Origin: Nitrospira sp. bin75
Lineage (GTDB): Bacteria > Nitrospirota > Nitrospiria > Nitrospirales > UBA8639
Reading direction: 5' to 3'
NCBI GenBank assembly: GCA_002238765.1
Contig: MPMZ01000024.1
Span: 1 to 42,098 of the forward strand
Length of the DNA: 42,098 nt
Shown: in pieces, positions 1-42,098 of the stretch
Numbering within the stretch: the stretch's first letter is position 1
Layout of the letters: every line of letters starts with the position of its first letter
Program-made: the position numbers and the translations under genes
Notes under the pieces: generated by a model
Told to the model about the DNA's origin: nothing
The model's database searches: none
Seen by the model: only the letters and a program-made list of their open reading frames with translations

Positions 1-184
1 GCTATCCAGGGCAGCGCGATCAGGCTCTTGTATTTCACAGGCGACCCGACAAGGGGTAGCCTGAATGGACGGTCGGAAGGAATCTAACAGAAGCGGAAAG
101 TTACGTCAAGTTAAATGGATAATTCCCTAATTTTATATCCCAATCACTAACGAATCCGTCTATCCTTCGCCTCAATTGTCATTC

Positions 185-193
185 TGCTATAAT
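185..193 (+). promoter_or_regulatory. Extended -10 promoter element upstream of recQ
   Basis: The sequence reads TG-C-TATAAT, a perfect extended -10 element, about 70 bases before the recQ start. No good -35 box is visible 17 bases upstream, which fits an extended -10 promoter. The rest of bases 1-261 shows no gene or repeat that I can support. Confidence 0.5.
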
Positions 194-261
194 GCGCCGG
201 TAACGCGGATTGACCGTCATCTGTCGTATCGGGCTGGAACAGGAATCAGGGACAACACGCA

Positions 262-2100
262 ATGGAACTGCTCCGATCCACTGACGAGCCTCTTCGTCTT
301 CTCCGGACCGTCTTCGGGCATTCGTCGTTTCGCTTGCGCCAGGAGGAAGTGATTGAGGATCTGCTGGCCGGCAGGGACGCCATGGTCCTGATGCCGACGG
401 GCGGGGGCAAGTCGTTGTGTTACCAGGTGCCGGCCATGATGCGTGACGGGGTGGGCATCGTGGTGTCGCCTCTGATCGCGTTGATGAAGGATCAGGTGGA
501 CGCGCTTTGTCAGTGCGGAGTGCGGGCGGCTTGCCTGAACTCCACCCTGGATTTTGAAGAGGTCCGGGCGGTGGAAGCGGCGGTGAACGCCGGACGGCTG
601 GATTTACTCTACGTCGCGCCGGAACGCCTGCTGCAGGAGCGTACCCTGGAGTGGCTGGACGCGCAAACCATCGCCTTATTCGCCATTGACGAAGCGCATT
701 GCGTATCGCGCTGGGGGCACGACTTCCGTGAGGAGTATTTGCAGTTGTCTGTGCTGCACGAGCGGTATCCATCGGTCCCGCGCATTGCCCTGACGGCCAC
801 CGCCGACCACGCGACCCGACGAGAAATCATCACCCAACTGCAACTGGAACACGCCAACGTCTATCTCCACAGTTGTGACCGGCCCAACATCCGTTATGCC
901 ATCTCCGACGATGATAACGGGCGTGAGCGCATGTGGCGCTTTCTTCAAAGCGAGCATCCCCACGACGCCGGTATCGTCTATTGTCTGTCGCGCAAAAAAG
1001 TAGAGGAGACCGCCGAGTGGCTGCGCGCCCGTGGGCGCGATGCGCTGCCCTACCACGCAGGCCTTGCGGATCATACGCGCCGGCGGCACCAGGAACGCTT
1101 TCTGCGCGAGGACGGTGTGGTGATTGTCGCCACGATCGCGTTCGGCATGGGTATCGACAAACCGGACGTGCGCTTTGTCGCCCACCTCAGCCTGCCGAAG
1201 AGTATCGAGGCCTATTACCAGGAAACGGGTCGCGCGGGCCGCGACGGCCTGCCCGCCAGCGCGTGGATGAATTACGGCCTGAGGGAAATCATCGTCTTCC
1301 GCCAGTGGCTGTCCGAGTCCGAAGCCGACGAGGCGCACAAGCGGGTGGAGCACCAGAAACTGGAAGCCATGATTGGCCTGTGCGAACTCACCACCTGCCG
1401 TCGTCGTGCCATCCGCGCCTACTTCGGGGAAGAGCCGGGGGAGGATTGCGGCAACTGCGACAACTGCGTGGACCCGCCGCAAACCTGGGACGGCACCGAG
1501 GCCGCGCAAAAGGCCATGACCTGCGTCTCCCGCACCGGCCAGCGCTTCGGGGTGAACTACCTGGTCGACGTGCTTATTGGCAAAGATCAGGCACGCATCC
1601 GTGACTGGCGCCACGACCGGCTGGAAGTGTTCGGCATAGGCGCGGAGTATGGTGCCACCGAGTGGCGCTCCATTTTTCGCCAGCTCATTGCTCAGGGCTG
1701 TCTCCGGGTGGACGCCGAGCGTTTTGATGCCCTGCGCCTGACGGATCGGTCGTTTCCGGTGTTGCGTGGCGAGTGTGGACTGACCCTGCGTCGATTGCGG
1801 CGTGTCGCCACGGTGAAGAAAGGAAAGGTTGCCGTGCCTCCGGCGCCGATGGCCTCAGGCGACGAGGCCCTGTGGCAGGCGCTACGGAAGGCGCGAACGG
1901 CCCTGGCCAAGGAGCAGGGTGTGCCGCCGTACGTCGTGTTTCACGACACGACCCTGCGAGAACTGGCGCGGCTCAAGCCCCTGAAGCTGGAAGAAATGGA
2001 GCGCATCCAAGGCGTGGGCGAGCATAAACTCAGGAAATATGGTGAGGCGTTTTTGCGTGTCGTGCGGGAACACGTGCCGGCAGAGGGTGATCGTGCATAG
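262..2100 (+). CDS. recQ: ATP-dependent DNA helicase RecQ
   Basis: RecQ is a 3'-5' superfamily 2 helicase of recombination and replication-fork repair. The 612-residue product has the expected order: an N-terminal helicase core with Walker A (MPTGGGKS, around residues 44-51) and a DEAH box (around 143-146) followed by the RecQ-specific [10 protein letters not shown] loop; motif VI in [12 protein letters not shown]; a zinc-binding site with Cys at about 379, 396, 399 and 402, with the CGNCDNC signature; a winged-helix RQC part; and a C-terminal HRDC domain (about 530-605). Length matches E. coli RecQ (about 610). It stands alone with its own extended -10 promoter. The downstream esterase starts 28 bases after its stop. 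Identification is secure. Confidence 0.97.
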
Positions 2101-2128
2101 AGAGACTTGTGCGCGTTGTGCTTTGGCG

Positions 2129-3442
2129 ATGTTGCTGCAATTCGTGTTCTTCGTCGGATTGCCGCTTGTTGGAAGTCTGTCAGTTGCAGTCGATGCGTGG
2201 GGACAGGCTGCACCATCCGGTCCGGAGACTGCTCAGCCTCAGGCGTCAGCCCAATCCCTGGAAACGCTCATTCCGCAGTATCTGACTGTCGAAGATCGTG
2301 AAGAGGCCGAGTCGTTGTTGCAGGCGATTCTGGCCCATCCTCAAGCGAATCTTGAACGAGTGAGTGAGGTTCTTCGAGAACGACGAATCTACGAGGCGGC
2401 TCCGGTGGGCATGCTTCCGAGTCAACAGGTTCGGGTTCGCGGGAAAACCTTGTCGTATGGGTTGTTCGTGCCTCCTGCCTATGATCCGGAGGTCCCGTTG
2501 CCTTTGGTGGTATGTTTGCATGGGGCGGGGTTTACGGGAGATTCGTACCTGGAGCGGTGGGCGAAGCGGTTGGGCGAATCCCATATTCTTGCCTGTCCGA
2601 CGTCCATGGCCGGGACGTGGTGGACCAGGTCGAGCGAGGAGTTGGTGTTCGCGACCATCAGGAACGTCCGCGCGCGCTATCGCATCGACCCCGATCGCAT
2701 TTACTTGACGGGCATGTCGAACGGCGGCATCGGCGCGTGGATCATCGGGATGCATCACGCTCCGCGGTTTGCCGCGGTGGCGCCGATGGCGAGCGGGATC
2801 GACGACGTGTTGTTTCCCTTTCTGGAAAATCTTCGGCACACGTCGCTGTATGTGATCCATGGGGCCAGGGATCAGATCATGCCGGTCTGGCTGAGCCGGA
2901 ACGTGACGAACGAGTTGGCCCGGCTCGGTATCGCCTATACGTATCGTGAACATGAGTGGTCGCATCCGCATGCCGGGGGCCATTTTTTCCCTCGACAGGA
3001 GTTGCCGGCCCTGGTGAAGTGGTTTGATCATCAACGCCGTGACCCGTATCCGAGGAAATTGACCGTGGTACGTGACGCGAGTCACTTGACGGATTTCGGG
3101 TGGGTGCGTATCGATGCCACTGACCGTATCGCCATGTTTTCAGAGCAGTTGATCGATCAGCACGGTGACCTGATCAAAAACAAGGTCTACGCGAAGTTGG
3201 CCGTTGACGTGAGAGACGGGAATCATCTTGAGGTCAGAACCGACCGGGTCCGGCGATATACCCTCTTTTTGAATGATAAGCTGATTGATTTTTCCAGGCC
3301 CGTGACCGTGGTGACCGACGGCCGAACCAGTTTTCAGGGTCCGGTGACGCCGCAAGTCGAAACGCTGCTTCGCGAGGCGAGACGGCGTCAGGACGTCGAT
3401 ACCCTCTTTTCCGTCAAAGTGACGATCGATGTGTCACCGTGA
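2129..3442 (+). CDS. Secreted alpha/beta-hydrolase (PHB depolymerase / esterase type)
   Basis: A predicted exported serine hydrolase of the PHB-depolymerase/feruloyl-esterase-like group. I place the start at the ATG at 2129 because it opens directly into a signal peptide (MLLQFVFFVGLPLVGSLS) after recQ ends; an in-frame ATG at 2039 would overlap recQ and put a Cys-rich stretch before the hydrophobic core. The catalytic triad is visible: nucleophile Ser about 197 in GMSNGG, Asp about 248 in HGARDQIMP, and a His in the HPHAGGHF segment. An oxyanion-type LVVCLHGAG motif precedes it. About 130 C-terminal residues after the hydrolase fold look like a separate beta-rich domain. The substrate cannot be told from the sequence; polyester or acetylated polysaccharide are options. 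Confidence 0.78.
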   Translation: MLLQFVFFVGLPLVGSLSVAVDAWGQAAPSGPETAQPQASAQSLETLIPQYLTVEDREEAESLLQAILAHPQANLERVSEVLRERRIYEAAPVGMLPSQQVRVRGKTLSYGLFVPPAYDPEVPLPLVVCLHGAGFTGDSYLERWAKRLGESHILACPTSMAGTWWTRSSEELVFATIRNVRARYRIDPDRIYLTGMSNGGIGAWIIGMHHAPRFAAVAPMASGIDDVLFPFLENLRHTSLYVIHGARDQIMPVWLSRNVTNELARLGIAYTYREHEWSHPHAGGHFFPRQELPALVKWFDHQRRDPYPRKLTVVRDASHLTDFGWVRIDATDRIAMFSEQLIDQHGDLIKNKVYAKLAVDVRDGNHLEVRTDRVRRYTLFLNDKLIDFSRPVTVVTDGRTSFQGPVTPQVETLLREARRRQDVDTLFSVKVTIDVSP

Positions 3443-3459
3443 ACGTTCCGAGCAAGTAG

Positions 3460-3499
3460 GTCGAGTTAGCCCTGAGCTTGTCGAAGGGCGTAACCCGAC
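3460..3499. repeat. Short dispersed palindrome (CCTGAGC..CGAAGGG type)
   Basis: An imperfect hairpin: GTCG-a-GTTA-GCCCT on the left pairs with AGGGC-g-TAAC-CCGAC on the right, around the loop GAGCTTGTCGA. The core CCTGAGC-N4-CGAAGGG is a REP-like palindrome seen in many bacterial genomes. A related core occurs at 37223-37251, nested in another repeat. Confidence 0.6.
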
Positions 3500-3520
3500 A
3501 AGAGCGCCACCGGGTTCTTT

Positions 3521-3640
3521 CCCTCCCCTTTGTAAGTGGGCGCATTTCCGAAGAGGGAATGCGGGTGGGGTAGAACCCGAACGTCGGGTGACTACAAATG
3601 CCTCTACCTCCCCTTGCCCCTCCTTACAAAGGAGGGGAAA
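3521..3640. repeat. Paired inverted repeat element, family A (copy 1)
   Basis: Two hairpin arms in opposite orientation. The left arm starts CTCCCCTTTGTAAG and ends GTGGGGTAGAA; the right arm runs CTCTACCTCCCCTTGCCCC to ACAAAGGAGGGG. The spacer between them (CCGAACGTCGGGTGACTAC..) is almost identical to that of the copy at 37139-37215. The left arm carries an inner hairpin GCATTTCC-GAAGAG-GGAATGC. It fills the gap between the esterase gene and cobQ; nothing else is visible there. Confidence 0.8.
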
Positions 3641-3697
3641 AGCGGATGGAAATTGTCAACAAATTAGAGAACATTTTCAATCGTTTCTTCATCAACC

Positions 3698-5209
3698 ATG
3701 GCTAAAGCCCTTGCCATTCTTGGAACGGGTTCCGACGTGGGTAAGAGTCTCGTCACGGCGGGGCTGGGCCGGATTTTTCATCGTGCCGGAATTCGCGTGG
3801 CTCCGTTCAAATCCCAAAACATGTCTCTGAATTCGTTCGTGACCGCGGAGGGCGGGGAGATGGGCCGCGCCCAAGTCCTTCAAGCGCAGGCGTGCGGGCT
3901 TCGTCCGCACGTGGATATGAATCCCATCCTGCTCAAGCCGGAGGCCGACCGGCGCTCGCAAGTGATCGTGCATGGGAACGTGTGGCGGAGTCAGGACGCC
4001 GGAGACTATTTCGATTCCAAACCGGAGCTGGTTGACTTCGTCCGGCAGAGTTACGACCGGTTGGCTGCGCAATACGAGTTGATCGTCATTGAAGGGGCAG
4101 GCAGCGCGGCCGAGGTGAATCTGCGCAATCGGGACATCGTGAACTGGCCGGTGGCAGAGATGGCTGATGCCAGGGTGATCCTCGTGGCGGATATCGATCG
4201 CGGCGGGGTCTTCGCCCAAGTCATCGGCACGCTGGATTTGTTGGAGGCCGACGAACGTGAGCGGGTGCTCGGAGTTGTGATCAACAAGTTTCGGGGAGAT
4301 CGGCGTCTTTTCGAGGACGGTGTGGCGATTCTCGAACAGCGAACGGGTCTGCCCGTGCTCGGCGTGATTCCGTTTTTACGCAACCTTGTGCTGGATCAGG
4401 AAGATAGTGTGACCATCGAACCGGGTTCGACCGAGGCTTCCTTTTCGCCGGAGACGGTGAACGTGGCGGTCGTCCTGTTGCCTCGAATGAGCAACTTTAC
4501 GGATTTCAACGCGGTGGCCGCGGAGTCCGACGTCGCGTTGCGGTATGCCAGGGTTCCCGAGGACGCGGTCGACGCGGACGTGCTTATCCTTCCCGGCAGT
4601 AAACAGACGGTTCAGGATCTGCACTACGTCAAGGAGAAGGGGTTTGCACCGGTCGTGGCCTCGCACGTTCTGGCCGGACGTGAGGTCGTCGGCTTGTGCG
4701 GAGGGTTTCAGATGCTGGGAAGACGGATTGACGACCCTCATCAGGTCGAAGGCGGCGGACAAACGCAAGGTCTTCGACTGTTGCCGGTCGATACCGAGTT
4801 GCATCATGACAAGCAGACCCGGCAGGTGCAGGCAAATCCCTTAATGCCCGGAGTGTCTGACGTGGAAATGGTCCGGGGCTATGAAATTCACGTGGGGATC
4901 ACGTCTCGTCGTCAGGGCGATCCGTGTTTCCGCATTCTTGACGAGGATGCCGGCCGGGACGACGGCGCCGTTTCCGAGGATGGTTTGGTGTGGGGCACCT
5001 ATATTCACGGCGTGTTCGATGATCCGTCCTTTCGCCGGGCCTGGATCAATCGTGTGCGGATCCGAAAAGGGTTGGCTCCGAATGCGATTGAGGATTCCGA
5101 AAACGTGACGCGGCGCCTGACGTCGGCTCTTGATCATTGGGCCGATCACGTGGCGCGCCACGTCGATATGAAGACCGTGTTGCAGGCTCTGCAATTCCCC
5201 GCTGCTTGA
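3698..5209 (+). CDS. cobQ: Cobyric acid synthase CobQ/CbiP
   Basis: Amidates the side chains b, d, e and g of adenosylcobyrinic a,c-diamide, using glutamine and ATP, to give adenosylcobyric acid. The 503-residue protein opens with the family's ATP-binding signature (GTGSDVGKS, then PFKSQNMSLNSFVT) in a MinD-like domain, followed by a class I glutamine amidotransferase domain with nucleophile Cys about 334 in GLCGGFQM and catalytic His about 437 in YIHGVFDD. Length is standard. It lies upstream of the first B12 riboswitch, so it is not under that switch's control in cis. No strong Shine-Dalgarno sequence precedes the ATG; the start is chosen because it matches the family N-terminus. Confidence 0.96.
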   Translation: MAKALAILGTGSDVGKSLVTAGLGRIFHRAGIRVAPFKSQNMSLNSFVTAEGGEMGRAQVLQAQACGLRPHVDMNPILLKPEADRRSQVIVHGNVWRSQDAGDYFDSKPELVDFVRQSYDRLAAQYELIVIEGAGSAAEVNLRNRDIVNWPVAEMADARVILVADIDRGGVFAQVIGTLDLLEADERERVLGVVINKFRGDRRLFEDGVAILEQRTGLPVLGVIPFLRNLVLDQEDSVTIEPGSTEASFSPETVNVAVVLLPRMSNFTDFNAVAAESDVALRYARVPEDAVDADVLILPGSKQTVQDLHYVKEKGFAPVVASHVLAGREVVGLCGGFQMLGRRIDDPHQVEGGGQTQGLRLLPVDTELHHDKQTRQVQANPLMPGVSDVEMVRGYEIHVGITSRRQGDPCFRILDEDAGRDDGAVSEDGLVWGTYIHGVFDDPSFRRAWINRVRIRKGLAPNAIEDSENVTRRLTSALDHWADHVARHVDMKTVLQALQFPAA

Positions 5210-5229
5210 CAAACGGATTCCGGGTTTCC

Positions 5230-5396
5230 TACAGTTCCGTCAACATGATGGTATGCTTGGGTGCAGGGAAGAAGGTGCAAATCCTTCGCGGTCCCGCCGC
5301 TGTAACCGGAAACGAACCCCGCAAAAACCACTGTCGAAACATTGACGGGAAGGTGCGGGAAGTAGGTTAGGATCCGGAAGCCAGAAGACCTACCCG
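5230..5396 (+). promoter_or_regulatory. Cobalamin riboswitch upstream of btuFCD
   Basis: The conserved AdoCbl aptamer parts are visible in order: GGTGCAAATCC, then GCGGTCCCGCCGCTGTAACC, a variable arm GGGAAGGTGCGGGAAGTAGG, and the B12 box AGCCAGAAGACC at 5379-5390. About 80 bases separate it from the btuF start, room for an expression platform that pairs with the 3' side of the aptamer. High cobalamin should repress the transporter genes downstream. Confidence 0.93.
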
Positions 5397-5474
5397 AGCG
5401 CAGAATCCTGTGGCGCCGAATCGGTTCGGCAACCGGGATTCGCGACCTTCGATCCCTCGTGGGCTGGGGAGCGG

Positions 5475-6560
5475 GTGAGGATGAAGACGCGGGAACAATC
5501 CTCAGGGTCGTTTAGGCCTTGGGGATTTTTTATGTTGTCGGGTTGTCGGACTTTCCGAGATTGCCGGGGAGTCAGGACGTGGCTGGTTTTCCTGACGTTC
5601 GCGTGTTTGGGTGTTCTTGCCAGTGATCCCCTTTTAGGTGCCTCCGATCCTTCTACGACCATGAAACGTCGCCAACAGGGCATTCTCACCGGCATGCCGT
5701 TCATGGCCAACGTGGCCCCCCGCACTTTCGTCGATGACCTTGGCCGTAAGCTCTATCTTGCCCAACCCCCGAAGCGCATCGTGTCGCTGGCTCCGAGTAT
5801 CACGGAAATGTTGTTTGCCCTTGGCCTCGATCAGGAAATTGTCGGCGTCACGGAATTTTGCAACTATCCGCCTGCGGCCTTGGACAAGCCGAAGGTCGGG
5901 TATGCTCAACCCAATCTGGAATCCATTGTCGCGCTACGGCCTGAGCTCATCGTTGCGCCGAAGTCTTTCTTGAGAGTCGACTTGCTCAACCGGTTGGAGC
6001 AATTGAAGATCCCGACGCTCCTTCTGGATGCCCAAACCGTCGAGGATATCCTGCGCCACATTCAACTGTTGGGACGGATGGTGGGGCGGGTCCCCGAATC
6101 CATCAAGGTGACGGAAACGATTCGAAAAAAAATGACCGTGCTGACCGCTCACTTGGTCGGGCATCCTCGTCCCACGCTGTTGTTCGTGATCAATAGCGAT
6201 CCGCTCATCACGGTTGGTCCGGGGAGCTATATTCATCAATTGATCGAACTGGCAGGAGCGAGAAACGCCGCGGAATACGCGGGGACGGCTTATCCACGTC
6301 TGAGCATCGAGGAAGTGCTCCGGCAAAACCCCGAGTTCTTGCTGTTCCCGATGGGTCCTTTCGAGGGCATTCCGCAAGCCGAGCAGGATCAATGGCGGCG
6401 GTGGACGTCGCTTGAAGCGGTCAAACGGGATCAATTCGTACAAATCGACAGTGACATCCTGAATAGACCGGGCCCCCGAGTGATCGAGGCCCTGGAGGCG
6501 CTCATTGCCATCCTCCACCCTGGCGCGGTTCCATCCGCGGCAGGGGAGGAAGGATTGTGA
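5475..6560 (+). CDS. btuF: Vitamin B12 ABC transporter substrate-binding protein BtuF-like
   Basis: Periplasmic binding protein that hands corrinoid to BtuCD. The class III (helical-backbone) binding fold is recognisable: RIVSLAPSITEMLFALGL, VGVTEFCNYPPAALDKPKVG and NLESIVALRPELIV are typical of BtuF/FecB-like proteins. A hydrophobic export segment (TWLVFLTFACLGVLA, about residues 36-50) is preceded by a long basic leader. The GTG at 5475 has an adequate upstream GGGGAG; an ATG at 5481 or 5532 (opening MLSGC) could be the true start. It is the first gene after the riboswitch. The specificity call rests on the riboswitch and on the btuC/btuD neighbours, since family members also bind haem or iron chelates. 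Confidence 0.88.
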   Translation: MRMKTREQSSGSFRPWGFFMLSGCRTFRDCRGVRTWLVFLTFACLGVLASDPLLGASDPSTTMKRRQQGILTGMPFMANVAPRTFVDDLGRKLYLAQPPKRIVSLAPSITEMLFALGLDQEIVGVTEFCNYPPAALDKPKVGYAQPNLESIVALRPELIVAPKSFLRVDLLNRLEQLKIPTLLLDAQTVEDILRHIQLLGRMVGRVPESIKVTETIRKKMTVLTAHLVGHPRPTLLFVINSDPLITVGPGSYIHQLIELAGARNAAEYAGTAYPRLSIEEVLRQNPEFLLFPMGPFEGIPQAEQDQWRRWTSLEAVKRDQFVQIDSDILNRPGPRVIEALEALIAILHPGAVPSAAGEEGL

Positions 6561-6609
6561 ATGTCTAGTCATTGGCTGACAAATCCCATCGCTTCCTCTT
6601 GTGCTTCTA

Positions 6610-6750
6610 TTCCCCTCCTTTGTAAGGAGGGGCGAAGGGGAGGTAGAGGGGGTGTCTGGAGGGAGAATCGCGCTGAGTGGTTCCTTTTGGTGCGGCCGCG
6701 CCAGTACGACTCTACCCCACCTGACCTCCCCTTACAAAGGGGAGGAAAAA
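6610..6750. repeat. Paired inverted repeat element, family A (copy 2), between btuF and btuC
   Basis: Left arm CCCCTCCTTTGTAAGGAGGGG continuing into GGGAGGTAGAGG; right arm CTCTACCCCACCTGACC followed by CCCCTTACAAAGGGG. The arms are inverted with about 65 bases between them. This fills most of the 279-base gap inside what should be one riboswitch-controlled operon, so it would be transcribed and could fold between the two genes. Confidence 0.8.
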
Positions 6751-6797
6751 GACATCTGTGCTGTCCTGGCTCCCCTCTGGTGGTCAACCCTTATTCC

Positions 6798-6830
6798 GTC
6801 AACGAGTGACTGAACACCAACAGGAATGAG
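6798..6830 (+). repeat. Short gene-start-associated repeat, family C (copy 1)
   Basis: GTCAACGAGTGACTGAACAC followed by CAACAGGAATGA. Close relatives are at 35943-35976 and 37347-37379. Here its purine-rich end (AGGAATGAG) lies about ten bases before the btuC start and may serve as ribosome-binding site. Confidence 0.55.
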
Positions 6831-6839
6831 CGCGCGGTC

Positions 6840-8006
6840 ATGACTTCTGTCACGTCTCATTCAGGAAAAGCGCATGCCGGGGGCACGCCTGCCCTGCCGG
6901 CACCGGGTTTTCTCTCCCGGCCGGCACCGGCTTCCGTTGCTGAAGGGGCCAGACACGCGCAAGCGGTGGCCACGCTTTCTCCCATTAAATGGTTCGGCGT
7001 GTCCGGCGCATTGGGGGCGTTGGCCTTCGTAACCTTTGTGGCTTGTCTGGGATTCGGCACGGAAACCATTTCGTTTGCGAACGTCGCGACGCTGTTGGCT
7101 CAGGGTCCGTTTGCCGAAGGTGAGATCCAAAACGCTCCTCACTACATTATTCTCTGGCAGGTCAGGATTCCCCGGGTTCTGCTCGCCTTTATGGTCGGCG
7201 GCAGCCTGGCTGCAGTGGGGGCGTCGCTTCAGGCATTGCTTCGTAACCCCTTGGCCGATCCCTACGTCATCGGCATTTCGAGCGGGGCCGCACTCGGCGC
7301 GGCCGTGGCCGTCCTGTTCGGCATCGGCCTGTCCATGTTCGGTTTGTCGGTTTTGCCGTTTTATGCTTTCCTGGGAGCTTTGGTTGCGCTCCTCATTGTC
7401 TATCGCATTGCCGTGTCCTATGGGAGTTTTTCGATTCATACGTTGTTGCTGGGCGGGGTGGTGCTGAATGCGATCTTCTCGGCGCTCATCCTGTTTCTGA
7501 CGACCCTGGCCGATCCGTACAAGGCCTCGGGGATGTATGCGTGGCTGATGGGCTCGTTGACGGGTCCTGATTTTTCTACCGTTCTGATCCTGGCCGTGTA
7601 TCTGTTCCTCGGGGTGGCCGTCCTGATCTCCCAGGCGTCCGCCTTGAACCTGCTCACGCTTGGCGAAGAGGCGGCACGGTCGTTGGGCGTCGAGGTCGAG
7701 CGAGTCAAGCGCGTTCTCTTTGCGGCGGCCGCGCTCCTGACTGGATCGGTCGTGGCCTTCAGCGGCCTGATCGGATTTGTGGGCCTCATCGTACCCCATG
7801 CGGTTCGCCTGGTGTTCGGCGCCGACCATCGGCTGTTGTTGATCGCGTCGGGCATGGTCGGCGGCATCTTCCTCATGCTGGCGGATACTTTGGCCAGGAC
7901 GTTGTTGAGCCCGACGGAAATCCCCGTGGGCGTGGTGACGGCCCTGGTCGGAGGACCGGTCTTCTTATATCTGCTGGTCCGGCAACGCAGGAGCATCGTC
8001 GCGTGA
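6840..8006 (+). CDS. btuC: Vitamin B12 ABC transporter permease BtuC (FecCD family)
   Basis: Polytopic inner-membrane permease forming the corrinoid channel with BtuD. After a long Ala/Pro-rich N-terminal tail (about 50 residues) come roughly ten hydrophobic segments. FecCD signatures are present: RIPRVLLAFMVGGSLAAVGA, QALLRNPLADPYVIGISSGA and, near the C-terminus, GFVGLIVPHAVR. The 388-residue length is above the usual 330 because of the N-terminal tail, so an internal start is possible, though the ATG at 6840 is the first in frame. Its stop overlaps the btuD start by four bases (GTGA), showing translational coupling. Confidence 0.93.
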   Translation: MTSVTSHSGKAHAGGTPALPAPGFLSRPAPASVAEGARHAQAVATLSPIKWFGVSGALGALAFVTFVACLGFGTETISFANVATLLAQGPFAEGEIQNAPHYIILWQVRIPRVLLAFMVGGSLAAVGASLQALLRNPLADPYVIGISSGAALGAAVAVLFGIGLSMFGLSVLPFYAFLGALVALLIVYRIAVSYGSFSIHTLLLGGVVLNAIFSALILFLTTLADPYKASGMYAWLMGSLTGPDFSTVLILAVYLFLGVAVLISQASALNLLTLGEEAARSLGVEVERVKRVLFAAAALLTGSVVAFSGLIGFVGLIVPHAVRLVFGADHRLLLIASGMVGGIFLMLADTLARTLLSPTEIPVGVVTALVGGPVFLYLLVRQRRSIVA

Positions 8007-8836
8007 GCGCACGTTCTGAAACGCTGAACCGCCAGTCGCCCTTTGTGGTGGATGCCGTGACTTTCGGGTTTGGGCGAAAGGAAACGGCGGTTCAGTCGCC
8101 GGTTTTGAAACACGTTTCACTCGCGATTGCGTCCGGGGAAGTGCTGGGCATCCTGGGGCCCAACGGCTCAGGGAAAAGCACCTTGCTGAAAATCCTCATG
8201 AGAATCCTGGTTCCTCAACAAGGGAGAGTGGAATTGTTTGGGCAACCTCACGATGCCGTTGCGCAAGCCGAGATTGCCCGCCGCGTGGCCTTCGTCCCAC
8301 AGGAAACCCAGCAGGCGTTTCCTTTTACGATCAGTGAAATGGTGTTGATGGGACGGTATCCCCACCACAATCGAACGTGGGGTCCTGGTTGGGAAAGCTC
8401 GGAGGATCGTGCCGTGGCCATGCAAGCGATGAGCGATCTTGGCGTTGCCCACCTGGGGGGGCGGCTGATTACCAACGTTTCCGGTGGGGAGCGACAGCGA
8501 GCCGTGATTGCCCGGGCCTTGGCCCAGGAGCCGGAAGTCCTGCTGTTGGATGAGCCGACGGCCTTTCTGGACCTCCATCACCAATTGGAGATTGCGCGAA
8601 TCATTCGTCGTCTGAATCAAGAACGCGGGTTGACCGTCGTGCTGGTGTCCCATGATCTGAACTTGGCCAGTCAATATTGCGACCGGTTGTTGCTGTTGCG
8701 GGAAGGAGAAATTGCGGCCGTGGGCTCACCGGAGGAAGTCATTGCCGGTGAATCTCTGGAACGGGTCTACGACTGCCCCGTTCTCGTCGATCGACATCCG
8801 CAATCCGGTATGCCGAGGGTCACCCTGCCGGTTTGA
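8003..8836 (+). CDS. btuD: Vitamin B12 ABC transporter ATP-binding protein BtuD
   Basis: ATPase of the corrinoid importer. It has Walker A GPNGSGKST, the Q-loop in FVPQETQQ, the ABC signature VSGGERQR, Walker B VLLLDEP and the switch His in VLVSHDL. The 277-residue length is normal for FepC/BtuD-type ATPases. It starts at GTG 8003 inside the btuC stop (four-base overlap). It closes the first riboswitch-controlled unit; the next riboswitch begins about 90 bases after its stop. Confidence 0.94.
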   Translation: MSARSETLNRQSPFVVDAVTFGFGRKETAVQSPVLKHVSLAIASGEVLGILGPNGSGKSTLLKILMRILVPQQGRVELFGQPHDAVAQAEIARRVAFVPQETQQAFPFTISEMVLMGRYPHHNRTWGPGWESSEDRAVAMQAMSDLGVAHLGGRLITNVSGGERQRAVIARALAQEPEVLLLDEPTAFLDLHHQLEIARIIRRLNQERGLTVVLVSHDLNLASQYCDRLLLLREGEIAAVGSPEEVIAGESLERVYDCPVLVDRHPQSGMPRVTLPV

Positions 8837-8924
8837 ACGGAACGGGACAACAGCGAATCCAATGGCCGACGTGGTGACGGCCTTGAAACGTTCATCGCAC
8901 GTATTTCACATTCAATCATTCAGG

Positions 8925-9090
8925 AGGCGTCCCTAAGGAAAGCACAACGACAGCGACGGGGAAGATGGTGCAAACCCATCACGGTGCCGCCACTGTAAGC
9001 GGGGAATGATCTGCAAAAGACCACTGTGAACGGAACGTTCATGGGAAGGTGCAGGGTAGTGATGATCCGCGAGTCAGGAGACCCAACTGT
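8925..9090 (+). promoter_or_regulatory. Cobalamin riboswitch upstream of btuB
   Basis: A second AdoCbl aptamer: GATGGTGCAAACCC, CGGTGCCGCCACTGTAAGCG, GGGAAGGTGCAGGGTAG and the B12 box GAGTCAGGAGACCC at 9071-9084. It differs from the first copy in most non-conserved positions, so it is not a recent duplication. The Shine-Dalgarno GGGAGG of btuB lies at about 9123-9128, 40 bases downstream of the box, so translational control of btuB is plausible. Confidence 0.94.
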
Positions 9091-9134
9091 CGTTGACCTC
9101 TGGACCCACCCTTCGAGCCAAAGGGAGGTAACGT

Positions 9135-11108
9135 ATGTTTCATCGGTTTGTTTTCTTTTATCTTCTTCTCCACGTGCTTTTTACCCCCGCGTTCTCTTTT
9201 GGTGAATCAGACACCACGACTTCGGACGTCCAGACCCTGGACACCGTGGTCGTGAGCGCCACGAAGACACCGGTTCCCCTTCGCCAGGTGACGAGTGCCG
9301 TCGAGGTCCTGACCGAAGAAGATCTCGATCGCCGTCAGGTCAAGACGCTGGTGGAGGTCCTTCGTCTGACGCAAGGCACGGCCGTGTTGCAAAACGGCGG
9401 TCCGGGGGGCATTACGAACGTACGGATTCGAGGTGGGACGAGCAGTCAGACCCTGGTTTTGATCGATGGCGCGATTGTGAACAGCGCCACGCTGGGTCAG
9501 TTTAATTTCGCCCATCTCACCGTCGACAATATCGAAAAAATTGAAATCGTCCGCGGTGCGCAGAGCACACTGTGGGGTGCGGATGCCATGGCCGGCGTCA
9601 TCAATATCACGACGAAACGGGGACGTGGTCCTCTGAAGGCCGGTGGGTTTCTCGAATACGGATCGTTCAATACGTTGCGGGAAGGCGGACATATTTCCGG
9701 CAGCAAGGGGCCGGTTGATGTTTCCCTCGCCCTCTCCCGGTGGGATACGACCGGCATCTCGCAGATCAATGATCGAAGAGGGGCCACCGAACGCGATGCC
9801 TATCGGAATTGGCAGGCTTCTTCCCGAGTCGGCGTGGCCCTACCTCGCGACGGCCGGCTCGACTTCAATTTCCGTTGGTGGAAGGCCTCGATCAATATCG
9901 ACAATAGTTTCGGTCCCTCTGACGTGATCGGGGCCAGAAATGACAGCGAGCGATTCATCTTCAGCGGAAGGCATCAACAACCCTTGACGGATTGGTGGAC
10001 TCACGCCTTGACGCTTTCTCGTTCCCAGGACTCAGGTTTGTTCGAGCCTGGCACGTTACAGCGCAATCTGTCGACCGGAATGACGAGGGTTCCCTTTGGC
10101 GGCCCCAACGAAACGCGCGTGTCGGCGAACCGGATTGAAAGCCAACACGACTTTCGCTTCAATCAATACGTCACGCTGACCGCGGGCTATCAATTCCGCG
10201 AGCAACTGGGAGAGAACGATACCGGCCTGTCGGAGAAGATCGTCTCCTCTCATGGGTGGTTCGGCCAAATGCAACTCAACCTGTTTGATCGATTCTTTGC
10301 CACTGCGGGGGTGAGGCATGACGAGTATAATGTTTTCGGCTCTGCGACGACGTATCGTGTAACCGGTGGCTATCTGGTCAAGGAGACGAACACGAAATTG
10401 CGCGGCAGTTATGCCACGGGATTCCGGGCTCCAACGATTAATGAATTGTTTTGGCCGGATTTCGGCAATCCCGATTTGGATCCGGAACAAAGTCAAAGTT
10501 TCGACGTGGGCGTCGATCAGACGTTGCTTGCCGGCAGAGTGACCATCAGCGGCGGCTATTTCTGGAATCGGTATCGTGATCTCATTCAGACCATCCAGAG
10601 TGCACCGGTTTGTGGGACGGGCCCGTTTGGGGCCAATTATTGTCCCATCAACGTCGCTTCGGCTAAATCGCAGGGTTGGGAGGGCTCGGTGAATGTTGTC
10701 ATGATTCAGGAACAACCGTGGATGAAGCGGTTGGAACTGAAAGGGCAATACACCATGACCCTGACCCGTGATCTCATGAACAGTACGCGATTGCGTCGAT
10801 GGCCGGTCGATCAAGCCAGTCTGAGCCTGTATTATCAACCCGTGGATTCCCTGAACATGACCCTTGATTTTCGTATAGTGGGGGCACAATTCAATGACAG
10901 GGAAAATACCCAGCGCGTCGACTCGTTTGAAGTAGTCAATTTGGCCGTGAACTATGACATCTCAAAGCAATTCCAAGCCTATGTCCGTGTGGACAATCTC
11001 TTTGATGAAGAGTATGAGGAAATATTGTTTTTCGGTACGCCCGGACGTTCAGTCTTCGGCGGAATCCGAGCGAATTTTGATCTCCCGTTTGGGTCAAGTA
11101 TGCAGTAG
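9135..11108 (+). CDS. btuB: TonB-dependent outer-membrane cobalamin receptor BtuB
   Basis: A 657-residue outer-membrane receptor for active corrinoid uptake. A signal peptide (MFHRFVFFYLLLHVLF, cleaved near SFGES) is followed by the TonB box (DTVVVSATKTP), a plug domain (VRIRGGTSSQTLVLIDG, IEKIEIVRGAQSTLWG) and a 22-strand-type barrel with the NLFDEEYEE motif near the end. Length and plug match BtuB (about 600-660). The immediate riboswitch and the downstream cob genes make cobalamin or cobinamide the likely ligand. The start is supported by GGGAGG six bases upstream. Confidence 0.93.
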   Translation: MFHRFVFFYLLLHVLFTPAFSFGESDTTTSDVQTLDTVVVSATKTPVPLRQVTSAVEVLTEEDLDRRQVKTLVEVLRLTQGTAVLQNGGPGGITNVRIRGGTSSQTLVLIDGAIVNSATLGQFNFAHLTVDNIEKIEIVRGAQSTLWGADAMAGVINITTKRGRGPLKAGGFLEYGSFNTLREGGHISGSKGPVDVSLALSRWDTTGISQINDRRGATERDAYRNWQASSRVGVALPRDGRLDFNFRWWKASINIDNSFGPSDVIGARNDSERFIFSGRHQQPLTDWWTHALTLSRSQDSGLFEPGTLQRNLSTGMTRVPFGGPNETRVSANRIESQHDFRFNQYVTLTAGYQFREQLGENDTGLSEKIVSSHGWFGQMQLNLFDRFFATAGVRHDEYNVFGSATTYRVTGGYLVKETNTKLRGSYATGFRAPTINELFWPDFGNPDLDPEQSQSFDVGVDQTLLAGRVTISGGYFWNRYRDLIQTIQSAPVCGTGPFGANYCPINVASAKSQGWEGSVNVVMIQEQPWMKRLELKGQYTMTLTRDLMNSTRLRRWPVDQASLSLYYQPVDSLNMTLDFRIVGAQFNDRENTQRVDSFEVVNLAVNYDISKQFQAYVRVDNLFDEEYEEILFFGTPGRSVFGGIRANFDLPFGSSMQ

Positions 11109-11185
11109 TATGATATTCTCCCACGGCAGGCACGATACGAATGGACGTTTCAACCCGCACGTCCAGGAAATGAAAACGGTGTTCC

Positions 11186-11767
11186 ATGCGGATCAGTAAA
11201 GTCTATACCAAGTCGGGCGACGCCGGGAAAACCCGTCTTGCCGGCGGGCAGGAAGTGTGGAAGGACTCTTTGCGCGTCGAAGCCTATGGCACGGTCGATG
11301 AACTCAATTCGGTTATCGGTATTGCCAGGGCATTGAATGCGGAACAGCCGAAGTCGGTGAAAACCGGGAAAAAACTCGAAGAGCACCTGCGATGGATTCA
11401 AAACAAGTTGTTCGACGTCGGCGGGATCCTGGCCACGGCTCCGGGAGAGACCTTCAAGAACATGCCGACGGTCACGGCCGATCACGTGGCCCGGTTGGAA
11501 CGTCTTATTGATGCCTGCCAGGAAGATCTGGAGCCGTTGAAAGAATTTATCCTGCCGGGAGGCGGAAAAGTATCCGGTTTCTTGCACCAGACCAGAACCG
11601 TTTGCCGTCGGGCCGAACGTCTCTGTGTGAGCTTGTCTCGTGAGGAAAACGTTCCTCCTGAGCTTGTGCGGTTCTTGAACCGGTTGAGTGACGCCCTGTT
11701 CGTGCTGGCTCGCTGGACCGCGAAAACACAGGGAGAACCGGAGTATTTATGGGAACGCGAAACCTGA
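11186..11767 (+). CDS. pduO: Cob(I)alamin adenosyltransferase, PduO/MMAB type
   Basis: Transfers the 5'-deoxyadenosyl group of ATP to reduced corrinoid, giving the coenzyme form that is also the riboswitch ligand. The PduO-type signature is at the N-terminus: KVYTKSGDAGKTRLAGG with the ATP-binding TGxGD-like motif, then AYGTVDELNS. The typical FILPGG, and RTVCRRAER with catalytic Arg, follow. At 193 residues it matches the single-domain enzymes. It follows btuB by 77 bases in the same unit. Confidence 0.94.
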   Translation: MRISKVYTKSGDAGKTRLAGGQEVWKDSLRVEAYGTVDELNSVIGIARALNAEQPKSVKTGKKLEEHLRWIQNKLFDVGGILATAPGETFKNMPTVTADHVARLERLIDACQEDLEPLKEFILPGGGKVSGFLHQTRTVCRRAERLCVSLSREENVPPELVRFLNRLSDALFVLARWTAKTQGEPEYLWERET

Positions 11768-11827
11768 GATGCGTTGTCAACGTTTCGTGTCCGACTCCCG
11801 TTTGTCCTCCAGCGTGCGTCGTTTCCC

Positions 11828-12361
11828 ATGAATGCCGGTAACGGTTCTTCTCATCTGTGTTTCGTTCTTGGAGGGGCGCGTTCCGGGAAAAGCCGCCTGG
11901 CATTGACCTTGGCGGGGAATGCCTTGCCCAGAGCCTTTGTGGCGACCGCCGAACCCGGTGATGAGGAGATGGCCGCCCGTATCCGACAACATCGAGAGGA
12001 TCGCGACCCGACCTGGGAAACTCAGGAAATTCCCATTGACGTGAGCGGATGGCTCAAGAGCAAAGGAGTCCTGTATAAGACGGTCGTGATCGATTGCCTG
12101 ACCTTGTGGTTGGCAAATCTTCTTGGTAGCGGGATTCAGGAGTCCAAAGTTCTCTCCTCCATTGATGAACTGATGCAATCGGCTCGAACGGTTCCCGGTT
12201 CGGTGGTGTTAGTGAGTAATGAAGTGGGCCTGGGCATCGTTCCGGGTGACGCCGTGACGCGACAATTTCGAGACCTTGCGGGAGCGATGAATCAACGCGT
12301 GGCCGCGGCGTCCGATGCCGTCTATTTGTCCGTGAGCGGTCTTCCCATGCAATTAAAATAA
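11828..12361 (+). CDS. cobU: Bifunctional adenosylcobinamide kinase / cobinamide-phosphate guanylyltransferase CobU
   Basis: Phosphorylates adenosylcobinamide and converts it to the GDP derivative for nucleotide-loop assembly. P-loop GGARSGKS lies near the N-terminus, with RIRQHREDRDPTWET carrying the His that becomes guanylylated, VIDCLTLWLANLL as Walker B and SNEVGLGIVP in the second half. I start at the ATG at 11828; the frame is open back to a TTG at 11774 but that adds residues with no family match. Length (177) is standard. Followed by cobT after 15 bases. Confidence 0.94.
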   Translation: MNAGNGSSHLCFVLGGARSGKSRLALTLAGNALPRAFVATAEPGDEEMAARIRQHREDRDPTWETQEIPIDVSGWLKSKGVLYKTVVIDCLTLWLANLLGSGIQESKVLSSIDELMQSARTVPGSVVLVSNEVGLGIVPGDAVTRQFRDLAGAMNQRVAAASDAVYLSVSGLPMQLK

Positions 12362-12376
12362 CGGGTCCGTTGGCAG

Positions 12377-13447
12377 ATGAGCGAAGATGGCAGAGATCTG
12401 ATCCTTCCGGAATTGAAACTTCCAGACGAGGACGTTCGACTTCAGGCGCAAGCCCGGCTCGATTCGCTCACCAAACCCGTGGGGAGTCTGGGACGACTCG
12501 AGGACGTTGCCGCGCACTATCTGGCGATGACCGGAAGTGCCTCCGCTCCACGTCTCGATCCCGTTGTGTATACGCTGGCGGCTGACCACGGCGTCACGGC
12601 TGAGGGGGTGAGCGCGTATCCGCAATCCGTGACAGGGCAAATGGTGAAGAATTTCGTCCATGGTGGCGCCGCCGTGAACGTCCTGGCTCGTCATGCCGGC
12701 GCATCCCTGCGTTTGGTGGACATGGGAGTGGCTGGCGATCTCGGGGGCTATGCCGGCCTCCTGGATCGCAAGATTGCCTTTGGCACCAACAATTTCCTTC
12801 GTGAACCGGCGATGTCCCGTGAGCAGGCGTTGCAGTCGATTCAGGTTGGCAGGGATTTGGCAACTGCCGCATGTGCGGACGGGAAAAATCTCATTGCCGT
12901 CGGGGAAATGGGTATCGGCAATACAACGGCAAGTGCCGCCATCGTGTCGGTGTTGACCGGGCAAAGCGTGGAAGCGGTCACCGGCCGGGGAACCGGCGTC
13001 GATGATCAAGCGCTGAAGCGTAAAATTGCCGTTATTGAGCAGGCTCTTGCGTTGCATCACCCGTCTTCCTCCGACGCCATTGAAATTTTGACGAAAGTTG
13101 GGGGATTCGAAATCGGCGGGATGGCCGGTCTGATGCTCGGGGCGGCGATCCGTCGCGTGCCGGTGGTGCTGGATGGCTTTATTACCGGAGCGAGTGCGCT
13201 GCTCGCCGTGGCGCTGGAACCCCGGTGCCGGGAGTATCTCATCGCGTCGCACCTGTCCCAAGAACCCGGCCACCGGATCGTACTCGATCATCTGGGGCTT
13301 GATCCGTTGCTGGATTTGCGGATGCGGCTCGGCGAGGGGACCGGCGCCTGTTTGGCCGTGACGCTCATTCACGCTGCCTTGAAAGTCTATCGTGAAATGG
13401 CCACGTTTGAGGAAGCGCAAGTTTCCGGTTCGCTGCCTCAAACATGA
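12377..13447 (+). CDS. cobT: Nicotinate-nucleotide--dimethylbenzimidazole phosphoribosyltransferase CobT
   Basis: Activates the lower ligand base as its alpha-ribotide. Diagnostic stretches are RLDSLTKPVGSLGRLED, VYTLAADHGVTAEGVSAYP, GEMGIGNTTASAA and the GRGTGVDD loop; the catalytic Glu is expected in the C-terminal LRLGEGTGA motif, which is present. At 356 residues the length is normal. It is located between cobU and cobS with short gaps. A long opposite-strand open frame covers it but has no family features. Confidence 0.96.
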   Translation: MSEDGRDLILPELKLPDEDVRLQAQARLDSLTKPVGSLGRLEDVAAHYLAMTGSASAPRLDPVVYTLAADHGVTAEGVSAYPQSVTGQMVKNFVHGGAAVNVLARHAGASLRLVDMGVAGDLGGYAGLLDRKIAFGTNNFLREPAMSREQALQSIQVGRDLATAACADGKNLIAVGEMGIGNTTASAAIVSVLTGQSVEAVTGRGTGVDDQALKRKIAVIEQALALHHPSSSDAIEILTKVGGFEIGGMAGLMLGAAIRRVPVVLDGFITGASALLAVALEPRCREYLIASHLSQEPGHRIVLDHLGLDPLLDLRMRLGEGTGACLAVTLIHAALKVYREMATFEEAQVSGSLPQT

Positions 13448-13466
13448 GTCCGGAGCCTGGACGTTC

Positions 13467-14231
13467 ATGATCAGATCATCCCTGTTGGCGTGGCATTTTC
13501 TCACGATCATTCCGCTCGGCAAATCGTCGGAGCTTCCGCCTGCCTCTCGAGAACTCGCGTCCTCCATGCAATGGTACCCTGCGGTGGGGCTGGTCATCGG
13601 GGGAATCCTGTGTGCCGGTGATGCCGTATTCGGCATGGTCCTGACGCCGGACGTGACGGCGCTGTTGGTCCTGTGTGTCCTGGTGGTGCTGACCGGAGGG
13701 TTACATCAGGACGGATTGGCCGATACCATCGACGGGTTGGGGAAACGTGGCAGTCCGGCGGAGCGGTTGGCGGTCATGAAAGACGGGAGCATCGGCGCCT
13801 TGGGCGCGACCGGCTTGATCCTGGTGCTGGGGTTGCGATTTGCAGGCATCCTGCATTTGCCTTCTCCCGAGCGAACGGGTCTGTTGTTATGCATGCCGGT
13901 GATCGGGAAATGGGCCATGGTGGTCAGTACGTTCGGCAGTTCGCATGCCCGGGCTGGTGGGGGTCTTGCCTCCGGCTTTTTGAACGACATCCGTTTGCGG
14001 GACGTGCTGTGGGCGACCGTCTGGGCCGGAGTGTTTGTCTGGGCAATCCTGGGGTGGCAGGCAGGTGGGTTGCTCCTGGGTCTCGGCGCAGTCACGGCAC
14101 GCGGGATGGTTTATGTGTGTTCCCGTGTGTTCGGCGGGATGACGGGGGACGTGCTGGGTGCGATCAATGAAATCACGGAAATCCTGTTTCTGTTTGCCGC
14201 TCCGTTGATCCTGATGCTGGTGGTGTTCTGA
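13467..14231 (+). CDS. cobS: Adenosylcobinamide-GDP ribazoletransferase CobS
   Basis: Membrane enzyme that joins adenosylcobinamide-GDP with alpha-ribazole (phosphate) to make cobalamin (phosphate). The hallmark GGLHQDGLADTIDG is present, followed by ERLAVMKDGSIGALGA, and several hydrophobic helices. I choose ATG 13467 (MIRSSLLAWHFLTIIPLG, the usual CobS N-terminus); the frame is open further upstream but overlaps cobT. Length 254 is standard. CobC, the phosphatase that would complete the path, is not visible in the window. Confidence 0.95.
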   Translation: MIRSSLLAWHFLTIIPLGKSSELPPASRELASSMQWYPAVGLVIGGILCAGDAVFGMVLTPDVTALLVLCVLVVLTGGLHQDGLADTIDGLGKRGSPAERLAVMKDGSIGALGATGLILVLGLRFAGILHLPSPERTGLLLCMPVIGKWAMVVSTFGSSHARAGGGLASGFLNDIRLRDVLWATVWAGVFVWAILGWQAGGLLLGLGAVTARGMVYVCSRVFGGMTGDVLGAINEITEILFLFAAPLILMLVVF

Positions 14232-14234
14232 TCC

Positions 14235-14432
14235 GTGAAACGCCATCTCCGGAAAACGTGCGGACGATGCGGCTGTGCGTTCACGTGCGGGCTCTACGGG
14301 TGCTGGTGCGGCGAGGTGACGGTTTCCGACGCCCAATACGCGGTCATTGCCGAACGGTTTGCGGATTGTTTGTGCCCGTCCTGCTTGAAGGCTCTCGTTC
14401 ATGAAACCTCTGACCTTCAGTCTGCTGATTGA
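14235..14432 (+). CDS. Small cysteine-rich CWC-family protein
   Basis: A 65-residue protein with a Cys pattern like the Cys_rich_CWC family: CGRCGCAFTCG, then the eponymous CWC, then CLCPSCL. The Cys clusters suggest a small zinc-binding or metal-binding fold. It starts at GTG three bases after cobS and is followed by cbiB after 14 bases, so it is co-expressed with nucleotide-loop assembly. Members of the family have no assigned function that I know of. Its position in a cobalt-cofactor operon makes a metal-handling role possible, but this is inference. Confidence 0.75.
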   Translation: MKRHLRKTCGRCGCAFTCGLYGCWCGEVTVSDAQYAVIAERFADCLCPSCLKALVHETSDLQSAD

Positions 14433-14446
14433 CCGGTCCTGAAACC

Positions 14447-15403
14447 ATGATCGCCGTCAATCTCTTGGCCGTTTGCGCCCTGGACGGGTTACTGGGAGAT
14501 CCCCGGTGGATGCCGCATCCGGTGAGGTTGATGGGTGCGCTTATTCGCCGGTGCGAACTGCTGATCAGGACATGGTTCATTTCCGCGACGAGCCGGCGTA
14601 TTGCCGGCCTCCTCCTTGCCGTGTTCGTCCCGGGGCTCAGCTTCCTGGCGGCATGGGGTTCGTTGAGACTTGCCTTTCTGGTCCATCCGTGGCTTGGCCA
14701 TCTTCTGTGGATTGTGCTGGGCTACACGACGTTGGCGGCGAAGGATCTGGCGGATCATGCGTGGGAAGTCCATCGCCGTCTGCACGCCGGGTCCTTGCAG
14801 GAGGCCCGTCAGGCCGTGTCGCTCATGGTCGGACGGGATACCGGCCGGTTGACGGAAACCGAGATAGCCGGAGCCGCCATCGAGAGCGTGGCCGAGAATA
14901 CGTCGGATGGCGTCATTGCGCCGTTGTTCTATCTGGCCATTGGAGGTCCGCCGTTGGCGCTGGCCTATAAAGCCCTCAATACCCTGGATTCGATGATCGG
15001 CTATCGTGACGCATCGTATCGCGACATTGGATGGGCATCGGCCAAACTCGATGATCTCGCCAATGTCATTCCGGCGCGATTGAGCGCGGGCTTGCTGGTC
15101 CTGTCGTCGCACTTCCGCCATGCCACCGTCGCCAATGCGTGGAGCATTTATCGACGGGATTGCGCCAAACATGCCAGTCCCAACAGCGGGCATCCCGAGG
15201 CGGCCATGGCCGGTGCGTTGGGGATTTTGTTGGGCGGGCCGAGTGTCTACAACGGCATTCACGTCGAACGCCCCCAATTGGGTGATCCGGCGAATGTCCC
15301 GCATCCTCGACACGTTCCTTTGGCCGTTGAGTTGATGTGGACCTCATTTGGATTGGCCATCGTGCTCGGTGTGGCCTTTGCGACGTTGTGGAACGGTATT
15401 TGA
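14447..15403 (+). CDS. cbiB: Adenosylcobinamide-phosphate synthase CbiB
   Basis: Membrane enzyme attaching the aminopropanol arm (as its phosphate) to adenosylcobyric acid. Family motifs: LLGDPRWMPHPVRLMG at the N-terminus, VSLMVGRDT, VAENTSDGVIAPLFY, NTLDSMIGYR and GHPEAAMAGALGI near the end. I choose ATG 14447; an upstream TTG at 14429 would overlap the CWC gene. The 318-residue length is normal. It accepts the product of cobQ and the product of cobD next door. Confidence 0.95.
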   Translation: MIAVNLLAVCALDGLLGDPRWMPHPVRLMGALIRRCELLIRTWFISATSRRIAGLLLAVFVPGLSFLAAWGSLRLAFLVHPWLGHLLWIVLGYTTLAAKDLADHAWEVHRRLHAGSLQEARQAVSLMVGRDTGRLTETEIAGAAIESVAENTSDGVIAPLFYLAIGGPPLALAYKALNTLDSMIGYRDASYRDIGWASAKLDDLANVIPARLSAGLLVLSSHFRHATVANAWSIYRRDCAKHASPNSGHPEAAMAGALGILLGGPSVYNGIHVERPQLGDPANVPHPRHVPLAVELMWTSFGLAIVLGVAFATLWNGI

Positions 15404-16506
15404 ACCACGGTGGGAACGTGTATCACGCCGCCCGGGTCACCTCCCGGGACCCGTCGGAATTTTGCGATTTCAGCGCCAGCATCAATCCCTTGGGCGTTCC
15501 TCTTGCCGCGCAACGTGTCCTGCAAACCGCCGTCGGCAGGATTCAACATTATCCTGACCCCGACGGTCTGGCATTAGTCGAAGCCATTGCCGGACGCCAT
15601 CGCATTGCACCCGGCAACGTGTTGCTGGGGAATGGAACGGTGGAGCTGATATACGCGATTCCCGCCGCCGTGAATATCAAACGCGGGTTGATCGTTGGGC
15701 CGACCTTTTCCGAATATGAACGGGCGTTGAGGTTGTCGAATGCCCGCGTGACGTCCGTGCTGGCACGTTTGGAAGATCAGTTTCGTCCGCCCCTCGACGT
15801 CGTGTTGGAAAGGGTGACATCACCACCTTCCTTTCGTTCCGGCAAGCGGCGGCTGCCGATTGATGCCGTGTTTCTGTGTAATCCGAACAGCCCGACCGGG
15901 CAGGGCGTTTCACGGAACGGCGTCTATCGTCTGTTGGATGCCGTCAAGCGGCAACAAGGATGCGTGATCGTCGATGAGACGTTCGTGGAGTTCTGCGAGG
16001 AGAAGTCCGTCATCCGCCGGGCCGTTTCCGATGATTCGTTGCTGGTGTTGAGAAGTTTCACCAAGTTTTACGGGATTCCGGGTCTTCGGATCGGGTACGC
16101 CGTCGGGACGGAAAAGCGGCTTCAGGCCATCAGGAACCGGCTGCCACCCTGGTCCGTCAACACAGTGGCCCAGGAGGCCGCCCTGGCCTGTTTGCAGGAC
16201 ACTCGTTACCAACAAAGGACGTTGCGGTTTCTTGAAAAGGAGCGTCCGGTCTTCAGACGGGCGCTTGAGCGGATTCAGGGGTTTCGGGTATATCCTTCAT
16301 CAGCAAACTATTTTCTCGTCGAGTTGCCGGGATCGCTGACGAGCCGGCAGGTACAGGCGGCGTTGATGGAACGCGGCTTCCTTGTCATGGACTGCTCAAA
16401 CTATCCGGGGCTCCATGAACGCATGCTTCGGTTTGCCGTGAGAACGTCAAACGACAACTCCCGGTTGGTGAAACAATTGCAGCACGTGGTGAAGGCGCAA
16501 CCATGA
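15388..16506 (+). CDS. cobD: L-threonine-O-3-phosphate decarboxylase CobD (class I/II aminotransferase fold)
   Basis: PLP enzyme making (R)-1-amino-2-propanol phosphate, the arm that CbiB attaches. It opens NHGGNVYHAAR and DFSASINPLGVP, typical for CobD/CobC. The LGNGTVELIY loop, the PNSPTGQ motif and the PLP lysine region SFTKFYGIPGLRIGY follow. The frame is open from 15337 but family conservation starts at about NHGG, so the start is the GTG at 15388 or the TTG at 15400, either overlapping the cbiB end. The histidinol-phosphate aminotransferase alternative is unlikely given the neighbours. Confidence 0.9.
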   Translation: MERYLNHGGNVYHAARVTSRDPSEFCDFSASINPLGVPLAAQRVLQTAVGRIQHYPDPDGLALVEAIAGRHRIAPGNVLLGNGTVELIYAIPAAVNIKRGLIVGPTFSEYERALRLSNARVTSVLARLEDQFRPPLDVVLERVTSPPSFRSGKRRLPIDAVFLCNPNSPTGQGVSRNGVYRLLDAVKRQQGCVIVDETFVEFCEEKSVIRRAVSDDSLLVLRSFTKFYGIPGLRIGYAVGTEKRLQAIRNRLPPWSVNTVAQEAALACLQDTRYQQRTLRFLEKERPVFRRALERIQGFRVYPSSANYFLVELPGSLTSRQVQAALMERGFLVMDCSNYPGLHERMLRFAVRTSNDNSRLVKQLQHVVKAQP

Positions 16507-16979
16507 ACGTTCGAAGCGTGTTCGGGTTCGGTATTCTTGTCGTGTTGATCGTCGTGGGTTTTATGTTTTCCCGTCCCCAGGGAGGCACGCCCGACGTGCC
16601 GGACGATCCCGAGGCGCATGAAGCCTTGGAGTTGGTGCGTTCCCATCCTGCCAGAAATGCCCCCACGTTGGAGGATGCGATCAATCAGTACGTCGAAGAG
16701 TTGAGTGCGCAGGGAACGCCGCTGCATCAAGGCGAGTGGCAGGTGGGCAAAGAACGTCCCGGTGTCTATGCGGTCAGGATGTTGGTGCGTGAGAAAGGGT
16801 TTAATGAATGGATTGAACGGGAGTTTGCCTGGCGGGTCACGTTAAAGGATAAAACCGTCAGGGTGATTTCTCTGGCCGCGATTCACTTCATGCCGTTTCA
16901 TGAGTTGCCGCCGTTGCCGCATCAGGACCAGATATCAGGGAGACTTATGGAGTCTCAGTCGGAAACGCGACCTGGATGA
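16503..16979 (+). CDS. Membrane-anchored protein of unknown function at the end of the cob operon
   Basis: A 158-residue product with one N-terminal hydrophobic helix (GFGILVVLIVVGFMF) and a soluble, probably periplasmic, part. I do not recognise a family. Residues LEDAINQYVEELSAQGTPL and the following beta-rich stretch (WQVGKERPGVYAVRMLVREK) resemble a small mixed alpha/beta domain. ATG overlaps the cobD stop by four bases, so it is translationally coupled and part of the riboswitch-controlled unit. Its 3' end overlaps the convergent Rieske gene by 35 bases. Confidence 0.7.
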   Translation: MNVRSVFGFGILVVLIVVGFMFSRPQGGTPDVPDDPEAHEALELVRSHPARNAPTLEDAINQYVEELSAQGTPLHQGEWQVGKERPGVYAVRMLVREKGFNEWIEREFAWRVTLKDKTVRVISLAAIHFMPFHELPPLPHQDQISGRLMESQSETRPG

Positions 16980-17280
16980 TGCCGTTTTCCACGCGAGTCT
17001 GAAAACAGGGCACAGCCCACGCCGGCGTGGGATTCTCGATGCATTGTCCCGTGCGCACGTTGAATTCCCAGCCGTGCCACGGACATTCGACGACTTCTCC
17101 CTCCAGCGTCCCTTCTCCGAGCGGGCCTCCCGCGTGAGGGCACGTATTATCCAGGGCCAGAATTTCCCCGTCCACGTTAAATAAGGCCACGCCGTGACCG
17201 TCGTCGACTTCAACCGACAGGCACGTTCCGGGTTCGAGGTCTTCCAGTTTGGCAACGTCGCGATATTTCATCATCGTCAA
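16945..17280 (-). CDS. Rieske [2Fe-2S] ferredoxin-like protein
   Basis: A soluble single-domain Rieske protein of about 110 residues. The two cluster-binding motifs are CPHAGGPLG (box 1, C-x-H) and CPWHGWEF (box 2, C-x2-H). No signal peptide or membrane anchor, so it resembles the small Rieske subunits of dioxygenases or nitrite reductase NirD rather than the bc1 type. Start could be the first or third Met (MTMMKYRD). No oxygenase or reductase partner is adjacent. Confidence 0.9.
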   Translation of the reverse strand: MTMMKYRDVAKLEDLEPGTCLSVEVDDGHGVALFNVDGEILALDNTCPHAGGPLGEGTLEGEVVECPWHGWEFNVRTGQCIENPTPAWAVPCFQTRVENGIIQVAFPTETP

Positions 17281-17403
17281 TTTTCATGAAAGACCGTGAA
17301 CCTTACCAAGGCCATTCGTTCTGCTGCAAGCCATGAACCGTGGACGTTGTTGCTTCGGTATCGTTCCTGATGCTATACAAGCGTTCAAACTCCGGGGCAG
17401 CCT

Positions 17404-17934
17404 ATGACGCTCTTGTTGAATGCCACATATGAACCCTTGCGGGTCGTGCAATGGCAAAAGGCCGTGACCCTGCTTTGCCAGGGGAAAGTCGAGGTCCTTG
17501 AATTCTATGAACGGGACATTCGAGGGGTCTCGATCACGTTCAAACTGCCCTCAGTGATGCGGCTGCTGAAAGTCGTCAAGCTCAAGTCCAATCACCGGGC
17601 CGTCAAGTTTTCCCGGATCAATATTTTTACCCGCGATAAATATTCGTGCCAGTATTGTTGTAAACGGTTCCGTACCGAAGAACTCACGTTCGACCACGTG
17701 GTGCCGATTGCCAAGGGCGGGACAAAAACCTGGGAAAACATCGTGACGGCGTGTTGGCGCTGTAACAATAAGAAGAGCGGGCGCACCCCGGACGAAGCGC
17801 ACATGCGCCTGAAGAAGAAACCACAAAAGCCGAGATGGAATCCCACCCTCACCATCATGATCGGTATCCGGAATGCTCCGGAGAGTTGGCGGGATTACCT
17901 CTACTGGCACATGGAACTGGACTCTGATGAATAA
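17404..17934 (+). CDS. HNH endonuclease family protein
   Basis: 176 residues. The N-terminal part (LLLNATYEPLRVVQWQKAV) is the common leader of a widespread bacterial HNH family. The HNH fold follows: CQYCCKRF with a zinc-type Cys pair, LTFDHVVPIAKGGTKTWEN with the catalytic DH, and CWRCNNKKSGRTP. No methyltransferase or phage gene is adjacent, so it is likely a solitary housekeeping-type HNH protein. Its stop overlaps the next start by eight bases. Confidence 0.9.
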   Translation: MTLLLNATYEPLRVVQWQKAVTLLCQGKVEVLEFYERDIRGVSITFKLPSVMRLLKVVKLKSNHRAVKFSRINIFTRDKYSCQYCCKRFRTEELTFDHVVPIAKGGTKTWENIVTACWRCNNKKSGRTPDEAHMRLKKKPQKPRWNPTLTIMIGIRNAPESWRDYLYWHMELDSDE

Positions 17935-18559
17935 TGCCGGTTTTCAAATTTCGTTGGATCTGTATGGCCGTTTGTGCGTGGTGATCGGCGGCGAGGACGA
18001 AGCGGCACACAAGACCGCCCTGTTGTTGGACGTGGGGGCCAAAGTCACCGTGGTGAATCCCACTTTGAACGGGCCTTTGCGGAAGCTCACGGCTGCCGGA
18101 AAAGTCCTGCATCGGGGACGACGGTTCCGTTCGACGGATACCCAGGGAGCCTTTGTCGTCCTCAATACGCTGCCGGATGACACGGATCTTGCAAAATCGT
18201 TGCGTGCCTTATCGGAAGATGAACGGTTTCTGGTGTGGTCGATCGATCAGCCGGAATTGTCGAATTTCATGATGCCCGCCCTGGTCCGGCGAGGGGCCCT
18301 CCGCATGGCGATCAGTACGGGCGGTGCGTCCCCCGCGCTTGCCGGCACCTTGCGCCGGAACGGCGAAGAGATCTTCGATGAGGAATTTGAGCAGTTTTTG
18401 GAGTGGCTGGGCGCCTTGCGCCAGGACGTCCAGACCAGTGAACCGAGCATGGAAAAAAGACGAGCGCGGTTGAAAGCGGCGGTCGAAGGCTTCCGGTTGA
18501 CCGGGACCGTCGAGTACCCCGCTGCCTGGATTGAGCAGAAAGCCTCTTCTGATTCGTAA
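17927..18559 (+). CDS. Precorrin-2 dehydrogenase / sirohydrochlorin ferrochelatase-like (Met8/CysG-N family)
   Basis: About 210 residues. Opens ISLDLYGRLCVVIGG, the Rossmann beta-alpha-beta of the family, although the usual GGGxVAxRK is degenerate (GGEDEAAHKT). The diagnostic STGGASPALAGTLRR is present, followed by the helical dimerisation part. Oxidises precorrin-2 to sirohydrochlorin and may insert iron, on the route to sirohaem. ATG 17927 is used because it overlaps the HNH stop, giving the normal N-terminus. The degenerate NAD-binding loop leaves the dehydrogenase activity somewhat open. Confidence 0.82.
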   Translation: MNNAGFQISLDLYGRLCVVIGGEDEAAHKTALLLDVGAKVTVVNPTLNGPLRKLTAAGKVLHRGRRFRSTDTQGAFVVLNTLPDDTDLAKSLRALSEDERFLVWSIDQPELSNFMMPALVRRGALRMAISTGGASPALAGTLRRNGEEIFDEEFEQFLEWLGALRQDVQTSEPSMEKRRARLKAAVEGFRLTGTVEYPAAWIEQKASSDS

Positions 18560-18574
18560 CGAGGATGGTGCGGT

Positions 18575-18883
18575 ATGGTCTTATTGGAATTCAGCATGTC
18601 TCCCCTGGGAAAAGGCGAAAGCGTCGGGAAATACGTCTCCCGTTCTTTGCAGATTATCGACAAGAGCGGAGTCGAGTATCGATTGAATCCCATGGGGACG
18701 GTGCTCGAAGGAGAATGGGATGACGTATTTGACGTGGTGCGGCAATGTTATGAACGGATGACGAAGGATTGCGGCCGCATCTCCTGTACGATCAAGGTTG
18801 ATTACCGGAAAGGTCACACGGGACGCCTCAGCGGAAAAGTGGCCAGTGTGGAGAAACGGCTGAAGAAGAAACTGAAGACGTAA
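18575..18883 (+). CDS. MTH1187-family (UPF0045) thiamine-binding-like protein
   Basis: 102 residues. The ferredoxin-like UPF0045/MTH1187 pattern is clear: LEFSMSPLGKGESVGKYVSR at the N-terminus, GVEYRLNPMGTVLEGEWDDV in the middle. Family members bind thiamine or related ligands or act in small regulatory oligomers. It is 15 bases after the siroheme gene. The C-terminus is strongly basic (KRLKKKLKT). Confidence 0.85.
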   Translation: MVLLEFSMSPLGKGESVGKYVSRSLQIIDKSGVEYRLNPMGTVLEGEWDDVFDVVRQCYERMTKDCGRISCTIKVDYRKGHTGRLSGKVASVEKRLKKKLKT

Positions 18884-18888
18884 AAAGG

Positions 18889-19266
18889 TCAGAACGCGAT
18901 ACGCCGGACGCCGTCGACCACGTCGAAATGCGTATCGTTGCTCAACACCGGGAGCGCGTGCTGGCGGGCCAGCGCCGCGATCCAGGCGTCATTCGGCGCG
19001 ATGGGATGGCCCAGCCGTTTCAATTCCAGGCGGATGTCGGCATAGGCATCTGCCGTGGCCGAAGTCACGGCGGCGATTTCAGCCAACGGCAAATAGCGGC
19101 GCAACCAGTCCTCGTAGCGGCTGCGATGCCGCGATTGGCGAATGCCGAAATAATACTCACCGAGAACCACGCTCGGCACGACGAGCCGGTCGGCGGATCG
19201 AAAAGCGGCCTCCACCGTCGTAAGCCCTTCCACCCACGCGGATAAGGCATTGGTACCGAGGATCAT
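18889..19266 (-). CDS. vapC: VapC-like PIN-domain toxin with a missing catalytic Asp
   Basis: 125 residues with the PIN fold. Family members cut RNA with a cluster of acidic residues. The second to fourth are visible: Glu37 (VLGEYYFG), Asp93 (APNDAWIAAL) and Asp111 (SNDTHFD). The first, in the N-terminal xDTNxLS motif, is Gly here: MILGTNALSAW. The codon is GGT, one base away from GAT. The gene start overlaps the antitoxin stop by four bases. Toxicity is therefore doubtful; a single substitution or a sequence error are both possible. Confidence 0.88.
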   Translation of the reverse strand: MILGTNALSAWVEGLTTVEAAFRSADRLVVPSVVLGEYYFGIRQSRHRSRYEDWLRRYLPLAEIAAVTSATADAYADIRLELKRLGHPIAPNDAWIAALARQHALPVLSNDTHFDVVDGVRRIAF

Positions 19267-19514
19267 GTGATGTCTTCGGGGGAGAGGGTCTCGAATTCCT
19301 GCTCGATAACGGTAAGAACTCGGCGGTTTTCGTCCGAGAGGTCAGAGAGAGCGCCGAACCCGGCCATCCAGGGTGCTTCGGTGTTGCCGGAGCAACGGCG
19401 GAACTGTTCCTCAAGCGCTTCGGTAAAGAAACGCTTCAATGTCATGCCGCGGCCGGCAGCCAAGGCTTTGGCCTGCCGAAACGTGGCGTCAGGTAGTTCA
19501 ATAGTGGTTTTCAT
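19263..19514 (-). CDS. vapB: VapB-like antitoxin
   Basis: 83 residues. The N-terminal part MKTTIELPDATFRQAKAL is the ribbon-helix-helix DNA-binding segment of antitoxins of this kind; the C-terminal half should wrap the toxin. It precedes and overlaps vapC by four bases. A perfect 10-base inverted repeat directly upstream (19519-19546) is its probable operator. Confidence 0.85.
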   Translation of the reverse strand: MKTTIELPDATFRQAKALAAGRGMTLKRFFTEALEEQFRRCSGNTEAPWMAGFGALSDLSDENRRVLTVIEQEFETLSPEDIT

Positions 19515-19518
19515 GATC

Positions 19519-19546
19519 CCATATTCCCATAATTACGGGAATATGG
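19519..19546. promoter_or_regulatory. Inverted repeat, probable vapBC operator
   Basis: CCATATTCCC and GGGAATATGG form a perfect 10-base inverted repeat with an 8-base centre. It lies five bases before the vapB start and ends exactly at the alr stop codon. There is no T-run on the minus strand after it, so an autoregulatory operator is preferred over a terminator for the upstream operon. Confidence 0.65.
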
Positions 19547-20707
19547 TCAATGAGTTCCTGATTCTTCACGAAGGTCCGTCAGGGGTTCATACTCGCGAGG
19601 CACGTTGGGCCCGAGATTGCAGAGCACCTCATAGGGAATCGAGTCCTGCCAGTTCGCCAGGTCGTAGGCCGTGATCGCCTGGGTCGCCGATCTGCCCATC
19701 AAAATAACGTCGTCGCCCTGTTTGATCGTGGGGTCGTCGGTGACGTCGACGACGGTCATATCCATACAGATTCGCCCGACAATCGGGAAGCGCCGGTCGT
19801 GAATGATCACCTCTCCCGTGTTGGAAAGCCGGCGATTATACCCGTGGGCATAGCCGATGGGAAGGATCGCCAACCGGGAGTCCCGCCTCGTCCGATAGAG
19901 GTCACCGTAACTCACGGGTTCTCCTTTTCCGGCCGTTTTCAGGTGCACGACTTTGGTCGTCAGGGACAGGACCGGCTGAAGGGAAACAGGGACATCCCTG
20001 TCCTGCGCAGGCGTGTACCCGTATAACAGCAGTCCGGGACGAACCATATCCAAGTGCGCCCGAGGGTGCCAGAGTATCGCCGCGGTGTTGGCAGCGTGCC
20101 GCCAGGGCCGCGGCCCATTGGCCGGCAGGCTCGAAACGGTTTCGTGAAATCGGTCAAGTTGGAGAAGAGTAAACGCCGGGTCCGGGTTATCGGCATCGGC
20201 CAGATGAGTCATGAGCCCCTGACACGAGAGAAGATGGGAAAACGCCGGAGATTGCAAGAGAGGGAGCACTTCCCTGGTGGTGAATCCCAAACGTCTCATG
20301 CCGGTGTCCACTTTGACGTGAATGGGGTAGGGGCGATCGTGTTGCGAAACTTCCCGGCTCAGGGCATGCATGGTATCGGCATCGGAGAGCGTGGGAATCA
20401 GGTTGGCATGCACGAGATCTTTGACTTGCCCGGGTAACATGCCTCCCATCACGATAACGTCTTCGAGTCTTCCGGCTTCCCGCAGGAGCACGCCCTCGTG
20501 TACCGAGGCCACGCCGAACCGTCGAACGCCGAGTTGCGACAGGGCTTCGGCCACGGCCTTGTACCCATGGCCATAGCCGTTTGCCTTGATCACCGCAAGA
20601 ATGTCGACGCGTGGTGCGAGAACGCGACGAAGTTCACGAAGATTGTGAGCGAGGGCGTTAAGATCAATGATCGCCAGAGTCGGGGATAGCGCGGAAGAAG
20701 TGGGCAT
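19547..20707 (-). CDS. alr: Alanine racemase
   Basis: Interconverts L- and D-alanine for peptidoglycan. The PLP-binding AVIKANGYGHG motif (Lys about 41) and the C-terminal catalytic Tyr region (LPIGYAHGYNRRL, GRICMDMTVVDVT) are present. 386 residues is the normal length. Its ATG abuts the frr stop (one-base overlap), so it is the last gene of the rpsB operon, an uncommon companion for translation genes. Confidence 0.96.
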   Translation of the reverse strand: MPTSSALSPTLAIIDLNALAHNLRELRRVLAPRVDILAVIKANGYGHGYKAVAEALSQLGVRRFGVASVHEGVLLREAGRLEDVIVMGGMLPGQVKDLVHANLIPTLSDADTMHALSREVSQHDRPYPIHVKVDTGMRRLGFTTREVLPLLQSPAFSHLLSCQGLMTHLADADNPDPAFTLLQLDRFHETVSSLPANGPRPWRHAANTAAILWHPRAHLDMVRPGLLLYGYTPAQDRDVPVSLQPVLSLTTKVVHLKTAGKGEPVSYGDLYRTRRDSRLAILPIGYAHGYNRRLSNTGEVIIHDRRFPIVGRICMDMTVVDVTDDPTIKQGDDVILMGRSATQAITAYDLANWQDSIPYEVLCNLGPNVPREYEPLTDLREESGTH

Positions 20708-21267
20708 TAAATCTCCAGGATTTCTTCCTCCTTTTTCTTGAGCAGTTCATCGACCAGCTTGATTTTGCCGTCCACGATTTTTTGAATGGTGGCCTCGCCG
20801 CGTCGCAAGTCGTCTTCGGTAATCGTTGCGTCTTTTTGGAGGCGCTTGAGTTCATCATTCCCCTCCCGGCGAATGCCCCGAATGTGGATTTTCGTCTCTT
20901 CCCCGTATTTCCGACAGACTTTCACGAATTCCTTCCGACGTTCTTCGCTCAAGGCGGGAATCGGAATGCGTATCACCTTCCCGTCGTTGGACGGATTCAA
21001 GCCGAGATCCGAGGAAAGAATGGACTTTTCAATGTCTTTAATGCTTGTGGGGTCCCACGGCTGGATCATGATCAAGCGGCTGTCCGGCATCGAGAGGCTT
21101 CCCACCTGTTGCAAGGCGGTCGGCGTCCCGTAGTAATCAACTTTGATATGATCGAAGAGCGACAGGGACGCCCGGCTGCCCCTGATCGAGCCGAGTTCTT
21201 TTTTGAGGTGATCGAGGGCTCCGTCCATCTTTTGTGAGAGCGCGTCAATCGTCTTCTGAGACGGCAT
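20707..21267 (-). CDS. frr: Ribosome recycling factor
   Basis: Splits post-termination ribosomes with EF-G. The 186-residue product has the expected RRF features: GSIRGSRASLSLFDHIKVDYYGTP, the LMIQPWDPTSIKDIEKSIL-like segment, and the helical KVIRIPIPALSEERRKEFVK stretch. It follows pyrH by 12 bases. Confidence 0.98.
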   Translation of the reverse strand: MPSQKTIDALSQKMDGALDHLKKELGSIRGSRASLSLFDHIKVDYYGTPTALQQVGSLSMPDSRLIMIQPWDPTSIKDIEKSILSSDLGLNPSNDGKVIRIPIPALSEERRKEFVKVCRKYGEETKIHIRGIRREGNDELKRLQKDATITEDDLRRGEATIQKIVDGKIKLVDELLKKKEEEILEI

Positions 21268-21279
21268 GATGAATCCCGG

Positions 21280-22002
21280 TTATTGGAGGACCGCGTCCTG
21301 TTTGACGAGGGTCCCGATTTTCTCTCCCATGACCACGCGTTTCAAGTTGCCCCGTTCGGTGAGATTGAAGACGATCAAGGGGAGGTTGTTGTCCATGCAC
21401 AGCGTAATGGCCGTGGCATCCATGACCTTCAAGCTCTTGTTGAGGACGGAAAGAAACGGCAGCTCATCGAACATTGTTGCCGACGGGTGATCCAGCGGAT
21501 CGGCATCATAAATGCCGTTGACTTTGGTCCCTTTCAGGATGACGTCGGCTTTGATTTCCATCGCTCGCAGAGCCGCGGCCGTGTCCGTCGTAAAATAGGG
21601 GTTCCCGGTGCCGGCGGCAAAAATCACGACCCGTTTTTTTTCAAGGTGCCGGATGGCCCGCCGCCGGATGTAGCTCTCGGCCAATTGCCGCATTTCAATG
21701 GCCGACAACACGCGCGTGGAAACCCCGGCCTTTTCCAGCGCGTTTTGTAACGCGAGGCCGTTCAGCACGGTGGCGAGCATGCCCATGTAGTCGGCTGCCG
21801 TGCGTTCCATCCCGTCCGCGCTGGCGGCAATGCCGCGAAAAATGTTTCCGCCGCCGATCACCAGGGCGACCTCGACGTCCATGTTCACGACCTCGCCCAC
21901 CTCACCGGCGAGCGTCGTGAGGATATCGGGGTTAATGCCGTAGGTTTGGTCCCCTGCAAGCATTTCCCCACTGATCTTGAGGAGAATGCGGCGGTACTGC
22001 AC
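21280..22002 (-). CDS. pyrH: UMP kinase
   Basis: Hexameric bacterial uridylate kinase, UMP to UDP. It begins [15 protein letters not shown], has the [10 protein letters not shown] nucleotide loop and [12 protein letters not shown], and later [17 protein letters not shown], all diagnostic. 240 residues is standard. Five bases separate it from tsf. Confidence 0.98.
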
Positions 22003-22007
22003 AGGCG

Positions 22008-22604
22008 TCAGTCCTGGCCTAATTGGTATCGTGTGAACCGGGCAATGGTCATGTTTTCGCCAAGCTTGGCAATTTTTTGCGTCAGGATTTCAGTGATCGT
22101 GACGTTGGGATCTTTGATGAAACTTTGCTCCAGGAGGCAATTCTCCTGGTAGAATTTTTCCAATTTGCCTTGCACGATTTTTTCAATGGCGGCGGCGGGT
22201 TTCCCGAGTTCTTTGGCCTGTGCCAGGTAAATCGCCTTTTCCCGCTCGACCTGCTCGGGGGGGACTTGCTCGCGTTTGACGTAGGACGGATTGGCCGCGG
22301 CAATTTGCAGGGCGACGTCTTTGACCAGTTCCTGAAATTCTTCATTGCGGGCGACGAAGTCCGTTTCACAATTGATTTCGACAAGAACGCCGATTTTGCT
22401 CCCGGCGTGGATGTAGGACGAGACGACGCCTTCCTTGGTTTCCCGCCCGGCTTTCTTTTGAGCCGCGGCCAGACCGCGTTGACGAAGGAGATCGATGGCT
22501 TTCTCAATATCCGAATCGGTTTCTTTCAGTGCATTTTGACAATCGAGGATTCCGGCTCCTGTTTTACCGCGTAGTTCTTTCACCAAGGTACCCATGCTGG
22601 ACAT
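22008..22604 (-). CDS. tsf: Elongation factor Ts (short type)
   Basis: Nucleotide exchange factor for EF-Tu. It has the N-terminal UBA-like domain ([19 protein letters not shown]) and the [11 protein letters not shown] core. At 198 residues it is the short type, with one core subdomain, as in Thermus, rather than the 280-residue E. coli type. GGAGAAGG upstream supports the first Met as the start. Confidence 0.97.
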
Positions 22605-22670
22605 CGTGTATCCTTCTCCCTTATTTGTGGCTAGAATGAAAAAATATGGCTGATGACGTGCCGGGACGTT

Positions 22671-23480
22671 CTATGAGGAAGGCACTTGAACGCTTTCCAC
22701 CTGACTTTCGGTTGAACGGGCGGAGATCAAGTCGGTCATGAGGGTGTCTTCTTCTCCGCCGGCCGAATCGTCCTGCTTGTCTCGAAGGTCCAGGCCTTCC
22801 AGGCAGGCATCGGCAATCCGGGCGGTAAAGAGTTTCAAGGAACGAATGGCATCGTCATTTCCGGGGATTGGAAAATCAATTCGGGTGGGATCGCAATTGG
22901 TATCCACAATGGCGACGACGGGAATGCCCAACCGGTTGGCTTCCTTGACGGTAATGTGTTGAATGCGCGTATCGAGTACGTAGATGCACCCGGGTAACCC
23001 TTCCATCGTCTTGATGCCGCTCAGATATTTTTCCAGTTTGCCCCGCTCTTTTTCCATCAGCAACACTTCTTTTTTCTTCAGCCGTTCATGGGTTCCATCG
23101 GTTTGCGCGGCCTCGAGTTTCTTGAGTTGGTTGATACTCTTTTTGATCGTTTCGAAGTTGGTGAGCATGCCCCCCAACCAGCGTTGGGTGACGTAGTACA
23201 TGCCACAGCGCTGGGCTTCCTGTTCAACAATGTCGACGGCTTGGCGCTTGGTGCCCACGAAGAGGACCGATTCCCCGGCCGCAACGGTATCACGGACAAA
23301 ATTATAGGCGTCGAAAAAGAATTTGGCGGTTTGTTGTAAATCAATAAGATAAATGCCGTTTCTTTCTCCGAAGAGATACGGCTTCATTTTGGGATTCCAG
23401 CGGTTGGTTTGATGCCCAAAATGTACGCCTGCCTCTAACATGTCTTTGATGGATACCATGTTGGGGTTTTTCGCCTCCAT
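22671..23480 (-). CDS. rpsB: 30S ribosomal protein S2
   Basis: First gene of the operon. Contains [35 protein letters not shown] and the [10 protein letters not shown] motif of S2. 269 residues including a Ser/Glu-rich C-terminal tail. The start may be the Met at 23459 ([11 protein letters not shown], the family norm), preceded by GGAGG at a rather long spacing; the Met at 23480 has no visible ribosome-binding site. Confidence 0.98.
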
Positions 23481-23581
23481 TCAAGTAGGGATATTAGAAA
23501 ATAACGCCATCAATTCAAACGGTGCTCCGGTGAGCGTGCACCACGTGGCGCGTGGCGAATCTGTCTGCTCAAACCAACAAG

Positions 23582-23610
23582 ATTTAACACAACCCTTGTT
23601 TTTATTGCAA
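23582..23610 (-). promoter_or_regulatory. Probable promoter of the rpsB-tsf-pyrH-frr-alr operon
   Basis: On the minus strand TTGCAA (23605-23610) and TTAAAT (23582-23587) are 17 bases apart. This leaves a leader of about 95 bases before rpsB, which includes a GC-rich stretch (about 23531-23560, with GTGCACCACGTGG) that might hold an S2 autoregulatory structure. The rest of the 412-base gap up to proA is repeat family A. Confidence 0.45.
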
Positions 23611-23727
23611 GGTCAATTGCCATGCCTGCCTGCAAAAGAGTACAACGATGGAGGCACGAGCGCAATCATTAGGGGAGGTTGACGTTTTGACGGCGATTCC
23701 CGATTGTCGGTAAAGTGATTTTCTACT

Positions 23728-23846
23728 CCTCTACCTCCCAACTTTTCCCTCTTCGGAAAAAGTTCCCGTCCTTGCAAAGGAGGGGAAGCAGGAGGGAACG
23801 CCTATAGTTTCCTCCCCTTTGTAAGGGGAGGCTAGGTGGGGTAGAG
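23728..23846. repeat. Paired inverted repeat element, family A (copy 3)
   Basis: The left arm CTCTACCTCCC carries an inner hairpin AACTTTT-CCCTCTTCGG-AAAAAGTT and ends GCAAAGGAGGGG. The right arm is CCTCCCCTTTGTAAGGGGAGG followed by GTGGGGTAGAG. It is directly upstream of the ProA-like gene; copy 4 lies directly downstream of it. Confidence 0.8.
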
Positions 23847-23892
23847 AGTGTGAACCGGGGTATAGACAAACTTTTGAGTTGAGGGTTAAAGA

Positions 23893-25248
23893 ATGGTTGA
23901 AGTTCCTATCAAGCTGCATCTTCAAGGTCTTGCCAAACAAGCCAATGCCGCAACCCGTGCCTTGGCGTTGATGACGGGCCAAGAGCGCGCCGTGGCGCTC
24001 GAGGCCATGGCGGAACGGTTGGAAACGAGCATGGAAGACGTGTTGACGGCCAACAAACGGGATCTCGATGCCATTCCCAAGGAGTGGGGACCGGATGAGT
24101 ATCGGAAAGCGAGAGAACAGATTTCCATGACGGAAAACACCCTTCTCGATATGGTCGCCTTTATCCGTAAGATTGCAGAGGAACCGGATCCCACGGGGGA
24201 AGTGTCGCAGGGATGGTTGACGCAAGACGGCCTGCACGTGCATCGGGTTCGTGTCCCGATCGGGGTGATCGCCGTCATTTCCGAATATGGCCCGTCCGTG
24301 GTGGCCGAATCGATGGCGATGTGTCTCCGCTCGGGAAACGTGTGCGTGGTGCGTGGGGGAAAAGAATGGTTTTGGACGAATTCCACGGTCGCCAGGGTCT
24401 TGCGCGAGGCGGCGGAACAACACGGTGTTCCCCAAGGGGCGCTCACGTTTGTGGATCGCCCCGACCGTGAGGGCGTGCTTGAACTGGCCCGGTTGCGCAA
24501 CGTGGTGCACGGCGTCGTTCCAAGGGGGAAAGCGAGCTTGCGCAAAGCCGTGATGGAGCAGTCACGCGTCCCGGTCCTGGGGTATGACGGAGGCTTGTGC
24601 CACGTCTACGTGGATAAAGACGCGGACGTGCCGTTGGCTCAAGGGATCGTGGTGAATTCCAAGATCCAGGATCCGGTTGCCACCAATGCCGCGGATACGC
24701 TGTTGGTCCATCAGGCCATCGCACGGCAGTTACTGCCCGGCCTGCTCCGGCGGTTGCTCAGTGAATTTACCGTGGATCTCATCGGCTGTCCGAAAACCGT
24801 CTCCATGATGGGCATCATGGCCATGACCGGGCATAAGGGGATTCGAGCGGCCACGGACGAGGATTGGGAACACAAAAGGCAATCGCCGGAGCTGGGCATC
24901 AAGATCGTCAATAATCTCGACGAAGGTCTTACCCACATTGCGGCCTACGGACCGGGACATACCGATACCATTGTGACCCGTCGTTATGAAACCGCGATGC
25001 GCTTCGTCCGGGAAGTGGATTCCGGTTCGGTGTTGGTGAATGCCTCGACCCGCCTGCATTCAGGGCCGCAAATGGATTTGGGTGAGGAACTGGGAATCAA
25101 TACGTCTCATTTCCACGTGAGAGGGCCGTTGACGCTTCGATCCCTGACCACTGAAAAACACGTCGGGTTCGGGAACGGTCAATTACGACAACCCCATCCT
25201 GTTCCCCAGGCGTATCAGGATGCGATGATGCTGTCCTCCAAATTCTAG
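23893..25248 (+). CDS. ProA-like aldehyde dehydrogenase lacking the catalytic Cys
   Basis: A 451-residue homologue of glutamate-5-semialdehyde (gamma-glutamyl phosphate) reductase ProA, second step of proline synthesis. Many ProA motifs hold: RVRVPIGVIAVI, LRSGNVCVVRGGKE, GYDGGLCHVYVD, and the C-terminal DLGEELGINT plus RGPLTLRSLTTEK. The catalytic-Cys motif, normally PGVCNAxETLLV, reads PVATNAADTLLV with Thr264 (codon ACC) in the Cys place, and the EARPNVT loop is replaced by SEYGPSVVAES. Real ProA activity is therefore doubtful. It may be a repurposed paralogue, or an inactive one; a true proA would be expected elsewhere in the genome. It has no proB neighbour and is flanked on both sides by family A repeats. 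Confidence 0.85.
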   Translation: MVEVPIKLHLQGLAKQANAATRALALMTGQERAVALEAMAERLETSMEDVLTANKRDLDAIPKEWGPDEYRKAREQISMTENTLLDMVAFIRKIAEEPDPTGEVSQGWLTQDGLHVHRVRVPIGVIAVISEYGPSVVAESMAMCLRSGNVCVVRGGKEWFWTNSTVARVLREAAEQHGVPQGALTFVDRPDREGVLELARLRNVVHGVVPRGKASLRKAVMEQSRVPVLGYDGGLCHVYVDKDADVPLAQGIVVNSKIQDPVATNAADTLLVHQAIARQLLPGLLRRLLSEFTVDLIGCPKTVSMMGIMAMTGHKGIRAATDEDWEHKRQSPELGIKIVNNLDEGLTHIAAYGPGHTDTIVTRRYETAMRFVREVDSGSVLVNASTRLHSGPQMDLGEELGINTSHFHVRGPLTLRSLTTEKHVGFGNGQLRQPHPVPQAYQDAMMLSSKF

Positions 25249-25272
25249 GAAGCCCCTGCTCCACGATTAAGA

Positions 25273-25308
25273 AGTCCCGGTTGCAAATGTCGGGGCCCGT
25301 TTTTTTCT
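25273..25308 (+). terminator. Possible weak terminator after the ProA-like gene
   Basis: A short GTCCCG / CGGGGC stem with an 11-base loop is followed by CCGTTTTTTT. The T7 run is convincing, the stem (four to six pairs) is weak. Confidence 0.4.
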
Positions 25309-25428
25309 TCCCCTCCTTTGTAAGGAGGGGCAAAGGGGAGGTAGAGTCTGTAGAGAGGACGACGAAATTCTATCCTCCATCGGCTGTTGGCTCTACCCCA
25401 CCTAACCTCCCCTTACAAAGGGGAGGAA
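25309..25428. repeat. Paired inverted repeat element, family A (copy 4)
   Basis: Left arm CCCCTCCTTTGTAAGGAGGGG with GGGAGGTAGAG; right arm CTCTACCCCACCTAACC with CCCCTTACAAAGGGG. Arms and orientation match copy 2 at 6610-6750 while the inner spacer is unrelated in sequence. Confidence 0.8.
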
Positions 25429-25497
25429 ACGAGAATATCAGCGCACTCTTAAAAGCCTCCCGTTGCGTTCTCATGGCGCACGGTCCGGTTTCCTCCC

Positions 25498-26925
25498 ATG
25501 GCCGAATTGGACATTGCCCGGCATCTTGCCCAATGGGGACTTCGCAGGTTTCCTGATGAAGATGCCTATTATGCCTGGCAACGGCAATCCTTATCCGGAG
25601 AGCGGCTTCGGCTGCTCCAGCAAACGGCTCAAACCCGGCACGACGGAGGAGGCGCGGATCAAGCCTTTTATGATCTGGCGGCGTCTCCCGACGTGCTTCC
25701 CGTTTTATACAGCCAGCGATACGGCTACTACCACGAACTCGGCCCGGCGATCGTGAACGTGCTGGAGGGGGCCCTGCGCGTGTTGGACGTCGGGTGCGGG
25801 GTCGGGATTCTCACAACCTGGTACGCGGCCTGTTTTCCGAATGTGACGTTCCTGGGCATCGACCGGTCCCTGCAATCGATTGAAGTGGCGCGACAGTTCG
25901 CTCAATCACGTCATCTCGATAACGTCAGCTTCCGTCATTGCGACATTCCTCAACACGAGATCCCCGGAACATTCGATACCATCGTGTCCACGCAAGCCCT
26001 GTTTCAATCGGAATCCGATCCGGGGCTTCCGAGCCGGAGTTGGACGACCTTTGAACGCGACCGGGATGCCCGGCAACAACGCGAGTTGGAAGAGCGGACG
26101 GGCATCGGTCCTCGTTTGGACCTGCTGTTGCAGGTGCTGGAGTCCCCGGGCCGGTTCGTCCTCTTTGAAAAGGCCGTTCACTTGGGAAGACGCGTGTTGT
26201 TCCAGCGGGCACTGGAAGCCAGAGGGTGCGTTGCCGTTGCAGAGCCGCGGCTGCTGACGTATTCGGAACTCGGGGAGCCGGTCGAGGAGGGGCCTTTATA
26301 CGTGATGGCACGAGGCCCGGCTGTTCCCGCGGAGGTGTTACGGGAAGACGTGCGGCACGATCCGCAACAGGGGCTGTATCGTTGCCAAGGGGCTCATGCA
26401 GATTTCGTCTATGCCAGGTTGCCGAAAGATAACGCACATTCGGATAAGGCGGTTGCGACGTTCGGAGATAAGGACGGCTGGTACGAAACGGGTCGCACGG
26501 TTGGTGGATTGGGATATGTCCGTCTCATGATTCATGAGACGGATTCCGGTTTGCTGGTCGGAATGGTGGAACAGCAATCCCTGATGGTCGAACTCGTCAG
26601 ACATGAGTGGCAACAGGGGGCCGGACTGACGCGTATCCGGCCGGAACAAGCGAGTGGTCCGGCCGAAGAGGCTCCTCTGTACGAAAACCATTTCCCCGTG
26701 GCCGAGCAGGTGTGGCAACAGCTTCCGGACCGGGTGGTCCTGCGGCAGCAGACCGACGAGGACGCGGAGGGGCGACAGCGTCACATCGAATATGGCCGCT
26801 GTGCCGGAAATCTCCATTACCTGTATTGGGCGAATACCTTTGATCAACGGCAAATCGTGATCATGGAGCAGGAGCGAAGCACCATTCTGGAGACGTATTT
26901 TTCCGAAGCGATCGGTGAAGGCTAA
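25498..26925 (+). CDS. SAM-dependent methyltransferase with an unrecognised C-terminal domain
   Basis: 475 residues. Residues about 90-200 form a class I methyltransferase: motif I VLDVGCGVGILTTWYA, the acidic end of strand 2 in FLGIDRSLQS, and FDTIVSTQALFQSE as motif IV. Before it is a helical segment with two Tyr-rich motifs (SQRYGYYHE). After about residue 290 comes a 180-residue part I cannot assign, with repeated beta-type segments (GYVRLMIHETDSGLLVGMVE; NLHYLYWANTFDQRQIVIME) that resemble each other and may be a duplicated domain. Starts at ATG 25498. Substrate unknown. Confidence 0.75.
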   Translation: MAELDIARHLAQWGLRRFPDEDAYYAWQRQSLSGERLRLLQQTAQTRHDGGGADQAFYDLAASPDVLPVLYSQRYGYYHELGPAIVNVLEGALRVLDVGCGVGILTTWYAACFPNVTFLGIDRSLQSIEVARQFAQSRHLDNVSFRHCDIPQHEIPGTFDTIVSTQALFQSESDPGLPSRSWTTFERDRDARQQRELEERTGIGPRLDLLLQVLESPGRFVLFEKAVHLGRRVLFQRALEARGCVAVAEPRLLTYSELGEPVEEGPLYVMARGPAVPAEVLREDVRHDPQQGLYRCQGAHADFVYARLPKDNAHSDKAVATFGDKDGWYETGRTVGGLGYVRLMIHETDSGLLVGMVEQQSLMVELVRHEWQQGAGLTRIRPEQASGPAEEAPLYENHFPVAEQVWQQLPDRVVLRQQTDEDAEGRQRHIEYGRCAGNLHYLYWANTFDQRQIVIMEQERSTILETYFSEAIGEG

Positions 26926-26963
26926 GCCAAGCACGAGTCAAGAGCTCAGATTGTGGTTGATAA

Positions 26964-26982
26964 TTTGCATTCAAAGTGCAAA
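26964..26982. promoter_or_regulatory. Inverted repeat before the DUF4143 ATPase gene
   Basis: TTTGCA-N7-TGCAAA ends eight bases before the ATG at 26991. It could be an operator; the Shine-Dalgarno position falls inside or beside it, and no canonical ribosome-binding site is visible. Confidence 0.4.
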
Positions 26983-26990
26983 AATATGAC

Positions 26991-28214
26991 ATGTCTTCGT
27001 TGTATATCAGTCGCTCGCTGGAACCGGTCCTCAAGAAAGCGGCCTCCGAGTTTCCCGCCGTGGTCCTGACCGGGCCACGCCAATCCGGCAAGACGACTCT
27101 CCTGCAACATCTCTTCGGCAGTCGTTATCGTTACGTATCCCTGGAGCCTCCCGACGTGCGTGCAGCCGCTACGGAAGATCCGCGCGGTTTCCTGGAGCTG
27201 TATCCGTCGCCGGTCATCTTCGATGAGGTGCAGTACGTCCCCGATCTGTTTCCCTACATCAAGGAAAAGATTGACGCGGAGCGCGCCAGGAAAGGGCAAT
27301 ATCTGTTGACCGGTTCACAGCATCTGTTGCTCACCGAGAAGGTGGCTGAGTCATTGGCCGGCCGCGCGGCTATGCTTCGACTGTTTCCGCTGTCGAGGCG
27401 TGAAGCGGAGGGTCGGCCGCGGCTTGGCTTCGTCTGGGAGCGCAAGCGCCCATCGTCTTCATGGTCGTCGCATGCTTTTGCTGAACTGTGGAGGGGCTTT
27501 CTTCGAGGCGGGTACCCGGAGCTTGCGGCACAACCCAACCGGGACGTGTCACTGTGGCATGCCAGCTACATTCAGACTTATCTCGAACGGGATGTCCGCT
27601 CGATCCGGCAGATCGGAGACCTGACCCAGTATCAGGGTTTCCTCCGCGTGCTGGCGGCGCGAAGCGCACAACTCGTGAATCTCAGCGATGTTGCCAGGGA
27701 CCTCGGGGTCGCGGTCAACACCATCAAGGCTTGGCTCTCCGTGCTTGAAGCGACCTACCAGGTAATCGTGCTTCGCCCGTATTTCGCCAATGTCGGCAAG
27801 AGGCTCGTCAAGACCCCGAAAGTGTATTTCACCGACGTCGGGACGCTCTGCTACTTGGCGGGTCTCAAGGATCCCGAACATGCGATTTCCGGTCCCATGG
27901 GCGGTGCCATCATGGAAACGGCGGTGCTGTCCGAAATCGTCAGGACCCTGACGCATCGGGGAATCGACCCGCAAGTCTACTTTTGGAGGACCATGGCAGG
28001 AACGGAAGTGGATTTTGTCGTCGAGACCGGTGCAGGGTTGATTCCCATCGAGGTGAAGTTATCCGCGACGCCACGGCTGGCCATGGGCGGCGCCATCAAG
28101 ACGTTCCAAGGGGACATGAAAAGCGCGGCGATGCCGGGCTACGTGGTGCATCCTGGCGACATACGCCTACCCCTCGGTCCCGGCGCGACCGCGCTGCCTT
28201 TCGCCGACCTGTAG
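26991..28214 (+). CDS. AAA-type ATPase with DUF4143 C-terminal domain
   Basis: 407 residues. The N-terminal AAA part has Walker A TGPRQSGKTT (about residues 27-36), a Walker B with VIFDEVQYVPDL, and sensor-type LTGSQHLLL. The C-terminal DUF4143 half includes YIQTYLERDVRSI, the winged-helix like segment DLGVAVNTIKAWLSVLEATY, and KVYFTDVGTLCYLAGL. A nuclease-like C-terminal motif (YFWRTMAGTEVDFVVE...IPIEVKLS) follows the restriction-endonuclease-fold E-VDFVV-EVK pattern. These genes are common, often scattered and of unknown role. The start at 26991 is chosen over an ATG 15 bases upstream. Confidence 0.9.
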   Translation: MSSLYISRSLEPVLKKAASEFPAVVLTGPRQSGKTTLLQHLFGSRYRYVSLEPPDVRAAATEDPRGFLELYPSPVIFDEVQYVPDLFPYIKEKIDAERARKGQYLLTGSQHLLLTEKVAESLAGRAAMLRLFPLSRREAEGRPRLGFVWERKRPSSSWSSHAFAELWRGFLRGGYPELAAQPNRDVSLWHASYIQTYLERDVRSIRQIGDLTQYQGFLRVLAARSAQLVNLSDVARDLGVAVNTIKAWLSVLEATYQVIVLRPYFANVGKRLVKTPKVYFTDVGTLCYLAGLKDPEHAISGPMGGAIMETAVLSEIVRTLTHRGIDPQVYFWRTMAGTEVDFVVETGAGLIPIEVKLSATPRLAMGGAIKTFQGDMKSAAMPGYVVHPGDIRLPLGPGATALPFADL

Positions 28215-28331
28215 CGTTGTGCTTCTCGTTCGATCGCAAATGTGTAAAGGATAAGCGTTATTTCGGAGGACGACCCTTGAAACGTTAGGCCGGTAAGATA
28301 GGAGGGATTTTTCAGGACCCTGCCGGAAAAG

Positions 28332-28407
28332 TGGTGGCGGTGAAGGGTTTCGAACCCCCGGCCCGCGGCTTATGAGTCCGCTGCTCTACCAACTGAGCTA
28401 CACCGCC
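28332..28407 (-). tRNA. tRNA-Met (CAT anticodon)
   Basis: On the minus strand a 76-base cloverleaf: acceptor GGCGGTG pairing with CACCGCC, D arm GCTC-AGTTGGTA-GAGC, anticodon loop CTCATAA, T arm with GGTTCGAAACC, and an encoded CCA end. The anticodon stem closes with an A-G opposition at 31-39, which is common in elongator tRNA-Met. Elongator Met is the likely identity; a CAT tRNA-Ile is not fully excluded. Confidence 0.93.
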
Positions 28408-28648
28408 ACGCTTCGTTCCATGATGGATATACCACATGGCATGATACTTCGACAATTCCGTTGTTCGGGAACGAAACCGAAGGCCTCATGACCATCTGAT
28501 CCCCGATTAAGAACGTCGAGGACAGGTTTATTGTGATAGCGGGATGCAGGGCAAGGTGTCCCGCAGCGAAGCCCGAGGCTTATCAACCGAGATAGGCGAG
28601 GGGTGAGCGAGGACACAACGCCGCCATGCGCCCGATAGCACAATATAC
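28408..28648. other. Intergenic region, likely dispersed repeat remnant
   Basis: No gene is supported here. The stretch around 28490-28640 (with GAGGACAGG, CGGGATGCAGGGCAAGG, CGAGGGGTGAGCGAGGACA) resembles noncoding sequence found repeatedly between genes in related genomes, but no second copy is in this window, so this is from memory and tentative. Confidence 0.3.
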
Positions 28649-29848
28649 CTAAGTGGTGCGCTTGTCGTCGATTTCCCCGGCCAAAGCATTCAAAACCCCG
28701 AGTGCCTGTTCGCTGAGTTCGGCCGGTTGTTCATCGGCTTGGTGGGCGGGGAGCGCCTCGTCTTTGGACTTTGGTCTCGTGGCTTTGAGGAGTTCTTCTT
28801 CGAGTTCATCCAGCGTGGGTTCAGAATCGGATTGAATGGCAAACAACCGTTGCAGGGCAAAGATGGCCCGGGCGTGGCTGTGCCAGGGCCCGCTGTGCTC
28901 ACTGTCATGAACGCGGGTGATCAATTGCCAAAACCCGGATTCGCCTGTCTCCGGTATCGTGCCGTCGGCGAAGGTTTTGAGTTTTTCAATCAACGCTTCT
29001 TCCGTACGCTCAATGCCCGGGATGAACGTGACAATCGAACGCCGGGAAGGTCTTTTGGAAAGAACGCGTAGCGTCTCTCTCCAGAGATCCGCGTACTCTT
29101 GTGGCGAGCCGGACGACGCCGACTCCTGATCCAGCCTGTCCTGGAGCGCCGTGATGAATTGGGTCAACGCCTTGACCTTTCTTGCGGAAAGGCTGCCCAG
29201 TGGAATTCCCCAAATGTGAGCGACTTCGTGATCCTGCAGGGGAGAGAGGCCCGACAGTTCGTACTCCTGCTCGGCGTTTTTCAGCCGTCGCCGTTGTCGT
29301 TCCCGCCGCCGGAGCAGGGTCTGATATTCGACCAGGAGCCGTTCGCGGTGAAAGTCGTCTTCGGAGATTTCTTCTTGTTCCAATGCGCGGTCCAATCGCC
29401 GGATTTCCGGTTTGGGGAGTGCGGATACGGCTGTTTTCTTGCGTTCCTTCAACTCCGTCCGGTCAACCTTAAATTTCGAAGTGAGCAATCCTTCAGCCGC
29501 CAGAATGGTTAAATCGGCCAGAGCTATTTGCTTTTTCAGGCATTCGACCTGGAGCCAGGGACGTTCGCGTTTTTGACGAAGAAACCCGCTGTATTGTCCG
29601 ATTCGCCCGGTGACCTCATGGATCGCAGCCACAAGCGAGGTTCTTTTCTTGGGTTGATCCCCGGCCATAAAACGAGAGTCCGGCTGATCCTCCACAATAA
29701 ATTGAATATCCTCTTCAGACGGTTCCAGGTACTGAAGCAGGAGCAGGCGGACCATGATCCGGCTTTGTACGGGAAGCGTCTCAATGACGGTTTCGATGAG
29801 TTCAAACGTGAGCGGCGAATGAGTGATGGCTGTGGTCATGTTCGTCAC
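28649..29848 (-). CDS. Unrecognised 399-residue helical protein
   Basis: I recognise no family. The product is mainly helical and strongly charged: an N-terminal segment (FELIETVIETLPVQSRIMVR), a basic Arg-rich central coil (about 150-200, with LLRRRERQRRRLKNAEQEY) and an acidic C-terminal tail. No signal peptide or membrane helix. It starts at GTG inside the stop of the small upstream gene (four-base overlap), so the two are made together. An ATG at 29839 is an alternative start. Confidence 0.65.
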   Translation of the reverse strand: MTNMTTAITHSPLTFELIETVIETLPVQSRIMVRLLLLQYLEPSEEDIQFIVEDQPDSRFMAGDQPKKRTSLVAAIHEVTGRIGQYSGFLRQKRERPWLQVECLKKQIALADLTILAAEGLLTSKFKVDRTELKERKKTAVSALPKPEIRRLDRALEQEEISEDDFHRERLLVEYQTLLRRRERQRRRLKNAEQEYELSGLSPLQDHEVAHIWGIPLGSLSARKVKALTQFITALQDRLDQESASSGSPQEYADLWRETLRVLSKRPSRRSIVTFIPGIERTEEALIEKLKTFADGTIPETGESGFWQLITRVHDSEHSGPWHSHARAIFALQRLFAIQSDSEPTLDELEEELLKATRPKSKDEALPAHQADEQPAELSEQALGVLNALAGEIDDKRTT

Positions 29849-30066
29849 GCTTCGTCTTTCGTTTCCAAATATTGTGCAACGTATTCACGGACGTCTTGAA
29901 TCGTTCCTTCGGCGTACAACTTTCGAGGAATTTTCACGACGTGCAGGTCTTCCAGTTTCATGCCTCGCTCGAGAGCCCATTCTTCATCGGAATACAGCGT
30001 GACGGCGCCGTCCGGATGACGGTACACGAACAGGATGTCATTTTCTTGATCACGAGTTTCTTCCAT
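29845..30066 (-). CDS. Unrecognised 73-residue protein, partner of the downstream gene
   Basis: Acidic protein starting MEETRDQENDILFVYRHPDG. The sequence YRHPDGAVTLYSDEEWALE suggests a small beta-sheet domain followed by a helix (TIQDVREYVAQYLE). I choose the Met at 30066; the frame is open to 30108 but the extra residues carry no support. Coupled to the 399-residue gene by a GTGA overlap. Confidence 0.6.
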   Translation of the reverse strand: MEETRDQENDILFVYRHPDGAVTLYSDEEWALERGMKLEDLHVVKIPRKLYAEGTIQDVREYVAQYLETKDEA

Positions 30067-30184
30067 AGGCCTAACGAAGCGCGATGCGTTCGGGATAGCA
30101 CACCACAATAAACGCTGTCAAAAGCATCTCTCGTGCAGGGCTTGCGCCTGGATCTCCAGGGGATGAAAAGTGCGAACTCTATAG

Positions 30185-30322
30185 TCTGTCATCCTCGACA
30201 TTTTCAATCGAGGATCCAGAGTTTTTTATTCCTCCTCTGTCGGTGAAGGCACAAGACACTGGATTCCAGTATAGCGTCTGGATCCCCGATCAAGTCGGGG
30301 ACAAGCGTCGGAAATGACGGAA
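30185..30322. repeat. GTCATTCC-type dispersed repeat, family B (copy 1)
   Basis: CTGTCATCCTCGACATT..AATCGAGGATCCAG at one end, ACACTGGATTCCAG and TCCCCGATCAAGTCGGGGA in the other. It contains two small hairpins (TCCTCGA..TCGAGGA and CCCCGA..TCGGGG) and occupies most of the gap between 30067 and 30356, which otherwise shows nothing. Confidence 0.7.
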
Positions 30323-30356
30323 GGGGGTTTTTCATGCCAAAACCAGCGTGTATGTG

Positions 30357-31031
30357 TCATTTTGCCGTGACGGGGCGAAAACAGGACCGACGCCAGAACA
30401 CGTAGAGGGTAAACGCCACCAGCGAAAGAAAAAACACCGTGCGAATGCGTCCGTACCCGAAACAGGCGAAATTGGCCATGGCATTGCACAAGCCGAACGC
30501 GGCATAGGCCATGTACACCAGCAGCGCCCAAGGCCGAAGCTTGATGAACCCGTAGCCGATGGCCAAGTGAAGGGTGGGGGATTGGGCCTTGGCTAGGAGA
30601 CCGGGCACGCCCTCGGGTTTGGAACAGAACAGGGTGAGGCTGTATTCGGGGTTGGCCAAAATGATGTAGAGGTCCGTGAACGCGGTAAAGAGAAACAAGC
30701 CGCCCAGGTACCGGATATCGTGGGCCAGACGCCAAGCCGTTTTCAGGGCCTCCAGCTGACCCGGCGGGCTGGGCAACGAGGCTTCATAGGCTTGCAGGCA
30801 CCACCAGGGCACGATGATCATCAGGGCAAAAAAGAATCCCGCGCCGGCTCCCCCAAGATGGCTCAGTCCCCAGGTGATGCCCCCCAGCAATCCGCCGGTG
30901 GCAAGGACGCGGGCCGCGTGGCGGGGATAGCCGCGAACCCATTGTCCGAGACCCGGGATCAGGGAAGAGAGAATCGCCCCTTTAATGGAGGATGAGCGGA
31001 CGGGGGTTGCGGGCTGATCCGGTTGCTGCAT
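30357..31031 (-). CDS. Polytopic inner-membrane protein of unknown function
   Basis: 224 residues with about five or six hydrophobic helices (for example LATGGLLGGITWGLSHLGG, GFFFALMIIVPWWCL, LFLFTAFTDLYIILA, VFFLSLVAFTLYVFW). The N-terminal KGAILSSLIPGLGQWVRGYP resembles the TM2/DUF-type GLGQ motif of small membrane proteins. It lies 89 bases downstream of the coproheme decarboxylase gene on the same strand and could be co-transcribed. No function assigned. Confidence 0.65.
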   Translation of the reverse strand: MQQPDQPATPVRSSSIKGAILSSLIPGLGQWVRGYPRHAARVLATGGLLGGITWGLSHLGGAGAGFFFALMIIVPWWCLQAYEASLPSPPGQLEALKTAWRLAHDIRYLGGLFLFTAFTDLYIILANPEYSLTLFCSKPEGVPGLLAKAQSPTLHLAIGYGFIKLRPWALLVYMAYAAFGLCNAMANFACFGYGRIRTVFFLSLVAFTLYVFWRRSCFRPVTAK

Positions 31032-31120
31032 GGGGCGCCAAGCCGTCAGGAGAAAACTTGCCCGGGCGAGATCAGGAACGGCCGGTGAGCAGTGAGTAGC
31101 GAGCAGTGGCCTCGACGGAG

Positions 31121-31828
31121 TTACCCGCCGAGTGTGTCGAGGGCTTCCTTGAGGCTTTTCATGACGCAGGTGAAGATGGGAATGTCCCTCTTCGTGTATC
31201 GGCTCCCTTCCGCCTCGCGAAGGTGCATGACGAGATCGAGAAAGTCCTGCGGCTCGTCGGTTTCGAACGCCACCACGAATTCCTGATCATCCAGGCCGAA
31301 GGAGTAGGTCGTGTTGAGTTTCACCGAGGGGTATTTGTGGCCGATTTCAATATGTTCGTCCATCATCCCCTGCCGGGCGGCCTTGGTCAGGAGGTACCAT
31401 TCACGGGTTTTCTCGAAGGGATAGATGAAAATGTATTTGCTGCGCCCGGGCGTAATCTTCAGCCGGCGGCTTTCCTGGCCTTCGTGCACGTGATGGTCCA
31501 CGTAGACCGAGCGTTTCGTCATCGAGAGATAGGAATAGGGGATCGTCAGGTACTTTCCAAGCCCGGTGGCCAACGCCTTGGACATTTGCTCCTGGAAGAG
31601 TTCGAGGTCATAGCTAATGCGCCAGAGCAAAAAATCACAGTCGCCGCGAATGCCGATCGTGGAATAGGGGACGACAATGACTTTGCCGGTAAATTCCTCA
31701 ATAGCCCGTAGGAACTCCTGCTTGCCGGCTTGTCGCTCGTCATGCGGGAGTCTCCGCCAAGCCGGATCGACCTTGAAAAAAATGAAGTTGACGTATTGCC
31801 GTTTGGCCGGTTGTTCTCCTGCAGCCAT
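31121..31828 (-). CDS. hemQ: Coproheme decarboxylase (HemQ/ChdC), chlorite-dismutase-fold
   Basis: Peroxide-dependent conversion of coprohaem III to haem b, last step of the coproporphyrin-dependent haem pathway. 235 residues with the dimeric alpha/beta-barrel fold of the chlorite dismutase family. Proximal haem ligand His159 is in MMDEH; the reactive Tyr of coproheme decarboxylases is Tyr136 in YPFEKTREWYLL. The distal Arg of true chlorite dismutases is absent: the matching position, before YSFGLDD, is Leu. These residues favour ChdC over chlorite dismutase. The end FETDEPQDFLDLVMHLREAEGS is typical of the family. Confidence 0.88.
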   Translation of the reverse strand: MAAGEQPAKRQYVNFIFFKVDPAWRRLPHDERQAGKQEFLRAIEEFTGKVIVVPYSTIGIRGDCDFLLWRISYDLELFQEQMSKALATGLGKYLTIPYSYLSMTKRSVYVDHHVHEGQESRRLKITPGRSKYIFIYPFEKTREWYLLTKAARQGMMDEHIEIGHKYPSVKLNTTYSFGLDDQEFVVAFETDEPQDFLDLVMHLREAEGSRYTKRDIPIFTCVMKSLKEALDTLGG

Positions 31829-32012
31829 ACGAAATCCTCCCCATGAACATGATGCAATGAATGACCCGACTATCTATCAATTTTTCATCGGCGTTGTCAA
31901 CGAAGCGTGCGGGTTCAGTGCATCTATGAGACGGTCGGACCGAGACAACCCCTAATGGCCCGGTAGTCCTCTGTATGTTTTCACTTATCCGTTGGCACTT
32001 TTCGTTCCCTTC

Positions 32013-32097
32013 TTTCTGTCATTCTCGACATTAGTAATCGAGAATCCAGTGTCTTTATTTTTTGCTTCGTCCGTAAAGATAACGACACTGGATTCCC
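32013..32097. repeat. Family B repeat (copy 2), left part, interrupted by the IS30 element
   Basis: CTGTCATTCTCGACATT..CGAGAATCCAG leads to GACACTGGATTCCC, where the IS begins. The right part resumes after the IS as TTCCCGCGTGCGCGGGAATGACAG. Joining them gives GGATTCCCGCGTGCGCGGG, matching the intact copies at 33240 and 39878. Confidence 0.8.
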
Positions 32098-33129
32098 TAA
32101 ATTCACAAACGAAGTGCAACACCTTGTTAAGGTGTTGCCATGGGACACTCATACACACATCTCACCCTTGAAGACCGCTGTCAAATGGCCTACTTACACA
32201 CCACGGGACACTCGCTCCGCCAAATTGCGGCAACTCTGGATCGCGCGCCATCGACCGTGGCTCGGGAACTGAACCGCAATGCGTCCCGCACCCAGGGCTA
32301 CCACCCCGGCTATGCCGACCAACAAGCCCGGGCGCGGCGCTGGCAGGGCTCCAAGCTCGACCGCGACCCCACGCTCCGCGCTCTGGTCCTGGCGCGGCTC
32401 CAACACGGCTGGTCGCCCCAACAAGTGGCGGGGCGCCTGGCCGTGGAGCAGCACCGAAAGGTCCTCTCCCACGAGACCATCTACCGCTTCATCTATGCGC
32501 AGATCGCCCGCAAAAAAGAGTATGCCTGGCGGCATTATCTGCCCCGAGCCAAAACGAAACGCGGCCGCCGGGGCTACAAAGGCCGGAGCCCCGCGTCCTT
32601 TATCACCCTGCGCCGCCCGCTGGCCGAGCGGCCGGCCACCGTCGCGGACCGCCGCACCCCGGGCCACTGGGAAGCCGATCTGATGCTGTTTCGGATCTAC
32701 GGCCAAGCCATCCTGCCCCTGCATGAGCGCCACTCCCGTCTGCTCCTCGCCGCCCGCCCACCCGGCAAAGCCGCCGCGCCGATCGCCCACGCCATGACCG
32801 CCCTCTTGGCGCCCTTGCCCCCCACGTGGCGCCAAACGGTCACCTTCGATAACGGCACGGAGTTTGCGCGCCATCACGCCCTCCATGCCCTCGGCCTTGA
32901 AACCTTCTTCTGTGAGACCCACTCGCCCTGGCAAAAGGGCGGCATCGAAAACGCCATCGGCCGCCTGCGCCGGACCTTGCCTCGCAAGACCGACTTGGCG
33001 ACCCTCTCGAATGAGCACTTTACGCGACTGGTGCAGGCGTACAATAATACCCCGCGGAAATGCCTCGGCTATCAGACGCCCGCCGAGGTTTTTAGAAACC
33101 ACCTGTTGCACTTCAAATGTGAATCCACC
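32098..33129 (+). mobile_element. IS30-family insertion sequence, complete copy
   Basis: The terminal inverted repeats share ATTCACA-N3-GAAGTGCAACA (left 32101-32121, right 33104-33124), 18 of 21 bases matching. The flanks show TTCCC on both sides (32093-32097 and 33130-33134), a possible 5-base target duplication, although the exact edges are uncertain by a few bases. It holds one gene, the transposase. It sits inside a family B palindrome. Confidence 0.88.
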
Positions 33130-33150
33130 TTCCCGCGTGCGCGGGAATGA
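32140..33150 (+). CDS. IS30-family DDE transposase
   Basis: 336 residues. N-terminal helix-turn-helix (LTLEDRCQMAYLHTTGHSLR, DRAPSTVARELNRN) for terminal-repeat binding, then a DDE catalytic domain with Asp180 (GHWEAD), Asp237 (VTFDNGTEF) and Glu270 (GGIENAIGRLRR), Asp-Glu spacing 33 as in IS30. There is no stop codon before the IS right end: codons for the last six residues (FPRARE) and the TGA lie in the flanking target palindrome. A second copy with the same 3' junction is at the window's right edge. Confidence 0.95.
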   Translation: MGHSYTHLTLEDRCQMAYLHTTGHSLRQIAATLDRAPSTVARELNRNASRTQGYHPGYADQQARARRWQGSKLDRDPTLRALVLARLQHGWSPQQVAGRLAVEQHRKVLSHETIYRFIYAQIARKKEYAWRHYLPRAKTKRGRRGYKGRSPASFITLRRPLAERPATVADRRTPGHWEADLMLFRIYGQAILPLHERHSRLLLAARPPGKAAAPIAHAMTALLAPLPPTWRQTVTFDNGTEFARHHALHALGLETFFCETHSPWQKGGIENAIGRLRRTLPRKTDLATLSNEHFTRLVQAYNNTPRKCLGYQTPAEVFRNHLLHFKCESTFPRARE

Positions 33151-33170
33151 CAGAAAGGGAAAGAGTCTTC

Positions 33171-33230
33171 GGGACTGCGGCGCAGCCGCGTCCGCAGGTG
33201 CCCTCGACATGGCGCCATGAGATGGCGCTT
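33171..33230 (-). repeat. 60-base repeat flanking the TonB receptor gene (left copy, inverted)
   Basis: Reverse complement of 35998-36057 with about five mismatches. Contains the palindrome ATGGCGCCAT and GGCGCAGCCGCG. A weaker relative of its hairpin end (GCGCTTCCTTTTCCCATCTG) is at 39851-39880. Confidence 0.75.
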
Positions 33231-33239
33231 CCTTCTCCC

Positions 33240-33345
33240 ATCTGTCATCCTCGACATTTGTAATCGAGGATCCAGCGTCGTTTCTTTTTCCTCGGTGTGT
33301 GAAGGCAAAGACGCTGGATTCCTGCGTGCGCAAGGATGACAGAAA
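33240..33345. repeat. Family B repeat (copy 3), intact
   Basis: TCTGTCATCCTCGACATT..AATCGAGGATCCAGCG, a centre with opposed GACGCTGGATT, and CCTGCGTGCGCAAGGATGACAGA. It looks like the intact form of the repeat that the IS30 element has broken at 32097. Confidence 0.75.
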
Positions 33346-33366
33346 GAAAAAACACGGATGACAGAA

Positions 33367-33394
33367 GGGGGAGAGGCGCACATGCCTCTCCCCC
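33367..33394 (-). terminator. Hairpin after the TonB receptor gene
   Basis: GGGGGAGAGGC pairs perfectly with GCCTCTCCCCC around a six-base loop, four bases past the receptor stop codon. A T-run follows on the minus strand but only about ten bases later, so it may work as a terminator or as an mRNA-protecting hairpin. Confidence 0.55.
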
Positions 33395-33398
33395 AGGC

Positions 33399-35824
33399 TC
33401 AGAAGTAGAAGCGGCTGAGGATGCCGAACGTGCGGGGTTGGCCCACGCGATAGGCCAGGCGGGCGGCGCCATTGCGTTCACGGTCGAATGAGAGTTGCGG
33501 GTTTTTGTCCGTGATGTTCTTGATGTAGAACATGACTTCCCACGTGTCGTACAGCAGGCCCGTGTTCAGGTTGAACAGGTTGTACGCGTCCAGTTCCATC
33601 TGGTCCCGAAAATTGCCGGACGCCATGTCTGCTCCCGTCAGCCCCGCAATGAGTCTGGACGGGTATGGCGTACTTTCCTGATCACCGGGTTGGGTGAACT
33701 GACTGCCGACGTACTGCCAGGACGCGGTGACGTAACTCTCTTTTGAATTCCAGACACCCGGAAACGTGTACGTGGCCACCGCGGACAGCTGCCAGTTGGG
33801 CACGGACGGGATGCGGTTGCCGTCCTTGATGCCGGGCACGTTGGGTACCGTGGTATCAAATTCCGCCTCCACGTAGCTGCCGGCAAACGTCACCAACAAG
33901 GCATCCGTGGGGTGCACGGCGAACTCCAGTTCTCCTCCCATGGTATGGGCCTCGGGTACGCTGACGGTCACGCGCGATGAACATTCACCGGCATCCACGT
34001 TCACGCCCAGGTTGCTGATGTCGGCATAGAACAGCGACGCATTCATCGTCACTTTTTCGTATGAGGATTTGAGGCCGACTTCGTAGTTCCACAGGGTTTC
34101 GTCCTTGAACCGCTGGAACCCCCGGTAGGTGTCATAGTCCGCGCGGCATAGCGGCTCGTTCAACGGATCGTTCACGCCGCCCAACCGGAAGCCCCGTGAC
34201 GCCTGGGCGTTCAGGGCCACGCGGTCCGTCACGTCGTAATTGACCATGAACCGGGGCGTGAAACCGTTGGAGGAGACCGTGACGCTCTGGTTCTGCGCCG
34301 CCGAGTTTGAAAAGTTTCCACCCGACCTGAAGGTCTTGTCTTCTTCCCAGTCGTACCAGCGCAACCCGGCGGTGAAACCGAGGCGGTCGTAAAGCGTGTA
34401 GGTGGCTTCGCCGAATACGGCGACCTGCCTGAGGTCGTAGGTCAAATCCGACACATAGGGCGAATCCATGGTGTTGAAGCCGTTGCTGCTGGCAGCCATC
34501 GACCCGAGCGGGCTTCCCGCATTTGTATGGGTCCGGTCCCACCCGGGCGTGGGCAGTCGCTGGGAGTAGTCGCGTTTGACGTTGGAATAGAAGACGCCCC
34601 CCTGCCATTGGAACGCGCTGTTGTCGGTGGAAGCGACCCTCACCTCATGGGTCATCTGCTCCAACCCGGTGGTGTCCCGCAGGTTGGACGGCAGAAGCAC
34701 CCCTTCCGGTGGAAATCCGACGTCGACCGCCACACTGCCCGCCAGCGCGCTGGAGTCCCGGCTGACCAGCAGGTTGCGCTTGGTATAGCTGGCAACGTAG
34801 GTCGCCTCGATGCGGTCGTTCGGGTTCCATTTGATCGTGTTGTCGAGCAACAGGGTTTCGTCTTCGAAGGCTTCGTTCAGCAGCAGGAATTGCTGGCGCT
34901 TGCCGAGTTGCACCTTGGGCCGCGTGGTGGAGTACGGGTTGGCGTACAGGTTGAAGAGCTCTTCGCGGTTGAACCCGTCCATGTCGATGCTCTGATAGAC
35001 CAGCCGGGGGGTGATGGTGACGTTCGCGGTGGGTTGCCACAACACGGACATGCGCCCCCCGAAGCGGCCGCCGTCGTTGACGTTGTCGTCCCTTTCGCCC
35101 GTGACCCGCAAGGCGTCGATGAACCCGCCGTACCTGGTGCCGTAGCCCACCACGCGCACGGCCGCGTTGTCGCCCAGGGGCGCGTTGAAGGCGGCCTTGA
35201 CATGCCCGCCGGCCGAGCCGCCGTCGATGGTGTTCAAATCGAATTGCGTCCTCACGTCCTTGATGCCGAGTTGCGGCTTGTTGGTGACGTACCGCACGGT
35301 GCCGCCGATGGAGCCGGAGCCGAACAGCGTGCCTTGCGGGCCCCGCAGGGTTTCCACGCGTTGCACGTCATAGAGGTCCAGGTCCGGGGTGAAGAGCGAG
35401 ATCGCGATCGGCGTGTCGTCCAGGTAGACGCCCACCTGCTCCTTGACGCCCGGCTGGTCGCGGACGATCTGGCCGGATGAAATGCCGCGGATGTTGACCA
35501 CGCTCTGCCCGGGTCCCAGGTTCTGGATGTTCAGGCCGGCGATGTTCCGGGAGAGGTTTTCCAGATTGAAGGTGTTGAGCCGCTGGATGTCGGATTCTTT
35601 CTGCACGTTGACGGAGAAGGGCACGTCCATGATCGATTCGGTCCGCCGGGTGGCCGTGACCACCACTTCCTCCAGGCGTTGGATATCCGACACGCTCGCG
35701 CTCTTCGCCGTGCCGGCGTCACCCTGCGCTGAGGCATCCACCGCCACCAGCATGATCGCCAACGGCAATAACGAGAGAGATAGAAGAGGGCGAACACACC
35801 GGTTCGCCCCTATTTTTTTCCCAT
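33399..35824 (-). CDS. TonB-dependent receptor with an out-of-frame start across an A7 tract
   Basis: Outer-membrane receptor, about 805 residues. Signal peptide (CVRPLLSLSLLPLAIMLVAV, cleaved near ASAQG), TonB box LEEVVVTATRRT, plug domain (VVNIRGISSGQIVRD, VETLRGPQGTLFGSGSIGGT) and a large barrel ending in an aromatic residue (ILSRFYF). The best start is the ATG at 35822-35824 with GAGGAG eight bases upstream, but the next bases are GGGAAAAAAATAG: with seven A the frame stops after four codons. With eight A the ATG would open straight into MGKKIGANR and the signal peptide. The long in-frame extension upstream (to 36065) overlaps repeats and has no ribosome-binding site. Substrate unknown; not BtuB-like, and no riboswitch precedes it. 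Confidence 0.85.
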
Positions 35825-35913
35825 GGCCGGTCTCCTCTGGCGGGTTGTTGCCACTCTCGATTGTGGAGCATGAAACGTGAAGTGCCAGTTGTACCACACT
35901 TGTAAGTAGCTTG

Positions 35914-35948
35914 CTACGTATTTTGGTACGTAGTTTGTCATTTGTCAA
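35914..35948 (-). promoter_or_regulatory. Probable promoter and operator of the TonB receptor gene
   Basis: On the minus strand TTGACA (35943-35948) and CAAAAT (35920-35925) are 17 bases apart. A perfect inverted repeat CTACGTA-N6-TACGTAG (35914-35933) covers the -10 box, and a second, GTAGC-TT-GCTAC (35906-35917), overlaps it. This is no Fur-box pattern. The -35 box lies in the family C repeat. Confidence 0.5.
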
Positions 35949-35976
35949 CGAATGACTGAACACATACAGGGATGAC
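35943..35976 (+). repeat. Short gene-start-associated repeat, family C (copy 2)
   Basis: TGTCAACGAATGACTGAACAC then ATACAGGGATGACAG, close to 6798-6830 and 37347-37379. Confidence 0.55.
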
Positions 35977-35997
35977 AGATAAAGACAAAAGAAAAAG

Positions 35998-36057
35998 AAG
36001 CGCCATCCCATGGCGCCATGTCGAGGGCGCCTGCGGGCGCGGCTGCGCCCCGGTCCC
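35998..36057 (+). repeat. 60-base repeat flanking the TonB receptor gene (right copy)
   Basis: GCGCCATCCCATGGCGCCATG and GGGCGCGGCTGCGCC are its core; inverted partner at 33171-33230. Together they bracket the receptor gene. Confidence 0.75.
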
Positions 36058-36168
36058 GAATTCAATATGGGGGCGAGGACTGTCTGAGCGAAGCGAGTTC
36101 CGCAGCCCTAATAATCGGGGCCGGGGCACAGGCACCCGAAGGGCCGCGCCCGGGCGCCAATGGTTTTG

Positions 36169-36194
36169 GGTCCTTTTGCCGAAACAAAAGGACC
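36169..36194. repeat. Perfect hairpin in the menG upstream region
   Basis: GGTCCTTTTG and CAAAAGGACC form a perfect 10-base stem with a 6-base loop. The surrounding 36060-36260 is GC-rich and palindromic, with no supported gene although a frame is open; I take it as noncoding repeat sequence. Confidence 0.6.
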
Positions 36195-36274
36195 TCGTCG
36201 TGCGGGGGCGACACCCCGCGCCCTTGTCCCCCGCTTGTCTTGACAAATGCGGCGGGCCGGTTTTAACTGCCTGC

Positions 36275-37054
36275 ATGATACCGTCCATGGATCACGCCGC
36301 CGATGCATCGACGGGCAAGGCCGTGTCGCAATGGTCCGGCGCGCCGCGTGAACAGGCCGTGCAGCGCATGTTTACCGCCATCGCGACCCGGTACGACCTG
36401 AATAATTCCCTGCTCAGTTTCGGGCTTCATCATCGCTGGAAAGCCTTGGCCGCGAGCCTGATCCCTTTGCAGACGCACGGACGCGCCCTGGACCTGGGCG
36501 CGGGGACCGGGGATCTGGCCCTGTTGCTGGATCAGCGGATGGGGCCGCACGGCCGGGTGGCGGCGATGGATTTGAATTTCGCGATGCTGCGCGTGGGCGC
36601 GGCGAAGATCGACGGGCAGGGCCTGGCTTCCCGCATCGCCTGTTTTCGCGGGAACGCCGAGCACATCGGGTTTCTGGACGGCACGTTCGACGCGGTGACC
36701 ACGGGGTTTTGTATCCGCAACGTGGGCGACCGGCCGCAGGCCTTTCGCGAGATTTTTCGCGTGCTGAAACCGGGTGGCCGGTTCGTGTGTCTGGAGTTTT
36801 CCCGGCCGGTCTCGGCCTGGCTCCGGCGCGTCTATGACTGGTATTCGTTTCATCTCCTGCCCGCGATCGGCACCTGGGTGGCCAAGGACCATACGGACGT
36901 GTACCGCTACCTGCCCGAATCCATTCGCACGTTTCCCGATAAGGAACAGTTGGCCGCGATGCTTCGTGAGGCCGGGTTCAGCCACGTGGAGTACCAGAAT
37001 CTCAGCGGCGGGATCGTGGCCATTCACGTGGCCGTGAAGTCTGAGCGAGGGTGA
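36275..37054 (+). CDS. menG: Demethylmenaquinone / ubiquinone methyltransferase (MenG/UbiE)
   Basis: C-methylates the quinone ring in menaquinone (or ubiquinone) synthesis. The UbiE family marks are all there: MFTAIATRYDLNNSLLSFGL, ALDLGAGTGDLALLL (SAM motif I), GFCIRNVGDR, VLKPGGRFVCLEFSRP and SGGIVAIHVA at the end. Start at ATG 36275 or 36287; the open frame runs upstream to 35972 through repeat sequence, which I reject as coding. No other quinone gene is close. Confidence 0.93.
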   Translation: MIPSMDHAADASTGKAVSQWSGAPREQAVQRMFTAIATRYDLNNSLLSFGLHHRWKALAASLIPLQTHGRALDLGAGTGDLALLLDQRMGPHGRVAAMDLNFAMLRVGAAKIDGQGLASRIACFRGNAEHIGFLDGTFDAVTTGFCIRNVGDRPQAFREIFRVLKPGGRFVCLEFSRPVSAWLRRVYDWYSFHLLPAIGTWVAKDHTDVYRYLPESIRTFPDKEQLAAMLREAGFSHVEYQNLSGGIVAIHVAVKSERG

Positions 37055-37065
37055 TCAGATTCTTT

Positions 37066-37330
37066 TCCTCCCCTTTGTAAGGGGAGGATGAGCTAGGCAT
37101 GCCCCCGCGAAAGCGGGGGTGGGGTAGAGTCCGCAGTTTTCCCTCCCCTTTGTAAGGGGAGGCCAGGTGGGGTAGAGTCCGAACGTCGGGTGACTGCAAA
37201 TGCTTCTACCTCCCCTCCCCCTCCTGATCCTTCGGCTACGCTCAGGACAGGCAAAGGAGGGGGATAGATGCCTCTACCTCCGAACTTTTCCCTCTTCGGA
37301 AAAAATTCCCGTCCTTTCAAAGGAGGAGAA
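37066..37330. repeat. Cluster of family A repeat arms with nested insertions
   Basis: Four arms of family A in a row. The first (37066-37130) is split by a hairpin CCCCCGC-GAAA-GCGGGGG at 37102-37119. The second and third (37139-37262) share with copy 1 the spacer CCGAACGTCGGGTGACT. The third arm is split by CCTGATCCTTCGGCTACGC..CAGG (37223-37251). The fourth (37271-37330) contains the inner hairpin ACTTTTCCCTCTTCGGAAAAA seen in copy 3. This fills the 327-base gap between menG and the radical SAM gene. Confidence 0.8.
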
Positions 37331-37346
37331 AGAACAGGCCGAAATT

Positions 37347-37379
37347 GTGAACGAGTTAGTGAACACATACCAGGATGAG
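37347..37379 (+). repeat. Short gene-start-associated repeat, family C (copy 3)
   Basis: GTGAACGAGTTAGTGAACAC then ATACCAGGATGAGG. Its end supplies the likely ribosome-binding site (AGGATGAGG) of the radical SAM gene, whose start follows within a few bases. Confidence 0.55.
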
Positions 37380-37381
37380 GC

Positions 37382-38992
37382 GTGATGGATTCCGTTCTTT
37401 ACGTGTTCCTGCCGTGTAAGAAGGTCTATCCGACCGGCATTACGTACCTGGCCGATTTCATTCACCGGCGACGGCCGGAGGTCCGGCAGCAGATCCTGGA
37501 CTTGTCGCTGTTTCCGCCGGCGGAGCGGTCGCGCGCGTTGCGCGAGACGGTGCAACACTTCCAGCCGGAGCTCGTGTGTTTTTCGTGGCGCGATATTCAG
37601 ATTTTTTCGCCGCACGAAGGCGACGCGTCGCTGGAGCAGGCGTTCAATTTTTATTACGCGAGCAATCCCCTGAAGCGCGTGGCGGCGTCGTTCCAGGGCG
37701 TGCGCAACCTGTACCGGTATTATCAGGATATCCGCCGCAACCTGTCGTACCCGTGGCTGGTGCACCGGAAATTTCCGGACGTACGAATGATGATCGGCGG
37801 CGGGGCGTTTACCGCGTTCGCGGATCAGTTGATCGAACAATTGCCGGACGGCACGCTCGGGATTCTGGGCGAGGGGGAGGATGCGATCCTCAAGGTGTTG
37901 AACGACGAGCCGCTGACGGATGAACGGTTCATCGTGCGCGAGCACGGGCGCGTGAGCAAAGGCACGAAGTATACGCCGGCCCTGCTGGATTCGTTGACGG
38001 TGGACCTGCCGTACCTGACGTCCATTTTTCCGCAGTACCGGGAATACGTGGGCGAGTGTATCGGGGTGCAGTCGAAACGGGGCTGCCCGTATGACTGCGC
38101 GTTTTGTTTGTATCCGTACATCGAGGGGAAGCGCGTGCGGTACCGGCCGGCGCAGAACGTGGTACATGATATCGCGCAGTATTATCATCAGTGGGGCGCG
38201 CGGCGGTTCTGGTTTACCGACGCGCAGTTCATCACAGGCAAGGACGCGTACCCGCAATGCACGGAGATCCTGGAGCGGATCATTCGCGAGGGCCTAAAGA
38301 TCGAATGGTCGGGGTACGTGCGCACGTCGCTGATTTCCGCGGACCTGGCGAAGCTGATGGTGCGGTCCGGCGTGGGCGACCTGGAAGTGGCGATTACCGC
38401 GGGCTCGCAGCAGGTGCTGAACAGCCTGCACATGGGCTTCAAGCTGGAACACTTGTATGACGGCTGCCGGTATTTGCAGGAGGCGGGGTTCGCGGGGCGC
38501 GTGATCCTGAATTATTCGCTCAACTCGCCGGAGGAAACCGAAGAGACGCTGTTGCAGAGTATCGAGTCGTACAAAATGGTGGCGTCGATTCTCGGGGAGG
38601 ACCGCGTGTTCCCGTTGATGTTCTTCCTGGGCGTTCAGCCCAATACGGACCTGGAACAGCGGTTGTTGTCGGACGGCTATCTGTCCGCGGGCTATAATCC
38701 GCTCAGCCTCACGCCGTGGAATATCAAGAAGTTGCTGTACAATCCCGCGCCGCTCAACACCCTGATTGCGAAGGCGTGCCTGACGGCCTGGAACCGGAAA
38801 CACGGGAGCCGGGACCCGCGGCCCTGGTCCGGCAGTCTGAGTCAAACAAGCGCCACGCAGGATCACGGCCATACCTACGCGGACCAGAGTCTTTCCAAGG
38901 GCCTCGAAGGCAACTCGGGCCGCGACGCCCTGCTGACCCTGGAAGAACTGTTGCGCTCCCGCCCCGCGGCGCAACGCCGCGGGGCGTCATAG
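37382..38992 (+). CDS. Radical SAM protein with N-terminal B12-binding-like domain
   Basis: 536 residues. The N-terminal part (to about 180) has the Rossmann-type layout of cobalamin-binding radical SAM enzymes, with MMIGGGAFTAFADQL and GILGEGEDAIL, but no DxHxxG motif, so any cobalamin would bind base-off without the His or not at all. The radical SAM core has the [4Fe-4S] triad Cys235, 239 and 242 in CPYDCAFC, then FWFTDAQFITGK and an ELSL-like motif. Start GTG 37382 or ATG 37385. The reaction cannot be assigned; methylation or ring rearrangement are the common ones. The last ten codons contain a perfect 12-base hairpin. The gene is unusually rich in GCG/CGC codons compared with the B12 block. 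Confidence 0.88.
   Translation: MMDSVLYVFLPCKKVYPTGITYLADFIHRRRPEVRQQILDLSLFPPAERSRALRETVQHFQPELVCFSWRDIQIFSPHEGDASLEQAFNFYYASNPLKRVAASFQGVRNLYRYYQDIRRNLSYPWLVHRKFPDVRMMIGGGAFTAFADQLIEQLPDGTLGILGEGEDAILKVLNDEPLTDERFIVREHGRVSKGTKYTPALLDSLTVDLPYLTSIFPQYREYVGECIGVQSKRGCPYDCAFCLYPYIEGKRVRYRPAQNVVHDIAQYYHQWGARRFWFTDAQFITGKDAYPQCTEILERIIREGLKIEWSGYVRTSLISADLAKLMVRSGVGDLEVAITAGSQQVLNSLHMGFKLEHLYDGCRYLQEAGFAGRVILNYSLNSPEETEETLLQSIESYKMVASILGEDRVFPLMFFLGVQPNTDLEQRLLSDGYLSAGYNPLSLTPWNIKKLLYNPAPLNTLIAKACLTAWNRKHGSRDPRPWSGSLSQTSATQDHGHTYADQSLSKGLEGNSGRDALLTLEELLRSRPAAQRRGAS
38960..38986. repeat. Perfect 12-base hairpin at the end of the radical SAM gene
   Basis: CGCCCCGCGGCG-CAA-CGCCGCGGGGCG, all GC pairs, within the last codons (RPAAQRRGAS). 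No T-run follows. Confidence 0.8.
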
Positions 38993-39007
38993 AACCTCGC
39001 CCCCCTC

Positions 39008-39093
39008 ACCCCACTCCCTCTCCCACGATGGGGAGAGGGAGTGGAGGAAATTTCCTCTCCCTTGATGGGAGAGGATTAAGGTGAGAGTGATAT
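39008..39093. repeat. CCCTCTCCC-type palindrome between convergent genes
   Basis: CCACTCCCTCTCCC-ACGAT-GGGGAGAGGGAGTGG (about 39009-39043), followed by a smaller CCTCTCCC..GGGAGAGG hairpin and TTAAGGTGAGAG. A widespread type of intergenic repeat that may also act as a two-way terminator here. Confidence 0.65.
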
Positions 39094-39130
39094 GAGGGAG
39101 TTGTGGTTGCGTGTGGACTCCCCGCCTGGA

Positions 39131-39772
39131 TTACTCCGTGATCGTGAACGCCATGGTGCCGATCACGTTGGGGTCGTACAACTCCTGGCCGGGACTTTCG
39201 AAGTAGAGCTTGACGAGATACTTCCCTTTTTTCCAGCCGCCCTCGGGTCGGAAGATTTCCAGGTACCCTGCTTTCTCGTTCATTTCCATAAACAGGGCAT
39301 CGGTTCCCGTGAGTTTTGTTGACGGCGTCTTGCCGTCCGGCATGTGAAACCACGCCGCTCGGTATTGCGAGGGGGCGTCCAGGGCCGATACCGCGAAGAC
39401 GAGATAGAAGATTTCCGTGTCCGCCGAAAATTCGGAGACGCCGGGGTCCACGGGTTCCACGTAGGCGTCGTCCGTCATCCAGCCTTGCCGGCCGAACGTG
39501 TCCCAGGGCACTTTGATGTCCCGGGCCATGACGATCCATTTGAAGGCCGATTGCGGGCGTTGCCAGTTTTCCTGGTCCAGCATCATGAGTTCGGTCTGCG
39601 TGGTCACGCTTCCCTCACTCTCCTTGACGGCGGCCTGGGGGGCAAAGTTCTGTTCTTCGCCGATGGCGATCCCGGGGATCACGAGCACGAGCAGCAGGCC
39701 GGCGAAGGTGATGACGCCGAAAGACCGGCCGCCACGATGCGCGTGCTCTGCGGTAGATGGTTTTTTTGTCAT
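39131..39772 (-). CDS. Exported protein of unknown function
   Basis: 213 residues. Starts at ATG 39772 with GGGAGG seven bases upstream. A signal peptide (SFGVITFAGLLLVLVIPGIA, cleaved near AIGEE) precedes a soluble domain with TQTELMMLDQENWQRPQSAF, a W-rich segment and the C-terminal beta-type part YLVKLYFESPGQELYDPNV. I do not recognise a family. The frame stays open well upstream through repeat sequence and is not coding there. Third in a row on the minus strand after the ATPase and HAD genes, but a 250-base repeat-filled gap separates it. Confidence 0.75.
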   Translation of the reverse strand: MTKKPSTAEHAHRGGRSFGVITFAGLLLVLVIPGIAIGEEQNFAPQAAVKESEGSVTTQTELMMLDQENWQRPQSAFKWIVMARDIKVPWDTFGRQGWMTDDAYVEPVDPGVSEFSADTEIFYLVFAVSALDAPSQYRAAWFHMPDGKTPSTKLTGTDALFMEMNEKAGYLEIFRPEGGWKKGKYLVKLYFESPGQELYDPNVIGTMAFTITE

Positions 39773-39877
39773 GCTACGCCTCCCCCGGCCTGGACATTCC
39801 TGCCCGTACTTTACCCCTCTCACGGCGTTTTCGCAATCGTTCGCGGTGGCGCGATAGGATCGCGCTTCCTTTTCCCA

Positions 39878-39979
39878 TCTGTCATTCCCGGCTTGATCGG
39901 GAATCCAGGGTCGTTGCTTTTTTCTTAGTCCACAAGAACAACGACACTGGATCCTCGCGTGCGCAAGGATGACAGAAAG
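39878..39979. repeat. Family B repeat (copy 4)
   Basis: TCTGTCATTCCCGGCTTGATCGGGAATCCAG at one end (in two hairpin halves), GACACTGGATCCTCGCGTGCGCAAGGATGACAG at the other (abbreviated here by its key parts). Fills the gap between the exported protein and the HAD gene. Confidence 0.7.
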
Positions 39980-40026
39980 GGAATACAAATGACAGATAAG
40001 AACGAATACCGGACGCCCTTCGCTCT

Positions 40027-40905
40027 TCAGGGCGAGGGCGCGGCGACGCGGGTGGCGGCGATGGCTTGGCGGCGGCGCTCGACGATGCCGTCGGCGATTT
40101 CGGTGAGGTGCTGTTCGAGGGTCAGGCGGAGTTGGCTCCCGCTTCGATAGTCGGCCTCGGCCATGAAATGCACACGGTTGGCATGATGCGTGAGGTCGTA
40201 ACATTTTTTGAATGACCGGCGCGTGGGGTCGTCCGGATTGTACACGGCCACGGCCAAGCCGCCGTTCTTCTTGATGACGGTGAAACACGGCACGTCGGTG
40301 GGGCCGTCGCCCACGTAGATCATGTGCCGGAACGGCACGCGCCTGGCTTCCTCGGGCATGTGGTCGTTGACGTCCTGAGCCGGGTCCAGGAGGTTCTTGT
40401 TGACCCGGAAGAGGTATTGTGTTTTCTGCGTGTGACTGATGGTGCGTTTCGGGAAACTGATGTGCCCGTCCTCTTCGTCGAATTGGCACCCCCACACGGT
40501 CTTGGTCCACTTGGCGATCTCACTGCCCTTCAAGATCGCTTCCAGTCCAGAGCTGACCACGTAATGCTCCAGATGAATGTCCCATTCCCGGTATTTGGGT
40601 TGCTGGATGATGGTGTCCAATTCGCCGAAACACTCCGGCACTCCGGGGAAGAACGTGAGTTGCGCGCCCATGCGTTGCAGGTCCTGGTTGGACAGGGACC
40701 GGATCGCGTCGTGCTCCAGCATCCGCTTCATATAGGCGAGTTCCTGGTCGTAGCCTTTGTCCTTGATGAGCGCGGTGCAGCTTTCCCAGAACTGCTGCGG
40801 CTCGATGCCGGCGTGAGGCAGGATCGTCTGGTCCTGCATGTACTGCGGGCTCAGGGTGTGATCGAAGTCGTAGACGACGGCGATGATGTTGTGTGGTTCG
40901 GACAA
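40027..40905 (-). CDS. HAD-superfamily hydrolase
   Basis: 292 residues. HAD motif I VVYDFDHTLSP (nucleophile Asp13, acid Asp15), motif II VVSSGLEAIL, and motif IV YVGDGPTDVPCF. The cap inserted between motifs I and II is large and helical. Probably a phosphatase; substrate unknown. It follows the CbbQ/NorQ-like gene by about 80 bases occupied by a family A repeat arm. Confidence 0.85.
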   Translation of the reverse strand: MSEPHNIIAVVYDFDHTLSPQYMQDQTILPHAGIEPQQFWESCTALIKDKGYDQELAYMKRMLEHDAIRSLSNQDLQRMGAQLTFFPGVPECFGELDTIIQQPKYREWDIHLEHYVVSSGLEAILKGSEIAKWTKTVWGCQFDEEDGHISFPKRTISHTQKTQYLFRVNKNLLDPAQDVNDHMPEEARRVPFRHMIYVGDGPTDVPCFTVIKKNGGLAVAVYNPDDPTRRSFKKCYDLTHHANRVHFMAEADYRSGSQLRLTLEQHLTEIADGIVERRRQAIAATRVAAPSP

Positions 40906-40908
40906 ACT

Positions 40909-40946
40909 CTCTACCTCCCCTTGCCCTTCCTTACAAAGGAGGGGAA
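40909..40946. repeat. Family A repeat, single arm
   Basis: CTCTACCTCCCCTTGCCCTT then CCTTACAAAGGAGGGG. A solitary arm with no inverted partner nearby. Confidence 0.75.
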
Positions 40947-40985
40947 CCGGGTTAGGGACGGGGGCACGGTTCGCCGGGGGGTGGC

Positions 40986-41798
40986 CTAAAAGATCGCTTT
41001 CACCAGTTCCTGGATGCTGCGGTGCATATCGATGTCGTCCGTGATGGGCTGGATCACCGCCACCTCGCAGGCCCGCTCCGGGGCGACGCCTTGCTTCATC
41101 AGGGTGCCGGCGTAAATGAGCAGTCGCGTACTGACGCCTTCTTCGAGTCCGTGGTTGCGCAGATTCCTCACCTTGCCGCCCAGTTTGACGAGCCGGTGGG
41201 CCACGTCGTTGGCCACGCCGGCTTCATGTTCGATGATTTTCGTTTCGATCCCGGCGGGCGGATACGTGAACTCGATCGCCATGAACCGTTGTTTGGTGCT
41301 TTGCTTGAGTTCCTTGAGCACGCTCTGGTAGCCGGGGTTGTAGGAAATCACGAGCATGAAGTCATCGACCGCTTCGATGACCTGCCCGCGTTTTTCAATC
41401 GGCAGAAAGCGGCGATCGTCGCCCAACGGGTGTACGACCACCGTCGTGTCTTTTCTGGCTTCGACGATTTCATCCAAATAGACGATGGCCCCGTGTTTCA
41501 CCCCGAGGGTCAGGGGGCCGTCCATCCACACGGTTTCTTCGCCTTTGAGGAGATACCGGCCCACCAGGTCCGACGCGGTGAGATCTTCATGGCAGGCCAC
41601 CGTAATCAGCGGACGCTTCAACCTGTACGCCAAGTGTTGCACAAACCGGGTTTTGCCGCAGCCCGTCGGGCCTTTCAGCATCACCGGCAACTGCTGTTGC
41701 GCCGCAATGTCGGCCAGCCCGATCTCACCGTTGATTTCCTCATAAAACGGTTCTTCGGTGATCCGGTATTGCTCGATGTCGATTTCGTGTCCTTTCAC
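40986..41798 (-). CDS. MoxR-type AAA ATPase of the CbbQ/NirQ/NorQ family
   Basis: 270 residues. Walker A GPTGCGKT (residues 43-50), [19 protein letters not shown], Walker [14 protein letters not shown] and the sensor region SYNPGY are all typical; the C-terminal CbbQ-type domain ends in [11 protein letters not shown]. Such ATPases work with a von Willebrand factor A protein (CbbO/NorD) to activate or remodel metalloenzymes such as Rubisco or NO reductase. No such partner lies downstream. The IS30 copy ends about 50 bases upstream and may have separated it from its original neighbours. Confidence 0.92.
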
Positions 41799-41846
41799 GC
41801 GTCCTCTTTTTTCTTTTCCCGATGGAGGCCTGTTTTTTTCTTTCTG

Positions 41847-42098
41847 TCATTCCCGCGCACGCGGGAAGGTGGATTCACATTTGAAGTGCAACAGGTGGTT
41901 TCTAAAAACCTCGGCGGGCGTCTGATAGCCGAGGCATTTCCGCGGGGTATTATTGTACGCCTGCACCAGTCGCGTAAAGTGCTCATTCGAGAGGGTCGCC
42001 AAGTCGGTCTTGCGAGGCAAGGTCCGGCGCAGGCGGCCGATGGCGTTTTCGATGCCGCCCTTTTGCCAGGGCGAGTGGGTCTCACAGAAGAAGGTTTC
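41847..42098 (-). CDS. IS30-family transposase, partial (C-terminal 83 residues)
   Basis: Cut by the window edge. From the left end of the reading frame (ETFFCETHSPW) to the stop it matches the copy at 32140-33150 with no difference that I can see, including catalytic Glu in GGIENAIGRLRR and the target-encoded FPRARE end. The element itself ends at about 41868, with right inverted repeat ATTCACATTTGAAGTGCAACA on the plus strand at 41873-41893. Confidence 0.93.
   Translation of the reverse strand, partial: ETFFCETHSPWQKGGIENAIGRLRRTLPRKTDLATLSNEHFTRLVQAYNNTPRKCLGYQTPAEVFRNHLLHFKCESTFPRARE
41868..42098 (-). mobile_element. IS30-family insertion sequence, second copy (partial at window edge)
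   Basis: Oriented opposite to the copy at 32098-33129, so the 3' ends of the two face each other. The inner junction is the same: the IS end GGTGGATTCAC abuts the palindrome ATTCCCGCGCACGCGGGAA of a family B repeat. Confidence 0.88.

Follow-up and report, generated by a model that had tools for sequence, protein, structure and literature searches.

Does a gene that family models assign to glutamyl phosphate reductase (ProA), and that lacks the catalytic cysteine of this enzyme, still serve proline synthesis, or has it taken on another role? The locus in question lies in Nitrospira sp. bin75 (GenBank assembly GCA_002238765.1; 3.04 Mb, 115 contigs, 97.8% complete), on a stretch of 42,098 nucleotides (contig MPMZ01000024.1, positions 1 to 42,098 of the forward strand) that we refer to as the window. 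A preliminary description of the window, made from the sequence letters, had reported a ProA homologue with threonine at the catalytic cysteine, flanked by repeat elements, and had proposed a repurposed paralogue. We call this gene P and the methyltransferase gene that follows it MT, and the features discussed below are as follows.

23893..25248, + strand: P, pseudo-ProA of 451 aa, a ProA family member without the catalytic Cys (frame, family models)
24280..24303, + strand: replaced substrate loop of P, residues 130–137, SEYGPSVV versus canonical YESRPNVT (alignment)
24682..24684, + strand: Thr at the catalytic Cys position of P, codon 264 = ACC (alignment, codon read)
24874..24876, + strand: Lys where canonical ProA invariably has the E[FY]L Glu, codon 328 of P (alignment)
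25189..25245, + strand: P-specific C-terminal tail, residues 433–451 (QPHPVPQAYQDAMMLSSKF) (alignment)
25498..26925, + strand: MT, class I SAM-dependent methyltransferase protein of 475 aa (Pfam Methyltransf_31/25 over cut-off)
25274..25296, + strand: terminator-like hairpin with T-run in the gap between P and MT (1 found versus 4.0 expected in shuffles, hence weak)
23765..23846, no strand: bystander element upstream of P, a dispersed palindromic repeat
25307..25430, no strand: bystander element in the gap between P and MT, likewise a dispersed palindromic repeat

P belongs to the ProA family and has lost its catalytic residues

The P frame is uninterrupted over its 451 residues, and the protein scores above both NCBIfam cut-offs for ProA, NF001221 (399.5 bits vs 289) and, by less than 1 bit, TIGR00407 (318.2 vs 317.45). 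The solved ProA structure 1o20 aligns with residues 14–432 at 283 bits, placing P in the ProA family by near full-length homology. An AF2 model of P, computed with 18 related rows as input, was poor (pLDDT 57).

We aligned 100 distinct P sequences with 69 canonical ProA sequences, the latter comprising 33 from two families of the order that carries P (f1 and f2), 28 from the rest of the phylum and 8 from other groups (plasmids). Where P reads VATNAADTL, residue 264 corresponds to a cysteine in 69/69 canonical ProA and in 0/100 P, confirming the TNAAD reading at the CNAxE motif, with Thr264 encoded by ACC, and showing that P lacks the cysteine by which this motif defines ProA. The occupant of position 264 varies across P (Ser 42, Ala 28, Thr 17, Pro 13), which makes threonine an unlikely new nucleophile; we rejected Thr264 in this role, and the conservation of Thr264 that the preliminary description had suggested looking for among relatives is not seen, the absence of Cys being what all 100 sequences share. 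The glutamate of CNAxE is Asp in 100/100 P.

Further losses surround the old active site. The Glu of E[FY]L, which from its position we take to be the aldehyde dehydrogenase (ALDH) residue contacting the nicotinamide ribose, is present in 69/69 canonical ProA vs 0/100 P (Gln 74, Lys 24, Pro 2). The substrate loop, previously described as replaced, is indeed changed from ESRPNVT or EARPNVT to SEYGPSV; its Arg (column 133), found in 69/69 canonical sequences, is not among the commonest P residues, its Asn is also not kept, and Ser130 is present in 99/100 P. The glycine-rich columns 155–157 and 210–213, presumably part of the cofactor site, are partly eroded. Altogether, of the 106 columns in which canonical ProA shows a conservation of 95% or more, 51 remain at or above this level in P, among them Asn255, Lys257, Asn265, Arg387, glycine motifs and columns of the segment RGPxxLxxLTxxKxxxxGxGQ, which, from the description of P5CS (PMC8963878), we take to be the C-terminal oligomerisation segment. 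The earlier statement that the remaining ProA motifs are kept was thus too generous, the E[FY]L Glu, the loop Arg and Asn and the STRxxD Asp being among the columns not kept.

The STRxxD motif deserves separate mention. In Drosophila P5CS, the reductase nucleophile is the cysteine C598 (PMC8963878) and glutamyl phosphate is bound by R712 and D715 (PMC11061531); by our own reading, R712 and D715 map to the STRxxD segment. P retains the Arg of this segment (Arg387) in 100/100 sequences and the Asp in 6/100, vs 69/69 for the canonical Asp, and so does not carry the Arg and Asp pair for glutamyl phosphate binding.

A nearby cysteine taking over catalysis would have spoken against repurposing. None of the 27 P-specific columns is a cysteine, and Cys299, found in 100/100 P, also occurs in 59/69 canonical ProA and was therefore not gained by P. 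Column 230 is Cys in 69/100 P, Gly in 28, including the source gene, and Lys in 60/69 canonical sequences. A migrated cysteine was rejected on these grounds, Cys230 being missing from the source gene and Cys299 being common with canonical ProA.

The source genome encodes canonical proline enzymes elsewhere

A search of the source genome recovered a canonical ProA (C37:34224-35465) with the motifs CNAME and EFL, to which P is 43% identical over 400 aa, together with ProB (433 bits) and ProC (286 bits). Had P been the only proA, the proposal of a repurposed paralogue would have been undermined; with a Cys-type ProA, ProB and ProC all encoded elsewhere, it is supported. No two of P, proA and proB share a contig. 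From the presence of ProA, ProB and ProC we infer that the organism is a proline prototroph and, on this gene content, it is not dependent on P for proline. In many sequences from the genus, an acidic stretch of ~35 residues extends canonical ProA at its N-terminus (EEEIDESTEPVDSPEEEIVEEEIVD; source copy L007 1105-2463).

Distribution, origin and selection of P

A profile of P was run against 295 genomes drawn from the phylum and found P in 97, all of them in families f1 and f2 of a single order, which includes nitrite oxidisers. P-level scores (at least 479 bits) occurred in 96 genomes (19 in f1, 77 in f2), and the next matches listed reached at most 430.4 bits. In the 97th genome (G243, f2; L157, G243:C47), a stretch of N interrupts P, with MT behind it; this looks like an assembly gap and not gene loss. 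A second match to the profile was present in 91/97 P genomes; the other six (G187, G205, G230, G232, G239, G283) gave a single match, and a canonical copy was not seen there. Two genomes outside the order, G066 and G191, gave two matches each.

Within the genus, P and a second copy occur in 14/14 genomes. Excluding the source gene itself, genus P sequences are 74–92% identical to source P, and the second copies, with CNA and E[FY]L present, are 41.8–44.0% identical to P over the best segment. A scan of genome contigs with a pair of short patterns derived from the genus alignment, which distant homologues can escape, returned 17 P loci, all from Nitrospirales, Nitrospirae, Nitrospirota or Nitrospira metagenome-assembled genomes (MAGs). 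Among plasmids, 93 records matched; the 30 listed are at most 37.0% identical to P, and none aligns past residue 439.

In a tree rooted with 8 ProA sequences from other phyla, P forms a clade with support of 100/100. It joins canonical ProA from its own order (100/99), and the canonical ProA of a third family, f3, falls outside. This topology indicates that P arose once, when the ProA of this order was duplicated on the stem leading to f1 and f2, and a long branch (0.51) followed. In a ProA survey covering 641 sequences from 622 species, duplications were found in 16 species and were dispersed and patternless (PMC11061531); P, by contrast, is clade-wide and of single origin.

Apart from G243, the frame is intact in all 100 distinct sequences (447–457 aa). 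Within the genus, P has a median dN/dS of 0.123 (85 pairs) and canonical ProA one of 0.102 (91 pairs); the f2 median for P is 0.113 (594 pairs, with dS being high in f2). Judged by these ratios, P is under strong purifying selection, and the earlier view of an intact 451-residue frame that is not decaying (dN/dS ~0.12) holds.

A near-invariant C-terminal tail distinguishes P from ProA

Ten of the 27 P-specific columns lie in the C-terminal tail, where P-specific conservation is densest and which is away from the old active site. The tail motif PHPVPxxYxDAxML is near-invariant in P and missing from the 69 canonical ProA, with P434, H435, P436, V437, P438, Y441, D443, A444, M446 and L447 each found in 99–100/100 P. 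Among five regions of P compared within the genus, the tail has the lowest dN. A DNA pattern for PHPVP has 4 matches in the source genome, and the YxDA continuation is found in the P gene only. Outside the tail, Asp268, Gln250, Arg217 and Arg287 are P-specific and near-invariant.

A methyltransferase gene accompanies P

Directly behind P lies MT, whose Methyltransf_31 match scores 58.8 bits. Both the motif I and the Rossmann-type domain of class I SAM methyltransferases are present, and the DxGCGxGxLT columns are conserved across 26 rows. A fold search that covered mainly residues 4–274 matched the protein, up to about residue 275, to class I methyltransferase folds with Z of 16.5–18.1 over 164–223 residues (rmsd 2.4–6.2), the match to 9j56 having Z 18.1 and rmsd 3.0 over 199 residues. 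The best PDB sequence match, PKMT2 (5doo; 45.6 bits), covers the SAM domain only (profile positions 82–169), and 5doo is not among the fold matches listed for MT. In its N-terminal part, MT thus resembles class I SAM methyltransferases such as RdmB/DnrK, NodS, TehB and the Rickettsia protein lysine methyltransferases; it differs from them in a C-terminal domain (PLYENHxPSAQ...YLYxANTFDQRQ) for which four fragments searched against Pfam gave no match. The middle of MT (26299-26658) is an extra, poorly conserved domain of ~90 residues that occurs in f1 and a few f2 genomes (G254, G291) and is missing from most f2 genomes.

P is followed by MT on the same strand at 120/120 loci, many genomes being represented by two loci, with a gap of 4 to 307 nt (median 98). 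In a neighbourhood survey of 38 loci, MT follows P wherever both frames were picked, the crude ORF picking having lost the P frame in 3 and the MT frame in 3 (five loci in total). The wider context changes, with rpsB, tsf, pyrH and frr lying beside P in f1 and not in the f2 genomes read. An AAA_14/DUF4143 ATPase gene follows MT in the window (26976-28214); the same cluster was found in 4/38 loci only and is therefore outside the conserved pair.

In the phylum draw, the MT profile matched 97/295 genomes, the same 97 that carry P, and 0/198 others. Across the order, MT was found in 205/235 genomes, and in 144/153 of those of good quality; it is missing from all 8 f3 genomes listed, and the remaining misses, either in f2 or unlisted, include good-quality genomes (e.g. 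G346, 99% complete). A plasmid search for MT gave 4 partial methyltransferase matches. Evolutionary distances of P and MT co-vary beyond the canonical ProA control, with a partial r of 0.74 among 31 genomes and 0.70 in the genus; in f2, the value is 0.34, below that for P and canonical ProA (0.51), so co-variation lends weak support to the P–MT link. The adjacency could partly reflect slow rearrangement within one order, though the wider context has changed. Taken together, the comparative data suggest that P is probably functionally linked to MT.

Repeats flanking P are dispersed elements

The flanking repeats noted previously are present on both sides of P and include an inverted pair of 40 nt with 98% complementarity (23807-23846 and 25391-25430); they are, however, dispersed genome-wide and not specific to the gene, with 58 genome matches to the upstream stretch and 43 to the downstream one. 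Because of this dispersal, we rejected the repeats as part of a module with P. Palindromic repeats of the CCTCCCCTTTGTAAGGGGAGG type occupy 23740-23892 and 25249-25430, and also occur elsewhere in the window, for example at 6610-6739 and 37064-37330. An ORF between P and MT in the window is spurious and repeat-borne. The hairpin and the repeat in the P–MT gap make strict co-transcription doubtful in the source genome. At a distance from this locus, on the minus strand, an ORF at 18889-19266 is preceded by a short ORF (19263-19514) beside an alr-like ORF; this pair (18889-19514), a PIN-like ORF with a short ORF, is presumably a toxin–antitoxin system of VapBC type.

Possible functions of P

P shares with ProA (PDB 1o20, 8zok, 4ghk; GPR domain of P5CS) its fold family and a near full-length alignment, as well as the Asn beside the Cys position, the STRxxD Arg and the oligomerisation segment. 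It differs from ProA in being without the catalytic Cys and the E[FY]L Glu, in the replaced substrate loop and Asp, in its extra tail and in its methyltransferase neighbour. The tail and the neighbouring MT, both missed by the preliminary description, are the most telling features of the locus. Given these losses, P can be said with high confidence not to be a glutamyl phosphate reductase; homologous to ProA, with catalytic residues lost and a gene kept under purifying selection, it has the sequence hallmarks of a pseudoenzyme.

The explanation that we favour, at about even chances, is that this ProA-derived pseudoenzyme acts as a non-catalytic partner of MT. P would no longer reduce glutamyl phosphate, and, in the most likely form of the mechanism, a P dimer would bind MT through the tail and would activate or position it, or else present a residue or ligand for methylation, with the tail among the candidate substrates. 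Since the tail directly follows the C-terminal oligomerisation segment through which ProA forms dimers, two tails per dimer are possible, which could dock MT or be methylated. A stricter version, in which P and MT make up a dedicated two-component system of this order with the dead proline enzyme as an obligate subunit of an unrelated methyltransferase and its tail docking or being methylated, we hold tentatively, as somewhat less probable.

We consider it unlikely that P instead pairs with canonical ProA in mixed dimers, or docks on ProB, to tune activity or channelling, with MT acting separately or in a modulating role. The retained oligomerisation segment and the presence of canonical ProA in every P genome of the genus (14/14) would fit such a regulator. 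The GPR dimer forms by way of a strand that one monomer places on its partner (PMC8963878), and dead paralogues that activate a partner have precedent (PMC6221367, PMC10211241). However, the genes for P, ProA and ProB are spread over three contigs, canonical ProA is near universal, which makes its co-occurrence with P uninformative, and the constant MT neighbour is left unexplained.

A similarly doubtful idea is that P, still in possession of part of the dinucleotide site, is a new enzyme whose reaction differs from that of ProA and needs no Cys, MT methylating the product or substrate of that reaction. In its favour, roughly half of the columns conserved in canonical ProA are retained, Asn255, Lys257, Asn265, Arg387 and the glycine motifs among them, and the near-invariant, P-specific Asp268, Gln250, Arg217 and Arg287 suggest a defined pocket or surface; yet Ser, Ala, Thr and Pro all occur at position 264, the presumed cofactor-site columns 155–157 and 210–213 are partly eroded, no Cys is P-specific, and P-specific conservation is densest in the tail and not at the former active site. 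Retention of glutamyl phosphate reductase activity with Thr/Ser or Cys299 as the nucleophile is highly improbable, for all that P passes both ProA cut-offs (TIGR00407 by less than 1 bit) and has an invariant Cys299: position 264 is Ala or Pro in 41/100 P, Cys299 is shared with 59/69 canonical ProA, the counterparts of the Glu, the loop Arg and the Asp are gone or almost gone, and a canonical ProA is present in the genome. A decaying duplicate or annotation artefact can be set aside as having a negligible chance, as the one broken P, in the MAG G243, is broken by an N run, dN/dS is ~0.12 and the 100 other distinct frames (447–457 aa) are uninterrupted.

Relation to known pseudoenzymes and implications

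A pseudoenzyme with the ALDH fold is already known in human ALDH16A1, which no longer has the residues for catalysis and is presumed to work via protein partners (PMC10650815); unlike P, it belongs to the ALDH16 subfamily and not to ProA/ALDH18, and the text consulted on it reports neither a methyltransferase partner nor such a tail. The prozymes of T. brucei AdoMetDC (PMC6221367) and TbPRMT1 (PMC10211241) resemble P in being conserved dead paralogues beside a live enzyme; they pair with their own homologue, whereas the constant genetic partner of P is an unrelated methyltransferase. Our search of the open-access literature found nothing on a ProA pseudoenzyme or on the P–MT gene pair. Pseudoenzymes as such are already known; what is new here is one of ProA type that is fixed across most of an order, has a tail that hardly varies and is paired with a methyltransferase gene.

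For the organisms concerned, the practical consequence is that family models call P genes proA, so that members of the order are credited with two proline enzymes, one of which is almost surely not in that pathway. P very probably does a new, non-proline job, as its conserved losses and gains indicate, and would represent a pseudoenzyme of ProA type in bacteria, accompanied by a conserved partner gene. If the stricter two-component version is true, a dead enzyme would be controlling an enzyme of a different class.
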